Assembly: GCA_040881665.1 (NCBI GenBank)
Contig: JBBECT010000005.1
Coordinates: 588,138 to 652,137 of the forward strand
Length of the DNA: 64,000 bases
Direction: 5' to 3'
DNA from: Actinomycetota bacterium
Lineage (GTDB): Bacteria > Actinomycetota > UBA4738 > HRBIN12
Below are positions 1-64,000 of the stretch, piece by piece (the stretch's first letter is position 1; each line of letters starts with the position of its first letter). The notes beneath the pieces were generated by a model, which was given only the letters and a program-made list of their open reading frames with translations, made no database searches and was not told where the DNA came from. Made by a program: the position numbers and the translations under genes.

Positions 1-466
1 CGCGGCGGTCACCGACTTCTTCGACGGCCTGCTCGCACGGCGCTGGGCGCAGACGAGCACGCTCGGTGCGTTCCTCGACACGACGGCCGACAAGCTGCTC
101 GTGACGGGCGCGCTGTTCGCGCTCGTTGCGGTCGGCCGCGCCTCGATCTGGATCGCATCGATCATCGTCGCTCGCGAGCTCGTCGTACTCGGGCTCCGGG
201 GCGTCGTCGCTGCCGGGGACGGCACGGTCGTCAAGCCCTCGATCTGGGGAAAGCTCAAGGCGAACGCGCAGTTCCTCGCGATCATCCTCGCAATCTGGCG
301 ACCCGACGTCGTGATCGGCGACCGCTACCTCGACCAGTGGGTGATGCTGGCGGCCGGGATCATCACGGTGTTGTCGGCCGTGGAGTACTTCACGCGGTTC
401 GGTGCCGTCTTCCGCCGCGGACCCCGCGCCACCGCGCCATCCCGCCCGCCGGCACCTCGCGCGTGA
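1..466 (+). CDS. pgsA: CDP-alcohol phosphatidyltransferase (PgsA-type), 5' truncated by window edge
   Basis: C-terminal part of a membrane CDP-alcohol phosphatidyltransferase, most likely the enzyme joining CDP-diacylglycerol and glycerol-3-phosphate in phosphatidylglycerol synthesis. The frame is open from base 2. The full CDP-OH-P signature D-x2-DG-x2-AR-x8-G-x3-D-x3-D is visible at the very start (DFFDGLLAR followed by GAFLDTTAD). Hydrophobic segments follow, and the tail is Pro/Arg/Ala-rich. The N-terminus lies outside the window. The stop overlaps the GTG of the next gene by 4 nt (GTGA), so the two are probably co-translated. The family is certain; the PgsA substrate assignment is likely, as phosphatidylinositol-type relatives share the motif. 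Confidence 0.9.
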   Translation, partial: AAVTDFFDGLLARRWAQTSTLGAFLDTTADKLLVTGALFALVAVGRASIWIASIIVARELVVLGLRGVVAAGDGTVVKPSIWGKLKANAQFLAIILAIWRPDVVIGDRYLDQWVMLAAGIITVLSAVEYFTRFGAVFRRGPRATAPSRPPAPRA

Positions 467-1464
467 ACGCTCCGGTCTTCGTCACCGGCGGCTCCGGGTT
501 CGTCGGGGGGGCGCTCGTCTCTCGCCTCGTCGCCGACGGAGCCACCGTCCGCGCGCTCGCGCGATCCGACGAGGCGGCCGCAGCGCTCGAGGCGCGAGGA
601 GCCGAACCTGTCCGCGGCGCTCTCGAGGACGGCGAGGCGCTCGCCAACGGGATGCGAGGCACGGATCGCGTCTTCCACGTCGCCGGCGTCAACGCGATGT
701 GTCTGCCCGACCCGACGCCGATGTACCGAGCGAATGTCGAGGGAACCGACCGCGTCGTCATCGCCGCTCACCGCGCCGGGGTGGAGCGCGTGATCCACAC
801 CTCGTCGGCCGCAACAATCGGCGAGCGCGCGGGCACGGTCGGCCGAGAGAACTCCGCCCACCGCGGCTCCTACCTCTCGCACTACGAACGCTCGAAGGCC
901 CTGGGGGAGCGCCGGGTCCTGGCCCGCGCCCGCACGCTGGGGATCGAGCTCATCTGCGTCAACCCGTCGTCGGTCCAGGGTCCCGGCAGGACCCGGGGAA
1001 CCGCGCGTCTGTTACTCGACCTGGTGAACGGGCGATTGCCCGTCGCGATCGACACCTGGGTGAGCCTGGTTGACGTCGACGATTGCACCGAGGGGCACCT
1101 GCTCGCGGCCGAGCAGGGCGCAACCGGCGAGCGCTACCTGCTGAGCGGGGCCGCGCTGACGATCCCCGATGCGTTGGCACTGGCCGACGAGATCGTTCCG
1201 CTGCGGCGCCGCGTGCGGATCGTTCCCGGCGCCGCCGTCCGCGCGGCGGGTAGGGTGGGAGATCTGGTACGCACCGTCGGCCGCCGCAAGGTCCCGATCT
1301 GCAGCGAGGCTGCGCGCACCCTCGTGCACGGACACCGCTACGACGGGTCCCGCGCCGAACGCGAGCTCGGCCTGCGCTACACCCCGATCGAGGAGACCCT
1401 CCGCCGGACCCTCGTCTGGTACGCCTCGCACGGTCTGATACCCGCCCTCCGAGCGGGACACTAG
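463..1464 (+). CDS. NAD(P)-dependent epimerase/dehydratase (extended SDR)
   Basis: Extended short-chain dehydrogenase of 333 residues. The N-terminal Rossmann motif TGGSGFVG lies at residues 8-15. A Ser-Ser-Ala segment (HTSSAAT) and a YERSK match the SDR catalytic Ser and YxxxK. A C-terminal substrate domain follows. GTG at 463 was chosen because it overlaps the pgsA stop (GTGA) and sits directly before the Rossmann strand; the longer upstream frame is shadow sequence inside pgsA. The sequence resembles dihydroflavonol-reductase or hopanoid-associated (HpnA-like) epimerases, but the substrate cannot be read from it. Coupling to a phospholipid synthase hints at an envelope lipid or sugar role, which is inference. 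Confidence 0.85.
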   Translation: MNAPVFVTGGSGFVGGALVSRLVADGATVRALARSDEAAAALEARGAEPVRGALEDGEALANGMRGTDRVFHVAGVNAMCLPDPTPMYRANVEGTDRVVIAAHRAGVERVIHTSSAATIGERAGTVGRENSAHRGSYLSHYERSKALGERRVLARARTLGIELICVNPSSVQGPGRTRGTARLLLDLVNGRLPVAIDTWVSLVDVDDCTEGHLLAAEQGATGERYLLSGAALTIPDALALADEIVPLRRRVRIVPGAAVRAAGRVGDLVRTVGRRKVPICSEAARTLVHGHRYDGSRAERELGLRYTPIEETLRRTLVWYASHGLIPALRAGH

Positions 1465-1554
1465 GATGGTTCACGTTGGACGCGCGGCCCCGCATCGACC
1501 GTCGGCGGCGACCGCCGGAGAACACCCCAGCGACCGCTCAGACCAGGAGGATCC

Positions 1555-2565
1555 GTGACCGACGCCAGCCCCCGGGACCAGCGACCCGACCGTAACCTCG
1601 CGATGGAGCTCGTCCGGGTGACCGAGGCCGCCGCGATGGCCGCGGGACGATGGATCGGACGCGGCGACAAGATCGCGGCCGACCAAGCGGCCGTCGACGC
1701 GATGCGGCTGATGATCGATTCGGTGTCGATGCACGGCACGGTCGTGATCGGGGAGGGTGAGAAGGACGAGGCGCCGATGCTCTACAACGGCGAGGAGGTC
1801 GGCAACGGGGACGGCCCCGCGGTCGACGTCGCGGTCGACCCGATCGACGGAACGACCCTCACCGCGATCGGCCAGACGAACGCGCTCGCGGTGATCGCGC
1901 TCGCCGCACGAGGGTCGATGCTGTTCCCGGGATCGGCCGTGTACATGGAGAAGGTCGCGACCGGTCCCGAGGCAGCCGATGCGATCGACATCACCGCGCC
2001 GCCCGAGGAGAACATCCGGCGCGTGGCGAAGGCCAAGGACGTGCGCCCGGAGGAGATCGGCGTGATGATCCTCGACCGTCCCCGTCACGAGGGGCTGATC
2101 GCCGCGTGCCGCGACGCCGGCGCTCGCGTCTACCTGATCCGCGACGGCGACGTGGCGAGCGCGATCGCCGCCGCGCAGCCCCGGCGCACCGCGATCGACA
2201 TGATCCTCGGGATCGGTGGCACCCCCGAGGGCGTGATCGCAGCCGCGGCCCTCAAGTGTCTCGGCGGCGCGATGCAGGGACGCCTCTACCCGCGCACCGA
2301 CGAGGAGCGGGAGGTGCTGATCGGCGAGGGATTCGACCTCGACCGCGTGCTCACCACCGACGACCTGTGTTCGGGCGACGACGTCTTCTTCGCGGCGACC
2401 GGCATCACCGACGGCTCGCTGCTCAAGGGTGTCAAGTACTGGCACGACGCGGTGACCACGACCTCGATGGTGATGCGCGCCCGCTCGGGCACGGTTCGCG
2501 TGATCGAGGGCGAGCACCAGGTCGAGAAGCTTCAGCGATTTACCGGACGCGACTACCGGCGCTGA
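1555..2565 (+). CDS. glpX: Class II fructose-1,6-bisphosphatase GlpX
   Basis: Class II FBPase of 336 residues, the usual length. It hydrolyses fructose-1,6-bisphosphate to fructose-6-phosphate in gluconeogenesis, in the cytoplasm. Metal and phosphate motifs are clear: [11 protein letters not shown] near residues 65-75, the DPIDGTT loop, and the C-terminal half with GIGGTPEG. The GTG start follows AGGAGG with good spacing. In many actinobacteria GlpX is the main FBPase. Its 3' end overlaps by 13 nt the stop of the convergent LLM oxidoreductase gene. Confidence 0.97.
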
Positions 2566-3578
2566 TCGCTCCGTTCGCCCGATGCGCCTAACGGTCCGAC
2601 GACTTTTTCGGCGATCAGTTCGAGCATGTCGGCGTCGGGGATCGCGAACGGGATCTGCGCGGGGGTGAGGATCAACTCCTCGACGCCGAGGTCGTCGAAC
2701 GTGGCGATCCGCTCCCGCACCTGTTCGGGGGTTCCGACGAGGTAGTGGGTCGACAGTTCCTCGCGCGCCGTCGTGTCGAGTCCCGGACTCCAGGTGCGCA
2801 GGTGCTCGATCCGCCGTTCGAGGTCGGCGTGGTCCTCCCCCACGATCGTGTACAGGCCCACCGAACGACGCACGGTTGCGGGATCGCGATCGACCTCCTC
2901 GCAGACACGTTCGAGGTCGCGGAGCTTGTCCGCATAGGCGTCGGGCGACCATCGCCACACGGCGTTCCATCCGTCGGCATAGCGCGCGATCGCACGCAGC
3001 AGGCGTGGTCCCCCCTTGCCGCCCACCCATATCGGCGGGCGCGGACGCTGCGCGGGCTCGGGCCGGTTCAACGCGCCCTGCATCGGGTAGCGGGGGCCCT
3101 CGTGGTCCACCGGCCCCCCAGCGAGCAACGGACCGAGCACCTCGAGCTGCTCCTCGAGGATCGCGAAGCGCTCCCCCACCGCTCCGAACGGCAGCCCGAA
3201 CCGGGCGAACTCGTCCGCGTACCACCCGGATCCGATCCCCAGGTCGAACCGGCCGTCGCTCGCGAGATCGATCGTCGTCGCCGCCTTCGCGAGCAGCGCC
3301 GGATGACGGAACGGCGCGCAGAGCACGAGCGTGCCCAGCCGCACGCGTTCGGTCGCGCCGGCGAGCGCAGCGAGCGCGGTGAGGGGCTCGAGCGAACCGA
3401 ACGGCTCGTCCTTCCCCCCGTAGCGCGCGAGCGACAGGAAGAAATGGTCGGAGATCCACACCGAGTCGAACCCCAGCCGTTCGGCGCGAACCGCCCACTC
3501 CCGCAACGCCTCGAAGGTGATCGACCGGCGATCGGGCAGCGAGAAATCGTAATGGGGCAGAGCGAGTCCGAAGCGCAT
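2553..3578 (-). CDS. LLM class (F420-type) flavin-dependent oxidoreductase
   Basis: Luciferase-like TIM-barrel oxidoreductase of 341 residues. It begins [12 protein letters not shown], then has WISDHFF, the RVRLGTLVL strand and GSGWYADEF, all typical of actinobacterial F420-dependent LLM enzymes. [22 protein letters not shown] precedes the C-terminal helical region. The substrate is unknown. No operon partner is apparent: it converges on glpX with a 13-nt overlap and has its own upstream space before the anti-sigma gene. FMN rather than F420 use cannot be excluded. Confidence 0.9.
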
Positions 3579-3608
3579 CCCGCACAGCCTAGAGCCAGAC
3601 GAGCCGGC

Positions 3609-4376
3609 TCACCCTTCGGTCGGCACGACCTCCCCCGAGAGGACGCTATCGCCGTCGACGTCCTTCACGACGAGGATCGCGGCCGAGCTGAGGTCGAGAC
3701 GGGTCAGCTCCCCGTGCTCGAACCCGCCGTTGGGATCGAGGGAACCGACGCGGGCGACGAGCAGCCGGAGCTCCGCGCCGTCGGTGAGCCAGACGCGAAG
3801 GGGCGTCGCCGTCGTCGGCGGGAGCCCGAGCACGCGGACGTAGGCCACGTCGGACTGCCCCGGCCGGGAAGCCGCGAAACCCCAGCCGTCCCCCTGCCCG
3901 CCGTCGGGTGCGGTGAGCTGTCCCGAGCGGACCGACGCTCGCGGTCCCGAGACGAACTCGTCGTCGAACAACGCCGCTGCCGCCGCGGCCGTCTCCCGTG
4001 CTCGATCGGCCCGCTGGGCACGCAGCTCCGCATCGCCGGCGCGATCGGCCATCACGGCGCCCCATCCGAAACCGGTGACGGCCACGGCCGCCGCGACGAA
4101 GGCTGCGACCGCCGTGATGCGCATCCTGCGGCGGATCGTGGACTCCTTCACGGCCTTGCGGCGAACCGACGTCGCGATCCGCTCACCGAGGTCGTCGGGA
4201 GGATCGACCGGTGGCGCCGAGAACGCGAAGATCGCGCCGGCATCCTCGAGCATCTCGGCCTCCTTGCGGCAGGCGGCGCACGTGCCGAGGTGACGTTCGA
4301 CCGATGACCGATCGCGGGCGCTCAGGGACGACAGCGCATGCTCGGGGAGGCGGTCCCGCACCGCGAGACAGTTCAC
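3609..4376 (-). CDS. Anti-sigma factor with zinc-finger and RskA-like domain
   Basis: Membrane anti-sigma factor of 255 residues. The N-terminal zinc-binding anti-sigma motif H-x3-C-x2-C (HLGTCAAC) lies near residues 29-36. One hydrophobic segment at about 88-110 spans the membrane. The extracytoplasmic C-terminal part resembles the RskA beta-sandwich (PLRVWLTDG and similar). It would hold the upstream sigma factor until a surface signal releases it. The GTG start overlaps the sigma-factor stop (GTGA), so the pair is translationally coupled, as in SigK-RskA systems. Confidence 0.9.
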   Translation of the reverse strand: MNCLAVRDRLPEHALSSLSARDRSSVERHLGTCAACRKEAEMLEDAGAIFAFSAPPVDPPDDLGERIATSVRRKAVKESTIRRRMRITAVAAFVAAAVAVTGFGWGAVMADRAGDAELRAQRADRARETAAAAAALFDDEFVSGPRASVRSGQLTAPDGGQGDGWGFAASRPGQSDVAYVRVLGLPPTTATPLRVWLTDGAELRLLVARVGSLDPNGGFEHGELTRLDLSSAAILVVKDVDGDSVLSGEVVPTEG

Positions 4377-4945
4377 GGGCGTTCCTTGTCCACGTTGGCC
4401 CGGCGAACCTTGATCATCGCGGCACGCAGTCGTGTCTTCACGGTTCCCAGCGGGATCCCGTCCGCCTCGGAGATCTCCCGGGCGGTCATGCCGCGGAAGT
4501 AGGCACGCCCCAGGAGCATCCGTTCGCCGTCGGTGAGGACCTCGATCGCCCGGAGCGCCGCGTCGCGCTCGAGGATCGCGTCCTCCTCGTCGGTTCCCGC
4601 GATCTCGGGAACCTCGTCGGTCAGCACGAGGGTCGGCTTGCGCACACCGTGCTCACGCCGCAGGCGATCGACGGCCAGATTGTGCGCGATCGTCATGAGC
4701 CAGGTGGACAACCGGCCGCGTGCGGGGTCGAAGCGCGCCGCCTTACGCCAGGCGGTGAGGAACACGTCCTGGGTGAGCTCCTGCGCCGCCTCGGTGTTGC
4801 CGAGGATGCGCAACCCCATCGAGTAGACGGGTCGCCCGTACCGCGCGTAGACGGTCCGGATCGCCTCCTCGTCCCCGGCAAGGATCCCCTCGACCAACAA
4901 CTGTTCCTCCCGTGGATGGAACGGTCCCTGGGTCCGAGCGTTCAC
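4373..4945 (-). CDS. ECF-type RNA polymerase sigma factor (SigK-like)
   Basis: Sigma-70 family protein of 190 residues with region 2 (TQDVFLTAWRKAARFDP...STWLMTIAHNLAVDRLRR) and region 4 (MTAREISEADGIPLGTVKTRL). The start is set at GTG 4945, which follows GGGGAGGAG with 5-nt spacing; the frame remains open further upstream but has no such signal. It is coupled to the anti-sigma gene. The order sigma then zinc-finger/RskA anti-sigma is that of SigK-type stress systems. The regulon is unknown. Confidence 0.93.
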   Translation of the reverse strand: MNARTQGPFHPREEQLLVEGILAGDEEAIRTVYARYGRPVYSMGLRILGNTEAAQELTQDVFLTAWRKAARFDPARGRLSTWLMTIAHNLAVDRLRREHGVRKPTLVLTDEVPEIAGTDEEDAILERDAALRAIEVLTDGERMLLGRAYFRGMTAREISEADGIPLGTVKTRLRAAMIKVRRANVDKERP

Positions 4946-5123
4946 TCGGTCTCCTCCCCTTCGTACGGACGGGTGGGGGCGGCCGGTTTTCGGCAACGAC
5001 GGTCGCATCGCCGTCGGGCGCGACGGCCCGTGGCTCCCATTATGCGCTCCCGTTGGAGCTGCGGTTCTGGGCGTGGCGACCGCTCTGCCCCCCACGGCAC
5101 CGGAAGGGTGGGATGATTCCGGC

Positions 5124-6515
5124 GTGCGCAACGCTCCGCGACCGGTGCTCCTCCTCGGCATGCTCTTGACGGTGCTCGGCCTTGCACTCGCACCGGCGCA
5201 CGCCCAGGAACCCGGCGGCACGGAGACGACGTCGACCGTGCTCGAGCTGCAGATCGACGGCGTCGTGGATCCGTTCGTCGCCGACTACGTGGAGGGGCGG
5301 ATCGACCAGGCCCCGGGACGTGCCGACGCCGTTCTCATCACGATCGACACGCCCGGCGGGCTCGACTCGTCGATGCGTCAGATCGTCCAGGCGATCTCGA
5401 ACACGTCCGTCCCCGTCGTCTGCTACGTCGCTCCCGAGGGCGCGCGGGCCGCGTCCGCGGGCATGTACATCTTACTGTCGTGCCCTGTCGCGGCGATGGC
5501 GCCGGGCACGAACGTCGGTGCGGCGACGCCGGTCGGGCTCTCGGGCGCGATCGCCTCCCAGAAGGCCGTCGAGGACAGCGTCGCGTACGCGCGAGCGCTC
5601 GCAGAGGCGCACGACCGCGACGCCGATTGGGCCGAACAGGCGGTTCGCGACGCGGTGAGCCTGTCCGCCGAGCAAGCGCTGGAGCGCAACGTGATCGACA
5701 TCGTCGCTGCAGACACCACCACCTTGCTCGACGAGATCGACGGAGAACAGGTCGAGGTCGCGGGCGATGCGGTCGTGACCCTGGAAACCGCCGGCGCGCA
5801 GATCACGACCGAGACGCTCGGTCCGTTCATCGGCTTCCTGCACGCGCTGTTGGATCCGAACCTCGCCTTCCTGTTCTTCTGGCTCGGGATCGGACTGATG
5901 ATCCTCGAGTTCTTCCTGCCCCACTTCGGGATCGCCGGCGTGATCGGATTCGTGCTGCTGCTGTTGTCGATCGCCGCCTTCGGCATGCTGCCGGTGCGGC
6001 TCGTCGGGGTGCTGCTGCTGATCGCCTCGGCGGTCCTGCTCGTCCTCGAGATCCATACCCCGGGGTTCGGCGTGTTCGGCATCGGGGGGATCATCGGTCT
6101 CGTCGTCGGCGGCCTTCTGCTGTTCAACGGGCCGGGCGTCCGTGTGTCGCCCGTGCTGATCGTGATCGTCGCCGCGGCGATGGTCGGGTTCTTCGGGTTC
6201 GTGCTCACCGCGGCGATGAAGCTCCGGGGTGCGCCACCGGTCAGCGATCCCGGGGACGTCGTCGGGCGCGAGGGCAAGGCGCTCACGGACCTCGCCCCCA
6301 CGGGCGTGGTCCACGTGCACGGCGAGGAATGGTCCGCGAGCGCTCCGCACGGCGCGCTCTCCAAGGGAACGCGGGTCCGCGTCCTCAGCAAGGAAGGTCT
6401 CCGGCTCGAGGTCGAGCCGGCAGAGTCGTCAGAGTCGCTGACCGGTGAGGCGCACGAGGCGCCCACGACAGACGCGGGAACGGTGGACACCGAGAAGGAG
6501 GGAAGCGCGACGTGA
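5124..6515 (+). CDS. nfeD: NfeD-family membrane serine protease
   Basis: Long-form NfeD protein of about 463 residues. The signal peptide ends AHAQ. A ClpP/crotonase-fold protease domain contains ITIDTPGG and GARAASAGMYILLSC, with the catalytic Ser in the ASAGM motif and a downstream Lys. Several transmembrane helices follow (about residues 235-365), then a C-terminal OB-fold (GREGKALTDLAPTGVVHVHGE). GTG 5124 is preferred over GTG 5073 because it places the signal peptide at the N-terminus and follows a GGTGGGA stretch. Family members cleave the C-terminus of stomatin partners; the SPFH gene overlaps immediately downstream. Confidence 0.92.
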   Translation: MRNAPRPVLLLGMLLTVLGLALAPAHAQEPGGTETTSTVLELQIDGVVDPFVADYVEGRIDQAPGRADAVLITIDTPGGLDSSMRQIVQAISNTSVPVVCYVAPEGARAASAGMYILLSCPVAAMAPGTNVGAATPVGLSGAIASQKAVEDSVAYARALAEAHDRDADWAEQAVRDAVSLSAEQALERNVIDIVAADTTTLLDEIDGEQVEVAGDAVVTLETAGAQITTETLGPFIGFLHALLDPNLAFLFFWLGIGLMILEFFLPHFGIAGVIGFVLLLLSIAAFGMLPVRLVGVLLLIASAVLLVLEIHTPGFGVFGIGGIIGLVVGGLLLFNGPGVRVSPVLIVIVAAAMVGFFGFVLTAAMKLRGAPPVSDPGDVVGREGKALTDLAPTGVVHVHGEEWSASAPHGALSKGTRVRVLSKEGLRLEVEPAESSESLTGEAHEAPTTDAGTVDTEKEGSAT

Positions 6516-7438
6516 TCGGCACCCTGATCGCCGTCGGGATCGTGGTCCTGTTGGTCCTGATCCTGATCGCAAGCGCCGTCAAGATCGTCCCGGAGTACCA
6601 GCGACTGGTGGTCTTCCGACTCGGACGAGCGATCGGAGCGAAAGGGCCGGGACTCGTGCTCCTGATCCCGATCGTCGATCGCCCGGTCCGGGTCGACCTG
6701 CGGGAGTTCTTCCTCGAGATCCCACGGCAGGACTCGATCACGAAGGACAACGCCCCGATCTCGGTCGACTTCATCACCTTCTACCAGGTGGTGAACCCGC
6801 AGGACTCGGTGGTCCGGGTCGCGAACTTCGCGGGCGCGGCGCAGGCTTTGGCCGCGACGACGTTGCGCGCCGTGATCGGCGATATCCCGCTCGACGACGT
6901 GCTCGCGCGTCGTGACGAGATCAACCGGATCCTGCGGACGAAGCTCGACGAGGTCACCGAGCGCTGGGGCGTGAAGGTCACGAACGTCGAGATCCGTGAG
7001 ATCGTTCCGCCGCCGGGCGTCCAGGAGGCGATGACCCGGCAGATGTCGGCCGAACGGACGCGCCGCGCGGTCGTCACCGAGGCCGAGGGACAGAAGCAGG
7101 CCGCGATCACCGTGGCCGAGGGCAACAAGGAGTCGGCGATCATCAACGCGCAGGGATCCCGCGAATCGGCGATCCTGTCCGCCGAGGGCGAACGGCAGGC
7201 CGCGATCCTTCGAGCCGAAGGGTTCTCGCTCGCCCTGCGTACGATCTACGACGTCGCGAGCACGGTCGACGCGAACACGATGAGCCTGCAGTACCTCGAT
7301 GCGCTGAAGGAGCTGGGAGCCTCAGCGTCCACGAAGTTCGTGATCCCGATGGAGTTCGTCTCATTGCTCTCCGGAGTCACCGAGCTCGCCGGCCGGTCGT
7401 TCTCCGACAAGGACGGCGGATCCCCGGCAGGGGGCTAG
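6512..7438 (+). CDS. SPFH/Band 7 (slipin/stomatin-like) membrane protein
   Basis: Stomatin-like protein of 308 residues. One N-terminal transmembrane helix (residues 1-20) is followed by the SPFH domain (VPEYQRLVVFRLGR, GLVLLIPIVDR, TKDNAPISVD) and an Ala/Glu-rich coiled coil with repeated AEG-(E/N) units at about 180-240. It would form a large membrane scaffold and is the usual partner and substrate of NfeD. The GTG overlaps the nfeD stop. The end converges on pilT with both stops inside one CTAG tetranucleotide. Confidence 0.93.
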   Translation: MIGTLIAVGIVVLLVLILIASAVKIVPEYQRLVVFRLGRAIGAKGPGLVLLIPIVDRPVRVDLREFFLEIPRQDSITKDNAPISVDFITFYQVVNPQDSVVRVANFAGAAQALAATTLRAVIGDIPLDDVLARRDEINRILRTKLDEVTERWGVKVTNVEIREIVPPPGVQEAMTRQMSAERTRRAVVTEAEGQKQAAITVAEGNKESAIINAQGSRESAILSAEGERQAAILRAEGFSLALRTIYDVASTVDANTMSLQYLDALKELGASASTKFVIPMEFVSLLSGVTELAGRSFSDKDGGSPAGG

Positions 7439-8877
7439 ACGCCGCGAGCGTCTTCGGGGATCTCGATGCCGGCTTGCTGCAGCTCGAGCTTGAAGTCGTG
7501 CGGGGAGGAGGCGGCTTCGAGCGCCTCCTCAACGGAGACCTTGCCGTCGATCACGAGCTGCAGGAGCGACTGGTCGAAGGTCTGCATCCCGTAGTAGCCG
7601 CCGTCCTTGATCACGTCGTGGATCTCGTGGGTCTTGTCGGCGTCGGAGATGCGCTCGGCGACGCGGCCGGTGTTCACGAGGATCTCCAGGGAGGGAACCC
7701 GGCCGCCGTCGACGGTCGGAACGAGCCGCTGGCACACGATGCCGCGCAGTGCCCCGGCGATCGTGAGCCGGATCTGCTTCTGCTGATAGGGCGGGAAGAA
7801 GTCGATGCAACGGTTCACCGTCTCCGTCGCGTCAACGGTGTGCAGCGTGGAAAGGACCAGGTGACCGGTCTCCGCCGCCTGAAGGGCCGCACGGACCGTC
7901 TCGGTGTCGCGCATCTCCCCGATCAGGATCACGTCGGGGTCTTGGCGGAGCGCGGCGCGCAGGGCGGTCAGGAACGATCCGGTGTCCTGACCCACTTCAC
8001 GCTGGTTGATCGATGCCACATCGTCCCGGTGGAGGACCTCGATCGGGTCCTCGACCGTGACGATGTGCACCGGCTTCGTTCGGTTCAGGTAGTCGATCAT
8101 TGCCGCGAGCGTCGTCGTCTTCCCCGACCCCGTCGGTCCCGTCACGAGGATCAGACCGCGCGGCTCCTCCGACAGGGTGCGCATCACCTCGGGCAGGCCC
8201 ATCTCGTCGAACGAGGGCCCGCCGAAGCGAAGGCGCCGCAACACCATGCTGACCGAGCTGCGCTGCTTGAACACGTTCACGCGGAACCGGCCGATGCCGG
8301 GCAGGGAGTGGGCGAAGTCCACTTCACCGTTCTCGGCGAACTGCGTCCGGCGATCCTCGGGGATGATCGCGTCCCCGATCGCGGCGGTGTCCTCGGGCGT
8401 GAGCGCCGTGCGGTCGATCTTCCGCAGACGACCGTCGATTCGTAGCATCGGGGGCGAGCCGACCTTCACGTGCAGATCCGATCCTTCGAGATCGGCCACT
8501 TGCTTGAGCCACGAGCTGAACTCTCCGGGAACACCGTCTCCCATCGGCTCGATCTGCGCGATCGGACCCTCGTCGTCGAGGTCGGCGGTCGCCGCCGGCG
8601 ACCGTTCCGTGGGAGCCGGCTCCTCCGCGTCCGGAAGGGGGGACTCCTGGTCCTGCTGCGTGTGAGGAGCGACCGCGTCCGCGATCGGCGCCTTCTCCGA
8701 AGCCGACACACCGGCGGGAGGAACCGGGGGGTCGGCAACAGGAGCCGCCGGTTCCGCGACACCCGCCGCCTCGCCCCATGCGGTCACTGACGGATGCGAC
8801 GCAGCGATCGGCCCCGGGACGCCGTCGCCGGGAGCGACGGCGTCCAGGCGCGGACGTGCTTCATCGGGGTGCTGCAT
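7435..8877 (-). CDS. pilT: PilT-type twitching ATPase with long N-terminal extension
   Basis: Type IV pilus retraction-type ATPase of 480 residues. About 120 extra N-terminal residues, rich in Ala, Pro, Asp and Glu, precede a normal PilT core (PAS-like N-domain, SDLHVKVGSPP; Walker A GPTGSGKTTT; Asp box TVEDPIEVLHRD; Walker B DPDVILIGEMRD; His box TGHLVLSTLHT). The usual length is 340-370. It likely powers pilus retraction or a related secretion ATPase at the inner membrane. No other pilus gene is in the window. The gene begins 15 nt after the stop of the cyclase-fold gene, so the two are probably one operon. Confidence 0.93.
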   Translation of the reverse strand: MQHPDEARPRLDAVAPGDGVPGPIAASHPSVTAWGEAAGVAEPAAPVADPPVPPAGVSASEKAPIADAVAPHTQQDQESPLPDAEEPAPTERSPAATADLDDEGPIAQIEPMGDGVPGEFSSWLKQVADLEGSDLHVKVGSPPMLRIDGRLRKIDRTALTPEDTAAIGDAIIPEDRRTQFAENGEVDFAHSLPGIGRFRVNVFKQRSSVSMVLRRLRFGGPSFDEMGLPEVMRTLSEEPRGLILVTGPTGSGKTTTLAAMIDYLNRTKPVHIVTVEDPIEVLHRDDVASINQREVGQDTGSFLTALRAALRQDPDVILIGEMRDTETVRAALQAAETGHLVLSTLHTVDATETVNRCIDFFPPYQQKQIRLTIAGALRGIVCQRLVPTVDGGRVPSLEILVNTGRVAERISDADKTHEIHDVIKDGGYYGMQTFDQSLLQLVIDGKVSVEEALEAASSPHDFKLELQQAGIEIPEDARGV

Positions 8878-8892
8878 GCAGAACGACTCCCC

Positions 8893-9516
8893 TCACTCGA
8901 CGATCTCTGTGGGATGGGACGCGACCCGCACCCGCCACACCGGAACCGTGCCGATCGATGGATCGATCGTGGTTCGGGCGGCTGCGGTCGCCGACAGCTC
9001 TCCGGCGGCCGTCTCGGCCGCGGCACCGCCGAGCAACAGCTCTCCGGGCCGCGCCAGGTCCCGGAGCCGGTCGGCCACGCGCCACGGCGAGCCGCTCGAA
9101 ACGGCGACCCCCGACGGTATCCGGGCTCGCGTTCCCGTCGCGACCGCCGCCGCGACGGCGACAGATCGCTCGCCGGATCTCTGGGCTTCCCGAACGGCGT
9201 GTGCGATCTCGACCGCCGTATCGGCTGCGCGGATCGCAGCCTCGTCCCCGTGGAACCGGGCTTCGACTACGGGATGCGCGGACGTTCCCGCGAGCGCGAG
9301 GACGCCGCCCGCGCGGCCGGCTACGACGAGGGCAGCGCGGATGCACCGATCGTGGACCTTCCGGCGCACACCGTCGGCCAGGTCCTCCTCGGACACGCCG
9401 GATGCGCCCTCGCGTGGATGGAGCTCCAGCGAGAGCACGGCGATCTCCTCCCGCGGCGCGGGTGCGGCCTCTCGCTGGGCGCGCACGGTGGAGAGCGGGA
9501 TGACGGTCCCGTCCAT
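8893..9516 (-). CDS. Degenerate class III nucleotidyl-cyclase-fold protein
   Basis: Protein of 207 residues resembling an adenylate/guanylate cyclase homology domain. There is a first beta strand (AVLSLEL), an alanine-rich helix with AADTAVEIAHAVREA, a VAVAAAVATGT strand matching the 'GVATG' region, and ADRLRDLARPGELLLGG matching the 'AARLQ...PGEILVS' region. The first metal Asp is absent (LSLEL) and the position of the substrate-binding Asn near VADRL is not Asn, so catalysis is unlikely. Lying 15 nt before pilT, it may act as a regulatory or protein-interaction module. The fold assignment is by eye and moderate. Confidence 0.6.
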   Translation of the reverse strand: MDGTVIPLSTVRAQREAAPAPREEIAVLSLELHPREGASGVSEEDLADGVRRKVHDRCIRAALVVAGRAGGVLALAGTSAHPVVEARFHGDEAAIRAADTAVEIAHAVREAQRSGERSVAVAAAVATGTRARIPSGVAVSSGSPWRVADRLRDLARPGELLLGGAAAETAAGELSATAAARTTIDPSIGTVPVWRVRVASHPTEIVE

Positions 9517-9589
9517 ACAGTGGGGGTATCGGCAGCCTCGGATACCTCCTGAGTCCCGCGGCGGTATGCGGACCTATCCGCCCGTTCTC

Positions 9590-9611
9590 GCAGGTCACGA
9601 GCAGGTCACGA
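9590..9611. repeat. 11-bp tandem direct repeat
   Basis: CAGGTCACGAG occurs twice head to tail in the intergenic gap between the cyclase-fold gene start (9516) and the regulator stop (9651). It is the only structured element there besides a short GGCCGGACCGGCC palindrome just downstream. It may be an operator for the 9516-7435 operon; this is unproven. Confidence 0.4.
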
Positions 9612-9650
9612 GGCGCGCCGGGCGTTCGCCGGGCCCGGCCGGACCGGCCC

Positions 9651-10334
9651 TCAGCTCGGACGAGCGGTCCCGGCCGTCAGCCGGCACGTGGCTCGATCCG
9701 TGAGCGGTTCATAGGAGCTCATCTGCAGCGGAGGACGAACCTCGGCGAGCATCCCTTCCATCAACCCTCGGTGCACCTCGCACACGAGCGCTCGATGTTC
9801 GTCCAGCAGGTCGCGGAACGGACAGTCGCGCATCGTGATCACAACCGTTCCCCCACCGGTCCGCCGGAAGCGCGGCTCGAACCCGGCGCGATCCATCGCC
9901 TCCCGGAGGGTGGCGAGGTTGCGTCCCGCCGGGGTCCGCGCCCCGGGTTTGGGCGCATCCCGCGCCACGAGATAGGCGCCCCACTCTCGGGCCAGGGTCG
10001 CCGCTCGGATGCGCTGACGTTCGCCCGAGACGACCCCGGCCAGGATCTCGGCGAGCAGGCGCCAGTCGCGGCCTTCGTGGGCTTGCTGTTCGACGACCTC
10101 GTACACCGCCTGGGGACGTCCCGCGCCGGTCCCGCGGTGGGTGTCCCGGAGGACGAGACCGACCTCCTCGAGACGTCGCAGGTGGGGGCGGATCGTGTTC
10201 GGATGCAGCGAGAGCCGGGCGGCGAGCTCACGGACGGTCACCGGACGTCCGGAGAGCCGGAGGTAGCGGTACAGGCGGAAGCGCGTGTCGTCGGCGAGCG
10301 CCTTGTGGACCTCGATCGAGCCCGCGTCGGTCAT
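9651..10334 (-). CDS. SufR-like helix-turn-helix regulator with C-terminal cysteine cluster
   Basis: Regulator of 227 residues. An N-terminal winged HTH (residues 8-70; HKALADDTRFRLYRYL, then LAARLSLHPNTIRPHLRRLEEVGLV) precedes a C-terminal region with Cys in MRDCPFRDLL, a second Cys 13 residues later (ALVCEVHRG) and a third in ATCRL. That spacing resembles the Fe-S ligand pattern of SufR-type repressors. Start ATG 10334 follows AGGAGGAACGGT. It is divergent from mrp/apbC, an Fe-S carrier, which supports an Fe-S sensing role. A general ArsR/DeoR-type regulator is the alternative. Confidence 0.82.
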   Translation of the reverse strand: MTDAGSIEVHKALADDTRFRLYRYLRLSGRPVTVRELAARLSLHPNTIRPHLRRLEEVGLVLRDTHRGTGAGRPQAVYEVVEQQAHEGRDWRLLAEILAGVVSGERQRIRAATLAREWGAYLVARDAPKPGARTPAGRNLATLREAMDRAGFEPRFRRTGGGTVVITMRDCPFRDLLDEHRALVCEVHRGLMEGMLAEVRPPLQMSSYEPLTDRATCRLTAGTARPS

Positions 10335-10386
10335 ACCGTTCCTCCTGTGTCCTCCCGGTGCGTCCCCGTCGGGTCGCGGCCGGGAA

Positions 10387-10422
10387 GCCGTACGCCGGTA
10401 GTAGCATGGGGAAAAGTACGGC
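10387..10422. promoter_or_regulatory. Inverted repeat in the sufR-like/mrp divergent promoter region
   Basis: GCCGTAC (10387-10393) and GTACGGC (10416-10422) form a perfect 7-bp inverted repeat separated by 22 nt, in the 192-bp gap between the divergent regulator and mrp. The spacer is AT-richer than its surroundings and contains GTAGTAGCAT, a possible -10 region. It is a candidate operator for the SufR-like protein; this is inferred from position and symmetry only. Confidence 0.4.
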
Positions 10423-10526
10423 CCCCACCGTGGCGACCAGGGTAACCACAGCGGCGCGCTCAGGATCATCGCGTGCGTGTTCCCGGTTCGGCACGGCCGA
10501 TCCCCGACGGCGGCAGAGGTGACCAG

Positions 10527-11660
10527 GTGACGACGGTCGAACAGGTCCGCGAGGCGCTCCGGCAGGTGCTCGACCCCGAGATCGGCAAGCCGATCGAGGA
10601 TCTCGGGATGCTCGAAAGCGTCCGGATCGACGGTGCCACCGTGTACGTCCACGTCCTGTTGACGATCGCCGGATGCCCGCTGCGCGAAACGATCACCAAC
10701 GACGTGAACGCGGCCGTTCGCCCGCTCGACGGCGTCGAGGACGTTCGGCTCGAGCTCACCCCGATGAGCGAGCAGCAACGCGCCGAGCTCGTCGGCAAGC
10801 TCCGCGGACCGGGCGCCGCCGCGCCGCAGCAACAACGAACCTTCTTCACGGGATCGGACACGACGGTGATCGCCGTCGCCTCCGGCAAGGGCGGGGTGGG
10901 CAAGTCCAGCGTCACGGTGAACCTCGCCGCGGCGATGGCCGCCGACGGACTCAACGTGGGTGTCCTCGACGCCGACGTCTGGGGCTTCTCGGTCCCCCGG
11001 ATGTTGGGCGTGTCCGGCAAACCCGTGGGATTCAACGACATGATCCTTCCCCTCGAGGCCCACGGCGTGAAGGTCATCTCCATGGGCTTCTTCGTCCCCG
11101 AGGAAACCCCCGTGATCTGGCGCGGGCCGATGCTGCACAAGGCGATCGAGCAGTTCCTCGGCGACGTCTACTGGGGGGATCTCGACGTGCTGCTGGCCGA
11201 CCTGCCGCCGGGGACCGGCGACGTGTCGATCTCGCTCGCGTCGTTCCTGCCGGGAGCCCAGATGCTCGTCGTGACCACGCCTCAGGAGGCCGCCCGCAAG
11301 GTGGCCGAGCGCGCGGGCAAGATGGCGGAGCGCACGAACCTCAAGCCCGTGGGTGTCGTGGAGAACATGAGCTACTACACGTGCCCGCATTGCGGCGAGC
11401 GCGAGGAGGTGTTCGGTTCCGGCGGCGGCGCGGAGGCCGCGAAGACGCTTCGGGTGCCCCTGCTCGCGCAGGTGCCACTCGTGCCGGCGCTGCGACAGGG
11501 CGGGGACGAGGGCTTGCCGATCGTGGTCCGCGATCCGGAAGCTCCGGCGAGCGTGGCACTGACCGAGGCGGCACGAGCCCTGCACCGCGCGTCGAAGAGC
11601 AAGGTCGGCAAACCGCTGACGCTGATGACGGGTCCCGCGGCGGCCGGTCACGTCCACTAG
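10527..11660 (+). CDS. apbC: Mrp/ApbC P-loop iron-sulfur carrier ATPase
   Basis: Mrp/NBP35-family ATPase of 377 residues. An N-terminal MIP18/DUF59 domain (residues 1-80; VLDPEIGKPIEDLGML) precedes the deviant Walker A GKGGVGKSSVTVNLA, switch motifs DADVWGFS and PPGTGDVSIS, and a C-terminal CxxC (YYTCPHCGE) that bridges the labile cluster in the dimer. It loads Fe-S clusters onto apo-proteins in the cytoplasm. GTG 10527 was chosen over GTG 10473 because AGAGGTGA precedes it at good spacing and DUF59 begins directly after it. It is divergent from the SufR-like regulator. Confidence 0.95.
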   Translation: MTTVEQVREALRQVLDPEIGKPIEDLGMLESVRIDGATVYVHVLLTIAGCPLRETITNDVNAAVRPLDGVEDVRLELTPMSEQQRAELVGKLRGPGAAAPQQQRTFFTGSDTTVIAVASGKGGVGKSSVTVNLAAAMAADGLNVGVLDADVWGFSVPRMLGVSGKPVGFNDMILPLEAHGVKVISMGFFVPEETPVIWRGPMLHKAIEQFLGDVYWGDLDVLLADLPPGTGDVSISLASFLPGAQMLVVTTPQEAARKVAERAGKMAERTNLKPVGVVENMSYYTCPHCGEREEVFGSGGGAEAAKTLRVPLLAQVPLVPALRQGGDEGLPIVVRDPEAPASVALTEAARALHRASKSKVGKPLTLMTGPAAAGHVH

Positions 11661-11704
11661 CGGCTCGCTCGTCCGCAACGAGACCGGGCGCAGACCTGGG
11701 GCGG

Positions 11705-12283
11705 TCAGGGACGGGACGAGATCGCCGAGCCGACGGCGCGGCCGAGCAACAGACCACCCGCGACGTCGCTGGGGTAGTGAACGCCGAGCGCAGATCGAGA
11801 AACGCCCACGGTGATCGACAGCGCTCCGAGGCACGCACGCACGCCGTTCCCGAGACCGAGCTCGCGCGACGCGACCGTCGAGAACGCGGAGAGCACCATC
11901 GGGTGGCTGCTCGGCCACGATGTCGCCACCGGGCGCCCGATCAACAGACGCGTTCCGTCCGGATCCGCGTGGTAGGGGCGGGGGCGGTCCCAGAGCTTCT
12001 TCAGCCCCTGTCCGACGAGCCACGCCGTTCCAGCAGCCGCGGCGCCTCTCGCCGCCGCCCGCCGATGCCCCGCGGCCGCCAGCACGACCGCCGCAGCGCC
12101 GGAGGCTGCGAGCGCTCCCAGCTCGGTGACCGCGGCGAATGCGGCATCGGAAGCCGGCGCGCGCTCGGCGTTCATCGCCTTGAGGAGGGTCTCGTCGATC
12201 TCGCGGCCCCGCGGGGAGGACGAAGCGACGCCAACCGCGAGCGCGGCGGCCGTCCAAGCTGCGGTGCGCAGGAACCGACCCAT
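11705..12283 (-). CDS. PAP2-family membrane phosphatase
   Basis: Lipid-phosphatase/PAP2 protein of 192 residues with the three motifs of the family: KKLWDRPRP (K-x6-RP), SWPSSHPM (PSGH variant with Ser in place of Gly) and SRSALGVHYPSD (SR-x5-H-x3-D). Hydrophobic helices surround them. It likely dephosphorylates a membrane-linked substrate such as phosphatidate or an isoprenyl pyrophosphate at the outer face. It is convergent with mrp, with a 44-nt gap. Confidence 0.9.
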   Translation of the reverse strand: MGRFLRTAAWTAAALAVGVASSSPRGREIDETLLKAMNAERAPASDAAFAAVTELGALAASGAAAVVLAAAGHRRAAARGAAAAGTAWLVGQGLKKLWDRPRPYHADPDGTRLLIGRPVATSWPSSHPMVLSAFSTVASRELGLGNGVRACLGALSITVGVSRSALGVHYPSDVAGGLLLGRAVGSAISSRP

Positions 12284-12390
12284 CGGGGCCTATCATCCGG
12301 GGAACCGCGGCGGACGTCACACGGAGCAGGACCGACGGCCCAGCGCGAACGAGCACGCGACCGAACCAACCGGTGCGAGGGAGGACGGCG

Positions 12391-12699
12391 ATGGCACGCG
12401 ACGACAGGGACCGGCGCTCCTCCGAGGAGCAGGACGAACGGGAGCGGCAAGCGCTCGGCCGCGAACGGCGCTCGCGGGGGGGCAAGCTCGTGCTCGCCCT
12501 CACGATCGTCGTGCTCGTGATCCTCTTCGCCGTGCAGAACGCCGACTCGACGCGGCTCCGGTTCCTCTGGTTCGAGTTCGCGCCGCCGTTGATCTGGGTG
12601 ATCGTAGTCGTCGGTCTCGCCGGCGCGGTTGCCGGCTTCATCGTGGGCCGGCCCGGGCGGCGGTTCCGCGCGAAGGTCCGCGAACAGGACGACCGCTGA
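12391..12699 (+). CDS. LapA/DUF1049-domain small membrane protein
   Basis: Protein of 102 residues. The charged N-terminal 35 residues (rich in Arg, Asp and Glu) are followed by two transmembrane helices with the LapA signature VQNADSTRLRFLWFEF between them, and a short basic tail. Start ATG 12391 follows GGGAGGACGGCG. LapA-type proteins take part in envelope or LPS assembly in proteobacteria; the role in actinobacteria is unclear. Confidence 0.88.
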   Translation: MARDDRDRRSSEEQDERERQALGRERRSRGGKLVLALTIVVLVILFAVQNADSTRLRFLWFEFAPPLIWVIVVVGLAGAVAGFIVGRPGRRFRAKVREQDDR

Positions 12700-12710
12700 C
12701 GGATCGGCGC

Positions 12711-13163
12711 TCAGCGCGCCCGGGATTCGATCTCGCGTTTCTGGGCGAGCGTGCCGTGCCGGAGCGCGAGCTGGGCACCCCCCACCAGGCGAACACTGCG
12801 CGCCGCGAAGGCGCCGAGCGGTCCCCCACGGAACCGGAAGTCGACGTCGTGCTCGAGCCGGCAGCGCTCACCTCCCTCGAGCGAGGTGAGCGTCGTGTCC
12901 ACCGTTCCCTCGAGCAGACCTTCGAGCTCGATCGAGGCCAGGAACGGCGGATCCCACGATCGCACCCGGCAGTGCACGTTCGCTTGGACGGACAAGAAGC
13001 TCATCACGGTCGTGTACCGAACCCCCTCGGCCAGTCCCCCGTCCACACCCTCGACCCGAACGATGTGCTTGTCCCAGTGCGGCAGATTCCGGGGGTCGGA
13101 TACCACCTCCCACGCCCTCGCGGAGGCGGCCTCGACCTCGACGGCGAACCGGACTCGGGTCAC
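12711..13163 (-). CDS. SRPBCC (START-fold) family protein
   Basis: Protein of 150 residues with the polyketide-cyclase/START-like pattern: VRFAVEVEAASARAWEVVSDPRNLPHWDKHI, a beta-rich middle, and a long C-terminal helix. It probably binds a hydrophobic ligand. GTG 13163 overlaps the stop of the upstream PPOX gene (GTGA), favouring this start over the longer frame. It is the third gene of a coupled run: CPBP protease, PPOX-like, SRPBCC. Confidence 0.82.
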   Translation of the reverse strand: MTRVRFAVEVEAASARAWEVVSDPRNLPHWDKHIVRVEGVDGGLAEGVRYTTVMSFLSVQANVHCRVRSWDPPFLASIELEGLLEGTVDTTLTSLEGGERCRLEHDVDFRFRGGPLGAFAARSVRLVGGAQLALRHGTLAQKREIESRAR

Positions 13164-14131
13164 GGCCGCACCGTACCGCTGGACCACCCCGACCACCAGA
13201 CGATCCGCCCCGGGTTGATGCGCACGACCGCTCCGCCGGACGAGGTCACACCCGCCACGTCGAGATGGCGCGACGCGGATCCCGCGCCAGACGTCAGCCG
13301 GTCGGTCGCGTAGATCGCGGCGTCACCGACGATCATCGCTCCGAGCATGTCCCGCGCCCGCCACGAGCTCCCGCGGTCGATGCACACCGCCGCCGATATC
13401 CCGGATGACGCTTCGAGACCCGCGAGGGCGAGGATCGGTACAGGCGCACCCGACCAGACGTCCCGCTCGTCCACGGCCCACCGCACCGGAAGGAGGATCG
13501 GACCACGAGGGGCCGCGAAGGCGAGCGCCGCCTGGCCGCCGCGGCCCAGACCCGTCGCGATCGGGGACGCAAGGCCGTCGAGCGGGCCGGCGCCGGTCCG
13601 CGAGCCCGCACGGAACCGTGCTTGGGAGGGCAGTGGCGACCCTCCCGCTCCCCGCCAGCTGCCCCAGGTCGCCCGCACCTCGTCCCGCGCAACGACCGCC
13701 CCGCCGTCGAGTTCGATCCGCGCGAACACCCGCCCGGGTGGGGTCCAGGCGAGCGGCACACGCCGCGCGTCGACCGCGTAGCCCGCGAAGAACCGTGCGT
13801 TCTTGCGGCTGAAGCGCGCGGTCGCCCGCGCCAGATCCGGAGCGTCACCGACCGACGCCAGCCAGGTCGAGGTGTCGAGCGCGTCGTAGGTGCGGACACG
13901 ACCGGTGAAGGCGACGGCGTCATCACCGACTCGCACGAGTCCGGCGACGCGCGGGTCGCGCGTCCAGGAGCGCGCCTTCACCGAACCGCGCGCGGTCGTG
14001 ACCCAGATGCTTCCCGAGGACCACGCGAAGACCAGCGGCGTCACGTGCGGACCCGATCGCCCCGACGCGGCGATCGCGCAGAACGTTCCCGCCTCGAACA
14101 CGTCGGCGGCACGATCGGGCAGCGCGGTCAT
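13160..14131 (-). CDS. Pyridoxamine-5'-phosphate-oxidase-like (PPOX split-barrel) protein
   Basis: Protein of 323 residues. The N-terminal 150 residues match the FMN-binding split barrel (FCAIAASGRSGPHVTPLVFAWSSGSIWVTT, then KARSWTRDPRVAGLV). The C-terminal half is a second barrel-like segment without a clear name. It may bind a flavin or F420. Its ATG overlaps the CPBP gene stop (ATGA) and its stop overlaps the SRPBCC start, so the three are translationally coupled. The substrate is unknown. Confidence 0.78.
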   Translation of the reverse strand: MTALPDRAADVFEAGTFCAIAASGRSGPHVTPLVFAWSSGSIWVTTARGSVKARSWTRDPRVAGLVRVGDDAVAFTGRVRTYDALDTSTWLASVGDAPDLARATARFSRKNARFFAGYAVDARRVPLAWTPPGRVFARIELDGGAVVARDEVRATWGSWRGAGGSPLPSQARFRAGSRTGAGPLDGLASPIATGLGRGGQAALAFAAPRGPILLPVRWAVDERDVWSGAPVPILALAGLEASSGISAAVCIDRGSSWRARDMLGAMIVGDAAIYATDRLTSGAGSASRHLDVAGVTSSGGAVVRINPGRIVWWSGWSSGTVRP

Positions 14132-14742
14132 CGCGTGGCTTCCTCGCCCCCGCGCCCGACGACGACCATGGCGGTCGTCCACACGAGGTGGCAGCACAAG
14201 GGGGCGAGAACGCCGCCGCTCCACGCACTCAGCGCCACCCACGCCGCACCCCCGACCGCAGCACCCAACACGATCGAGATGCTGCCGCTGGCGGCGTTCG
14301 CCGCGACCGCGAGCACCCAGGTGCCTGCGGCCGCGGTGAGCGGCGCGACCGACTGGGCGAAGCGCGGTTGGACGAGCCCACGCCAGAACAGCTCCTCGAA
14401 GGTCACCGAGAGCACCGTCAGGGCGAGGATGATCGCCAGGGGATGGTCCGTGGTCGATCGATAGACCCGGTCCGCATCCTCCCGAAACCCCCTCCACCGA
14501 GCGGTGACGACGATGAACAAACGCGTCGCGGCGAACAGGGCAACCCCGGCAGCGAGCCCGACCGCCGCGGCCACGCCGGCACCGACCGAGCCGCTGAACA
14601 CGGGTGGACGGACGAGCACCCCGGCCGTACCGATCGCGACCAGGGTCGGCGTCATCGTCGCCCAGACGCCGGCGCCCCTGCGGATCGCCGTCCAGGCGAG
14701 CGCGATCGTCGCGGCGCCGGCGAGCGTGACGACCAGCTCCAC
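14128..14742 (-). CDS. CPBP-family intramembrane metalloprotease
   Basis: Membrane protein of 204 residues with the Abi/CAAX-like protease motifs: EELFWRG (EExxxR) near residue 105 and a C-terminal HLVWT. About six hydrophobic segments. GTG 14742 follows GAGGAGGGACC. It is the first gene of the coupled CPBP-PPOX-SRPBCC run. The longer reading frame upstream overlaps another membrane gene and is not used. Confidence 0.85.
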   Translation of the reverse strand: MELVVTLAGAATIALAWTAIRRGAGVWATMTPTLVAIGTAGVLVRPPVFSGSVGAGVAAAVGLAAGVALFAATRLFIVVTARWRGFREDADRVYRSTTDHPLAIILALTVLSVTFEELFWRGLVQPRFAQSVAPLTAAAGTWVLAVAANAASGSISIVLGAAVGGAAWVALSAWSGGVLAPLCCHLVWTTAMVVVGRGGEEATR

Positions 14743-14756
14743 GGTCCCTCCTCGAC

Positions 14757-15536
14757 CTACCTGGGCAGGAACCGCGTCTTGACCGCGACCTCTGCGGTGA
14801 AGGCGGTGACCACGGCGAGGTAGAAGAACCCGGTGGCCGCTTGGACGGCCGACGCTCGTTCCCCCTTCAACGTCGCGCGGACGAACCCGGCGACAAGTGC
14901 CGTCACCCCAACCATGCCCAACGCGATCCACGGTGCGAGCGCGCCCGCGGTCAGCAGTGGATTGAAATCCGCGGACTCCCCCACCCCGCCGAACCCACCG
15001 GAGATGACCGCAAGGGCTTCGGCGATCACGCCGCCGATCAGGACGTTCGTGTACCGGTTGATCGGCACGCGCGAGAGCCCACGATCGGTGAGGTACCAGT
15101 GGCCGAGGAGCAGACCGTCGGTGACCGCACCGAGGAACCACGCGCCCGCGAGCAGTTGGAACAGGGCGATCGGCGCGTCCTGCCGGGCGGTCTGCGCGAT
15201 CGGGAGCAGCACCGCGACCGCGACGACCGCGGCCACGATCCCGACGGCGCGAGCCGCGGCCTGCCGGCGGGCGAGGAGCAGGCCGACCCACACGAGCGTG
15301 AGGACGGCGGTCGCCGCCGCCAACCGCACGACCCAGGCCCCTTCCGCGCTCCCGGCGACCGCTCCGTTCGCCGCCGCGAGCCAGCTCGCTATCGCCACGG
15401 CCGTGAGGATCGACCCCGTGAGGGTGAAGAATCCGCGTTTCACCTCGGTCCACAGAGGCGTCGCCCACAGCAGCACCGCGCCTCCGGCAACGGTCTGCGC
15501 GAGCACGATCGCCATCACACCGGCGGAACCGGTCAT
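14757..15536 (-). CDS. Polytopic membrane protein of unknown function
   Basis: Protein of 259 residues with about seven to eight hydrophobic helices. A short loop, LLLGHWYLTDRGLSRVPINRYTNV, stands out and contains His, Trp and Arg that could bind a ligand. No family was recognised with confidence. Start ATG 15536 follows GAGGCGATCCG and an N-terminal helix begins at residue 5. It ends 15 nt before the CPBP protease start, so it may head that operon. Confidence 0.7.
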   Translation of the reverse strand: MTGSAGVMAIVLAQTVAGGAVLLWATPLWTEVKRGFFTLTGSILTAVAIASWLAAANGAVAGSAEGAWVVRLAAATAVLTLVWVGLLLARRQAAARAVGIVAAVVAVAVLLPIAQTARQDAPIALFQLLAGAWFLGAVTDGLLLGHWYLTDRGLSRVPINRYTNVLIGGVIAEALAVISGGFGGVGESADFNPLLTAGALAPWIALGMVGVTALVAGFVRATLKGERASAVQAATGFFYLAVVTAFTAEVAVKTRFLPR

Positions 15537-15654
15537 CGGATCGCCTCGTCGCGGGAAGGAGTCATGTCGGTAGAGCCTACCGGCGAGACACGGCCGCCGA
15601 GGCGCACCGCGTCCGACATCGAACGGGAGGGCAGCGGGTAGGCTTGCGGGTCCC

Positions 15655-16461
15655 ATGGTGAACGGCTGGCGGAGCTACGACGACGTCGCGGAAGTGTACG
15701 AGCGCGTGCACGCGCCGCGAACCGGGATGGTCGCGACCGACCTCGTCACCTACGCGGGCGTCGATCCCGGTGAGCGCGTCCTCGACGTCGGCACCGGTAC
15801 GGGCGTGGCGACCGAGGCCGCCGCCGGCGTCGTCGAGGGGCACGCAGGGATCGCGATCGGGGTCGACGTCTCCCTCCCGATGCTGGTGACCGGGCGGAAG
15901 GTGAGGCCGGACCTCCACCTCGTCGGCGGTGAAGTGATCGACCTGCCGTTCCGCGACGCGACGTTCGACGTGGTCACATCGACCTTCGTTCTCCAACACT
16001 TCACGCGCTACGACACCGCGCTGTTCGACATGCTCCGCGTCACCAGGTCCGGCGGCCGGGTCGCGGCCGCGACCTGGGGCGCGAACATCGACGACCTGGA
16101 ACGCAGCTGGCGCTCGCTGCTCGAGGAACGGACGGGGCCCGACATGCTCCGGGACGTCCAGAAACAGGCGTCGCCGTGGCGGACCCGGTTCGAGGACCGC
16201 GAGTTGCTCGAGGAGACGTTCGTCGACGCCGGGATGCGTTCGGTGCGGACCGAGCGGCGCGAGTACCGGTTCACGTTCCGTCTCGAAGAATGGATCGAAG
16301 GTCGCGCCGCGCTTCCGACCGGCCGGTTCGTCAAACAGATGCTCGGCGACCAGATCTTCGCCACGTTCCTCGATCACGTTCGATCGGTGTTCGCCGACCG
16401 GTTCAGCGACCCGCTCAACGACTTCCGCGACGTCTGGTTCGCCGTCGGCACGAAGTCGTAG
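15655..16461 (+). CDS. Class I SAM-dependent methyltransferase
   Basis: Methyltransferase of 268 residues. Motif I is VLDVGTGTGVATEAAA (residues 42-57), followed by an acidic loop (GVDVSLPML), motif II-like DLPFRDATFDVVTSTFVLQHF, and a post-motif RSGGRVAAATW. The pattern is that of UbiE/Methyltransf_11 small-molecule enzymes. The C-terminal 110 residues are helical, with no assigned substrate. It stands alone. Confidence 0.9.
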   Translation: MVNGWRSYDDVAEVYERVHAPRTGMVATDLVTYAGVDPGERVLDVGTGTGVATEAAAGVVEGHAGIAIGVDVSLPMLVTGRKVRPDLHLVGGEVIDLPFRDATFDVVTSTFVLQHFTRYDTALFDMLRVTRSGGRVAAATWGANIDDLERSWRSLLEERTGPDMLRDVQKQASPWRTRFEDRELLEETFVDAGMRSVRTERREYRFTFRLEEWIEGRAALPTGRFVKQMLGDQIFATFLDHVRSVFADRFSDPLNDFRDVWFAVGTKS

Positions 16462-16484
16462 GCGGGCCCGGACGTGGGACGGGC

Positions 16485-17192
16485 TCAGTCCTCGAGGGTC
16501 AGCACGTGGAACGACTCCGCGTGCTCGACGTCGATGCGCGACCCCGCGGCTGCGGCGTCCTTCGGCAGCCATTCCTCGAAGTATCCGAGGAGGTCGCCCT
16601 CGACCTGGCTCCGGTGACGCGCGAGGGCTTCGACCTTCGTCGCCATGTATCCCGTGACATCCTCGTCGTGGTTCGGTTCGAGGGTCCACGCGAGCCATAC
16701 CTGCGACGCGCTCCAGGGGGCCAGCCCCGCACCGAGCTGCTCGGAGGAGAACAGCGGATTGCCCGCGTCGGGGAACACCGCGTCCAACGTGACGTCTCCC
16801 GCCGTGCGGTGGTCGCGGTGGTTGATGTAGTTGTCGTCGAAGAACCGGGCGGTCGGATCGCTCGTGAGCACGATCTCGGGACGGACACGGCGGATCTCAC
16901 GGACGATCTCCGCCCGCACCTCGTCGGTGTTGCGCAGATCGCCGTCGTGGATATCGAGCACGCGTCCCCCGGCGAGCCCCAGGACACGGCCGGCGTCGAC
17001 GACCTCCTCGGCGCGGATCCGTTCCAGCTCCGCGCGATCGGTGGACGGATCGTTCGATCCCCGGTCACCGTTCGTGAGCACGAGCAGATGCACTTCGCGC
17101 CCCTGGTCCGCGAACTTCGCGAGGGTTCCGCCGGCGGCGATCTCGGCGTCGTCGGGATGAGCGAACGACGCGAGGACGGGACCGACAGCCAT
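16485..17192 (-). CDS. PIG-L family deacetylase (LmbE-like)
   Basis: Zinc-dependent N-deacetylase of 235 residues. The N-terminal AHPDDAEIAAGG carries the metal-binding His-Asp-Asp, then TNGDRG and INHRDHRTAGD, which holds the third metal ligand and catalytic residues. Relatives act on GlcNAc-type substrates, including mycothiol pathway enzymes (MshB, Mca). The ATG shares one base with the pepA stop, so it is co-transcribed and coupled with pepA. Confidence 0.9.
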   Translation of the reverse strand: MAVGPVLASFAHPDDAEIAAGGTLAKFADQGREVHLLVLTNGDRGSNDPSTDRAELERIRAEEVVDAGRVLGLAGGRVLDIHDGDLRNTDEVRAEIVREIRRVRPEIVLTSDPTARFFDDNYINHRDHRTAGDVTLDAVFPDAGNPLFSSEQLGAGLAPWSASQVWLAWTLEPNHDEDVTGYMATKVEALARHRSQVEGDLLGYFEEWLPKDAAAAGSRIDVEHAESFHVLTLED

Positions 17193-18676
17193 CAGCGCCG
17201 GCGGGTTGCACGGCGGCGGAGGAAGGTGACGAGGGAGCGAACGGGAACGCCGGTTCCGCCGAAGCCCCACAGATCGCCCGAGTTCTCGGCGAACGCCGGC
17301 CCGGCGATGTCGAGGTGGACCCAGGGGACGTCGTCGACGAACTCCTCGAGGAACAGGGCCGCGGTGATCGCGCCACCCCAACGCGGTCCGGTGTTCTTCA
17401 CGTCGGCCACGGGCGAATCGATCAGCTGGCGATACTCGGAGCGCAGCGGGAGCTCCCACATCGGCTCCCCCGCCTGGTCTCCCGCCGCGATCACCTCGCG
17501 CACGAGCTGCGGATCGTTGCCGAAGGCGCCGATCACGTCCTCACCGAGCGCCACCATGCAGGCCCCGGTCAACGTCGCCGTGTCGACGATGCAGGCCGGC
17601 TCCTGTTCGGCGAGCCACGCGAGCGCATCGGCGAGCACGAGCCGTCCCTCGGCGTCGGTGTTCATCACCTCGGAGGTCTTCCCGTTCCGGTGATGGAGCA
17701 CATCGCCGGGCCGGATCGCCGAACCGCTCGGCATGTTCTCCGACGCCGGGATCGCCGCGACGACGTTGACCTTCAGACCGAGTCGTGCGATCGCCTGCAT
17801 CGTCGCGAGGATCGACGCGGCGCCTCCCATGTCGGACTTCATCCACTCCATGTTCTTCGCGTCCTTGAGCGAAAGACCGCCCGAGTCGAACGCGATGCCC
17901 TTCCCCGACAGTGCCACGGGCCGTGAGGTCGCGGACGCGCCCCGGTAGTGGAGCTCGATCATCCGCGGCGGGTTCGCGCTCCCCTGGCCCACCCCGAGGA
18001 TCCCGCCCATCTTTCCCTTGCGGAGCTCCGCCTCTTTCCACACCTTGATCTGGAGACCCTCGGCCTTCGCCATGCGTTGCGCCTCGCGCGCGATCGCGTC
18101 GGGGGGAAGATCGAGCGCGGGCGTGTTCACCAGATCGCGTGCCCAGCAGACGGCCTCGGCCACGATCTGCGCTTCGTCGGCCGCTCGGCGGCATGCGCGG
18201 GCGTTCCAGGACCCACCGCCGAGCAGTTCCACGGCTGCGAGCTCGGGCTCGGGCTCGGACGCAGTGGTTCGGTACCGGTCGAATCGGTACGTGCCGAGCA
18301 GCATGCCCTCGACCACCGCCGCGACGGCCTCCTCGTGCTTGCGTACGGCTTGGGGCAGCGTCGTGGCTACCGACGCGAACCGCGCCGCCCGGGGGGCCAC
18401 GCGCGCGGCCACGCGGCGAAGGACGTCCGGCGTGACCTCGGAGCGATCGCCCAGACCGACGAGCAGCACGGCGCCGGCGGCGAACCGATCGTCGTCGCGC
18501 CGAACGTGCATCAGGGTCTCGCCCTTGGCACCCGTGAGCTTGGCCTCGGCGAACGCCTCGGCCAGGCCCGCCTGCTTCACGCCCGGACCGGCCTCGGGTC
18601 CCTTGAACACCGGCAGGACCAGCAGATCGACCTGGACATCTGCGGCGGCGTCGGTGGAGAACGAGAACTCGGCCAC
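17192..18676 (-). CDS. pepA: Leucyl aminopeptidase (M17)
   Basis: Cytosolic aminopeptidase of 494 residues. The dimetal site shows SGKGIAFDSGGLSLK (catalytic Lys and metal Asp), MKSDMGGAAS, and the family signature NTDAEGRL with its catalytic Arg. The N-terminal 150 residues form the macro-like domain. GTG 18676 follows AAGGAGCCGATC. It removes N-terminal residues from peptides. Coupled to the downstream PIG-L gene. Confidence 0.97.
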   Translation of the reverse strand: MAEFSFSTDAAADVQVDLLVLPVFKGPEAGPGVKQAGLAEAFAEAKLTGAKGETLMHVRRDDDRFAAGAVLLVGLGDRSEVTPDVLRRVAARVAPRAARFASVATTLPQAVRKHEEAVAAVVEGMLLGTYRFDRYRTTASEPEPELAAVELLGGGSWNARACRRAADEAQIVAEAVCWARDLVNTPALDLPPDAIAREAQRMAKAEGLQIKVWKEAELRKGKMGGILGVGQGSANPPRMIELHYRGASATSRPVALSGKGIAFDSGGLSLKDAKNMEWMKSDMGGAASILATMQAIARLGLKVNVVAAIPASENMPSGSAIRPGDVLHHRNGKTSEVMNTDAEGRLVLADALAWLAEQEPACIVDTATLTGACMVALGEDVIGAFGNDPQLVREVIAAGDQAGEPMWELPLRSEYRQLIDSPVADVKNTGPRWGGAITAALFLEEFVDDVPWVHLDIAGPAFAENSGDLWGFGGTGVPVRSLVTFLRRRATRRR

Positions 18677-18791
18677 GATCGGCTCCTTCCGAACAGCGAG
18701 GCGGGGATGGTCGCTGGAGTCTACCGACCACGCCGGAGCCCGTCCGGGACGGGTCCGTCCCGTCCGAGTCGACCACCACTAGGCTGGGTGC

Positions 18792-19121
18792 ATGAAGACG
18801 ACAGATATCCGCACCCTCGTCCACTTCTCCTCCCAGGAGGCCGCCCGACGCGATCTGTTCGAGACCGAACACCTGTGGTCGGAGGTGATCTGCCTGCAGG
18901 AGAGCCAGCGGATCGGCCCGCTGGGCGACGAGCGGTCGGACGCGATGTTCGTCGTCCTCGCCGGAGAGGTCGCCGTACAGGTCGGCAAGGGGCGCGCGCG
19001 GATGCGCCAGTGGGAGTCGGTCACGGTGCCGGCTGGGAGCGACCTGACGATGGCGAACGCGTCCGAGGAACCCTCCGTCGTGCTCGTGGTGGCCGCACCC
19101 CCGCCCGACCGATCCGCCTAG
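18792..19121 (+). CDS. Small cupin-domain protein
   Basis: Single-domain cupin of 109 residues (IGPLGDERSDAMFVVLAGEVAVQVGKGRARM, then VTVPAGSDLTMANASEEPSVVLVV). The usual metal-binding His residues of cupin motif 1 are largely absent, so it may bind a small ligand without metal. Its stop and that of the convergent permease share one CTAG. Confidence 0.75.
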   Translation: MKTTDIRTLVHFSSQEAARRDLFETEHLWSEVICLQESQRIGPLGDERSDAMFVVLAGEVAVQVGKGRARMRQWESVTVPAGSDLTMANASEEPSVVLVVAAPPPDRSA

Positions 19122-20506
19122 CCTCGGGGCGGTCGGATGACTCGGGTGCGACGAGGCAGCCCGAAGGCCACGATCCCGAGCGCGCTCGCAACCACGAAGC
19201 TCGGGATGCTCGCGCCGAGCGCCCCACCGAAAAGCGGGAACGGCGCCCCGAGCAGGTCAGCGAAGAACCATTCGACGCCCGCCGACCACGCTGGCAGCGG
19301 GCTCGGGATCGACCACTGGTAGACGCCGAACCCCACCACCCACGCGGTTAGCGCTCCTGGGTCGCACCACGCCCGGGCGGGCCCGGGGCGCACGAGCCTG
19401 TGGGCGAAGTACACGCCGAACAGCGGAACGAACACCGAGCCGATCGTCAGGAGGAACAGCTCGAAGGTTTCCGCGGATTCACCGAGGACCGCGGCAAGGG
19501 CGAACGCCGCGATGCCGGCGACGAGTGTCAGCCGGCGTCCCGGGAGGATGGGCCCGATGTTGCGCACCGACGTCGCGGTCGAATACAGATTGGCGAACGC
19601 GCCGTCGGTCTCACCCACGAGCAGCGCGAGAAGGACGACGGCGCCTCCACCGAGGGCGATCAGCGCCGCACCGATCCCCAGCACGGTGGCCGAGCTGCCG
19701 GCGACCAGCACGAGCAGCGCGCCGAGCGCATAGAACCACACGTTGCCGAGCACGTAGCCGCCGTAGGTCCCGACGAACGCTGCGCGAGGAGACCGCGCGA
19801 ACCGTCCGTAGTCCGCCACGAGTGGGAGCCACGACACGGGCATCGCGATCACGAGGTCGACCGCCACCCAGAACCCGAGCCCCCCGAGCCCGGGAGCGCG
19901 CCACGCGCCGCCCAGGTCGCCGGAAGTCGCCACCCGGAAGGTCAGCCACGCTCCCGCGCCGAGCAGGACGAAGATGCCGAACCGTTCGAGCCAGCGCCGG
20001 ACGAACACGACCGGTCCGGCCATCGCCAGAGCGATGCACACCGCGGCGATCACGACCAGCCAGGCCCCGTAGATGTCGAGGCCGAACGCGCTGCGAGAAA
20101 CGGCGTTCGCGATCCCCGCCATCGCCCAGAACTCGAACGCCGCCCACCCGATCAGCTGCACGGCATTGATCGCCGACGGCACGTAGGAGCCGCGCTCGCC
20201 GAGGACCGGTCGCAGGAGCGCCATCGTCGGCCGGCCCGTCCGAGCGCCGTCGGCGGCGACGGCGGCGAGGGGGAGGCAACCGAGCAGCGAACCGACGGCG
20301 ATCGCGCCGATCGCAGCGGGCAACGCCATCGCGGGCACGAGCAGCGCCCCGGTGAACAGCACGAGGATGCCCACCGAAAGATCGCCCCACAGGACCCCCA
20401 TATCGAGACCGGAGAGCTCTCGGCCCTCGGTCGGGACGGGCTCGATGTCACCACGGGGCGCGGCGCGCTCGAGCAGGCGCCCGAGGCGGTCGGTCACGCC
20501 AGCCAC
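19118..20506 (-). CDS. cytX: Nucleobase:cation symporter-1 family permease, CytX-type (HMP transporter)
   Basis: Membrane permease of 462 residues with about 12 hydrophobic helices, of the cytosine/purine/allantoin/thiamine permease family. A TPP riboswitch lies directly upstream, which points to CytX, a predicted hydroxymethylpyrimidine (thiamine precursor) importer, rather than a purine carrier. GTG 20506 follows GGAG with 8-nt spacing. An ATG 7 nt upstream is out of frame and stops after six codons. Expression should fall when thiamine pyrophosphate is plentiful. Confidence 0.9.
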   Translation of the reverse strand: MAGVTDRLGRLLERAAPRGDIEPVPTEGRELSGLDMGVLWGDLSVGILVLFTGALLVPAMALPAAIGAIAVGSLLGCLPLAAVAADGARTGRPTMALLRPVLGERGSYVPSAINAVQLIGWAAFEFWAMAGIANAVSRSAFGLDIYGAWLVVIAAVCIALAMAGPVVFVRRWLERFGIFVLLGAGAWLTFRVATSGDLGGAWRAPGLGGLGFWVAVDLVIAMPVSWLPLVADYGRFARSPRAAFVGTYGGYVLGNVWFYALGALLVLVAGSSATVLGIGAALIALGGGAVVLLALLVGETDGAFANLYSTATSVRNIGPILPGRRLTLVAGIAAFALAAVLGESAETFELFLLTIGSVFVPLFGVYFAHRLVRPGPARAWCDPGALTAWVVGFGVYQWSIPSPLPAWSAGVEWFFADLLGAPFPLFGGALGASIPSFVVASALGIVAFGLPRRTRVIRPPRG

Positions 20507-20514
20507 CGCTGCAT

Positions 20515-20636
20515 CTCCTTCCCTCCGCCGGCATTACCCGGAGCAGGTTCCGCGGGTCGCCGGCGATGCGAGCCAGCCTCTCAGCCCGGTCGTTCCCGAG
20601 CTCCCCGACGCCGCGTCCACGGCGGCGCACCCGGAG
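20515..20636 (-). ncRNA. TPP riboswitch (THI element)
   Basis: Read on the minus strand, the leader shows the conserved thiamine pyrophosphate aptamer in order: CTCCGGGTGC at 20636, CTGAGA at 20584-20579, ACCCG..GAACCTG, GGGTAATGCC at 20539-20530 and GGAGGGAAGGAG. The 5' CTCC (20636-20633) can pair with GGAG at 20518-20515, which is also the Shine-Dalgarno sequence of cytX. This suggests translational control, with the ribosome site buried in stem P1 when ligand is bound. The aptamer identity is firm; the mechanism is inferred. Confidence 0.94.
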
Positions 20637-20660
20637 TCTACGCCGCGCACGGGGGAGGGT

Positions 20661-21104
20661 TCAGCGAGGGATCCGCTCGATGTCCGCGCGTAGCCCCCAC
20701 ATCGATGCCTGCATCAGGCGCGCCATGAACGGTCGGTAAATCCGAAGCATCACCTCGCCGACAACGGGCGGAGGCAGGGCCAGCTCCTCGGTCCATCGGA
20801 AGCGGCACCCGAACCCGGCGGGGATCAGGACCCACGTGCCGTCGCCCTCGATCCAGCTGCGGTGCGCCATCGTCAGGCGATGGGGCGGGTCCCAGCCGGT
20901 CACCTCGAGGCGTTCGACGAACAACGGAACGCCCAGCACCCGCGTCTTGACCGCGACCGAGGTTCCGATGCCGGCCGCGTGGGGCGAAACGACCTGGACC
21001 CGGTCGGCATCCTTCATCCATCGGGCCTGCGCCTCCCAGTCGGTCAGCGCGCTCCAGGCGGTCTCGACCGGCACGGGAAGGCCGATCTCTCTCGTGAGCC
21101 GCAT
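20661..21104 (-). CDS. SRPBCC family protein
   Basis: START-like protein of 147 residues: MRLTREIGLPVPVETAWSALTDWEAQARWMKDADRV, then a beta-sheet region and a C-terminal helix with FMARLMQASMWGLR. This is typical of the polyketide cyclase/dehydrase lipid-transport superfamily. Ligand unknown. It begins 57 nt after the stop of the PAS kinase gene on the same strand. Confidence 0.85.
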   Translation of the reverse strand: MRLTREIGLPVPVETAWSALTDWEAQARWMKDADRVQVVSPHAAGIGTSVAVKTRVLGVPLFVERLEVTGWDPPHRLTMAHRSWIEGDGTWVLIPAGFGCRFRWTEELALPPPVVGEVMLRIYRPFMARLMQASMWGLRADIERIPR

Positions 21105-21160
21105 CCGTCGATCGTGGCACACGCCTGCGAACCGGACACCGGCGCTCGAGCGGCGCGGCC

Positions 21161-23518
21161 CTAGGGGTCCGGCGGGGGCACGTCGCCGGGAACCGGCACG
21201 GAAGCGTCGTCGACCGCCATCGGAAGCCGGACCTCGACCGTGGTGCCCCGTCCATGGGCACCGTCGACCCGCATCGACCCGCCCTCGAGCCGGGCACGCT
21301 CCAGCATCCCGGTGATCCCGAGTCCGGGGGGCGATGCATCGCTCCCCGGTTGCGCGGCGGCATCGATGCCGACGCCGTCGTCGGCGATGCGCAGGATGAG
21401 CCAATCCTCTCGTGACTCGACGGTGACGGTGAGGTGGGTGGCCTTCGCGTGATCGAGGACGTTCGAGATCGCCTCCTGCGCGATCCGATACGCGACGGCA
21501 CGGAGCCGTTGCGGCGGCTCGACGAGGAGGCGGTCCTCGACGTCCCACCGGGGGGCGTCCTCGTGGACGGCCTGCTTCAGGTATGCGCGAAGGGCTGCCG
21601 TGAGGCCGTCCTGGTCGAGCGCGCGCGGTCGCAGCTCGAAGAGCACCGATCGGAGTCGATCCGTCGCCTGCTCGACGGCCGATCCCAACTGATCGATCGC
21701 ACCCAGCTGCTGGGGATCGGACAGGCCCGTGCGCAGGGTCTCCAACCGCATGCCGATCGCGGCCATCTTCTGGATCGGATCGTCGATGATGTCCTCCGCG
21801 AGCGCGGCTCGCTCCTGTTCCTGCACCTGCACGAGATGGTTCAGCAGGTCTCGGCGCTCGCGGTCGGCGTTGCGGAGCGCGTCGAGCGAGCCCGCGAGAT
21901 CCTTCACCGACGAGCGGAGATAGGCCTCGGCGCGCTTCTGTTCGGAGATGTCCGAGATCGTTCCCAGGTAGCCGGTGACCGTCCCCCGCGCGTCCCGAAC
22001 CGCCGTCGCGCTCCCGAGGACCCATCGGACGGCTCCGTCGGGCAGGAGGAAGCGGTACTCCTGGCCGAACTCTCCGCCCGCGGCGGCCGCCTCGTTCCAC
22101 GCCCGCAGGACTCCGTCTCGATCGTCCGGGTGCAGCGCGTCGGCCCAGCCAGATCCCTGAGCGCGCTCGAAAGGCATCCCCGTGATCTCCGACCACCGTT
22201 CGTTCACGTAGAAGCAGCCCCCGGCGACCGTCGTCTGGAAGATGCCGACGGGAACGTTGGCCGCGAGCGCTCGGAAGCGCTCGAGGGTATCCCGGAGACT
22301 CTCCTCCGCGGCCTTCCGGTCGCTCACATCGAGCATCACGCCCTGCCACACGGGCCGATCCCCAGTCCCGTCGAGCAACAGTCCCTCGTCCAGGACCCAG
22401 ACGTCCCGTCCGTCCGCGGTCCGCAGCCGGTACTCCTCCCGATACGAGGTCACCGTTCCGGCGAGGCGGACATCCTCGTGCACGACGCGCCGGACGTCGT
22501 CCGGGTGCACGATCGTTTCCCAGAACGACGGATCTTCGAACCGCTCGGGCGTGTAGCCGGTCAGGGTCTCGATCTGCGGACTGATGTAGAAGCGCTCCGG
22601 GTCGCCGTCGACGGACTCCACGTACACCACGGCCGGCATGTTGCGGACCAGGCTTCGGTACCGCTCGTCGACCACCCGGAGCGCACGCTCGGCCTCCATG
22701 CGGTCGGTGACATCCAGCATCACGCCCTGCAGAAGCCAGGGAGAGCCGGAATCGTCGCGGAGGAACAGGCTGGCGACGTCGTGGATCCACACGTAGTGAC
22801 CGTCGCGGTGTCGGATCCGGTACTGCTCGTCGAAGGGTTCGCCGGTGCGCTCGGTGTGCTCCGAGGCGACGTACACCCGGTCGCGGTCGTCGGGATGGAC
22901 CAGTTCCTTCCACAGGTAGGGCTGGTCGTCGTACTCCTGCCGCGTGTAGCCGATCAGTTCCTCGATCCGGGGACTGGTGTAGTAGCCGAGATCGAAGTTC
23001 TCGAGGGCGGCCGGCGCCTCGAGGTGCTCCTCCGCCTCCCAGATGTAGGCGACGGCGGGGATCTGCTCCACGAGCCCGCGGTACATCAGGGCGGCGCGAC
23101 GCAGCTTCTCCTCCGCGTTCCGCTCCTCGGTCACGTCCCGCTGGACGGCGAAGTAGTGCGTGATCGCTCCGGCCGCGTCCCGGATCGGCAGCACCCGCCA
23201 CTCGAGACGGAAGGTCGAGCCGTCCTTCCTGTAGTTGATCGCCTCGCCCTCGAACGGCTCACCGCGTTCGAGGCACGATCGCAAGCGGGTCATCACGTCC
23301 CGTTGCGTCAACGGTCCCTGGAGGATGCGTGGATTCCGTCCGAGGACCTCCTCGGGCTCGTAGCCGGTCATCTCGCAGAACGCGCGGTTCACGTAGACGA
23401 TCGTCGGACCCGGCTCGTCCAGGCGGGTGTCGGTGACGACGACCCCTTCGAAGGCGCCCTCCACCACGGCGCGGAGCAGGCCTGCCGCGTCGTCGGTCAT
23501 GGCGGTCGGTCCGATCAT
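21161..23518 (-). CDS. Multi-PAS sensor kinase (HisKA_3 type) lacking the phosphoacceptor His
   Basis: Cytoplasmic sensor protein of 785 residues with no transmembrane segment. There are four PAS domains (about 10-130, 150-275, 280-400, 405-520), a HisKA_3-like dimerisation region and a HATPase domain. PAS1 is LOV-like, but the flavin-adduct Cys is Pro (GRNPRILQG instead of GRNCRFLQG), so no classical photocycle is expected. The DHp motif reads AEDIIDDPIQKM, with Ile where family members have His (EDIHDDPIQ). ATP-binding boxes remain (AQEAISNVLDHA, ADDGVGID, GLGITGM). ATG 23518 follows GGAGGGGGACC. It may be a non-phosphorylating scaffold. Divergent from the REC-EAL gene. Confidence 0.88.
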   Translation of the reverse strand: MIGPTAMTDDAAGLLRAVVEGAFEGVVVTDTRLDEPGPTIVYVNRAFCEMTGYEPEEVLGRNPRILQGPLTQRDVMTRLRSCLERGEPFEGEAINYRKDGSTFRLEWRVLPIRDAAGAITHYFAVQRDVTEERNAEEKLRRAALMYRGLVEQIPAVAYIWEAEEHLEAPAALENFDLGYYTSPRIEELIGYTRQEYDDQPYLWKELVHPDDRDRVYVASEHTERTGEPFDEQYRIRHRDGHYVWIHDVASLFLRDDSGSPWLLQGVMLDVTDRMEAERALRVVDERYRSLVRNMPAVVYVESVDGDPERFYISPQIETLTGYTPERFEDPSFWETIVHPDDVRRVVHEDVRLAGTVTSYREEYRLRTADGRDVWVLDEGLLLDGTGDRPVWQGVMLDVSDRKAAEESLRDTLERFRALAANVPVGIFQTTVAGGCFYVNERWSEITGMPFERAQGSGWADALHPDDRDGVLRAWNEAAAAGGEFGQEYRFLLPDGAVRWVLGSATAVRDARGTVTGYLGTISDISEQKRAEAYLRSSVKDLAGSLDALRNADRERRDLLNHLVQVQEQERAALAEDIIDDPIQKMAAIGMRLETLRTGLSDPQQLGAIDQLGSAVEQATDRLRSVLFELRPRALDQDGLTAALRAYLKQAVHEDAPRWDVEDRLLVEPPQRLRAVAYRIAQEAISNVLDHAKATHLTVTVESREDWLILRIADDGVGIDAAAQPGSDASPPGLGITGMLERARLEGGSMRVDGAHGRGTTVEVRLPMAVDDASVPVPGDVPPPDP

Positions 23519-23546
23519 GGTCCCCCTCCGGGACGGCGTCCGCGGC

Positions 23547-23582
23547 CCAGCATGGGCTCCGCGTTCCAGCATGGGTTCCGCG
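23547..23582. repeat. Tandem 17-bp direct repeat upstream of the PAS kinase
   Basis: CCAGCATGGG(C/T)TCCGCG occurs at 23547-23563 and 23566-23582, one mismatch, with a 19-bp period. It lies 29-64 bp upstream of the kinase ATG in the 238-bp divergent region shared with the REC-EAL gene. A period near two helical turns suits a regulator-binding site. Unproven. Confidence 0.45.
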
Positions 23583-23756
23583 GACCACCGCGTACTCCCT
23601 GCATCGGCACGGGGACGACGCCCTTGACCGCTCCTCCTTCCCGTGGGTCGCCCTCAAGCAGCCTGGAGCGTCGCCGATGCCTGTGGAGGAAGCGCTTGGG
23701 CACCGCCGGTGCACAGCCGCAACCGGGCCACGAGGACGGATGAAGGTGCACGCCTG

Positions 23757-24971
23757 ATGGACGGTATCCGCGTACTGATCGCCGACGACGAGGGTGAGGT
23801 TCGCGCCGCTCTGGCGGACCTGATCGATGCGGAACGCGCGCTCGAGCTCGTCGGTGCCGCCGCCGACGCAGACGAGGCGATCGAGCTCGCGATCGCCGAG
23901 CTTCCCGATGTCGCGCTCGTCGACGTGAAGATGCCCGGTGGAGGTGGCGCCCGCGCCGCGCGCGAGATCGTCGCTTCGTCGCCGCAGACCCGCGTGCTCG
24001 CGCTCTCCGCCTATGAGGATCGGACGACGGTGCTCGAGATGCTCCGTGCCGGTGCGGTCGGATACCTCGTGAAAGGCACCGCCCCCGAGGAGATCGTCGC
24101 CTCGATCGGCCGCGCGGTCCGCGGCCAGACATCCCTGTCGGCGGAGGTGATGGGCGGCGTCGTCCACGAACTCTCGTCGCAGCTGCGTCGTCAGGCGAGT
24201 GAGACCGAAGCCCGCGCGCAGGTGATGGACCGGATCCGCCGCGTCGTCGACGGCGAGGGGATGTCGATCGTCTTCCAGCCCATCTTCGATCTTCGCGATC
24301 GCACGGTCGAGGGCATGGAGGCACTCGCATGGTTCGCCGAGGAACCGACGAGGCCGCCGGACGTCTGGTTCCACGAAGCCGCCTCGGTCGGTCTCGGCAC
24401 CGACCTCGAGCTGACCGCGATCCGTCTCGCCCTGTCGCACGCCGAACTGCTTCCGGCCCGCGCCTACCTGTCGCTGAACCTCTCCCACCGGACGGCAACG
24501 TCGCCGCGCCTGCTCGATGTTCTCGCGAGAGGGCGGGCCGACCGATTGGTCGTCGAGATCACCGAGCACGAAGCCGTCGAGGACTACGAGACGCTGACCG
24601 AGGCACTCGCGGCGTTGCGCGCTCGTGGCGTCCGCGTCGCGATCGACGACGCGGGCGCCGGGTTCGCCAGCCTGCGTCACGCCCTTCGCCTCGATCCCCA
24701 CGTGATCAAGGTCGACATCAGCCTCGTCCGAGACATCGACACGGACCGGGCGCGGCGGGCGCTCGCCTCGGCGCTGATCCGATTCGCCGAGGAGATGGAT
24801 GTTGCGATCGTCGCGGAGGGGATCGAAACGCAAGCCGAGCTGGACACGCTCCTCTCCCTCGGGGTGCGCTTCGGTCAGGGGTACTTCCTGGCCCGGCCGG
24901 GTCCCCTCACCACGATGGGGCACGCGCCAGACCTTGCGGACACGGCCACCGGCGCTACCGTGGACGGATGA
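23757..24971 (+). CDS. Response regulator with EAL domain (c-di-GMP phosphodiesterase)
   Basis: Protein of 404 residues: NarL-type receiver at 1-125 (phosphoacceptor Asp in ALVDVKMPG, Ser in ALSAYED, Lys in YLVKG), a short linker, then an EAL domain from about 150. EAL residues are present: MEALAWF, LSLNLSH (Asn), VEITEHE (Glu), AIDDAGAGFASL (Asp pair), IKVDISLV (Lys) and VAEGIET (Glu). Hydrolysis of c-di-GMP to pGpG is therefore likely. Start ATG 23757 follows GAAGGTG. The stop overlaps the next ATG (ATGA), so it is coupled to the REC-kinase. Confidence 0.92.
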   Translation: MDGIRVLIADDEGEVRAALADLIDAERALELVGAAADADEAIELAIAELPDVALVDVKMPGGGGARAAREIVASSPQTRVLALSAYEDRTTVLEMLRAGAVGYLVKGTAPEEIVASIGRAVRGQTSLSAEVMGGVVHELSSQLRRQASETEARAQVMDRIRRVVDGEGMSIVFQPIFDLRDRTVEGMEALAWFAEEPTRPPDVWFHEAASVGLGTDLELTAIRLALSHAELLPARAYLSLNLSHRTATSPRLLDVLARGRADRLVVEITEHEAVEDYETLTEALAALRARGVRVAIDDAGAGFASLRHALRLDPHVIKVDISLVRDIDTDRARRALASALIRFAEEMDVAIVAEGIETQAELDTLLSLGVRFGQGYFLARPGPLTTMGHAPDLADTATGATVDG

Positions 24972-26137
24972 ACGAGATGGATCGGATCCGGGTGCTGATC
25001 GCGGAAGATGAGCCGGCCGTGCGCGCGGCGCTCGCCGACCTCGTGGGCTCGGACCCGGGCATGGACGTGATCGGGACCGCAGGCGACGCCGACGAGGCGA
25101 TCGACGTCGCGCGCGACCATCACCCCGATGTCGCGCTCGTGGACGTGAAGATGCCGGCGGGTGGCGGAGTTCGTGCCACGAAGGAGATCCTGCGGGAATC
25201 GCCGCAGACCCACGTCGTCGCCCTGTCGGCCTACGAGGACCGTCGAACCGTGCTCGATATGCTGCGCGCAGGCGTGGTCGGGTACATGGTCAAGGGAACG
25301 CCGGCCGAGGAGATCCTCTACACGATCCGCCGGTCGATGCACGGACAGGGATCGCTGTCGGTGGAGGTGACGGCGGACGTGATCCACGAGCTGACGAACC
25401 TGCTCGAACGCTCCGAATCCCTCACCCGCGAACTCCAGGACCTGAACCGCACGAAGTCCGAGCTGATCCAGATCCTGTCCCACGAGCTCTTCACCCCGAT
25501 CACCACGATCCAGGGGTTCGCGCTGACGGTCGCCGAGCACGGGGGTGAGATGACTCCCGACGAGCTGCAGGACCTGCTGCACGGGGTGTCCCGTGCGGGG
25601 AACCGGATCAAGCGCCTGATCGGGAACCTGGCCGCCGCCGCGCGCCTCGACCGCGAGGGTGTCGAGGTGTCGACGCGCCCGGTCCGGGTCGGCGAAATCG
25701 TCGAGCGCGCCGCTTCCGAGTTCGGCTCGACGAGCGAGCGGATCGAGCTCCCCGGCCGGCGCGAGCTGGACCGGAAGATCTGGGCCGACCTCGATCTGGG
25801 GACGCGCGCCCTCGTCGTCCTGCTCGAGAACGCACTGTCGTTGTCCCCGTCGGACGAGTCGGTACGCGTGCAGCTGGACGCACGCGACGGGGAGCTACGG
25901 ATCGGGGTGCTCGATCGCGGCCCGGGAATCCCGAGCGATCTGCGGGAACGCATCTTCGGGGCGTTCACGCAGGCGGATGCGAGCACGACCCGCTCGCACG
26001 AAGGTCTCGGGATCGGGCTCTACCTCGCGCGACGGATCATGAGCGCACACGGCAGACGGATCGACCTGGAAGCCCGCGACGGCGGAGGCAGCGCGTTCCG
26101 CCTGTCGTTCCCGGCGCTGGACGAGCGCGCCGCCTGA
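24968..26137 (+). CDS. Response-regulator/histidine-kinase hybrid (REC-HisKA-HATPase)
   Basis: Cytoplasmic protein of 389 residues. The receiver at 1-125 is almost the same module as in the preceding REC-EAL protein (IRVLIAEDEPAVRAALADL, VALVDVKMP, ALSAYEDRRTVLDMLRAG). It is followed by a HisKA domain with intact His box (LSHELFTPITTIQGF) and a HATPase domain (LLENALSLSP, LDRGPGIPSDLRERIFGAF, GLGIGLYLARRIM). An N-terminal receiver controlling a kinase suggests a relay intermediate. ATGA overlap with the REC-EAL gene. Confidence 0.92.
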   Translation: MNEMDRIRVLIAEDEPAVRAALADLVGSDPGMDVIGTAGDADEAIDVARDHHPDVALVDVKMPAGGGVRATKEILRESPQTHVVALSAYEDRRTVLDMLRAGVVGYMVKGTPAEEILYTIRRSMHGQGSLSVEVTADVIHELTNLLERSESLTRELQDLNRTKSELIQILSHELFTPITTIQGFALTVAEHGGEMTPDELQDLLHGVSRAGNRIKRLIGNLAAAARLDREGVEVSTRPVRVGEIVERAASEFGSTSERIELPGRRELDRKIWADLDLGTRALVVLLENALSLSPSDESVRVQLDARDGELRIGVLDRGPGIPSDLRERIFGAFTQADASTTRSHEGLGIGLYLARRIMSAHGRRIDLEARDGGGSAFRLSFPALDERAA

Positions 26138-26150
26138 GGGAGAGCTCGCC

Positions 26151-27161
26151 TCAGATCGTGCGACGGTCCAGGGCCCACGATGAGCCCGCCTGCTGCTTCG
26201 TGAACTGCTTCATCTCCGTCGCGATCGCGACCGCTTCGGCGTAGTGGGAGTACGAACGACGGTCGGTCGTCGCGATCCCGATCGAGATCGACAGCAACGG
26301 GAACCGGATCGATTCGCCGCTACGACTCATGAGCTGGATGAAGCCCTGGGCGTGGTCGGTCGTGTCGTACAGAGCACCCGACTCCGCGTCGAACCGCTGC
26401 ACGATGCGCTCCGCGATCGGCTGGGCGTACTGCGGATCCACGATGAGGACGAAGTCGTCGCCCCCCACGTGTCCCACGAACGCGTCGATCCCCGCGATGC
26501 CGGTGGCGACCTCCTGGAGCATCCCGGCCGTGAACTGGATCATCTGGTCGCCGCGCGCGAAGCCGTAGTGGTCGTTGTAGGCCTTGAAGGCGTCGAGATC
26601 GGTGTACAAGATCGCGAACGGCCGGCCGTCGGTGACGCGTTCGTCGATCTCGTCCTGGATCCGGACATTGCCCGGCAGCCCGGTGAGCGGGGACTGCGCT
26701 CGCATCTCCCTCGCCCGGCGAAGGACGCCTCGGATCCTCGCGAGGAGCTCGGGTGTGTCGAACGGTTTGACGATGTAGTCGTCGGCGCCCACCGAGAACC
26801 CTTCCAGCTTGTCGGCGGACAACCCGCGGGCGGTGAGCAGGATCACGCTCACGCCCGAGGTGGAGGGATCCGAACGCAGCCGGCGGGTCAGCTCGAGCCC
26901 GTCCATGTTGGGCATCATCACGTCGCACAGCACGAGGGCGGGGACACGTTCGCGCACCCGCTCGAGCGCCTCCTTGCCGTCGCCGGCCACCGCGACGTCG
27001 TAGCCGGTCGCACGCAGCTCGATCTCGAGCAGACGGGCGATGAACGGGTCGTCGTCCACGACGAGGACGTGCTCGGCTCCCCCGTCCTCGCTCTGCCCGA
27101 TCCCTGGCTGGTCCGCGCGCCCGCCCGGCCCGCCGTCCGATCCGTTGCCTGCCTCGCTCAT
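26151..27161 (-). CDS. Response regulator with GGDEF-type domain (GGDDF variant)
   Basis: Protein of 336 residues: a disordered Gly/Asp-rich N-terminus (1-28), a receiver at 29-150 (VLVVDDDPFIARLL, LCDVMMPNMDG, DYIVKPFD), then a GGDEF domain starting at SPLTGLPGN with YTDLDAFKAYNDHYGFARGD and HVGGDDF. The fourth signature residue is Asp rather than Glu, and no RxxD inhibitory site precedes it. It is a likely diguanylate cyclase or c-di-GMP/GTP-responsive effector; activity cannot be settled by eye. ATG 27161 follows GGAGAGGCGGC. It converges on the REC-kinase gene. Confidence 0.88.
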   Translation of the reverse strand: MSEAGNGSDGGPGGRADQPGIGQSEDGGAEHVLVVDDDPFIARLLEIELRATGYDVAVAGDGKEALERVRERVPALVLCDVMMPNMDGLELTRRLRSDPSTSGVSVILLTARGLSADKLEGFSVGADDYIVKPFDTPELLARIRGVLRRAREMRAQSPLTGLPGNVRIQDEIDERVTDGRPFAILYTDLDAFKAYNDHYGFARGDQMIQFTAGMLQEVATGIAGIDAFVGHVGGDDFVLIVDPQYAQPIAERIVQRFDAESGALYDTTDHAQGFIQLMSRSGESIRFPLLSISIGIATTDRRSYSHYAEAVAIATEMKQFTKQQAGSSWALDRRTI

Positions 27162-27279
27162 GCCGCCTCTCCGGACCCTCGACGCACCGCCTGTATCCGA
27201 GCGGTCCATTCCCCGGGAATCGGCACGATACCCAGCGCCCTGTAGGCGGTCGCGGACCCTTGTGAGGCAACGGCTGAAC

Positions 27280-27307
27280 GGGGGTCGGCCGATCGGCCCC
27301 GTCCCCC
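27280..27307 (-). terminator. GC-rich hairpin downstream of the second REC-GGDDF gene
   Basis: The segment centres on the perfect palindrome GGCCGATCGGCC, extended by GGGG/CCCC arms. It lies 48-75 nt past the stop of the 27355-28323 gene and before the paralog. There is no T-run, as is common in GC-rich actinobacteria. It is a possible terminator or a regulatory dyad for the 27161 gene. Confidence 0.35.
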
Positions 27308-27354
27308 GCCGGCGGATCGAGATGCTCGCTCCGCTGGCGAGACCGGAGCCCGGA

Positions 27355-28323
27355 TCAGCCGGAACCCTCCCGGCGATCGATCGCGACGGCCGACCCGGGG
27401 GTGCGCTTCGCGAGGTTCTTCAGCTCCGTCGCCAGAGCGACGGCCTCGGCCCGGTGCACGAATCCACGAACGTCCGTCGTGGCGATCCCGATCGAGATCG
27501 ACAGGAGCGGGAACCGCTGCAGATGGCCCATCCGATCCTCCGACTCGAGGTAGCCGGCGTCGGCGTCCCCCGGTTCGTAGAGCGAGGCGACCGATGCATC
27601 GAAGCGGCGGATCACCTCCTCGGCGAGCGCCACGGCCCGGCCGGGCTCGGTCAGGACGACGAAGTCGTCGCCCCCGATGTGTCCGACGAACGACCCCGCA
27701 CCACCGACCTCCTCGGCGGCATCCCGGATCAGACCACCGGTCGCGCGCAGCGCATCGTCGCCACGGACGAAGCCGTAGCGGTCGCTGTAGGACTTGAAGT
27801 TGTCCAGGTCGAGGTAGAGCACGGCGAACCCCTCTCCCGCAGCGATGCGGGCCTCGATCTCGTCCTCGATCCGAAGGTTCCCCGGCAGCCCGGTGAGCGG
27901 TGACTGGGATCGCAGGTAGCGTCCCCGCCGCAGCGCGCCGCGGACGCGCGCGATCACCTCCTCGTTGTCGAACGGCTTGACGATGTAGTCGTCCGCGCCG
28001 GAGGAGAGCCCCTCGAGCTTGTCCGCGCCGAGGCCTCGCGCCGTGATCATGATGATCGTGGTGCCCTCGGTGCGCGGATCCTCCCGCAGACGGCGGGTCA
28101 GTTCGAACCCATCCATCCGCGGCATCATCACATCGCACAGCACCAGGTCGGGCAAGGTCGCGAGCGCCTTCTCGAGCGCCTCCTGGCCGTCGACCGCCGA
28201 GTCCACCAGGTACCCCTCGGCCCCGAGCTCGAGGGTCAGCAAGCGGGAGATGAACGGATCGTCCTCGACGACGAGAACGCGGTCGGCCCCTCGCGTCCCT
28301 TCCGCTTCTGAGGTCTCCGACAT
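27355..28323 (-). CDS. Response regulator with GGDEF-type domain (GGDDF variant), paralog
   Basis: Protein of 322 residues, a clear paralog of the 26151-27161 product: receiver at 14-137 (VLVVEDDPFISRLL, LCDVMMPRMDG, DYIVKPFD), then SPLTGLPGN, YLDLDNFKSYSDRYGFVRGD and HIGGDDF. It has the same GGDDF variant and also lacks an RxxD site, so the variant looks lineage-typical rather than random decay. ATG 28323 follows AGGAGAACCGTCG. It is divergent from the cystathionine beta-synthase gene with a 96-bp gap. Confidence 0.88.
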   Translation of the reverse strand: MSETSEAEGTRGADRVLVVEDDPFISRLLTLELGAEGYLVDSAVDGQEALEKALATLPDLVLCDVMMPRMDGFELTRRLREDPRTEGTTIIMITARGLGADKLEGLSSGADDYIVKPFDNEEVIARVRGALRRGRYLRSQSPLTGLPGNLRIEDEIEARIAAGEGFAVLYLDLDNFKSYSDRYGFVRGDDALRATGGLIRDAAEEVGGAGSFVGHIGGDDFVVLTEPGRAVALAEEVIRRFDASVASLYEPGDADAGYLESEDRMGHLQRFPLLSISIGIATTDVRGFVHRAEAVALATELKNLAKRTPGSAVAIDRREGSG

Positions 28324-28419
28324 CGACGGTTCTCCTGACCTGCTGCACACCGGCGGTTCGGGACGTAGTGTTGCACGGCAGGCGGGTCCGATCGGGACGC
28401 GGGACGACGAGGGAGCGAC

Positions 28420-29793
28420 GTGGGCAAGGTACACGACTCGATCCTCGACCTCGTCGGTGACACGCCGGTCGTCCGGCTGTCGCACATCGCCGCCGGCGTT
28501 CGCCCGACGATCCTGGCCAAGCTCGAGATGCTGAACCCCGGCGGCAGCGTGAAGGACCGGATCGGGCTTCCGATGATCGAGGCGGCCGAGCGCACGGGCG
28601 CATTGCGCCCCGGCGGCACGATCGTCGAGCCCACGTCGGGCAACACCGGTCACGGCCTCGCGATCGCCGCGGCATTGCGCGGCTACCGGTGCATCTTCGT
28701 GATGCCCGACAAGATGAGCCAGGAGAAGGTCGCGCTCCTCCGCGCGTACGGTGCCGAGGTCGTGATCACCCCGACCGCCGTCGCCCCCGAGTCCCCCGAG
28801 TCGTACTACCGCGTCGCCGATCGCCTGACCGAGGAGATCCCCGGGGCCTTCCAACCCAACCAGTACTTCAATCAGGAGAACCCGCGCGCGCACGAGGAGA
28901 CCACCGGTCCGGAGATCTGGGAACAGACCGGCGGCGACATCGACGTCCTAGTCACGGGCGTCGGCACCGGCGGCACGATCACCGGGATCGGCCATTTCCT
29001 GAAGCGGCAGGACCCCGGCATCGTCGTGGTCGGCGCCGATCCCGAGGGGTCGATCTTCTCGGGCGACGAACCACGCCCCTACCTGACCGAGGGGATCGGC
29101 GAGGACTTCATGCCGCTGACCTTCGACCCCGACGTCGTCGACCGGTGGGTCCGGGTGTCGGACGCCGATGCGTTCCGGACCGCCCGGGCACTGACCCGGC
29201 AGGAGGGGATCCTCGCCGGAGAGTCGAGCGGGAGTGCCGTGCACGCCGCGCTCACGGTCGCGCGCGACTACGCCGAGGACACGACGATCCTCGTCCTGCT
29301 CCCCGACACGGGGCGCAACTACCTCTCGAAGCTCTACAGCGAGTCGTGGCTGTTGCAGGTCGGCATGCTCGACCGCCCCGAGGTCGTCCGGGTCGAGGAG
29401 GTGCTCGCCGCCAAGGGCGCGGACGTCCCGACCGTCGTGACCGTCCGCGCGCACGACAAGGTGCGCCAGGCCGTCGACCTCCTCCAGCGGTTCTCGATCT
29501 CGCAGGCGCCGGTGATCCGCCACGACGATCCCGACGTCTCCGACTTCGTCGGGTCGATCCGCGAGCGCGAACTGCTCGATCGGATCTTCCGCGATCCCGA
29601 CGCCCTGCAGGCCGACGTCGCGGAGGTCATGGGTCCCCCGATCCCGATCGTCGAGTACGACCATCCCGTCGAAGCGGCCTTCGCCGAGCTCGAACAGCAT
29701 CCGGCCGTTCTCGTGTCGAAGCGGACGCAGATCCTCGGCGTGCTGACACGCAGCGACCTGCTCCAGTTCCTCGCCGCTCGCCGGACCGCCTGA
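28420..29793 (+). CDS. Cystathionine beta-synthase with C-terminal CBS pair
   Basis: PLP fold-type II enzyme of 457 residues. The PLP Lys is in GGSVKDRIGL (about residue 46), the substrate loop in PTSGNTGHGLA, the phosphate loop GVGTGGTITG, and the C-terminal GESSGSA. Residues about 335-455 form two CBS motifs (ending GVLTRSDLLQFL). It condenses homocysteine and serine to cystathionine; O-acetylserine sulfhydrylase activity is the alternative, but the CBS pair and the nearby cystathionine enzyme favour transsulfuration. GTG start after GAGGGAGCGAC. Confidence 0.93.
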   Translation: MGKVHDSILDLVGDTPVVRLSHIAAGVRPTILAKLEMLNPGGSVKDRIGLPMIEAAERTGALRPGGTIVEPTSGNTGHGLAIAAALRGYRCIFVMPDKMSQEKVALLRAYGAEVVITPTAVAPESPESYYRVADRLTEEIPGAFQPNQYFNQENPRAHEETTGPEIWEQTGGDIDVLVTGVGTGGTITGIGHFLKRQDPGIVVVGADPEGSIFSGDEPRPYLTEGIGEDFMPLTFDPDVVDRWVRVSDADAFRTARALTRQEGILAGESSGSAVHAALTVARDYAEDTTILVLLPDTGRNYLSKLYSESWLLQVGMLDRPEVVRVEEVLAAKGADVPTVVTVRAHDKVRQAVDLLQRFSISQAPVIRHDDPDVSDFVGSIRERELLDRIFRDPDALQADVAEVMGPPIPIVEYDHPVEAAFAELEQHPAVLVSKRTQILGVLTRSDLLQFLAARRTA

Positions 29794-29800
29794 GGCGCGG

Positions 29801-30655
29801 ATGCGTGCGCTCGGGATCGATGTCGGGGTCCGAAAGGGGTTGGACCTCGTGCTTCTCGATGGATCGCTGCAACCGCTCGAGCAGCGTCGCCGTGTCACGA
29901 TCGACGACCTCGCGGCGGAGATCGACGCGCTCGCCCCCGACGCGATCGCGATCGACGGTCCCCCGTCATGGGGCAAGACGGGTGGCCGTTCCCGCCGAAC
30001 CGAGCAGGAGCTTCGCCGGTTCGGCATCGGCTCCTACGGGACCCCGTCGGATCCGGCACGCGGCGACCATCCCTTCTTCTCGTGGATGGTGGTGAGCTTC
30101 CGCGTGTTCGAAGTCGCGGCGCGGTCCGGGTTCCCTCGGTACGCGACCGGGTCGGTGCGCGGGACGGCGATGGAGGTCTTCCCCCACGCGTCTGCCGTGG
30201 TCCTTGCCGGCGCCCTACCACCGGCGGGATCGCCGAAGCACGTTTTCCGGCGAGCGGTGCTGAGCGCGCGTGGCGTCCGAACCGCGGAGCTGCAGTCCGC
30301 CGATCAGGTCGACGCCGCCCTCGCGGCTCTGACCGGATTGTTCGCACTCCACGGAGAGCGCTTCGCCCCCGGCGATCCGAAGGAGGGCGTGATCGTCCTG
30401 CCCGCGCGGACGCTCCCGCCACCTCCGTACCGGCGGGCGGTGGCTCCGCCGAACCCCGAGTACCAGCTCCATCTGCCAGGACTGTCCCCGTGCGTGTGCG
30501 GTGACCCCGGGTGCGCCTCGCTCACCGCCTCGGAGTTCGCTCCCGGACACGCCACGAAGCGCAAGGCGCTGCTGTGGGCGATCGCACGCGAGGGGGACGC
30601 GGCCGAGGCGGAGCTCCGGCGGCGCGGCTGGGAACTGCCCGCGGAGCTCCGCTGA
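29801..30655 (+). CDS. DUF429 domain protein
   Basis: Protein of 284 residues. The N-terminal MRALGIDVGVRKGLDLVLLD and the AIAIDGPPSWGK strand match DUF429, an RNase-H/actin-like fold with a conserved Asp in both strands. The C-terminal segment contains SPCVCGDPGCASLTASEFAPGH, with three Cys and one His, which could bind a metal. Function is unknown. It lies 7 nt after the CBS gene and 12 nt before the gamma-synthase/lyase gene, inside a sulfur amino-acid operon. Confidence 0.82.
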   Translation: MRALGIDVGVRKGLDLVLLDGSLQPLEQRRRVTIDDLAAEIDALAPDAIAIDGPPSWGKTGGRSRRTEQELRRFGIGSYGTPSDPARGDHPFFSWMVVSFRVFEVAARSGFPRYATGSVRGTAMEVFPHASAVVLAGALPPAGSPKHVFRRAVLSARGVRTAELQSADQVDAALAALTGLFALHGERFAPGDPKEGVIVLPARTLPPPPYRRAVAPPNPEYQLHLPGLSPCVCGDPGCASLTASEFAPGHATKRKALLWAIAREGDAAEAELRRRGWELPAELR

Positions 30656-30667
30656 GGTAGCGTCGTC

Positions 30668-31813
30668 GTGATGGGAGAGGACGGGCTGCGCTTCGAGACG
30701 CGAGCGATCCACGCGGGTCAGGAACCCGAACCGCGGTTCGGCTCGGTCAACGTCCCGATCTATCAGACCTCCACCTACGTCCAGCCGCAGGTCGGGTCCC
30801 CGTTGCGCTTCGACTACGCGCGCGGCGGCAATCCCACCCGGGAAGCGCTGGAGATCGCGATCGCGTCGCTGGAGGGCGGACGCCACGGTCTGTGCTTCGC
30901 GTCCGGCCTCGGCGCGGAGGCAACGCTGCTGCTGACCCTGCTGCAGCCCGGCGACCACGTGCTCGTCGGTGACGACGTCTACGGGGGCACCTATCGGCTC
31001 CTCGATCGTGTCCTGCGCCCCTGGGGGGTCGCGATCGACACGGTGGATCTCGCGGACCTCGGGGCGGTCCGATCGGCAGCGGGCGACGCGACCAGGATCG
31101 TGTGGGCCGAGACGCCGACGAACCCGCTGCTGAAGGTCGTCGACCTGGCCCCACTCGCCGAGGTGTCCCGATCGGTCGGCGCTCGGCTGGTCGTCGACAA
31201 CACGTTCGCGACGCCGTACCTGCAGCAACCGCTCGTGCTCGGGGCCGACGTGGTCGTGCACTCGGTCACCAAGTATCTGGGCGGGCATTCGGATCTCGTC
31301 GGCGGCGCGCTCGTGACCGACGACGACGAGATCGCCGAGCGGCTTCGGTTCGGGGTCAACGCGATCGGTGCGGTCCCCGGGCCGATGGACTGCTACCTCG
31401 CGCTGCGCGGGATCAAGACCCTGGCGATTCGGATCGAGGCGCACTGCCGGGGTGCGCGAGCGATCGCCGCGTTCCTCGACAGGCACGCCAGGGTGCCGCG
31501 TGTGTTCTACCCCGGCCTGGAGACCGATCCGGGCCACGCCGTCGCCTCGCGCCAGATGCGCGACTACGGCGGGATGGTCTCGTTCGAGGCGTCGAACCCG
31601 GACGAGGCGGCCAGGATCGCGCGGAGTACGGACCTGTTCTTCCTCGCCGAGTCTCTCGGTGGGGTCGAGAGCTTGATCGAGGTGCCCGGTCCGATGACCC
31701 ACGCGAGCGTGGCGGGATCGAGCCTCGAGGTGCCGCCGGAGCTCGTGCGCCTGTCGGTCGGGATCGAGCATCCGGACGATCTGGTCGCCGACCTCGAGCG
31801 CGCCCTGGGCTGA
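30668..31813 (+). CDS. Cystathionine gamma-synthase/gamma-lyase family PLP enzyme
   Basis: Cys/Met-metabolism PLP enzyme of 381 residues. Start region TRAIHAGQEPEP, tetramer-interface Tyr in FDYARGGNPTR, PLP-binding ASGLGAEA and DNTFATPYLQQP, and active-site Lys in SVTKYLGGHSD. The C-terminal SVGIEHPDDLVADL is typical. With the upstream beta-synthase, a gamma-lyase role (cystathionine to cysteine) is most plausible; gamma-synthase cannot be excluded. GTG 30668 has 9-nt spacing to GAGGT; ATG 30671 is the alternative. Confidence 0.92.
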   Translation: MMGEDGLRFETRAIHAGQEPEPRFGSVNVPIYQTSTYVQPQVGSPLRFDYARGGNPTREALEIAIASLEGGRHGLCFASGLGAEATLLLTLLQPGDHVLVGDDVYGGTYRLLDRVLRPWGVAIDTVDLADLGAVRSAAGDATRIVWAETPTNPLLKVVDLAPLAEVSRSVGARLVVDNTFATPYLQQPLVLGADVVVHSVTKYLGGHSDLVGGALVTDDDEIAERLRFGVNAIGAVPGPMDCYLALRGIKTLAIRIEAHCRGARAIAAFLDRHARVPRVFYPGLETDPGHAVASRQMRDYGGMVSFEASNPDEAARIARSTDLFFLAESLGGVESLIEVPGPMTHASVAGSSLEVPPELVRLSVGIEHPDDLVADLERALG

Positions 31814-31863
31814 CGAGCCGCACGGCCCGCTCGTGTCACGGCGATCGGCGATACGCTCGGCCC

Positions 31864-33039
31864 GTGCATCACCGCTCGCGCCCGCTGCGTGCCCTGCTCG
31901 CGATCGCGTCGGTCGCGGTGCCGGCGATACCGACAGCGGCCTCCGCCCAAGAAGCGCGGGTGGATCCGATCGTCGCCGACGCCGCGTTCCCCACCAACCT
32001 CGCGCGCACCGACGACGGGACCCTCCTGTACACGGAGAAGGAGACGGGGCGGGTGCGGGTCGTCGACCCCGACGGGTCGCTGCGCGACGCGCCGCTGATC
32101 GAGGTGCCCGTGACGGGCGGAGCGGAGCGCGGCCTGCTCGGCATCGCGCTCGACCCGGACGAGGAGTGGGTCTACCTCTACCTCTCCGACGCCGGCGAGC
32201 GGAACCGGGTCGTCCGGTTCCCGCGAGAGGGCGGAGAGCCCGAGGCGGTATTCGAGGGCCTACCGAGCGTCTCCGGCTACCACAACGGAGGCGATCTCGC
32301 GTTCGGACCCGACGGGATGCTCTACGTGATCACGGGCGAGGCGCACGACCCGGACCTGGCGCAGGACCCCGGCAGCGTCGGAGGGAAGATACTCCGTCTC
32401 ACGCCCACGGGCGAGATCCCCGCCGACAACCCGGACCCCGGCTCGCCCGTGTTCGCACTGGGGATCCGGAACTCGTTCGGCATCTGCGTCGACCCGCGGA
32501 CAGGAGAGATATGGGAGACCGAGAACGGTCCCGACCGCGACGACGAGATCAACCGGGTTCCCCCCGCGGGGAACCTCGGTTGGCCTCTGCACCTCGGCCG
32601 GGGAGGCGCGCCACGCTTCGTCGACCCCGTGCTGGTCTACCCCGACGTGATCGTACCGACCGGGTGCACGGTGACCGACGACGGGTCCGTCTACTTCGGC
32701 GACTTCGCCGGGGCGATCCATCGGGTGACGCCCCGGAACGCCGGCGCGGACGACACGATCATCGCGCGAGTGCCGGAAGGGATCACCGACGTTACCGACG
32801 ATGACGGCGCGCTCCTCGTCGCGACCTCAGGCGGGATCTACCGGGTGTCCCTGAACCTTGAACCCGAGGCCGACGCGCCGGTCACACCCACGGAACCCGC
32901 CGATACCCCCGCGCCACAGGACCGCAGTCCCGACACCGAGGAGGCGACGTGGGTGTGGATCGCGGGCGGGGCTGTCGTGGCGATAGCCACGCTCGCGGTG
33001 GTGATCGCGAGGCGTCGCGCCGGCCGCCGTCCGAGCTGA
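31864..33039 (+). CDS. Secreted, membrane-anchored PQQ-type sugar dehydrogenase (GSDH/sorbosone dehydrogenase family)
   Basis: Protein of 391 residues: signal peptide (PTAASAQ at about 28), a six-bladed beta-propeller of the glucose/sorbosone dehydrogenase family (GAERGLLGIALDPD, YHNGGDLAFGPDGMLYVITGE, GIRNSFGICVDP, WETENGPDRDDEINR), a Pro/Thr-rich linker and a C-terminal transmembrane helix with a basic RRR tail. It is expected on the cell surface, oxidising a sugar. It is not a classical LPXTG substrate. GTG 31864 begins directly before the signal peptide. Confidence 0.9.
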   Translation: MHHRSRPLRALLAIASVAVPAIPTAASAQEARVDPIVADAAFPTNLARTDDGTLLYTEKETGRVRVVDPDGSLRDAPLIEVPVTGGAERGLLGIALDPDEEWVYLYLSDAGERNRVVRFPREGGEPEAVFEGLPSVSGYHNGGDLAFGPDGMLYVITGEAHDPDLAQDPGSVGGKILRLTPTGEIPADNPDPGSPVFALGIRNSFGICVDPRTGEIWETENGPDRDDEINRVPPAGNLGWPLHLGRGGAPRFVDPVLVYPDVIVPTGCTVTDDGSVYFGDFAGAIHRVTPRNAGADDTIIARVPEGITDVTDDDGALLVATSGGIYRVSLNLEPEADAPVTPTEPADTPAPQDRSPDTEEATWVWIAGGAVVAIATLAVVIARRRAGRRPS

Positions 33040-33056
33040 CCGGCACGGCGGCGGGC

Positions 33057-33221
33057 TCAGCCCTTCGGTCGTCTCAGGTACGCGATCGTGGACGTTCCTC
33101 CGGCCGGCGTCGCCTGCTGCGTCACCGAGACCAGCTCCCAGCCGTCGTCGCCGAAGGTGTTCAGTATCTCCCCCGGGTTGTGCTCCAAGAGCGGAGCGAC
33201 GAAGTACTCCCATCGCTGCAT
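33057..33221 (-). CDS. Small DUF4177-like protein, 54 residues
   Basis: A short gene below common size cut-offs. It reads MQRWEYFVAPL, then a helix, GDDGWELVSVTQ and STIAYLRRPKG before TGA. The WEYF...LN.(F/L)G..GWELV...AYLRRP pattern matches the DUF4177 or similar small protein family. ATG 33221 follows GAGGAGGCAGG at good spacing, strong support for translation. It is convergent with the sugar dehydrogenase gene. Role unknown. Confidence 0.8.
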   Translation of the reverse strand: MQRWEYFVAPLLEHNPGEILNTFGDDGWELVSVTQQATPAGGTSTIAYLRRPKG

Positions 33222-33269
33222 CCTGCCTCCTCTGTCGGCGCCTAGGATGCCCCGCCGGGCCTGCCGGCG

Positions 33270-33854
33270 TCATCTCGGGTGGCCGGATCGCTCGGCGGCC
33301 TGCAGATGCGCGAGGAACGCATGCAGCATCAGGCCGGTCGCTCCCCAGATCGTCCGGCCCTCGAGCGCGTAGCCCCACCCTCGCCAACGCCCGCCGGGCG
33401 TGTCCCACTCGATCTGCGACTCGGCCTCGACGAGGTGCGCGACCGACACCTCCAGCACCTCCGCGATCTCCCCCGCGCTCGGGCGGAACGCGGGGCGCTG
33501 GCGGAGGAATCCGACCACCGGCACCACGAGGATGCCGCTCACCGAGGTATGCACCGGATCCGTCGCGCCCAGGACCTCCACGGACGCCGGCGCGATCCCG
33601 AGCTCCTCCTCCGCCTCCCGCAGGGCGGTCATGACGACGCTCTCGTCTCCGGGGTCGACCATACCGCCGGGGAACGAGATCTCGCCCGCGTGTCGCGGGA
33701 GTCCGTCCGCCCGCCGCGTGAACACCAGCGACGGCTCGTCTGCGTCGATCACCGGTATCAGCACCGCGGCGAGCCGGTCGCCGGGTGCGGGAACGGCGGC
33801 GGGCTCGGGTTCGAGCCGCGCACGGAGCCGCTGACGCAGATCGCGCGGGTACAT
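33270..33854 (-). CDS. NUDIX hydrolase, CoA pyrophosphatase type
   Basis: Protein of 194 residues with the full Nudix box (GGMVDPGDESVVMTALREAEEELGI) preceded by FTRRADGLPRHAGEISFP, which matches the extra CoA-pyrophosphatase motif (LLTxRS...R.H.G...FPGG). It likely cleaves CoA to phosphopantetheine and 3',5'-ADP. It stands 8 bp from the divergent M20 peptidase start. Confidence 0.92.
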   Translation of the reverse strand: MYPRDLRQRLRARLEPEPAAVPAPGDRLAAVLIPVIDADEPSLVFTRRADGLPRHAGEISFPGGMVDPGDESVVMTALREAEEELGIAPASVEVLGATDPVHTSVSGILVVPVVGFLRQRPAFRPSAGEIAEVLEVSVAHLVEAESQIEWDTPGGRWRGWGYALEGRTIWGATGLMLHAFLAHLQAAERSGHPR

Positions 33855-33862
33855 TGAGCGCC

Positions 33863-35065
33863 ATGGTAGAGGGGGTCACGGTCGAAGCCGCCGCTCGCGC
33901 CGCGGCGGCGGCCGTCGACGAGGAGGAGGTCCTCGATCTCGCGCGACGTCTGATCCGCGCCCCCAGCGAGAACCCCGGCGGGTCCGAGGACGAGGTGGCC
34001 TCGATCGTGACGGATGTCCTCGACGGGCTCGGCGCCGCACCCGAGACGATCCGCTCCCCGACCGGCCGGCCGAGCGTGCTCGCCGCGATCGGCGGCGCGC
34101 GCGCCGGCGCTCCGCGGCTCGTGTTCAACGGTCACCTCGATGTCGTCCCGGCGGGGGAACCGCGCCACTGGCCGCATCCGCCGTACGAGGCCGTCGTGGA
34201 CGGCGGCGCCCTCTGGGGACGCGGAGCGGCCGACATGAAGGGTCCGATCGCAGCGGCGCTCGCGGCGGCGGCCGCGATCCGCCGGGCGGGGATCGAACTC
34301 GGGGGGGAGCTCGCCCTGCATCTCGTCGCCGACGAGGAGTACCTGGGTGTCCACGGCACGGTCGTCCTGCTCGAGCGCGGCCTGCTCCGCGCGGACGCGT
34401 GCATCGTCGGCGAACCCAGCGAACTCGCGATCGGTCTTGCGCAGCGTGGCGGCGCGTGGATCCGTGCCACTGCCTACGGGAAGATCGCGCACGGATCGAC
34501 CCCCGAACTCGGCGTCAACGCGATCACGTCGATGGCGCGGTTCGTCCTCGCCGCGGAACGCGCACTCCCCGATCTCGAGCACGCGCTCGTCGGACGACCC
34601 TCGATCAACATCTCGACGATCGAAGGAGGCCGGTCGTTCAACGTCGTTCCCGACCGATGCGAGGTCGACGTCGACCGCCGCGCGATCCCCGGGGAGACGC
34701 TCGACGACGTCGTCGCGGGGATCGACCGTGTCCTCGACGGCTTGTCGAACCGGCATCCGGGGTTCGACATCTCGATCGACGTCAAGGACTGGTGCGAACC
34801 CGCGCAGATACCGGCAGACGCGCCGATCGTCGGGGTCCTGCGCGACGCCGTCCAGGACGTCCGCGGATCGGAGCCGGCGCGGGTCGGTTTCACGGGGATC
34901 ACGGACGCTCGGTTCTATGCGAACGACGCCGGCATACCCACCGTGCTCTTCGGTCCGGGCTCGCTCACCGTCGCCCACACCGCCGGCGAGCAGGTCGCGG
35001 TCGACGAGCTCGTGGCCGGTGCCCGCGCTTACGCCCAGGCGTTCGTACGTTTCGTCGGCACCTGA
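33863..35065 (+). CDS. M20-family metallopeptidase (ArgE/DapE/CPG2-like)
   Basis: Zinc peptidase or deacylase of 400 residues: NGHLDVVPAG (metal His-x-Asp), RGAADMKG (bridging Asp), ADEEYLG (catalytic Glu pair), VGEPSEL, and a C-terminal VAHTAGEQV with the last metal His. The dimerisation lid lies in the middle (GRPSINISTIEGG). The substrate may be an N-acyl amino acid or a succinyl-diaminopimelate type compound; motifs do not decide. ATG 33863 is preferred over an upstream in-frame codon inside the NUDIX gene. Confidence 0.9.
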   Translation: MVEGVTVEAAARAAAAAVDEEEVLDLARRLIRAPSENPGGSEDEVASIVTDVLDGLGAAPETIRSPTGRPSVLAAIGGARAGAPRLVFNGHLDVVPAGEPRHWPHPPYEAVVDGGALWGRGAADMKGPIAAALAAAAAIRRAGIELGGELALHLVADEEYLGVHGTVVLLERGLLRADACIVGEPSELAIGLAQRGGAWIRATAYGKIAHGSTPELGVNAITSMARFVLAAERALPDLEHALVGRPSINISTIEGGRSFNVVPDRCEVDVDRRAIPGETLDDVVAGIDRVLDGLSNRHPGFDISIDVKDWCEPAQIPADAPIVGVLRDAVQDVRGSEPARVGFTGITDARFYANDAGIPTVLFGPGSLTVAHTAGEQVAVDELVAGARAYAQAFVRFVGT

Positions 35066-35141
35066 GGACGGGGGGGATCGCGCACGCGGAGACGCCGCGC
35101 ACTCAGCGGCAAGCCGGGCGCTCACAGCCCTCGCAGGTAGG

Positions 35142-35525
35142 ATGGAGGGGATGCAGCCCACCCCCGATACGCACGAGATCGACCCCCCGGACACCGATCC
35201 GGTGCTCGCGGTCTCCCCGGGCGCCGCGACCAGGATCGCCGCCCTCGCGGAGAAGGAAGGTCGCGACGCGCCCGTGCTGCGCGTCCGCGTGATCGCAGGA
35301 GGCTGTTCGGGGTTCTCCTACGAGCTCGGGTTCGAGGACGCCCCCGCGGCGGACGATCAGGTGATCGCGCAAGGAGTCGTTCGCGTCCTGGTCGATCCCG
35401 CCAGCTCCCCGATCCTCGCCGGCTCGACCCTCGACTTCGACGACGCGCTGCTGGGTGGGGGTCTCAAGATCCGCAACCCACAGGCGGTCAACGAGTGCGC
35501 GTGCGGCGATTCGTTCTCCGTGTGA
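35142..35525 (+). CDS. erpA: A-type iron-sulfur carrier (HesB/IscA/ErpA family)
   Basis: Fe-S carrier of about 127 residues. The three conserved Cys are present: IAGGCSGFSY and ECACGDSFSV at the C-terminus. An N-terminal extension of about 25 residues, rich in Pro, Asp and Thr, precedes the domain. Start is ATG 35142 (AGGTAGG close upstream) or ATG 35151. It delivers [2Fe-2S]/[4Fe-4S] clusters to target enzymes. It is followed by an Fe-S FrhB-family protein, which could be a client. Confidence 0.93.
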   Translation: MEGMQPTPDTHEIDPPDTDPVLAVSPGAATRIAALAEKEGRDAPVLRVRVIAGGCSGFSYELGFEDAPAADDQVIAQGVVRVLVDPASSPILAGSTLDFDDALLGGGLKIRNPQAVNECACGDSFSV

Positions 35526-35624
35526 CCACGTGATCACTGCACGGACGCACACCTCACCGGTCGTTGCACGAGCCGTTCCCCCTCCCTGCCGGCACGCGGA
35601 CACCGCCCGGTAGACTGCCCACCG

Positions 35625-36764
35625 ATGCCCACCTCCGTGGACAAGACGCAGTGGCGCAACCTCTACGACGAGGTGGTGACGACCGGCCTGTGCACGGGGT
35701 GCACCGCTTGCATCGTCGCGTGCCCGTTCCACGTGCTCGGCTACGAGGACGGAGTCCCGGTGCAGCTCCAGGAGGAGGGCCCGGCCGGGTGCTCCCACGG
35801 CGACAAGGGCTGTGACATCTGCACCCGTGCCTGTCCACGGTTCCGTGAGTGGGAACCGGAGATCGACGAGCTGCTGTTCGGTCGCACCCGCAGTCCGGAC
35901 GAGGTGATCGGGCAGTACCGGGACATCGTGCTCAGCCGGGCGACCGGGGCCGACGAGCTGATGAGCGGACAGGATGGTGGCACCGTCTCGGCGCTGTTGA
36001 TCTGGGGGCTCGCCAACGGCGAGATCGACGGCGCCTGTACCTCGAAGCTCTCGGAGGAGCGCCAATGGGACGCCGAGCCCACCGTCGTTACCGATCGCGA
36101 GGGGGTCCTCGCGACCGCGGGCTCGCGCTACACCTATTCGGCCAACCCGCTCGCGCTGCTGAAGGCCGCCGAGATGGGGCTGTCGAAGGTCGCGCTCGTC
36201 GGGATGAGCTGCCAGGCCAGCGTCACCGGGGCGATGGAGGTCCGCCGCGTGAACAAGTGGCGTCGCAAGATCGCGTGGACCTTCGGGCTGCTGTGCTCGA
36301 AGACCTTCACCTACGACGGCGTGATGGTCGACATCGCGCAGAACGAGCTCGGGATCGATCTCGACCGGCTGGTCCGCGTCAACGTGAAAGGGCGGCTGCT
36401 GTTCTATACCGATGACGGGCAGGAGCACGCGTACCCACTCAAGGAGGCGCATCGGTTCACCCGGCCCGGGTGTCTCAAGTGCCCGGACTTCGCCGCGGAG
36501 CACGCGGATATCTCGTTCGGCGGCATCGGACAGAGCGATGGATGGAGCCTCACGATCATCCGTACCGAACGCGGGCAGGATCTGTTCGATCGCGCCGTCG
36601 CCGACGGTGTCGTGGAGTCCCGACCGGGCGCCGAGGATCCGAAGGCGATGGAGCTCATGACCAAGCTCGCATCGAAGCAGCGCACCCGTTGGCCCGGCGA
36701 CGGGCCCTCGTCCCACGCCCGGCCGGGGTTGCGCCCCGAGCCGACGCCGGGCCCTTCGGTGTAG
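35625..36764 (+). CDS. Coenzyme F420 hydrogenase/dehydrogenase beta-subunit (FrhB) family protein
   Basis: Iron-sulfur flavoprotein of 379 residues. An N-terminal ferredoxin cluster motif [12 protein letters not shown] (residues 23-34) is followed by a second Cys set [10 protein letters not shown] (about 61-70), then the FrhB N- and C-domains ([35 protein letters not shown]). Relatives reduce or oxidise F420 with FAD. No hydrogenase alpha subunit is near, so the electron partner is unknown; ferredoxin FdxA 6 kb away is one candidate. The C-terminal tail is Pro/Arg-rich. Confidence 0.88.
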
Positions 36765-36866
36765 GCCGGGTTCCCCCGTACGCCTCCCCCACCCGGAGCT
36801 TTCTCGTAGGACGCTGGGACCAAAGCGGCCCGATCACCCTCCCCACGGCGCAGCCGGCTGTGCATA

Positions 36867-37782
36867 GTGACCGTAGACCCGATGCAGCAGCCAACCGATC
36901 CGATCGGCGGCGGCGGATCGGTCGACGAACACCTCCGAACGGGCACGGGGGCCGAGCGGGATCCGTCCCCCCTCGGGAGCGACGAGAGCTTCCGGTTCCT
37001 CGTCGAGCGATCCCCGATCGTGACCTTCCGCGAGGAAGTGCACCCCGACGAGGGGACGGGTTCGAGCACGCTCTACATCAGCCCGCAGGCCGAGACGAGC
37101 CCTTCCGCATGGAGTACCGGCTTCAGGGGAAGGACCTGTCCTACCGCTGGGTGCACGACCAAGCCGTCCTCGTGGACGACGGACTCGGGCTTCCACGATG
37201 GCAGGGCTTGCTGGTGGACGTGACCGAACGGCGCGTCGCCGAGCAAGACCTGGCACAACAGCTCTCCGCGGAGCGCGCCGCGGCGCACCTGCTCCGTGAG
37301 CGCGACGAGATGAAGAACGTTCATCTGCAGGCGGTCTCCGCGGACATCCAGGATCTCGGCGAACGCGTCGCCGACAAGGCGATGCGACTCTCCGAGCTCG
37401 TGACCGATCTCTTGGATCTCGAACGGCTCGCCGCAGGAGGGATCGCCCCCGACCGCGAACCGGCGGCTGTTGCCGAGGTCCTCGGATCGGTCGTCGGTTC
37501 GATCGACCTCGGAGGTCGACCCCTGCACATGGACGTCACGCCGCCGGACCGGGCGTCGCGCCGAGCGAACGCGAGCGGATCTTCGAGGCCTTCCGTCGAG
37601 GAGTCGACGCCGGCGGGAACGGAGCGGACGACGACCCTGGGCCGCGAGCCCGAGCCGGCAGGGGCGTCGGGGCCGGCCTCGCTCTCGTCGCACGCTTCGC
37701 CGAGCTCCACGGCGGGCGGGTGTGGGTCGAGGATCGACCCGGTGGCGGAGCGGCTTTCCGGGTCGTGCTCCCCGAGGGCTGA
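36867..37782 (+). pseudogene. Decayed PAS-histidine kinase, three internal deletions in three frames
   Basis: Remnant of a kinase paralogous to the two genes downstream. From GTG 36867 one frame gives SDESFRFLVERSPIVTF up to LYISPQ (about 37090). About 45 PAS codons are then missing, and a second frame resumes with DEPFRMEYRLQGK...GLLVDVTER and RDEMKNVHLQAVSAD. The His box is deleted there, and DLLDLERLAAG follows. After HMDVTPP (about 37550) the N-box is gone and a third frame carries ERIFEAFRRG...ALVARFAELHGGRVWVEDR to TGA 37782. All three frames are needed, so no functional kinase is made. Assembly error is the alternative. Confidence 0.8.
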
Positions 37783-38034
37783 CCCGACGTCGCTTCCCCG
37801 CATCTTCGCTGGTCACAGGCCCGGATCGCCCCCTCGATTCCGCCGAGAACCCCGCGCGATCACGATCACCCTCCGACCCGTCGGGCCGCCGGGTTCGTCG
37901 CTGTTCAACACCTCCGCCCGAACGCCGATACCTCAGGCACGGCCCGAGGCGGGCCGCCGGGGCTCCTCAGAGGGGCCTCGTCCGCCTGCGCGCGCGGACC
38001 GGGCGTGGGAACCGCCTGATGGACACCGGAGGAC

Positions 38035-40551
38035 GTGACCAGACACGTGGCTCAGATCGAACCGCTCTCGCCGCCGTCCCCGCAACGCCGGGACGCGATC
38101 CTCGAGGCGGTCGCGTTCGCGGCACGGCGTCTCGTCGAGGCACCGGATTGGCACGAGGCGGCCGACGAGGTTCTCGAGCGCCTCGGTCAGGCGGCCTGCG
38201 TGTCGCGAACCTACATCTTCCGCAACCACCGAGGTGAGGACGGCATCCTCCGCTCGACCCAGATGTTCGAGTGGTGCGCGCCGGGCATCACCTCGTTCCT
38301 CGGCGATGCCGAGCTCGAAGCCGAGCCGTGGGACGAGGCAGGGTTCGGACGGTGGCGACGGATGCTCGAAGGCGGGGAGCCGGTCGTCTCGCTCACCAGG
38401 GATCTCGAACCGAACGAGCGACCGCAGCTCGAGCGCCAGGGGATCCTGGCGATCGTCGACATGCCCGTCTTCGAGGGGCATTCCTGGTGGGGCACGATCG
38501 GATTCGACGACTGCGTCGCGGAACGCCATTGGCCCCAGGCCGAGGTCGATGCGCTCCGGACCGCCGCCGGCGTGCTCGGAGCCGTGATCGAACGTCAGCG
38601 GGCCGATCTGCGGGTGCACGAGACCGACCTGCGGTACCGGTCGCTGATCGAACACACGCCCCTGGTCACCTACGAGGAGGTGGTCCCGGAGGGAAGCGCC
38701 TCGACCGCGACCTTCATCTACGTCAGCCCGCAGATCGAGGATCTCCTCGGGTACACACCCGACCGCTGGCGGGAAGAGGGGTTCTGGACCGACATCCTGC
38801 ATCCCGACGACCGGGCGTCCGTCGCCGAGCTCAGCGAGGACGTGATCACCACGGGCGGGCCCTATCGGCAGGACTATCGGTTCGTCGCCGCGGACGGGCG
38901 ACATATCTGGGTGCGCGACGAATCACGCCTCGTGACGGCACCCGGTGTCTGGCCCCAACTCTGGCAAGGGGCCCTGCTCGATATCACCGATCGCAAGCTC
39001 GCCGAGCAGGAGCTGGAGCAGACCCGCGCACGACTGCAGGCGATCGTGGACAACGTCCCGGTGGTGATCTACGCGGAGCCGGTCACCGAGGAATTGGACC
39101 TGTTCCTGAGCCCGCAAGTGGAACCGATCCTCGGTTGGACCGCCGAGGAGTGGCTCGCGGACGACGACTTCTGGGTCGACCACATCCATCCCGACGATCT
39201 CCCCGACGTCGAGCGCGCCGACCTCGCAGCCGAAGACTCGCTCTCCGAGTTCGTCAGCGAGTACCGGTTCCGGCACAAGGACGGCAGGTGGATCTGGATC
39301 AGCGATCACGCGGTCATGGTGCGCGACGACGAGGGCCACCCCTCCTACTGGCAGGGGTGCTTCATCGACATCACGAAGCGAAAGCGAATGGAGCGCGCGC
39401 TTCGGCAGGCGGAGACGCGGTTCCGCACCCTGATCGAGCACATGCCCGCGGTGACCTACGTCGAGGGACTCGTGGCGCGAGAGGTCGACTTCTACATCAG
39501 CCCCCAGGTAGAGATCATCTTCGGCTACACGCCCGAGGAGTGGAAGACAACGAAGAACTTCTGGTTCGATCGGGTGCATCCCGACGACCTCGAACGGGTC
39601 GCCGCCGAGGACACCCGCACGAACGAGACCGCGGCTCCCGTGAACATGGAGTACCGCTTCCGCGCCGCCGACGGTACGTGGCGATGGGTGCACGACGAGG
39701 CAGTGCTCGTGACCGACGACGAGGGAGGTCCGAGCTTCTGGCAGGGATTCCTGCTCGACATCACGCAGAGGAAGGAGTCCGAGGACCAGCTCGCCCACGC
39801 CCTCGAGGTCGAGCGCGACGCGGCGCAGCGACTGCGCGAGATGGACGAGATGAAGGACACGTTCCTCCAGGCCGTTTCCCACGACCTCCGAACGCCGCTG
39901 GCGGCGATCCTCGGACTCGCCGTCACGCTCGGCCGCGAGGACCTCGAGCTCGACGCCAGCGAGGGACGCGAGCTCGCAACGCGGATCGCGCAGAACGCGC
40001 GCAAGCTCCAACGCCTCGTCACCGACCTGCTCGATCTCGATCGACTCTCCCGCGGGATCGTCGAACCGGCGCGCCAGCCCGTGGAGCTCGGCGGCCTGCT
40101 CCGACGCCTCGTGGACGAGACCGACCTGCTCCGCGACCACCCCGTGCAGGTGAACGTCGACCCCGAACCACTGATCGCCGCGCTCGACGCCGCCAAGGTC
40201 GAGCGGATCGTGGAGAACCTGCTCGCGAACTCCGCCCGGCATACCGCCCGGGGGACCCAGGTCTGGATCACCGCGCGTCACGTGGAGGAGGGCGTGCTCC
40301 TCTCGGTCGAAGACGCCGGCGATGGGGTTCCCTACGACGAGCGGGCGAGCATCTTCGAGCCCTTCCGTCAGGGTTCCGAGGCACCGACCCACTCCCCCGG
40401 GGTCGGCGTCGGACTCACGCTCGTGGCTCGGTTCGCCGAGCTCCACGGGGGCCGCGCGTGGGTGGAGGACCGGGACGGCGGAGGAGCGGCGTTCCGCGTT
40501 CTGCTGCCCGACGGCGACCTCGGGACCCGTTGGCGCGAGGAGGTGGGCTGA
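38035..40551 (+). CDS. GAF-PAS3 sensor histidine kinase
   Basis: Cytoplasmic kinase of 838 residues. A GAF domain at about 15-185, three PAS domains (about 200-325, 330-450, 455-580; each ends WQG-x-L/F-LDIT or similar), HisKA with intact SHDLRTPLAAILGL, and HATPase (ERIVENLLANSARHT, VEDAGDGVPYDER, GVGVGLTLVARF). No membrane segment. GTG 38035 lies only 2 nt after GGAGG; an in-frame GTG at 38047 is a possible true start. One-base overlap with the next, paralogous kinase gene. No response regulator is adjacent. Confidence 0.9.
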   Translation: MTRHVAQIEPLSPPSPQRRDAILEAVAFAARRLVEAPDWHEAADEVLERLGQAACVSRTYIFRNHRGEDGILRSTQMFEWCAPGITSFLGDAELEAEPWDEAGFGRWRRMLEGGEPVVSLTRDLEPNERPQLERQGILAIVDMPVFEGHSWWGTIGFDDCVAERHWPQAEVDALRTAAGVLGAVIERQRADLRVHETDLRYRSLIEHTPLVTYEEVVPEGSASTATFIYVSPQIEDLLGYTPDRWREEGFWTDILHPDDRASVAELSEDVITTGGPYRQDYRFVAADGRHIWVRDESRLVTAPGVWPQLWQGALLDITDRKLAEQELEQTRARLQAIVDNVPVVIYAEPVTEELDLFLSPQVEPILGWTAEEWLADDDFWVDHIHPDDLPDVERADLAAEDSLSEFVSEYRFRHKDGRWIWISDHAVMVRDDEGHPSYWQGCFIDITKRKRMERALRQAETRFRTLIEHMPAVTYVEGLVAREVDFYISPQVEIIFGYTPEEWKTTKNFWFDRVHPDDLERVAAEDTRTNETAAPVNMEYRFRAADGTWRWVHDEAVLVTDDEGGPSFWQGFLLDITQRKESEDQLAHALEVERDAAQRLREMDEMKDTFLQAVSHDLRTPLAAILGLAVTLGREDLELDASEGRELATRIAQNARKLQRLVTDLLDLDRLSRGIVEPARQPVELGGLLRRLVDETDLLRDHPVQVNVDPEPLIAALDAAKVERIVENLLANSARHTARGTQVWITARHVEEGVLLSVEDAGDGVPYDERASIFEPFRQGSEAPTHSPGVGVGLTLVARFAELHGGRAWVEDRDGGGAAFRVLLPDGDLGTRWREEVG

Positions 40552-42500
40552 TGGAGGAGGCGATCCCCGCCACGACCCGGCGCCCGGCGCCCTACCGTCA
40601 GCTCGTGGAGCACCTGTCCGCCGTGCTCTACGCCGAGGCCGTCGACGCGAACCCGGACGACTTCTACATCAGTCCCGCGGTCGAACGCGTCTTCGGCGTG
40701 TCGGCCGAAGAGTGGACGGGCACACCGGGGTTCTGGTTCGACCATCTGCACCCCGAAGACGAAGAGCGGGTGCGCGCGGCCAACCGGGAGGCGAACGCGA
40801 CCGGCGAGCCGTTCCGCCTCGAGTACCGGTTCCGCCGTGCGGACGGCACGTTCATCTGGGTGCTCGACGAGGCGACCTTGGTCCGGGACGAGGACGGCCG
40901 CCCCTTCTGGCAGGGCATCATCCTCGACATCTCCCAACGCAAGACCACCGAACAGGCACTGCTCGACGCCGAGCGCCGCTACCGGGAGATCGTCGAGCGC
41001 ACGCCCGCGGTGACCTACCAGGAAGTCCCGACCGACGACGAGTGGGGAGCCAGCGTCACCTTCGTGAGTCCGCAGGTCGAGGCGATGCTCGGGACACCGC
41101 CCGAGGACTGGGCCTCCGATCCCGGCTATTGGCATGCGCTGGTTCACCCGGACGATCTCGACCGTATGCTCGCCGAGACCGAGCCGGTGCTCCGGACCGG
41201 CGACCAGTGGCGCTCGGAGTATCGGATGCGCCATCGCGACGGTCACTTCGTGTGGATCCACGACGAAGCGGTCCTGGTACACGACGACGAGGGCACGGCC
41301 GCTTACTGGCAGGGGTTCATGCTCGACATCACCCAGCAGCGGGAGACCGCCGAGCAGCTCGCGGAGACCGAGGCGAAGTACCGGGCGATCGTCGAACAGG
41401 TCCCGGCCGCGATCTACACACAGGTGATCCGGGAGGAAGATCCCACGCTGTCCGAGACCACCTTCATCAGCGGCTTCAACGAAACGCTCGTGGGGTACAC
41501 GCCGGAGGAGATCTATGCCGACCCGGGCATGTGGCGCGAACTGCTGCATCCGGACGATCGTGAACGGGTCCTCTCCCAGGACGCGGAGGCGAACGCCACC
41601 GGCGACGAGATCTCCTGGGAGTACCGCATGCTCCATAAGGACGGGCACACGGTCTGGATCCGCGACGAAGCGCGGGTGATCCGGGACGGTGAGGGCCGGC
41701 CGTGCTTCTGGCAGGGTTTCATGCTCGACATCACCCAGCAGAAGAACGCGGAGGAACGACTCGCCGAAGCACTCGGCGTCGAGCGTCAGGCCACGCAGCG
41801 CCTCCGCGAGCTCGACGAGATGAAGAACACGTTCCTGCAGGCAGTCTCCCACGATCTGCGGACCCCGCTGGCCGCGATCCTCGGGCTCGCCGTCACCCTG
41901 GAACGCAGCGACCTGGAGCTCGACCCCGGGGATGCGCAGGACCTCGCGCGACGGATCACGAAGAACGCGCGGAAACTCGATCGGTTGGTTCGCGATCTGC
42001 TCGACCTCGACCGCCTGTCCCGCGGCATCGTGGCGCCCAAGCGCGTGCCCGTCGATCTCGGATCGCTCGTACGGCGCGTCGTGGCCGAGTCCGACCTGAT
42101 CACCGAACGGGATCTCGCGGTCGAAACCGAGGAAGTCGTCCTCGACATCGACGCGCCGAAGATCGAGCGCATCGTTGAGAACCTCCTCGCGAACACCGCC
42201 CGCCACACGCCGCCCGGAACCCACGTGTGGATCCGGGTGGTTCGCGAGGATACGGGCGCCGTGATCGCCGTCGAGGACGACGGAACGGGGGTCGACCCGG
42301 CCGACAGGGACCGGATCTTCGAGGCGTTCCGTCAGGGTCCGGAGGCACCCACCCATGCCCCCGGCGTCGGCGTCGGACTCACGCTCGTGGCTCGGTTCGC
42401 CGATCTGCACGGCGGCCGTGCCTGGGTCGAGGAGCGGCCGGGCGGTGGGGCGTCGTTCCGCGTGTTCCTTCCCGCGGGGGACGAGGCGAGCGAGGCGTGA
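40551..42500 (+). CDS. PAS3 sensor histidine kinase, tandem paralog
   Basis: Kinase of 649 residues: three PAS domains (about 15-135, 145-270, 275-400), HisKA with SHDLRTPLAAILGL and HATPase (ERIVENLLANTARHT, VEDDGTGVDPADR, GVGVGLTLVARF). The last 240 residues are highly similar to the preceding kinase, including at the DNA level, so this is a tandem duplication in which the N-terminal sensor part (GAF) differs. Start ATG 40551 follows GAGGAGG and shares a base with the previous stop. Probably cytosolic; signals unknown. Confidence 0.92.
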   Translation: MEEAIPATTRRPAPYRQLVEHLSAVLYAEAVDANPDDFYISPAVERVFGVSAEEWTGTPGFWFDHLHPEDEERVRAANREANATGEPFRLEYRFRRADGTFIWVLDEATLVRDEDGRPFWQGIILDISQRKTTEQALLDAERRYREIVERTPAVTYQEVPTDDEWGASVTFVSPQVEAMLGTPPEDWASDPGYWHALVHPDDLDRMLAETEPVLRTGDQWRSEYRMRHRDGHFVWIHDEAVLVHDDEGTAAYWQGFMLDITQQRETAEQLAETEAKYRAIVEQVPAAIYTQVIREEDPTLSETTFISGFNETLVGYTPEEIYADPGMWRELLHPDDRERVLSQDAEANATGDEISWEYRMLHKDGHTVWIRDEARVIRDGEGRPCFWQGFMLDITQQKNAEERLAEALGVERQATQRLRELDEMKNTFLQAVSHDLRTPLAAILGLAVTLERSDLELDPGDAQDLARRITKNARKLDRLVRDLLDLDRLSRGIVAPKRVPVDLGSLVRRVVAESDLITERDLAVETEEVVLDIDAPKIERIVENLLANTARHTPPGTHVWIRVVREDTGAVIAVEDDGTGVDPADRDRIFEAFRQGPEAPTHAPGVGVGLTLVARFADLHGGRAWVEERPGGGASFRVFLPAGDEASEA

Positions 42501-42530
42501 GGCCGGTGCGAGCGGGCGAACGCTGGACGC

Positions 42531-42857
42531 TCAGGCGGATGCCCACTCCGCGACGGTGGGATGGTCCGTCGCTTGCGGCCCGACCTGGGCGGCACCGCCC
42601 GGCGAGCCGATCCCGCTGATGGCATCCTCGAAGAACTCCGCGTTGATCGGGGTGAACCGCTTCCACTCGGCGGGGACGTCGTCCTCGTAGAAGATCGCGG
42701 TGACCGGGCACACGGGTTCGCACGCGCCGCAGTCGACGCACTCATCCGGGTGGATGTAGAGCATGCGGGCTCCCTCGTAGATGCAGTCCACCGGGCACTC
42801 GTCCACACAGGCGCGGTCCTTCACGTCGATGCAGGGTTCCGCGATCGTGTACGTCAT
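42531..42857 (-). CDS. fdxA: Seven-iron ferredoxin (FdxA type)
   Basis: Ferredoxin of 108 residues. The 3Fe-4S type motif CVDECPVDC (first set) and the 4Fe-4S motif CVDCGACEPVCP (second set) are in the order of actinobacterial FdxA, followed by the typical tail FYEDDVPAEWKRFTPINAEFF. ATG 42857 follows GGAGAG. It carries electrons for oxidoreductases such as P450s or the FrhB-like protein; the partner is not evident. Confidence 0.96.
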   Translation of the reverse strand: MTYTIAEPCIDVKDRACVDECPVDCIYEGARMLYIHPDECVDCGACEPVCPVTAIFYEDDVPAEWKRFTPINAEFFEDAISGIGSPGGAAQVGPQATDHPTVAEWASA

Positions 42858-43020
42858 CTGCTCTCCCCTCCGGCCCCGTGCGGCCGAACCTCGTCGTTCG
42901 GATCCGTCCGTGCCGTTCATCCCTCCAGGGGACGATTTACACGTTGTCAACCTTGCTTATCCAGTCTACGACCCCTCCACGCCGGAACGACCTGGTGAGC
43001 GCGACCGCGGCGACCGTCGG

Positions 43021-43992
43021 TCAGGGTTCGAGCACGGGCTCCGGAGCCAGCGCGAAGAGCGTCCCGAGGAGCGAGGAAGCACGATCCCGCGCCACCACCG
43101 GGTACACGATCGGGAGGTCGGCGCCCGCGTCCCGGTACGCGGCGAGCGCTCCGCGCGCCGCAGCGGCGTCGCCGAGCACGGTCACCGCACGGACGAGGGA
43201 CTCCGGCACATCTCGGGGGCGTCGGTCGCGATGCGCCGCACCGGCGACCGCCGCTTCATTCGCGAAGCCCGCGCGCTCGAACTGCCGGCGGTAGGCGGGG
43301 ATCGCCGCGTACTCCGCGGTGGCCGTTCGCAGGACCGCGATCGCGGCGTCGTCCTCGAGTCCGACGCAGGCCCGGATGTAGACCGCGACGACGACCTGCG
43401 CCGGATCACGACCTGCCGACTCCGCCCCCCTGCGGACCTCCTGCCGCGCGGCGGCCACGCGCTCGGGTGTGCACCAGTTCAGCAGGACGCCGTCCGCGAT
43501 CTCACCGGCCAGATGCGCCGCCTTCGGACCGAGCGCGGCGAGCCAGACCGGAGGCGGATCCGCGGGGGGCGCACGCAACCGCGCCGGCCCGTCGGCCGAG
43601 TCCACCCGGTCGCCGGCGAACAGGCCCCGGAGCGTCGCGACCGTGTCGCGCAGCCGATCGAGCGCCCCCGGGCCCGACGGACCGGTCCCCAATCCCAGGA
43701 TGAACCGGCCGCCCGAGATCTCCTGGACCGTGGCCGCGGCCATCGCGGTCGTTAGCGCGCGACGCGAGGTCGTCGTAACCACCCCGGTCCCCAGCTGCAG
43801 GCGGTCGGTGTGCTCCGCGGCCGCCGCGAGGGTCGAGAACGCCTCGCGGCCCGCGATCTCGGGAAGGAACATCCCCGTGTACCCGGTCTCCTCGAGCGTG
43901 CCGGCCACGCGGACGAACTCCTCCCACGGGAGTGGGTCGCGGATCGCCGCGGCGACCCGGGCGGTCGAGGTGTCGGCTACGGTGGGCGGCAT
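43021..43992 (-). CDS. LLM class (F420-type) oxidoreductase
   Basis: Luciferase-like protein of 323 residues: EEFVRVAGTLEETGYTGMFLPEI, LQLGTGVVTTTSRRALTTAMAA, SGGRFILGLGTGPSG and VWLAALGPKAAHLAGEIADGVLLNW. These are typical of F420-dependent actinobacterial LLM proteins. ATG 43992 shares bases with the ATG of the divergent hydrolase; an in-frame ATG at 44004 is a second option. No clear Shine-Dalgarno precedes either. Substrate unknown. Confidence 0.86.
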   Translation of the reverse strand: MPPTVADTSTARVAAAIRDPLPWEEFVRVAGTLEETGYTGMFLPEIAGREAFSTLAAAAEHTDRLQLGTGVVTTTSRRALTTAMAAATVQEISGGRFILGLGTGPSGPGALDRLRDTVATLRGLFAGDRVDSADGPARLRAPPADPPPVWLAALGPKAAHLAGEIADGVLLNWCTPERVAAARQEVRRGAESAGRDPAQVVVAVYIRACVGLEDDAAIAVLRTATAEYAAIPAYRRQFERAGFANEAAVAGAAHRDRRPRDVPESLVRAVTVLGDAAAARGALAAYRDAGADLPIVYPVVARDRASSLLGTLFALAPEPVLEP

Positions 43993-44665
43993 GACCGAGT
44001 CCATCGTCGCACAGGAGCCCGTCCGGTTCTCCACGGCCGATGGCGTCTCGCTCGAAGGCGAGGTGCGCCGCCCGGCAGACGGACCCGCCCGCGGCGGCGC
44101 CGTCCTCTGCCATCCCCACCCGAAGGAGGGTGGCAGCAAGGACCACCCGCTGCTGTGGGCACTGCGTTCCGATCTTTCGCGTCGCGGATTCGCCGTGCTG
44201 TCGTTCAACTTCCGAGGGGTGATGGGTTCGTCGGGTACCTATGGAGGTGGTCATGCCGAGCTGCATGACGCACGTGCCGCGATCGACCGCGTCCGCACCG
44301 AAACCGACGGCGGGACACTGCTCGTCGGCTGGTCGTTCGGAGCCAACGTCGCGCTCCGGCTGGCCGTGGACGACACCCGCATCGCCGGGCTCGCGGCGAT
44401 CGGCCTGCCGCTCGGAACGCGGCGGGTGCGTCTCCCGCCGCTCCCAGATCCTCCCGCGCTGCGCGGGCTCCGGGCGCCGGTCCTATTGCTGGCCGGCGAG
44501 CACGACATCTTCTGTCCCTCGGACGAGCTGCGCGCGCTCGGGGCGCAGCTCCGCGACGCGCGTGTGGAGATCACACCGGGAACCGATCACTACTACTGGC
44601 GCCGGGAACCGATCGCCGCCGAACAGGTCGGGGCCTTCGCGTCGACGGTAGTTCTGTCCGACTAA
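43991..44665 (+). CDS. Alpha/beta hydrolase (dienelactone-hydrolase-like)
   Basis: Hydrolase of 224 residues: HPHPKEGGSKDHPLLWAL, the SFNFRGVMGSSGTYGGG oxyanion region, nucleophile elbow GWSFGAN, and catalytic candidates Asp in EHDIFCP and His in GTDHYYW. It resembles the KANL3/Tex30-like small hydrolase group. Its ATG overlaps that of the divergent LLM gene, so the promoter of each gene must lie within the other or both messages are leaderless. Confidence 0.85.
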   Translation: MTESIVAQEPVRFSTADGVSLEGEVRRPADGPARGGAVLCHPHPKEGGSKDHPLLWALRSDLSRRGFAVLSFNFRGVMGSSGTYGGGHAELHDARAAIDRVRTETDGGTLLVGWSFGANVALRLAVDDTRIAGLAAIGLPLGTRRVRLPPLPDPPALRGLRAPVLLLAGEHDIFCPSDELRALGAQLRDARVEITPGTDHYYWRREPIAAEQVGAFASTVVLSD

Positions 44666-44715
44666 CTCCCGCCCGACGAACTCCCGCAAGCGCGACGTCC
44701 GAAGGCGAGGGAGGA

Positions 44716-45879
44716 TCAGCGGCGATCGGCGACCACGTGAGCGCGCCCCTCGTCCCACGTCAGGAACGCCTCGTCGCCCGGCCGCCACTCCCGCCCCTCG
44801 ACCGACACGACCGTCACGATCGCGACGATCGCCACGCCGTCGGGACCGCGGAGCTCGAGCCGCAAGCCCGTGCCCTGGAAGATCACGTCCTCGACCGTCG
44901 TGGGCACGACGTGTCCCGCAGGGGGACGTTCGCGATGGACGTCGATCGACTCGGGCCGGAGCATCAGCGCCACCTCGTCACCGATCGCGGGAGTCGTGTC
45001 CGGCGGAGCACCGATCGAAGCCGCCGGGAGCACGGTGCCGGCATAGCGCACGTCGGTCGTCTCGCCGATGCGTTCGATCGTGCCGGGAAGCAGGTTCGCG
45101 GTCCCGATGAAGTCGGCCACGAACCTCGAGGTCGGGCGGAAGTAGATCTCGCGGGGTGTACCGAGCTGTTCCACGCGTCCGCCGTCCATCACCGCGATCC
45201 GATCCGACATCGTCATCGCCTCTTCCTGATCGTGCGTGACGTACACGAACGAGATGCCGACCTCCCGCTGGATCCGCTTCAGCTCGATCTGCATCTCCTT
45301 GCGGAGCTTGAGGTCGAGGGCGCCGAGCGGCTCGTCGAGCAGGAGCACGAGCGGGTCGTTCACGAGGGCCCGGGCAAGCCCCACCCGCTGCTGCTGCCCG
45401 CCCGACATCTGGCTCGGCATCCGATCGGCGAGTGCGTCCATCTGCACGGTGCTCAGCGCCTCGCGCACACGACGGTCGATCTCGTCCTTCGGCAGCTTCG
45501 CCCGGCGCGGGCCGAACGCGACGTTGCGGTACACGCTCATGTGCGGGAACAACGCGTAGTTCTGGAACACGAGATTCGTCGGTCGCTTGAAGGGCGGGAT
45601 CTGCGTCGCCTCGACCCCATCGAGCAGCAGGCGACCGTCGCTCGGCTCCTCGAACCCTGCGAGCATGCGCAGGGTCGTCGTCTTGCCGCAGCCGCTCGGC
45701 CCGAGCAGAGAGAAGAACTCGCCACGAGCCACCCGCAGGCTCACGTCGTCGACCGCGACGACCTCGCCGAAGCGTTTCGTCACGTGATCGAGCTCGAGCG
45801 CCGGCGGCGTTCCCTCGCTTGCCGCCCGTTCCTCGGGCGTACGCGGACCGTCGGTCATCGGTTCGGAGGTCGTCGTCAT
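44716..45879 (-). CDS. potA: Spermidine/putrescine ABC transporter ATPase
   Basis: ABC ATPase of 387 residues: Walker A GPSGCGKTTT, Q-loop VFQNYALFPHMSV, signature MSGGQQQRVGLARAL, Walker B VLLLDEPLGALDLK and His switch YVTHDQEEA, then a C-terminal TOBE regulatory domain. This is the PotA pattern, with two permeases and a PotD-like binding protein upstream. ATG 45879 overlaps the permease stop (ATGA). It energises polyamine uptake; other ligands of this family are possible. Confidence 0.93.
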   Translation of the reverse strand: MTTTSEPMTDGPRTPEERAASEGTPPALELDHVTKRFGEVVAVDDVSLRVARGEFFSLLGPSGCGKTTTLRMLAGFEEPSDGRLLLDGVEATQIPPFKRPTNLVFQNYALFPHMSVYRNVAFGPRRAKLPKDEIDRRVREALSTVQMDALADRMPSQMSGGQQQRVGLARALVNDPLVLLLDEPLGALDLKLRKEMQIELKRIQREVGISFVYVTHDQEEAMTMSDRIAVMDGGRVEQLGTPREIYFRPTSRFVADFIGTANLLPGTIERIGETTDVRYAGTVLPAASIGAPPDTTPAIGDEVALMLRPESIDVHRERPPAGHVVPTTVEDVIFQGTGLRLELRGPDGVAIVAIVTVVSVEGREWRPGDEAFLTWDEGRAHVVADRR

Positions 45880-46748
45880 GCCTGCAACCGCCCCACCTTC
45901 GAGATCTTGATGCTCAGCCACACCATCAGCGACGAGATCGCGAGCACGACGAAGCTCAGCGCCGATCCGACCCCCCAGTCCCCGCGAGCGTTGAACTCCT
46001 CCTCGATCAGGGACGCGATCATGTACCCCTCTCGCCCGCCGACGACCGCCGGCGATGCGAAGTCCGACAGCATCGGGACGAACACGATGATGATCGCCGC
46101 GATGAATCCCGTCGCCGAGAGCGGGAGCAGCACCTCCCGCAGGATCGTGAACCAGCTGGCTCCGAGATCACGCGCGGCCTCGATCAAACTGCGGTTCACC
46201 GTCTTCAACGCAGCGTAGATCGGGATCACGACGAAGGCGAGGGATCCCGTCGCGAGCACGATGATCACGGCGGTCTTCGTGAACAGGATCGTGAGCGGTT
46301 GCTCGATGACCCCGAGTCCCTGGAGCAGCTTGTTGATGACCCCCTCCTTGTTCATCACGATCTGCCACGCGTACAGCCGGATCAGCGGATTCAGTTCGTC
46401 GGTCAACACGAGGGCCAGCAGCATCGGGATCTCCCACTTGCCGGCTCGGAAGGCGAGGAAGCTCGCGATCGGGAACGCCACCACGAACAGGATCAACATC
46501 GCCGTGACCGTGATGAAGATCGTGTCGATGAAGACGCTTCGGTAGATGGGCTCCCCGAGCACCTCCGTGTAGTTGTCGAGCGTGAAGCTTCCGTCGCCGG
46601 TGATGTCGGCGTGCGTGAAGCTCACCCACGTCAGATAGATCAGGGGAGCCGCGAAGAACGCGAGCAGCGTCAGCACCGGACTCGCGAGGACCGCCGCGGC
46701 CGTTCGCCGGCCGAACGCCACACCGGAACTCGAGATCTGCGCGCTCAC
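45876..46748 (-). CDS. potB: Polyamine ABC transporter permease, PotB type
   Basis: Permease of 290 residues with six helices and the EAA loop (SLIEAARDLGASWFTILREVLLPLS). The N-terminal helix is followed by a long periplasmic-type loop (HADITGDGSFTLDNYTEVL) typical of PotB. GTG 46748 overlaps the upstream potC stop (GTGA) and the gene overlaps potA at its end, making a tightly coupled operon. Confidence 0.92.
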   Translation of the reverse strand: MSAQISSSGVAFGRRTAAAVLASPVLTLLAFFAAPLIYLTWVSFTHADITGDGSFTLDNYTEVLGEPIYRSVFIDTIFITVTAMLILFVVAFPIASFLAFRAGKWEIPMLLALVLTDELNPLIRLYAWQIVMNKEGVINKLLQGLGVIEQPLTILFTKTAVIIVLATGSLAFVVIPIYAALKTVNRSLIEAARDLGASWFTILREVLLPLSATGFIAAIIIVFVPMLSDFASPAVVGGREGYMIASLIEEEFNARGDWGVGSALSFVVLAISSLMVWLSIKISKVGRLQA

Positions 46749-47668
46749 TGCTGCGGACCCCCGGCAACGAGATTGCGGACGTCCTGCCCGGAGCGGATCG
46801 CGGAGCGCCGGAGAAGGTAGTAGGCGAAGTACACGACGATCACCGTCACGAACGTGACGAGGGTCGACACCGCGTTCACCATCGGGAGGTTCGTGCCCTG
46901 GCGCAGGCGCGAGAACACCCATACCGTGAACATCCGTTCCCCTCCGACCGTGAAGAAGGTGACCGTGAAGCTGTTGAACGACCACCCGAACACGAAGATC
47001 GCGGCGGCGGCCAGCGCCGGAACCAGGTACGGCAGCAACACGAACCACACCAGTTCCTTGCGCGTCGCGCCCAGGTCGAGCGCGGCCTCCTCCAAGGAGC
47101 GATCGAACCGGTAGAGCGCCGCGATCACGATCGCCATCACGAGCGGGAAGCCCACGACGATGTGCATCACGCCGACCGTGTAGAGCGACAGCGGGATGTC
47201 GATCTTGCTGAAGGTCACGAGGGCCCCGACGCCCACCAGCAGCGAGGGCACCACGAGCGGAAGCGTCATCGAACCCGCGACCACCCCTCGCCCAGGGAAG
47301 ACGAATCGAGCAATCCCGAACGCTCCCAGGGTCCCGAGGATCACGCATATCGGGGTCGTCAGACCGGCGACGAGCAGGGAGTTCCGCAGCGACTCGCGCA
47401 TCGCCGGATCCGAGAGGGCCTCCTCGTAGAACCGGAGGGTGAACCCCTGGAAGCCGAACGACAGGATCTGCGAGTCGTTGAAGCTGAGGAACGCCAGCAA
47501 CAGGAACGGCCCGAACAGGATCAGCGCGCCGAACGCGAGCAACAGAGCAGACGCGACCTTCGTGAGCCGTTCGCGCCGGTGGATCGTCCAGAAGACGCGA
47601 GGGATCGACGGGCGGGCGGACGGGGCACGCGCCCCACCCGCCTCGACCGTCGACTGCCCCGCGCTCAC
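46745..47668 (-). CDS. potC: Polyamine ABC transporter permease, PotC type
   Basis: Permease of 307 residues with a disordered 25-residue N-terminus, six helices and the EAA loop (SLEEAALDLGATRKELVWFVLLPYL). A SFNDSQILSFGFQGFTLRFYEE segment after the first helix is typical of PotC. GTG 47668 is at the head of the coupled potC-potB-potA run. The gene lies 63 nt downstream of potD. Confidence 0.92.
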   Translation of the reverse strand: MSAGQSTVEAGGARAPSARPSIPRVFWTIHRRERLTKVASALLLAFGALILFGPFLLLAFLSFNDSQILSFGFQGFTLRFYEEALSDPAMRESLRNSLLVAGLTTPICVILGTLGAFGIARFVFPGRGVVAGSMTLPLVVPSLLVGVGALVTFSKIDIPLSLYTVGVMHIVVGFPLVMAIVIAALYRFDRSLEEAALDLGATRKELVWFVLLPYLVPALAAAAIFVFGWSFNSFTVTFFTVGGERMFTVWVFSRLRQGTNLPMVNAVSTLVTFVTVIVVYFAYYLLRRSAIRSGQDVRNLVAGGPQQ

Positions 47669-47731
47669 CGCTGGGAACCCGCCGGCGTCAGCGCATCCGG
47701 GTCGTCACGACCCGGCATCGATCGCCGTCGT

Positions 47732-48838
47732 TCAGGAGGCAAGGTACTGACGCCACGCGTCTTCCCACTCGTCGATGTTCTCGGGCGTGGTCTCGGGAAC
47801 AGCCGTCGAGATGACGTCCTCGGCCTCGTCGAGACGCAGGTTGTCGATCGTCTTCTGACTGGCCACGTCCAGGATCGCCGGGTTCGAGCCCCAGTATTCG
47901 AGCTCCTCGGCGACCGAGTTCTGGATCTCCGGGTCGAGCATGTGGTTGATGAAGGCGTACGAGGCGTCGAGGTTCTCCGCGTTCTCGGAGATGCTCAGCC
48001 CGCACACCCACGACACCGAGCCCTCTTCCGGGGTGACGAACGCGAAGTTGCCGCCCTCCTTGTTCAGGACGCGGACGAGCTCGGGGCCGGCCTGCACCGC
48101 GAGGATCTCCTCCTGCTCCATCAGGTTGATCAGCTGCGCGTCCTCGTCGAAGACGGTCCGAACGCGGTCCGAGTTGATCAGGTAGTCACGCACCTGCTCG
48201 ATCTGCTCGGAGGTAAGGTCGAACACGTTCTCGAACCCGAGCGCGGCCGCCACCATCGGCATCGAGTCCGTCGAGTCGTTCTCCAGCGCGATCTGGCCCT
48301 CCCAGTCCCCCTCGAACAGGGTCTGGTAGCCGGTGATCGTGCCCTCCGGGATCCGATCGGCGTTGTAGACGATGCCGTCGATGCCGCCCTGGGTCGGCGC
48401 CATCCAGAACTCACCGTCGACCTCGACGTCGACGCCGTCCTTCATGAAGGCGTAGATCTGATCCCAGGTCTCGATTCGACTCGTGTCGATCGGCTGCAAC
48501 AGCTCGCCCTGGATCAACTGGTTCATCTCACCGGCACAGGTCTCGACCACGTCGGCCTGGAACCCGCCGCGCAGCTTCGTGACCGTGTCCGAGGCGTCGC
48601 CGAAGGCGACACCGTTGACCTCGAGATCGGGGTTGGCCTCCTGGAACGGCTCTTGGATGAACGGGAAGAGCGTGTCCTCGTAGGCGAAGATCGTGACCTC
48701 GCCGGTCAACGGTCCCGCCGGCGCGGCGCTCGTGCCCGCGTCGGTCGGCTCGTCGTCGTCGTCGCCGCCACACGCGCCCATCGTCAGAGCGAGCGCGAGC
48801 GCGATCGGGCCCACCTTCCACAGGTGCTTGTTCACCAC
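47732..48838 (-). CDS. potD: Extracellular polyamine-binding lipoprotein, PotD type
   Basis: Solute-binding protein of about 368 residues. Lipoprotein signal (LALALTMGAC, with an acidic GGDDDDEP after the Cys) and the PotD/PotF-type fold (YEDTLFPFIQEPFQEAN, ADVVETCAGEMNQLIQ, WMAPTQGGIDGIVYNADRI, SWVCGLSISENAENLDASYAFINHMLDPE). Two consecutive GTG codons (48838 and 48835) follow AGGAGG. It binds putrescine or spermidine outside the membrane, by context. A divergent region of 210 bp separates it from pit. Confidence 0.9.
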   Translation of the reverse strand: MVNKHLWKVGPIALALALTMGACGGDDDDEPTDAGTSAAPAGPLTGEVTIFAYEDTLFPFIQEPFQEANPDLEVNGVAFGDASDTVTKLRGGFQADVVETCAGEMNQLIQGELLQPIDTSRIETWDQIYAFMKDGVDVEVDGEFWMAPTQGGIDGIVYNADRIPEGTITGYQTLFEGDWEGQIALENDSTDSMPMVAAALGFENVFDLTSEQIEQVRDYLINSDRVRTVFDEDAQLINLMEQEEILAVQAGPELVRVLNKEGGNFAFVTPEEGSVSWVCGLSISENAENLDASYAFINHMLDPEIQNSVAEELEYWGSNPAILDVASQKTIDNLRLDEAEDVISTAVPETTPENIDEWEDAWRQYLAS

Positions 48839-48924
48839 GTGTCCCTCCTTGTGCCGCCTCGAGGCCCCGAAGGGCCCTACCGGAGCTGCCGTAGCGCCGC
48901 ACGCTAGCACGGCAAGCTGCAGAC

Positions 48925-48939
48925 TGTCGACAGGTAACA
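48925..48939. promoter_or_regulatory. Possible weak copy of the TGT-N9-ACA dyad upstream of potD
   Basis: TGTCGACAGGTAACA lies about 87-101 bp upstream of potD. It has the same arm spacing (TGT-N9-ACA) as the two strong dyads near pucR and the dehydrogenase operon, but only the arm ends match and not the CGGA core. Low confidence; listed because potD belongs to the same predicted pathway. Confidence 0.25.
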
Positions 48940-48989
48940 ATCCGTGCCCTACGCTGCGGGGATGCGCCTATGTGAAGGAGCGTGAACCC

Positions 48990-49055
48990 GTGAACGCCAG
49001 CACGAACGCGCCTGCTGCCCCCAGGTACGCGCGTGCACCCGCGCGCGGATGGTGA
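48990..49055 (+). CDS. Short upstream ORF overlapping the pit start
   Basis: GTG at 48990 follows AAGGAG with 9-nt spacing and opens 21 codons (VNASTNAPAAPRYARAPARGW) ending at TGA 49053-49055, across the pit ATG/GTG. The pit start itself has no clear Shine-Dalgarno, so ribosomes finishing this leader could restart there. Translation of the leader is inferred. Confidence 0.35.
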   Translation: MNASTNAPAAPRYARAPARGW

Positions 49056-50014
49056 ACCCCTCCGACGTGCTGGTCGGCGCCCTGGCGGTGACGTTCGTCG
49101 TGGTCAACGGCTCGAATGACGGCGCCGCCCTCGTCGCGAGCGGCCTGTCGATCCGGGCGCTCGCTCCCGGGGTGGCGATCGCCCTCTCGGCGCTGGCGGT
49201 CGCTCTCGTCCCGGCGGTGGTGGGAACCCGGGTCGCCACCACGCTGGCCGATCGCATGGTGTCCTTCGGCGAGCAGGGTGGACGGGCGGCGCTCGCCTCG
49301 GCGGTGGCGGCCTCGCTGCTCGTGGTGGGAGTCCTGATCCGTCTCCGGTTGCCGACGAGCATGACCGTCGCGATCGTCGGGGGGATCGCCGGGGCGGGTG
49401 TCGGTGCGGGCCTGGAGGTCGGCTGGGGAACGATCGCACTCGTCCTGGGACTCGCCGTCGCCGCTCCCCTGCTGGGGTTCGCGATCGCGTTGGCCGCGAT
49501 GCGCCTCGTCCAGCTACGAGGCGCCACGTCGGCCCCCGCGGCCCGCCGACTGCGTCGTGGCCATATCGTCGGGTACTGTGCGCAGGCCGTGGCCTACGGT
49601 GTGAACGACGCGCAGAAGATGTATGCGGTGACGGCGGTCCTGTTCGCCGCATCGTCGGATCCGGTGCTCGCCCGACCGCTCCCGTCGCTCGCGATCGCGG
49701 GAGGGTTCGCAGCCGGCGCCGTGATCGGGCTCCCACGGCAGGCCTCGACGGTCGCCACCGGGGTCCTCGCCCTCCGACCCCTGCAGACGGTCGTCGGCGA
49801 GTTCGCGACCGCGGCGGCGGTGATCGGCACCGGGCTGCTCGGGGCGCCGGTCAGCTCCACCCAGACGATGCTCGGCGCTCTCGTCGGGACCGGAGTGAGC
49901 CAGGGATCTCGTCGGGTCCGATGGCGGATCGCCGCCCAGCTCCTGGTCGCCTGGGCGATCACGATGCCCGCTGCGTTCGTGGTCGGGCTCGCGCTGGGAG
50001 CGGTGACGGCGTGA
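49049..50014 (+). CDS. pit: Inorganic phosphate transporter (PiT family)
   Basis: Membrane transporter of 321 residues with about ten helices and the duplicated PiT signature: VVVNGSNDGAAL at residues 17-28 and AYGVNDAQKMYAV near 190, plus PVSSTQTMLGALVG. It is a low-affinity phosphate/metal-phosphate symporter. The start (ATG 49049 or GTG 49052) lacks a clear ribosome site. The stop overlaps the GTG of the DUF47 gene, the usual regulatory partner. Confidence 0.93.
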   Translation: MVNPSDVLVGALAVTFVVVNGSNDGAALVASGLSIRALAPGVAIALSALAVALVPAVVGTRVATTLADRMVSFGEQGGRAALASAVAASLLVVGVLIRLRLPTSMTVAIVGGIAGAGVGAGLEVGWGTIALVLGLAVAAPLLGFAIALAAMRLVQLRGATSAPAARRLRRGHIVGYCAQAVAYGVNDAQKMYAVTAVLFAASSDPVLARPLPSLAIAGGFAAGAVIGLPRQASTVATGVLALRPLQTVVGEFATAAAVIGTGLLGAPVSSTQTMLGALVGTGVSQGSRRVRWRIAAQLLVAWAITMPAAFVVGLALGAVTA

Positions 50015-50664
50015 AAGAGCCACGCGGATCCCGGCTCCGGAGGTTCGCCCGCGATCTCGCGGGACGATCCGACATCGACTTCGTCGCCGCTCTTGGGGCG
50101 CATATCGACGCGACGCTGCGCGGATGTGCGATCGCACGCGACCTTGTCGAGCGTCGCGTTCCCGCCGAGGAGGCGCATCGCCGGATCGCCGACGCCGAGC
50201 ACGACGGGGACGACGCGCGTCACCGGCTGATCGAGCTCCTCGCGCGGTCCCTCGCGACACCGATCGACCGTGAGGACCTGTTCCGTCTGTCCCGGTCGAT
50301 CGACGATGTGCTCGACAACCTGCGGGACTTCATCCGGGAGCTCGAGCTCTACGAGGTCCGGCCCCCCGTGTCGGTGGGCACGATCATCGTCGCGATCACC
50401 GAGGGGATGTGGATGCTGCGCGATGCCGTCGACGCACTCGCGTCGGAGCCCGGCGCGGTCACGGGCTCGGCCCTCGCCGCGAAGAAGCGCGGCAACCGCG
50501 TGCGGATCGGCTATGAGACGGCCGTCGTCGAGGTCCTCACCGGATCGGTGACCGCCGAGATGCTCCGGCGCCGGGAGCTCCTGCGCCGGCTCGACGTGGT
50601 CGGCTTGCGATTGGGAGAGGCTGCGGACGCCCTCTCGGACGCGTCGATGAAACGGAGCCACTGA
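50011..50664 (+). CDS. DUF47/PhoU-like partner of the phosphate transporter
   Basis: Helical PhoU-like protein of 217 residues: ...HEDGDDARHRLIELLARS-type acidic helix (HDGDDARHR), SIDDVLDNLRDFIRELELYEV, and a long C-terminal helical hairpin. DUF47 proteins are usually encoded with PiT carriers and are thought to regulate them. GTG 50011 overlaps the pit stop (GTGA). Confidence 0.9.
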   Translation: MKEPRGSRLRRFARDLAGRSDIDFVAALGAHIDATLRGCAIARDLVERRVPAEEAHRRIADAEHDGDDARHRLIELLARSLATPIDREDLFRLSRSIDDVLDNLRDFIRELELYEVRPPVSVGTIIVAITEGMWMLRDAVDALASEPGAVTGSALAAKKRGNRVRIGYETAVVEVLTGSVTAEMLRRRELLRRLDVVGLRLGEAADALSDASMKRSH

Positions 50665-50705
50665 CCCCCACGGGCCCCCGGTCTCCCGCCGGCGACCACG
50701 GCCGA

Positions 50706-52133
50706 TCAGAGGGGGACGTGCGAGAGCACCATGATGCGGGGCTCGGTCATCTCCTCCATCGCCCAGCGCAGGCCCTCCCGGCCGAAGCCGGAGTCCTTCG
50801 AGCCGCCGTAGGGCATCTGGTCGGCGCGGAAGGCCGAGACGTCGTTCACGATCACGCCGCCGGTCTCGATCGTCCGATGCGCCTGGAACGCCCGGTTGAT
50901 GTCGTTGGTGAACACCCCGGCCTGCAATCCGTACTTCGAGTCGTTCACCTCCGCGAGCGCGTCGTCGAACGTCTCGTAGGGCGTGATCGTGGCGACCGGA
51001 CCGAAGACCTCCTCGCAGCGAACCTTCATCTCGGGCGTGGTGTTCGCGAGCAGCGTCGGCACATAGCACGTGCCCTCCCGCCGCCCGCCGGTGAGCAACT
51101 CGGCTCCGGCGGCGACGGCTTCGTTCACCCACTGCTCGATCCGGTCGAGCGAACCCGCGTCGATCACGGGGCCGACGTCGACGGTCGGGTCCATCGGGTC
51201 ACCGACCTTCAGGCTCTCGACCTGCTTGACCACGCGCGCGACGAAGTCCTCGTAAACCTCGGACTGGACGAGGATCCGCTGCACGCTGATGCAGCTCTGA
51301 CCCGCCTGATAGTAGCCGCCGAACGCGACGCGCTGGGCGGCGAGGTCCAGGTCGGCGTCCGAGTGCACGATCACTCCGGCGTTCCCGCCGAGCTCGAGGG
51401 TGACGTGCTTGCGGGGATCGAGACCCTTGAGGTACCAGCCGACACCGGACGATCCGGTGAAGGAGATCTTCCGGTAGCGCTCGTCGCGCGCCATCGTATC
51501 GGCGACCTTCGAGGAGACCGGCAGCACCGACATCATCCCCTTCGGCAGGTCGGTCTCGGCGAACAGCTCCGCCAGCACGAGCGCCCCGATCGGCGTGGCG
51601 CTCGCCGGCTTGATCACGATCGGCGCCCCGACGCCGAGTGCCGGCGCCACCTTGTGCGCAACGAGGTTCAGCGGGAAGTTGAACGGTGAGATCCCGAGCA
51701 CGGGACCGAACGGGAAGCGCCGGATCAGGCCGACCCGAGACCCGAGGGACGCCTCCGTATCGAGCCGGACGAGCTCGTCGTCGCCGTGCCTGATCACCTC
51801 GGACGCCCACCGGTAGGTCGACACCGCGCGGGTCGCCTCGACCGTGGCCCACTTCAGGGGCTTGCCGCCCTCGGCGGCGATCAGCCTCGCGTTCTCCTCG
51901 ATCCGATCCTCGAGCCGGCGTGAGATGTGGTCGAGAGCGTCGGCCCGGGCATGGACGGGCAGATGCTGGGACTCGGTGAACGTCTCGGACGCCGCCGCGG
52001 TCGCCTCTTCGACGTCCGCTTCGGTCGGGATCCCGATCTCACCGACGACGCTGCCGTCGTAGGGGCTGTGGACCTCGAAGGAGTCGTCCCCCGTTCGCCA
52101 CGACCCGTTCACCAAGTAGGGCCTCGCGCTCAT
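50706..52133 (-). CDS. Aldehyde dehydrogenase, probable succinate-semialdehyde type
   Basis: NAD(P)-dependent aldehyde dehydrogenase of 475 residues. Catalytic Cys is in YYQAGQSCISVQR and Glu in TLELGGNAG; cofactor motifs include FTGSSGVGW. The C-terminal MPYGGSKDSGFGREG is family-typical. With GabT and an aminobutyraldehyde-type dehydrogenase in the same island, oxidation of succinate semialdehyde to succinate is the likely role; the motifs do not exclude other aldehydes. ATG 52133 follows AGGAGGCACG, 8 nt past the previous stop. Confidence 0.85.
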   Translation of the reverse strand: MSARPYLVNGSWRTGDDSFEVHSPYDGSVVGEIGIPTEADVEEATAAASETFTESQHLPVHARADALDHISRRLEDRIEENARLIAAEGGKPLKWATVEATRAVSTYRWASEVIRHGDDELVRLDTEASLGSRVGLIRRFPFGPVLGISPFNFPLNLVAHKVAPALGVGAPIVIKPASATPIGALVLAELFAETDLPKGMMSVLPVSSKVADTMARDERYRKISFTGSSGVGWYLKGLDPRKHVTLELGGNAGVIVHSDADLDLAAQRVAFGGYYQAGQSCISVQRILVQSEVYEDFVARVVKQVESLKVGDPMDPTVDVGPVIDAGSLDRIEQWVNEAVAAGAELLTGGRREGTCYVPTLLANTTPEMKVRCEEVFGPVATITPYETFDDALAEVNDSKYGLQAGVFTNDINRAFQAHRTIETGGVIVNDVSAFRADQMPYGGSKDSGFGREGLRWAMEEMTEPRIMVLSHVPL

Positions 52134-52141
52134 CGTGCCTC

Positions 52142-53593
52142 CTAGTCGAGGGACGCCATCACGTGCTTGATGTTCGTGTACTCCTCGATCGAGTAGATCG
52201 ACATGTCTTTGCCGTGGCCGGACTCCTTGTAGCCGCCGTGCGGCATCTCGGGCGTCAGCGGGATGTGGGTGTTGATCCACACGGTGCCGAATTGGAGCTT
52301 GCGACTCATCCGGAGCGCGCGACCGACGTCGCGGGTCCACACCGACGCGGCGAGTCCGTACTTGACACCGTTGGCCCACGCGAGCGCTTGCTCCTCGTCG
52401 GCGAACCGCTGCATCGTGATCACCGGTCCGAACACCTCGTTCTGGATGATCTCGTCGTCCTGCTCCATCCCGGTGAGCACGGTCGGCTGGAACCAGAAGC
52501 CGTCGCGGTCGATCCGCTGGCCGCCGGTCGCCGCCGTGATCCCCCGCGACTTCGCGCGGTCGACGAAGCCGGTGATCCGTTCGAGCTGTTCGGACGACAC
52601 GACCGACCCCATCGCTGACTCGTCGTCCCAGATGTCGCCGACCTTCATCGCGTTCACGTTGTCGACGACCTTGTCGACCAGCTTCTCGTACATACCCGGA
52701 CCGGCGATCACCCGGGTCGCAGCGGTGCAGTCCTGCCCGGAGTTGAAGGTGCCGGCGACCTGAATCCATTCGGCCGCCGCCGCGATGTCCGCGTCGTCGA
52801 ACACGATCACCGGGGCCTTGCCGCCGAGCTCAAGATGCACGCGCTTGAGCGTGTCGGCGGCGTTGCGGCTGATCAGCTTCCCCGTGTCGACGTCGCCGGT
52901 GAGCGACACGATGCCGACGTCGGGGTTGCGGACGAGGGCGTCGCCGGCGGGAACGCCGTCACCGGTCACGACGTTGAACACGCCGGGCGGGAAGATCTCC
53001 GCCTCCTGGATCAGCTCGGCGAAGCGCAGGAGCGTTAGCGGGGTCCACTCCGAGGGCTTGATCACGATGCTGTTGCCCGCCGCGAGCGCCGGGCCGAGCT
53101 TCCAGGTCGCCATGTACAACGGGTAGTTCCACGGAGCGATCAGACCGGCGACCCCGATCGGCTCGCGCCGGATGAAGCTCGTGAATCCCTTCATGTACTC
53201 GCCCGCCGCGCGGCCTTCGAGGAGCCGCGCGCCGCCCGCGAAGAAGCGGAACTGATCGGCGATCACGGGGATCTCCTCGGACATCGTCAGCGCGAAGACC
53301 TTCCCGACGTTCTCCGACTCGATCCGCCCGAGCTCCTCACCGTGCTTCTCGACGAGGTCGGCCATCTTCAGCAGCGCGGCCTGCCGCTCGCCCGGTGTGG
53401 CGTCGGACCAGGTCGACTCGAATGCGGTCTTCGCAGCATCGACGGCACGGTTCACGTCATCGGCGGAGGCCTTCGGGACCTGCGCGATCACCTGCCCACT
53501 CGCCGGGCTGATCACGTCCTGGGTCTCGCCGGTCGAGGAGTCAACCCATTCCCCGTTGATGAACATCTTGTGGGTCTTGACGGACGTGGCCAT
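52142..53593 (-). CDS. Aldehyde dehydrogenase, probable gamma-aminobutyraldehyde type
   Basis: Aldehyde dehydrogenase of 483 residues with cofactor site [21 protein letters not shown], catalytic Glu in LELGGKAP and Cys in [12 protein letters not shown]. It resembles PatD/YdcW-type enzymes that oxidise 4-aminobutyraldehyde to GABA in putrescine breakdown. ATG 53593 is preferred over 53602 because GAGGGGG is 9 nt upstream. It heads an operon with the 50706-52133 gene. A TGTAC-N5-GGACA dyad lies about 134 bp upstream. Confidence 0.87.
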
Positions 53594-53726
53594 CCTCGAC
53601 ATCCCCCTCGTGCTGAGCGTTGTGCCGATCCACGGCGGCGCCGGGCCGGAAGCCGAGCGTCCAGTATGCCCCGCAGGGCCCGGAACGGACCACCCCGCGA
53701 GGTGGCCACCGCGCCGGGCGCGCGAT

Positions 53727-53741
53727 TGTACGGAGGGGACA
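53727..53741. promoter_or_regulatory. Predicted PucR operator, copy 1 (dehydrogenase operon)
   Basis: TGTACGGAGGGGACA, with flanking T and A extending the dyad to TTGT...ACAA, lies in the 198-bp gap between pucR's stop and the dehydrogenase start. It matches the copy at 55351 at 13 of 15 positions, including the core CGGA. Two occurrences at the two promoters of one pathway argue for a shared regulator. Confidence 0.6.
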
Positions 53742-53791
53742 ACGACCGGAGGACCCGATGGAGACCGTGTCCACGCCGGGGGGAGGTCCCG

Positions 53792-55339
53792 TTACCGCTG
53801 CTGCGCACCCGCCGCGAGCAGCTCGCGAGCCCGCAGCGCGAGCCAGAACTCCATACGGTCGAACGAGGAGGTCAGATCCCGGCCGGTGAGCTCCTCCACC
53901 TTGCGCATCCGGTAGCGGAGGGTGTGCCGATGGACATAGAGCTGGGTGGAGGCCGTCTCCCACCGGGCGTTGTTGTTCAGGAAGGCCTCGAGCGAGGCGA
54001 GCAGCTCCCCACCGTGCGCCGTGTCATAGACGTCGAGGGGGGCAAGCAGGGAGTCCGCGAATGCCCGGAGCGCATCCGGATCGGCCATCGACAGCAGCAA
54101 GCGGTACGTGCCGAGGTCGCCGAACCCCGCGCTGCGCCACCCCTCGAGACGGCAGACCTGGAGGGCGTACCGCGCCTCGCGCAGGCTCCGGGCGGTGTCC
54201 ATCGGGCCCACGAGGTCGCCCGCTCCCAGCCGGAGGTCGTCCCCCACCTTGGCGCGCAGCGTCTCGGCCAGCAACTCCAACTCGGGTTCCCCGTCCTCGG
54301 CGAGCAGCAGGTGCACGCCGTCCTCGTGGGGCGAGACCAGGAACGCACCCGTGCGGCGGGACAGCAGGTCCGCCGCCGCGTTGGCGATGACCTCCGGTTC
54401 CCCGCCCTCGATCGAGACGACCCGGACCTTCGCCCCGCGGGCGAACCCGAACCGCGCGAGTCCCCGGAGGGCCTCCGGCTCATGCAGCAGTCCCTTCGCG
54501 AGCTCGTCGAAGAAGTCCCCCTGCAGCCGGCGGCGTGCGTCGGCGACCGCGCGCGCCTTCGCCAGCTCGATCGCCACGAGCGAGAGCGCGTGCCCTGCCA
54601 CGATACGGTCGACCTGTGTCGGGCTCTCGGGTTTGCCCACCGCCAGGAACGCTTCGATCCCGCCGCGCGCGCCCACCGGCTGGACCCATACGTGATGGCC
54701 GCGGTCCACGAGCGTGATCGAGAACCCTGTCCCCTCGGGGCGGGAGGAGCGCAGCTCGTCCCAGACACGAGCTCGCCGCTGCTCTGCGGCCTTGGACGTC
54801 TCCGCGAGCGGCATGCCGTGCAGGTCGAAGAGCAACACCCATCCGTGCACCGCCTTGGCGAGCGAAGCGGCGATCCCCTCCACCCCTTCGCCCTCGAGCA
54901 CAGCGCGGGTCAACGCGTGCTCAGCGTCGAACGCCCGTTGGAGCGTGTCGTACTGCTCGGCAACCAGCCGCGTGAAGAGCGCCTCGGTGATCGCGATGAA
55001 CGGAACGTCGTAGGGGATCTCGATCAGCGGGAGCGCGGCCGCCTCAGCGGCGGCGGCGAGCGGCTTGGGCACTTTGTCGTGGGAGAAACCGAGGCCGAAT
55101 CCGAGTCCCACCACGCCCGCGTCGGCGAGGCGCTTGACGTAGGCGCGCTGTTTGGCCGGCGTGGCCCCGACGCCCATGCCGGTCGTCAGGATCAACTCCC
55201 CTCCCTTGAGGAACGGGGTGGGATCCTCGAGCTCGCTCACGTGTACCCACCGCAGCGGCCGGTCGGCACCGGTGGCGCCGGCGGTGAGCCGCAGGCCGAG
55301 GTCGGGAGCGCGGAGGAAGTCCTCGATCGTGACCGTCAT
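53792..55339 (-). CDS. PucR-family transcriptional regulator
   Basis: Regulator of 515 residues. An N-terminal PucR ligand domain (TIEDFLRAPDLGLRLTAGATGADRPLRWVHVSELEDPTPFLKGGELILTTG) is followed by a middle GGDEF-like/GAF-like region and a C-terminal PucR HTH (VHRHTLRYRMRKVEELTGRDL). Such proteins control purine, polyamine or GABA catabolism in actinobacteria. ATG 55339 follows AAGGGGCG. A dyad at 55351-55365 overlaps its leader, suggesting autoregulation. It is divergent from gabT. Confidence 0.92.
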   Translation of the reverse strand: MTVTIEDFLRAPDLGLRLTAGATGADRPLRWVHVSELEDPTPFLKGGELILTTGMGVGATPAKQRAYVKRLADAGVVGLGFGLGFSHDKVPKPLAAAAEAAALPLIEIPYDVPFIAITEALFTRLVAEQYDTLQRAFDAEHALTRAVLEGEGVEGIAASLAKAVHGWVLLFDLHGMPLAETSKAAEQRRARVWDELRSSRPEGTGFSITLVDRGHHVWVQPVGARGGIEAFLAVGKPESPTQVDRIVAGHALSLVAIELAKARAVADARRRLQGDFFDELAKGLLHEPEALRGLARFGFARGAKVRVVSIEGGEPEVIANAAADLLSRRTGAFLVSPHEDGVHLLLAEDGEPELELLAETLRAKVGDDLRLGAGDLVGPMDTARSLREARYALQVCRLEGWRSAGFGDLGTYRLLLSMADPDALRAFADSLLAPLDVYDTAHGGELLASLEAFLNNNARWETASTQLYVHRHTLRYRMRKVEELTGRDLTSSFDRMEFWLALRARELLAAGAQQR

Positions 55340-55350
55340 CGCCCCTTGAG

Positions 55351-55365
55351 TGTACGGAATGGACA
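55351..55365. promoter_or_regulatory. Predicted PucR operator, copy 2 (pucR/gabT region)
   Basis: TGTACGGAATGGACA lies 12 nt upstream of the pucR start codon in the 284-bp region shared with gabT. Arms TGTAC and GGACA (TGTCC reversed) form a dyad. The same element occurs at 53727. Its place next to the pucR start suggests repression of its own gene. The rest of the region (55366-55623) shows no other clear element. Confidence 0.6.
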
Positions 55366-55623
55366 AAATCTGCCGACGGACGCAACGGGGCGCCCGTTCC
55401 CCCGGGTCCAGGTACCCCGGCCTCTACCCCGGCGCCGCCGGCCTCTGCGCCGACGTCCGAACCACCCGGGCACCGACGGAGCCGTATCGACGACATGGAC
55501 AAGCCGCGCACACCGGGTTGGTCCACCCATCGGGCGACAGGCGGGCGGTGTCCCGCGAAACTCGATACACCGGCCCACGCGAACCGCACGCCGCACAGGT
55601 GCCCGAGGAGGCGCGAGCAGACC

Positions 55624-56976
55624 ATGGACATCCCTCAAGAGCGGAAGATCGTCACCGAGATCCCGGGTCCGAGGACGAAGGAATGGATCGAACGCCGGAC
55701 GAGCGCCGTCCCCTCCGGCGTCGCCAACCTCATGCCGCTGGTGACCGAGCGGAGCTCCGGAGCGATCGTCGAGGACGTCGACGGCAATCGGTTCATCGAC
55801 CTGGCGACCGGTATCGCGGTGTTGAACGTGGGCCACACCTCTCCCTACGTCGTCGACGCGATCGTTCGCCAGGCCGAACGGGAGACCCACACGTGCTTCA
55901 GCGTGACGATGAACGAGCCGTACATCGAGCTCGCAGAACAGCTGAACCGCCTGATCCCGATCGAGGGCGGTGACCCCAAGACCTTCTTCATGAACTCGGG
56001 CGCCGAGGCCGTCGAGAACGCGGTGAAGGTGTCGCGGCAACACACGCGTCGCGACGCGGTCGTGGTCTTCGATCACGCGTTCCATGGACGGACCCTGCTC
56101 ACGATGTCGATGACGGCGAAGGTCATGCCGTACAAGCGCGGGTTCGGCCCGTTCGCGTCGGAGATCTACCGGCTCCCCTTCGCCTACCCGTACCGGCCGA
56201 TCGGCGGGACGGCCACGCCGGAGGAGGTGACCTCCCGGACGGCGGCGTATGCGATCGACCAGATGACCAAGCACATCGGCACCGACAACATCGCCTGCCT
56301 CGTCGTCGAACCGATCCAAGGCGAAGGCGGCTTCGTCGTTCCGTCCCCCGGCTACCTCCCGACGTTGCGCGAGTTCTGCGCGCAGCACGGGATCGTGTTC
56401 GTGGCCGACGAGATCCAGACGGGCTTCGGTCGCACGGGTGACTGGTTCGCGGTCCAGCACGAGGGTGTGGAGCCCGACGTGATGACGACCGCGAAGGCGC
56501 TCGGTGGCGGCATGCCGATCTCGGCGATCACCGGGCGTCCGGAGATCATGGACGCCGCGCACGTCGGCGGGCTCGGCAGCACCTACGGAGGCAACCCCGT
56601 CGCCGCCGTCGCGGGGCTCGGAGTGATCGAGCAGATCGGATCCGAGAACCTCGTGCAGCGCTCGCGCGAACTCGGCGCCACGGCCATGGACAAGCTCCGC
56701 GAGTTGGAGACCGCACACGAGGTGATCGGCGAGGTTCGCGGTCGCGGGATGATGCTCGCGATCGAGCTCGTCGCCGATCGGAGCACGAAAGAGCCGTTGG
56801 ACAAGGCGATCTGCGCGCGCATCACCGATGCCTGCATGCAGCAGGGCGTCCTCGTGCTCCGGGCGGGAACCTACGACAACGTGATCCGATTGCTGCCCCC
56901 TCTCGTGATCGACGAGGGGCTGCTCCTCGAGGGACTCGATGTCCTCGGCGAAGCGATCGGCGCCGCGACCGCGTGA
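55624..56976 (+). CDS. gabT: 4-aminobutyrate aminotransferase
   Basis: Class III PLP aminotransferase of 450 residues: FMNSGAEAVENAVK, AFHGRTLLTMSMT, VVEPIQGEGG, FVADEIQTGFGRTG and PLP Lys in TTAKALGGG. It converts GABA and 2-oxoglutarate to succinate semialdehyde and glutamate. Context fits: a PucR regulator divergent, a semialdehyde-type dehydrogenase and a polyamine transporter nearby. ATG 55624 follows GAGGAGG with somewhat long spacing. Related putrescine transaminase activity cannot be ruled out. Confidence 0.93.
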   Translation: MDIPQERKIVTEIPGPRTKEWIERRTSAVPSGVANLMPLVTERSSGAIVEDVDGNRFIDLATGIAVLNVGHTSPYVVDAIVRQAERETHTCFSVTMNEPYIELAEQLNRLIPIEGGDPKTFFMNSGAEAVENAVKVSRQHTRRDAVVVFDHAFHGRTLLTMSMTAKVMPYKRGFGPFASEIYRLPFAYPYRPIGGTATPEEVTSRTAAYAIDQMTKHIGTDNIACLVVEPIQGEGGFVVPSPGYLPTLREFCAQHGIVFVADEIQTGFGRTGDWFAVQHEGVEPDVMTTAKALGGGMPISAITGRPEIMDAAHVGGLGSTYGGNPVAAVAGLGVIEQIGSENLVQRSRELGATAMDKLRELETAHEVIGEVRGRGMMLAIELVADRSTKEPLDKAICARITDACMQQGVLVLRAGTYDNVIRLLPPLVIDEGLLLEGLDVLGEAIGAATA

Positions 56977-56982
56977 GTCCGC

Positions 56983-57231
56983 TCAGTCCCGGATGACGAA
57001 GGTGTCGTGCGGTTCGGCGATGTCGAGGGTGCCGTCCAGGCCGGACGCCAGGTAGAGCGTGAAGCCGTCCCGCTCGACCGTGTCGTCCCCCGGCTCGGGT
57101 CCGTCGGTGATCGACAGCGCGACCCCTGCGGCATCGGGAGCGATCCGCAGCCGGGCGTCGGGATTGAACCGCCGGGCCGCCGCAGCGGATCTGGCGAGCG
57201 CTTCGATCGCCCGTTCGCTGAAGCCGATCAT
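56983..57231 (-). CDS. HesB/IscA-fold protein without cysteines
   Basis: Protein of 82 residues. FSERAIEALARSAAAARRFNPDARLRIAP, then a beta region GVALSITDGPEPGDDTVERDGFTLYLASGLDGTLDIAEP, follow the layout of A-type Fe-S carriers, but there is no Cys at all. Actinobacteria often carry such Cys-free relatives annotated as HesB-like. It cannot bind a cluster through Cys. Function unknown. It is convergent with gabT. Confidence 0.65.
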   Translation of the reverse strand: MIGFSERAIEALARSAAAARRFNPDARLRIAPDAAGVALSITDGPEPGDDTVERDGFTLYLASGLDGTLDIAEPHDTFVIRD

Positions 57232-57301
57232 GCCGGCATGCTAGCGGCCCGCTCGCGCGGAGCCCGGCGGCATGTCCCGGCCACGGCGTAGCCTGTGCCG
57301 C

Positions 57302-58273
57302 ATGGGACGATCCGCGACGCAGGCATCGGCTTCCTCGTCGGTCGAACTGGCATTCCCACTGCGTGGTCCGGGTGGCGAGCCGGTGGATCTGCGACGGACG
57401 ATCGACTCCCACGGGTTCAGCGACCTCCCACCGCTGCGGCTCGACGAGACCTCCGGGAGCCTCGAGGCGACCCTGCCGGTCCGGCGCGGCCGTCCTCGTC
57501 GGGTCCACATCCGCCCGGGGCGACGATCCCACGGCGTCGTCGAGGTGGCGGGTCCACCCCCCGGCGAGGCGACCCGGACGGATCTGCTCGATGGTGTGCG
57601 CCACATCCTTCGGATGGACCAGGATCTGGCGCCCTTCTATGCGCTGGTGCGGTCCGATCCCGATCTCGCGTGGGCGGCGTCGGGCGCCGGGCGCATGCTG
57701 CGTTCGCCGACGGTCTTCGAGGACGTCGTGAAGACGATCTGCACGACGAACTGCGCCTGGTCGGGCACCCGGCGCATGGTCGACGCGATCGTCACGCATC
57801 TGGGCACCCCCGCCGCGGGCGCCGCAGCAGCGGGTCCGTACGGGCGCTCCTTCCCCGACCCGGCTGCGATGGCCGCGGCGGGCGAGGACTTCTACAGGGG
57901 GACCGCACGCGCGGGGTATCGCGGGGCCTATCTGATCCAGCTCGCGCGTTCGGTCGCTGAGGGCGTTCTCGATCTCGAGGCGTGGGGGCGTGCACGTCCC
58001 GATGAGCTCCCGGATGACGAGCTCGAACTCCTGCTGCTCGCGTTGCCCGGCGTCGGCCCGTATGCGGCGGCGCACATCATGATGACTCTCGGCCGGTACT
58101 CCCGGCTGATCCTGGACTCCTGGACACGCCCGACCTACGCACGCGTCGCGGGCCACCGCCGCGTGGTGAAAGACGCCACGATCCAGCGTCGGTTCCGCTC
58201 CTACGGACCGTACGCCGGTCTGGCCTTCTGGCTGTTCTGCACGCGGGACTGGGTTCCCGAACCCGGAGCCTGA
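57302..58273 (+). CDS. HhH-GPD DNA glycosylase (AlkA/OGG-like)
   Basis: DNA repair glycosylase of 323 residues. An N-terminal region of about 95 residues is followed by the helix-hairpin-helix LPGVGPYAAAHIMMTLGRY and, further on, Asp in ILDSWTRP, the place of the catalytic Asp. TNCAWSGTRRMVDAIV matches the AlkA-type interface. It likely removes alkylated or oxidised bases. ATG 57302 begins after GTGCCGC and has no strong ribosome site. Confidence 0.87.
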   Translation: MGRSATQASASSSVELAFPLRGPGGEPVDLRRTIDSHGFSDLPPLRLDETSGSLEATLPVRRGRPRRVHIRPGRRSHGVVEVAGPPPGEATRTDLLDGVRHILRMDQDLAPFYALVRSDPDLAWAASGAGRMLRSPTVFEDVVKTICTTNCAWSGTRRMVDAIVTHLGTPAAGAAAAGPYGRSFPDPAAMAAAGEDFYRGTARAGYRGAYLIQLARSVAEGVLDLEAWGRARPDELPDDELELLLLALPGVGPYAAAHIMMTLGRYSRLILDSWTRPTYARVAGHRRVVKDATIQRRFRSYGPYAGLAFWLFCTRDWVPEPGA

Positions 58274-58414
58274 CGACTCACCCGCGACACGGTTGCCCCG
58301 CACCGAGACACGGCGGATACTGCCACGGGCCACGACGACGACCCATGGGTCGCCGCGCCGGCCGCACGGCACGGGACGAAACGCAGCACCGGCTGGAGGA
58401 CAGGATGGACGCAC

Positions 58415-59650
58415 ATGGCGATCCGACACCGCGCTCGGCGCATCTGGAGCACGCTGCGGGCCGAGCGTCGCACGCTGCGTCAAGGGTCCATCGCGCTGTT
58501 GCTGAGCACGGCCGCCGCGTTCGCCGCGGGACTGTTCCTCGGATCGATCACCGACACGCTCGCTGAGCTGCCGGGCCTGCTGATCCTGATCCCCGCCTCC
58601 GTCGGTCTCCGAGGCACGATCTTCGGGGCGATGGCGGCCCGCCTCGGGACCGGGATCCACGCCGGCACGTTCGACGTCGCGCGCGGACGGCGCGGCGTCC
58701 TCGGGCAGAACGTCGAAGTCGCGATCGCCCTCACCTTCGCGTCGTCGATCTACCTCGCCGTCCTCGCGAAGGTCGTGGCGACCGCGTTCGGCGAGACGTC
58801 GATCTCGCTGTGGGACCTGCTGACGATCTCGGTGATCGGTGCGACGTTGGCGTCGGCGGCGATCTTATTCGTGACGATCGGTCTCGCCGTGCTCTCGTAT
58901 CACCGGGGCTATGACCTGGACACCGTCGCGACGCCGATCATCACCGCGGTAGGAGACATGGTGGCGATCCCGGCCCTGTTCCTCGCGACCTTCCTCGTTC
59001 GGCCCGACGCGTTGAACGCCTGGCTCGGGGCCGCATGCCTGATCGTGGCGGCCTGTTTCACCGTCTGGAGCGTCGCGACGGGGTCGGCGGTCGTCCGGCG
59101 GATCCTGCTCGAGTCGGTCGGCATCGTGTTGATCGCGACGCTGCTCGACGTGCTCGCCGGAACCCTCCTCGAGGGCCGGCTCGCGCGGTTCGAGCTGTTC
59201 CCCGGCCTGCTGATCCTCGTTCCCCCGTTCGTTTCGCAGGCCGGGGCGCTCGGAGGGATCCTCGCGGCACGGCTGTCCTCCAAGCTCCAACTCGGTGTCA
59301 TCACCCCGCGGGGACGGCCCGAGGCACCCGCTCTGGTCGACGCGGGCCTGGTGGTCGCGTTCGCGGTCGTCGTCTTCACCTTGATCGGCGTGCTGGGGGT
59401 CGCGTTCAGCGACCTGCTGGGCAAGGCGCATCCGGGAGCGGCGACGATGATCGGCGGCACGATGCTCGCCGGCGTCATCGCCACCGCGATCGTGCTCGTC
59501 GTGGGGTATTACGCCGCGGTGCTGACCGCACGGTTCGGGCTGGATCCGGACAACCACAGCGTCCCGTTCATCACCAGCTTCATGGACCTGACCGGCGTGC
59601 TCTGTCTGCTGTTCGCTATGTCACTATTGGGAGCCGGAACCTATGGATGA
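58415..59650 (+). CDS. SLC41/MgtE-type divalent cation transporter
   Basis: Membrane protein of 411 residues with about ten helices in two repeats: PGLLILIPASVGLRGTIFGAMAARLGTGIHAG near residue 52 and PGLLILVPPFVSQAGALGGILAARLSSKLQLG near 263. This is the SLC41A-like integral domain of MgtE, without cytoplasmic N and CBS domains. It probably moves Mg2+. The stop overlaps the PhoU-TrkA_C gene ATG by 8 nt, so the pair is coupled. Confidence 0.88.
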   Translation: MAIRHRARRIWSTLRAERRTLRQGSIALLLSTAAAFAAGLFLGSITDTLAELPGLLILIPASVGLRGTIFGAMAARLGTGIHAGTFDVARGRRGVLGQNVEVAIALTFASSIYLAVLAKVVATAFGETSISLWDLLTISVIGATLASAAILFVTIGLAVLSYHRGYDLDTVATPIITAVGDMVAIPALFLATFLVRPDALNAWLGAACLIVAACFTVWSVATGSAVVRRILLESVGIVLIATLLDVLAGTLLEGRLARFELFPGLLILVPPFVSQAGALGGILAARLSSKLQLGVITPRGRPEAPALVDAGLVVAFAVVVFTLIGVLGVAFSDLLGKAHPGAATMIGGTMLAGVIATAIVLVVGYYAAVLTARFGLDPDNHSVPFITSFMDLTGVLCLLFAMSLLGAGTYG

Positions 59651-60854
59651 CCAACCGAGATCCGTCAAAGACCTGCTCGTCGAGGCGAAGGACGTGTCCG
59701 ACCTGATGGTCGACCTCGCGTACGCGGCCGTCTTCTTCGAGGAGGAGAAGCTCGCCCGCGAGGTCGAACGTCTTCGGGACCGGATGTATGAGACGAACCG
59801 GCTCCTGCGGACGATGGCGGTGCTCGCCGCCCGCAGCCGTGAGGATGCCGAGGCGATCGAGAGCGTGCTGCAGATCGCCTCGGCGATCGAGAAGATCGGC
59901 GAGGCGGCGGCCGACATCGCGCGGGTCGTCGAGGCGAACCTCGGCATCCCCGAGGCGCTCCGGCCCGACCTCCGGCATGCCGACGAGGTCTCCGGTCGCG
60001 TCAAGACCCGTCGCGGCGCGGGAGCGATCGGCCGGGCGCTGCGCGATCTCTCGCTGCCGACCGAAACCGGCGTGTGGATCATGGCGATCCGTCGCGGAGC
60101 CGATTGGGACTTCTCCCCATCGGCCGACACGATGATCGCCGAGGGGGACGTGCTCCTGTTCCGTGGACCCGAGGAGGGCATCGACCTGATCCGAGGACTC
60201 GCCGGCGCTCCGCCGCTGCCGACCCCCGACCCGGACGGGCCGGTGCTGTCAGAGCTCGACCGGGCCGTCGACATCCTCGTCGAGATGAAGGACGCGTCGG
60301 AAGCCGCCGTGGGCCTCGCGTACTCGTGCCTGCTCTTCCAGGACCCGGCGCTCGCGGCGGAGGTCGGAACCCTCGAGGCCCAGAGCGACGTGCTCCAGGA
60401 CGAGCTCGAGTCCTGGGTGCTCCGCGCCGCGCCCGAGGCCCGGCGCCCCGACGAGCTCCGCGGCCTGCTGCGCGTCGCGAGCGCGACCGAATCGATCTGC
60501 GACGCCGCACGCGAGATGACCTGGTACGTCGAGAAGGGCGAGCAGATGCATCCGGTCGTCGCGATGGCTCTGGAGGAGACCGAGGAGACCACGGTGGAGG
60601 CTCAGGTCGTCGCCGGCTCCCCGGCGGACGGGCGAACCCTCAAGGAGCTGCGCGTCGAGACGGAGACCGGGATGTTCGTCCTCGCCGTCCAGCGGGGGCG
60701 GCGGTGGATCTACCGCCCGCGACCGGCATTCGGACTGCGGGCCGGCGACCGCCTGATCGCGCTCGGTCCCGAGGAGGGTGAACGTGAGCTCGCCGATCTC
60801 TGCGGGATGCCGACTGACGGTCCCGTAGACGGCGACCGGCGCGCACACGACTGA
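59643..60854 (+). CDS. PhoU/TrkA_C tandem-repeat regulator
   Basis: Protein of 403 residues made of two copies of a PhoU-like helical bundle followed by a TrkA_C/RCK-C sheet: PhoU at about 5-110, TrkA_C at 120-195, PhoU at 205-310, TrkA_C at 315-390. Repeat motifs LVEAKDVSDLMVDLAYAAV and LVEMKDASEAAVGLAYSCL, and SLPTETGVWIMAIRRG and RVETETGMFVLAVQRG, align. TrkA_C domains bind small ligands such as nucleotides. It is probably the sensor of the MgtE-type carrier. Confidence 0.88.
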   Translation: MDDQPRSVKDLLVEAKDVSDLMVDLAYAAVFFEEEKLAREVERLRDRMYETNRLLRTMAVLAARSREDAEAIESVLQIASAIEKIGEAAADIARVVEANLGIPEALRPDLRHADEVSGRVKTRRGAGAIGRALRDLSLPTETGVWIMAIRRGADWDFSPSADTMIAEGDVLLFRGPEEGIDLIRGLAGAPPLPTPDPDGPVLSELDRAVDILVEMKDASEAAVGLAYSCLLFQDPALAAEVGTLEAQSDVLQDELESWVLRAAPEARRPDELRGLLRVASATESICDAAREMTWYVEKGEQMHPVVAMALEETEETTVEAQVVAGSPADGRTLKELRVETETGMFVLAVQRGRRWIYRPRPAFGLRAGDRLIALGPEEGERELADLCGMPTDGPVDGDRRAHD

Positions 60855-60857
60855 GGA

Positions 60858-61805
60858 CTACGCGGGCGCCAGCGGGATCCCACGGACGCCCGCCGGCAGC
60901 GAGAAGCGCACGTTCTCCTCGGCGAGCCGGAGCTCCTCGACCTCGGTCGCGCCACGCTCGGCGAGGAACGCGAGCATCCGGTCGACGAGCCACTCGGGCG
61001 CGCTCGCTCCGCTCGTCAGTCCGACGACCTCCGCTCCCTCGAGCCAGGCCGGGTCGACCTCGGTCTCGTCGTCGACGAGGTAGCCCGGCGTGCCGAGCTC
61101 GGTCGCGACCTCCGCGAGGCGGTTCGAGTTCGAGCTGTTCTGCGAGCCGATCACGAGCACGACGTCCGATCGCCGCGCGACCTCCTTCACGGCGTCCTGC
61201 CGGTTCGTCGTCGCGTAGCAGATGTCCTCGCGCGGAGGTCCCTGCAACGCGGGGAACCGGTCGCTGAGGATCGCGACGATCTCGTTCGTCTCGTCGACCG
61301 ACAGGGTCGTCTGGGTGAGGTAGCACAACCGCTCGGGGTCGGAGACCTCGACCGTCCGGGCCTCTTCGGGCGTCTGCACGAGGATCGTGCGCTCGGGCGC
61401 CTGGCCGCTGGTGCCCTCGACCTCCTCATGTCCGGCATGGCCGATCAACAGGATCGTCTGGCCCTCTTCCGCGAAGCGCCGCGCCTCGAGGTGCACCTTC
61501 GTTACGAGCGGACAGGTGGCATCGATCATATCCAGGTCCCGGTGCTCGGCCCTCTCGTAGACCCCGGGGGCGGACCCGTGCGCAGACAGAACCGTGACCG
61601 CGCCGATCGGCACTTCGTCGACCTCGTCGACGAACACGGCGCCCTTCGCCTCGAGGTCGCGAACCACGTGGAGGTTATGGACGATCTGCTTGCGCACGTA
61701 GACGGGCGTTCCGTGCTTCGCCAGCGCCTTCTCGACCGCATCGACGGCACGCTCGACCCCGGCGCAATACCCGCGGGGGGCCGCGATGATCACCTTCGTC
61801 GGCAT
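60858..61805 (-). CDS. ispH: 4-hydroxy-3-methylbut-2-enyl diphosphate reductase IspH
   Basis: IspH of 315 residues: the three cluster Cys lie in PRGYCAGV (residue 14), DATCPLV and ICYATTNRQ. The conserved SAHG and GHEEVEGT motifs and the C-terminal [15 protein letters not shown] are present. It makes IPP and DMAPP in the MEP pathway using a [4Fe-4S] cluster. ATG 61805 is directly before the first Cys-containing strand. Upstream frame extension has no support. Confidence 0.97.
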
Positions 61806-62203
61806 GCAGCCATCGTACCGACAGCCCGGGCGAGCAGCGGCCTCGGGCGTCCCGCCCAGGCGCCGCCCGGCCCTGTGGAGAACCTGTGCGGCCGCATCCC
61901 GATGTGACCATCGGTCAGGCACTCCGTCACCGTGGGCGCGACCTGCGGCGACGTGAACTGCGGGCGGGTCGATCTGCGGCCGCTGTTCCCAACGGTTCCC
62001 GACGGGCGGTTGTCGGATGTCGGTGGGTGTCGGTACGGTCGTCGCGCTCCCCCCGCACACCCCTTCCGTTCCCCCTGCGTGCCGCAGCGTGGGCTCCCAC
62101 CGAGGCCAGGTGGGCTGCCGCGCGGGCGAACGCCGGTGCAGGGAAGGGTGGGCGGACGAGCCTAGGTCACGACGGAACTGCAACCGAGCCACCTCAGGAG
62201 GTG
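61806..62203. other. Intergenic region without a recognised gene
   Basis: About 400 bp between ispH (minus) and the leader before the lysozyme-like gene (plus). It contains several open frames but none with a ribosome site and protein-like composition. It is likely the promoter region of both flanking genes. Nothing else recognised. Confidence 0.5.
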
Positions 62204-62296
62204 ATGCGCACACCCACGACCTACCGCGGGCCGTCCGGTACTTCCGTGCCGGTCGGCGACGTCGGGGTCGCCAGCCCCGAACGACCGCGGGGGTGA
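62186..62296 (+). promoter_or_regulatory. Structured leader with a hairpin masking a perfect ribosome site and a 30-codon mini-ORF
   Basis: CACCTC (62190-62195) can pair with GAGGTG (62198-62203), burying AGGAGGTGA, a full complement of the 16S tail. ATG 62204 then opens a 30-codon frame ending TGA 62294-62296, nine nt before the ATG of the next gene. Two more hairpins follow: GCCGTCCGGTAC with GTGCCGGTCGGC, and GGCGAC with GTCGCC. The three adjacent stems suggest a regulatory leader or a translated leader peptide. No known riboswitch consensus was matched. Confidence 0.45.
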
Positions 62297-62305
62297 ACCC
62301 ACGCT

Positions 62306-62758
62306 ATGGAGAAGACCCACGCCCGCACCCGCCGCGGCATCGTCGCGGCGTTGTTGATCACCGGCATGTTGACGGCCATGACCTTCACGACCATGACCTT
62401 CACGACCGCGCCGTCTGCCTCTGCCGCCCGCCGCGTTCCGCGGCAGCTCTGCAAGTTCGACTGGAAGAAGAGCGATCGTCAGGTCAAGCGCACGATCCGG
62501 TGTGCCGTTCGCCGCTGGCACGTCCGTGGCGGCGTTCGCAAGGCCATGAAGGTCGCTCGCCGTGAGTCGGGGTTCGAGCCCCGCGCGTACAACTCGGCCG
62601 GCCCCTATCTCGGGGTCTACCAGCACGTTCGCTCGTACTGGCCGAGCCGAGCCCGGCAGATGGGCTTGCCCGGCAAGTCCGCGTTCAACGGCCGTGCGAA
62701 CGTGATCGTGTCGATCCGCATGGTCAACAAGCACGGATGGGGTCCCTGGGGCGGCTGA
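62306..62758 (+). CDS. Small secreted transglycosylase/lysozyme-like protein
   Basis: Protein of 150 residues with a signal peptide (TAPSASAA at about 40) and a C-terminal lysozyme-like domain: KVARRESGFEPRAYNSAGPYLGVYQH carries the ES motif of SLT/goose-type lysozymes, and NGRANVIVSIRMVNKHGWGPWG the terminal motif. It likely cuts peptidoglycan outside the cell. The basic middle (RRVPRQLCKFDWKKSDRQVKRTIRC) has a Cys pair. Start ATG 62306; weak GGGGGTG 10 nt upstream. Possibly controlled by the structured leader. Confidence 0.8.
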   Translation: MEKTHARTRRGIVAALLITGMLTAMTFTTMTFTTAPSASAARRVPRQLCKFDWKKSDRQVKRTIRCAVRRWHVRGGVRKAMKVARRESGFEPRAYNSAGPYLGVYQHVRSYWPSRARQMGLPGKSAFNGRANVIVSIRMVNKHGWGPWGG

Positions 62759-62776
62759 CCCGGGTCCCGCGAACCT

Positions 62777-63106
62777 TCAGCGAACCGGACCCCCCGGTCG
62801 CGGCGCTCCCAGCAAGGCGTCGCGAACCTCCTCGAGGGAGGTGGCGACGACGTCGGCCCCGGGGGTGTTCCGGTCCGTCACGATCCGCATCGCCGGGTAG
62901 CGCTCCCGCACCGTGGCGACGAGTTCCTCGAACGGTCCGAACGCGACGAGGAAATGCGGACGATCGTTGTCCAGCTGTACGAGTGCGTCCGATGCATCGA
63001 TCGCTCCGGACGTCAACTCCCACTCCGCCGAGACCGACGCACGCTTGAGCTCCAACAGCGACCCGCGATCGGTCGACACGCACAGCACCTTCACCGCCCG
63101 GCACAT
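62777..63106 (-). CDS. Pseudo-receiver (CheY-fold) protein
   Basis: Protein of 109 residues with alternating strands and helices as in a receiver (VKVLCVSTDR, WELTSGAIDASDALVQL, PHFLVAFGPFEELVATV, AMRIVTDR, DVVATSLEEVRDALLG). At the place of the phosphoacceptor Asp there is LVAFGPF, so it should not be phosphorylated. A second frame on the same strand (62724-63104) is a shadow. It starts 9 nt after the corA stop. Function unknown. Confidence 0.6.
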   Translation of the reverse strand: MCRAVKVLCVSTDRGSLLELKRASVSAEWELTSGAIDASDALVQLDNDRPHFLVAFGPFEELVATVRERYPAMRIVTDRNTPGADVVATSLEEVRDALLGAPRPGGPVR

Positions 63107-63115
63107 GACCGCAGT

Positions 63116-64000
63116 CTAGAGCCAGTCACGCTTGCGGAACATCCGGTGCAGTGCGAACGCGGTGATGCCCATCAACGCCAGCGCCATCGCGTACCCGAAG
63201 CGCCAGTCGAGTTCAGGCATGTAGCGGAAGTTCATCCCGTACACCCCCGAGATCAGGGTGGGCACCAGCAGGATGCTCCCCCAAGAGGTCACCCGTTTCA
63301 TGATCACGTTCGTCCTGTTCGCGACCTGCGCACGCTGGGTCTCGATCGCCGACTGCAGCACGTCGCGCACGTTGTCGGCGAACTCCAGGGTTCGGAGCGC
63401 GTGATCGAGGAGGTCACGGTAGTACGGAGCGAGCTTCTCGGAGTTGATCTCGGGCCGGTCGCGGATCATGTCGACGATCTCGCGGACGGGCGCAACCGTC
63501 CGTCGGAAGACCGACACTCGGCGCTTGGCGCGGATCAGGTCGTTCTGCACCCCGGTGCCGGTGGCGTCGTCGAACGCCCGGTCTTCCAGATCGTCGGCGA
63601 CCTCCTCGAACCTCTCGGCGATCGACAGGTACTCGTCGACGACCCCATCGAGCATCACGTACAAGAACGCGGCCGGCCCCTGTACCGCGAGCTCCCGCTG
63701 CGATCGGATCCGCTCGATCGCCGCGGGGAGCCGGCTTCCGGGATCCCGGCGAAACGTGATCAACAGATTCGGCAGGACGATCGCGTGGACCTCGCGATCG
63801 ATCAACTCGCCGTGCACGTCCTGCTCGAGTGCGCGAAGCACGACGGTGAAGTAGTCCGCGAAGAACTCGACCTTCGATCGTTGTCGCCAATGGAGCGCGT
63901 CCTCGATCGTCAGCGGGTGGAGCTCGACGACCTTCTCGATCGCGGCCAGGTCCTCGGGACCGGGTTCCTGTGCGTCGATCCATGCCCGCGTGGAATCGTC
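63116..64000 (-). CDS. corA: CorA-type magnesium/divalent cation transporter, N-terminus outside the window
   Basis: C-terminal 294 residues of CorA; the frame stays open to the window edge at 64000 (DDSTRAWIDAQEPG... upstream). The signature YGMNF lies between two C-terminal helices, preceded by a long helix with NRTNVIMKRVTSWGSILLVPTLI. It would form a pentameric Mg2+/Co2+ channel. A second cation carrier (58415) is 4 kb away. The pseudo-receiver gene follows after 9 nt. Confidence 0.94.
   Translation of the reverse strand, partial: DDSTRAWIDAQEPGPEDLAAIEKVVELHPLTIEDALHWRQRSKVEFFADYFTVVLRALEQDVHGELIDREVHAIVLPNLLITFRRDPGSRLPAAIERIRSQRELAVQGPAAFLYVMLDGVVDEYLSIAERFEEVADDLEDRAFDDATGTGVQNDLIRAKRRVSVFRRTVAPVREIVDMIRDRPEINSEKLAPYYRDLLDHALRTLEFADNVRDVLQSAIETQRAQVANRTNVIMKRVTSWGSILLVPTLISGVYGMNFRYMPELDWRFGYAMALALMGITAFALHRMFRKRDWL

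Follow-up and report, generated by a model that had tools for sequence, protein, structure and literature searches.

The window, by which the whole stretch of 64,000 nt that was analysed is meant, contained a gene for a PucR-family regulator transcribed divergently from gabT, and two aldehyde dehydrogenase genes in one operon on the same strand as pucR (Table 1). The transaminase and the aminobutyraldehyde dehydrogenase both scored above their curated cut-offs, which identified a polyamine/GABA catabolic cluster. The gabT start was set by alignment, and the pucR start was the ATG at 55337-55339. Membership of the window PucR in its family followed from its domains, PF07905 (N-terminal PucR domain, 120.6 bits) and PF13556 (HTH_30, 71.1 bits), both above cut-off, and the protein also carried the GGDEF-like PF17853 (46.4 bits, cut-off 24.5). 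PucR-family regulators are common in Actinomycetota. The best-matching NCBIfam model was that of PmfR from Arthrobacter (NF045769), through the N-terminal PucR domain, at 113.6 bits with a cut-off of 800, so the window protein is not a PmfR; the AdeR model (NF058503) gave 45.8 bits, below its cut-off of 700. A solved full-length relative of the window PucR was not found, the nearest chains being Rv2242 (9f80) and a polyketide-synthase regulator (3onq). At 49049-50664, between the pot operon of the window and the dehydrogenases, reading of the sequence suggested a phosphate-transporter-like gene and, after it, a PhoU-like gene.

Table 1. Genes, putative operators and predicted promoter elements of the window
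Feature	Position	Strand	Evidence
pucR	53792..55339	-	PF07905, PF17853 and PF13556 all above cut-off
gabT, 4-aminobutyrate--2-oxoglutarate transaminase	55624..56976	+	TIGR00700, 549.7 bits (cut-off 506.65)
Aminobutyraldehyde dehydrogenase	52142..53593	-	NF010000, 692.3 bits (cut-off 615)
Second aldehyde dehydrogenase, next in operon	50706..52133	-	PF00171; gene order kept in relatives
Putative operator A, TTGTCCCCTCCGTACAA, before aminobutyraldehyde dehydrogenase operon	53726..53742	-	19.5 bits, relatives-only matrix
Predicted -10 hexamer CATACT, dehydrogenase promoter	53663..53668	-	Conserved hexamer at 62-66 nt, 13/13 loci
Putative operator B, TTGTCCATTCCGTACAC, over pucR promoter	55350..55366	-	Orthologous place holds palindrome in 17/17 relatives
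Predicted pucR -10 hexamer TACACT, within operator B, 9 nt from ATG	55349..55354	-	TACAAT-N6-8-ATG/GTG of relatives
Weak candidate operator C, ATCGACGACATGGACAA, gabT	55486..55502	+	9/14 match, at canonical 63 nt from GAAACT
Predicted gabT promoter, -35 GCGACA (55534-55539) and -10 GAAACT (55557-55562)	55534..55562	+	Offsets of relatives

The first-pass annotation had proposed that two similar 15-mers were a PucR operator shared by two promoters, and these lay exactly at 53727-53741 and 55351-55365. Neither the window nor the complete 2.46 Mb genome contained any other exact match to TGTACGGANNGGACA (about 0.04 expected from base composition). The distance of 12 nt from the pucR start, ambiguously worded in that annotation, was correct for the 55351 site and incorrect for the 53727 site. 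Chance placement of the pair had also been called unlikely; this was not borne out by the pair alone, as 441 of 1000 Markov shuffles of both gaps (44%) held 15-mers at least as alike (13/15), and the pairwise likeness of the two 15-mers by itself proves nothing. This window-only statistic was not significant; the verdict on chance was decided by conservation in relatives. An accidental likeness of two short stretches in GC-rich DNA would agree with the shuffles, but it is refuted by the conservation of the sites across relatives, each of the two sole copies in the genome lying in register with a site conserved in essentially all of them, and its probability is negligible. A further TGT-N9-ACA near potD (48925), put forward as a weaker site, was rejected as an operator: the window had seven such patterns, and around potD the motif was matched at 8-9 of 14 positions at best.

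Among 27 genomes of the same family or order, the window's included, 19 had a close pucR orthologue and 18, again including the window's, had DNA upstream of it; the order is known here only from metagenome-assembled genomes. The palindrome TTGTACG-N3-CGTACAA ended 7-9 nt before the pucR start in all other same-order orthologues with upstream sequence (17/17). It matched at 13-14 of 14 positions in 16 of the 17 relatives and at 11 in the remaining one, whereas shuffled upstream DNA scored at least 12/14 in 0.01% of cases. The arms paired at 6-7 of 7 positions in 16/17 relatives. The DNA flanking the palindrome on both sides was far less conserved, which argues that conservation of the palindrome is not mere relatedness. 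The TGTAC/GGACA consensus of 15 bp was retained as to its putative operator role and revised as to its extent, the true unit being these 17 bp, which at operators A and B run on the minus strand, with the right arm the stronger. In the relatives the right arm read TACAAT, followed after 6-8 nt by ATG or GTG, which suggests that it doubles as the -10 box of a pucR promoter predicted to be leaderless. Operator B of the window was weak (13.6 bits vs 19-33 bits in relatives; E = 1.13 in its own genome by profile search) and lay 10 nt from the ATG.

Conservation upstream of orthologous genes, which the first-pass annotation had named as a check, extended from pucR to the aldehyde dehydrogenase in every locus and to gabT in most. 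A matrix trained on the pucR sites of relatives, with the window left out, picked operator A of the window. Upstream of the dehydrogenase, the best-scoring sequence agreed with TTGKMC-N3-CCGTACAA at 12-14 of 14 positions (13/13 loci). In relatives the pucR-gabT gap contained another site, asymmetric and in most cases separated by 51-70 bp from the one at pucR; its CGTACAA arm pointed towards gabT. An unbiased palindrome search of 41 whole genomes found, besides pucR, the potA-potD-potB-potC operon located elsewhere in the genome, which across relatives mostly carried TTGTCCGTTCCGTACAA or a variant of it. With a profile of 37 sites over 15 genomes, the 31 best matches all fell on one of four promoters (pucR, gabT, dehydrogenase, potA), and a match elsewhere did not appear before rank 32; the recovered sites had themselves served for training, and the informative part of this result is the absence of other strong matches. 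Comparison of relatives thus supports the motif as the putative operator common to a regulon of four promoters.

Other matches were treated as chance. The palindrome matches in G006 (C32) and G012 (C37) were apparently inside coding sequence, that of L053 was in a coding region, and that of G028 was near an unrelated open frame. A third match in the window's genome (L057, G000:C5:406349) adjoined an open reading frame of thiamine-phosphate-kinase type, as read from its sequence, and had no comparative support. The potA orthologue of the window's genome (L133, G000:C5:470520-471641), which belongs to the transporter operon regulated in relatives, had no site, and the operator was lost there.

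Distances from the operator centre to the first base of the conserved -10 hexamer, the hexamers being predicted rather than mapped and picked by eye before measuring, were 62-66 nt at the dehydrogenase (13/13 loci), 61-64 nt at potA (9/9) and 62-64 nt at gabT (12/13), where a -35 box of CTGACA type was at 39-42 nt. One spacing, 61-66 nt, was common to these three non-homologous promoters, and at all three, with their predicted -10 boxes, the operator was upstream of the -35 region at a set distance, as is required of an upstream activator. In the window, CATACT and the centre of operator A were 66 nt apart. Operator C, overlooked by the first-pass annotation, was found by this geometry; the offsets of GCGACA and GAAACT from it (+40 and +63) matched those of CTGACA and GACACT/GAGACT in relatives, and its variant arm TGGACAA was also present in one relative (L073) at the canonical gabT place. 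The constant spacing outside the core promoter leads to the prediction that the operator, at about -75, occupies a typical activator position. At pucR, negative autoregulation is predicted from the location of the operator over the -10 box.

Repression by PucR at every one of its promoters, relieved by an inducer, is quite unlikely. The overlap of operator B with the pucR -10 box would suit a repressor, and EpuRI of Streptomyces coelicolor was reported to repress glnA4 (PMC6529630); however, at the dehydrogenase, gabT and potA the operator is outside the core promoter at a constant distance, the mark of polymerase contact, and most studied PucR-type regulators are activators (PMC7652997). A repressor-only reading, based on the site over the pucR -10 box, was dropped once the constant spacing had emerged. 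It is very improbable that the motif is a promoter element, such as the extended -10 of a special sigma factor, instead of an operator: its right arm doubles as TACAAT at pucR, but it is palindromic, at three promoters it stands well upstream of a distinct -10 box, and it is confined to four promoters per genome.

The eight family or order genomes without a pucR match all kept the dehydrogenase (8/8), and six kept gabT. Seven of them had a dehydrogenase promoter that could be read; these kept the -10 box, and their 17-mer at the expected place matched at 4-12 of 14 positions (five at 7 or fewer) vs 10-14 in 15 pucR-bearing loci (P = 0.0002, related sequences treated as independent). The gabT 17-mer scored 6 without pucR vs 8-13 with it (P = 0.001). 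Operators of gabT and the dehydrogenase decayed or were absent where pucR was missing, while genes and -10 boxes stayed; the operator therefore follows the regulator, and the lineages that lost pucR provide a natural experiment in regulatory decay. As an exception, three genomes of genus g4 (L127, L129 and L131, in G016, G013 and G003) kept a strong potA operator, and no PucR-family protein above cut-off was found in these three genomes. Recent loss of PucR is the simplest reading of this exception, with another binder as the alternative. A small open frame whose sequence reads as universal-stress-protein-like (L175, 836-1495; L180, 2925-3618) occupied the place expected for pucR, between gabT and the dehydrogenase, in genera g3 and g4.

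A different regulator of the same polyamine genes might bind the operator, pucR being just one of its targets, and the potA operator of g4 would be explained by it. This is unlikely, given that decay of the operators at gabT and the dehydrogenase accompanied the absence of pucR, that the strongest sites were those at pucR, which would suit an autoregulator, and that no other regulator gene was seen in the cluster.

The preferred reading, held with high though not full confidence, is that operators A and B are bound by the PucR encoded between them, which would activate polyamine/GABA genes and limit itself. The operator role that had been assigned to the shared motif is supported by its conservation in relatives, its constant spacing, the confinement of the best profile matches to four promoters, and the decay of the gabT and dehydrogenase sites on loss of pucR, with PucR as the putative binder. 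PucR would be a sensor-type regulator whose effector is probably GABA or a polyamine-derived intermediate. It would bind the 17-bp inverted repeat with the stronger half, CGTACAA, facing the regulated gene. From a site about 75 bp before the predicted starts of the dehydrogenase operon and gabT, and of potADBC in most relatives, PucR would contact RNA polymerase and activate transcription. At its own promoter, predicted to be nearly leaderless, it would sit on the -10 box, block the polymerase and limit its own synthesis. More tentative, and rather doubtful, is a strict form of this promoter rule (asymmetric operator at about -75, self-covered -10 box) in which one oligomer would bridge the sites of the pucR-gabT gap and couple self-repression to gabT activation. 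Points against the preferred reading were the weak pucR site and the degenerate gabT site of the window, the potA orthologue without a site, and the potA operator of g4 without PucR.

Most characterised PucR-type regulators are activators, and GabR of Corynebacterium glutamicum, of the same family, activates gabT and binds two inverted repeats in the gap, which lie immediately before the gabT -35 box and overlap its own promoter region (PMC7652997). The system of the window resembled it in having a PucR-family regulator divergent from gabT, two putative sites in the gap and, by prediction, a similar working. GabR has no GGDEF-like domain, unlike the window PucR with PF17853, which is therefore not of GabR type, and GabR has 21-bp repeats and is apparently a local regulator of gabTDP, whereas here a 17-bp repeat was also present at dehydrogenase and transporter operons. 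In S. coelicolor, EpuRI (SCO1614) bound in gel shifts to its own promoter and to those of the aldehyde dehydrogenase sco5657 and the ABC-transporter gene sco5654, and EpuRII (SCO5656) bound to the gabT-like gene sco5676 (PMC8998196, PMC6529630). These regulators of mono- and polyamine genes have targets comparable to those found here; the two reports give gel shifts without a binding motif, and EpuRI was reported as a repressor, unlike the activation predicted here. One large-genome relative (G047) had no operator of at least 14 bits around the homologues examined. According to PMC7652997, where they are cited, PutR (17-bp inverted repeat) and AdeR (24-bp) of Bacillus subtilis are PucR-type activators of amino-acid catabolism; in that account the PutR repeat has the same length as the one found here, while substrates and genes differ.

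The analysis defines a putative 17-bp operator, a polyamine/GABA regulon of four promoters and a fixed predicted activation distance. To our knowledge few operators of the PucR family are known, and no earlier report of this 17-bp motif was found in the freely accessible literature searched. The kind of gene switch is familiar, and this PucR system is probably a new, well-supported example of it in a group that is known here only from environmental genomes.

Thermoleophilia homologues of pucR (about 40% identity; L084, L090, L092, L095 and L096) carried TTGGACATGATGTAGAA, or this sequence with one change, at the same place. This derived 17-mer overlay a TAGAAT -10 box of pucR, and a relation to the pucR operator as its counterpart is suggestive only. 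The Thermoleophilia loci had, in addition, a conserved half-site of AGAACGTACAA type about 85 nt upstream.
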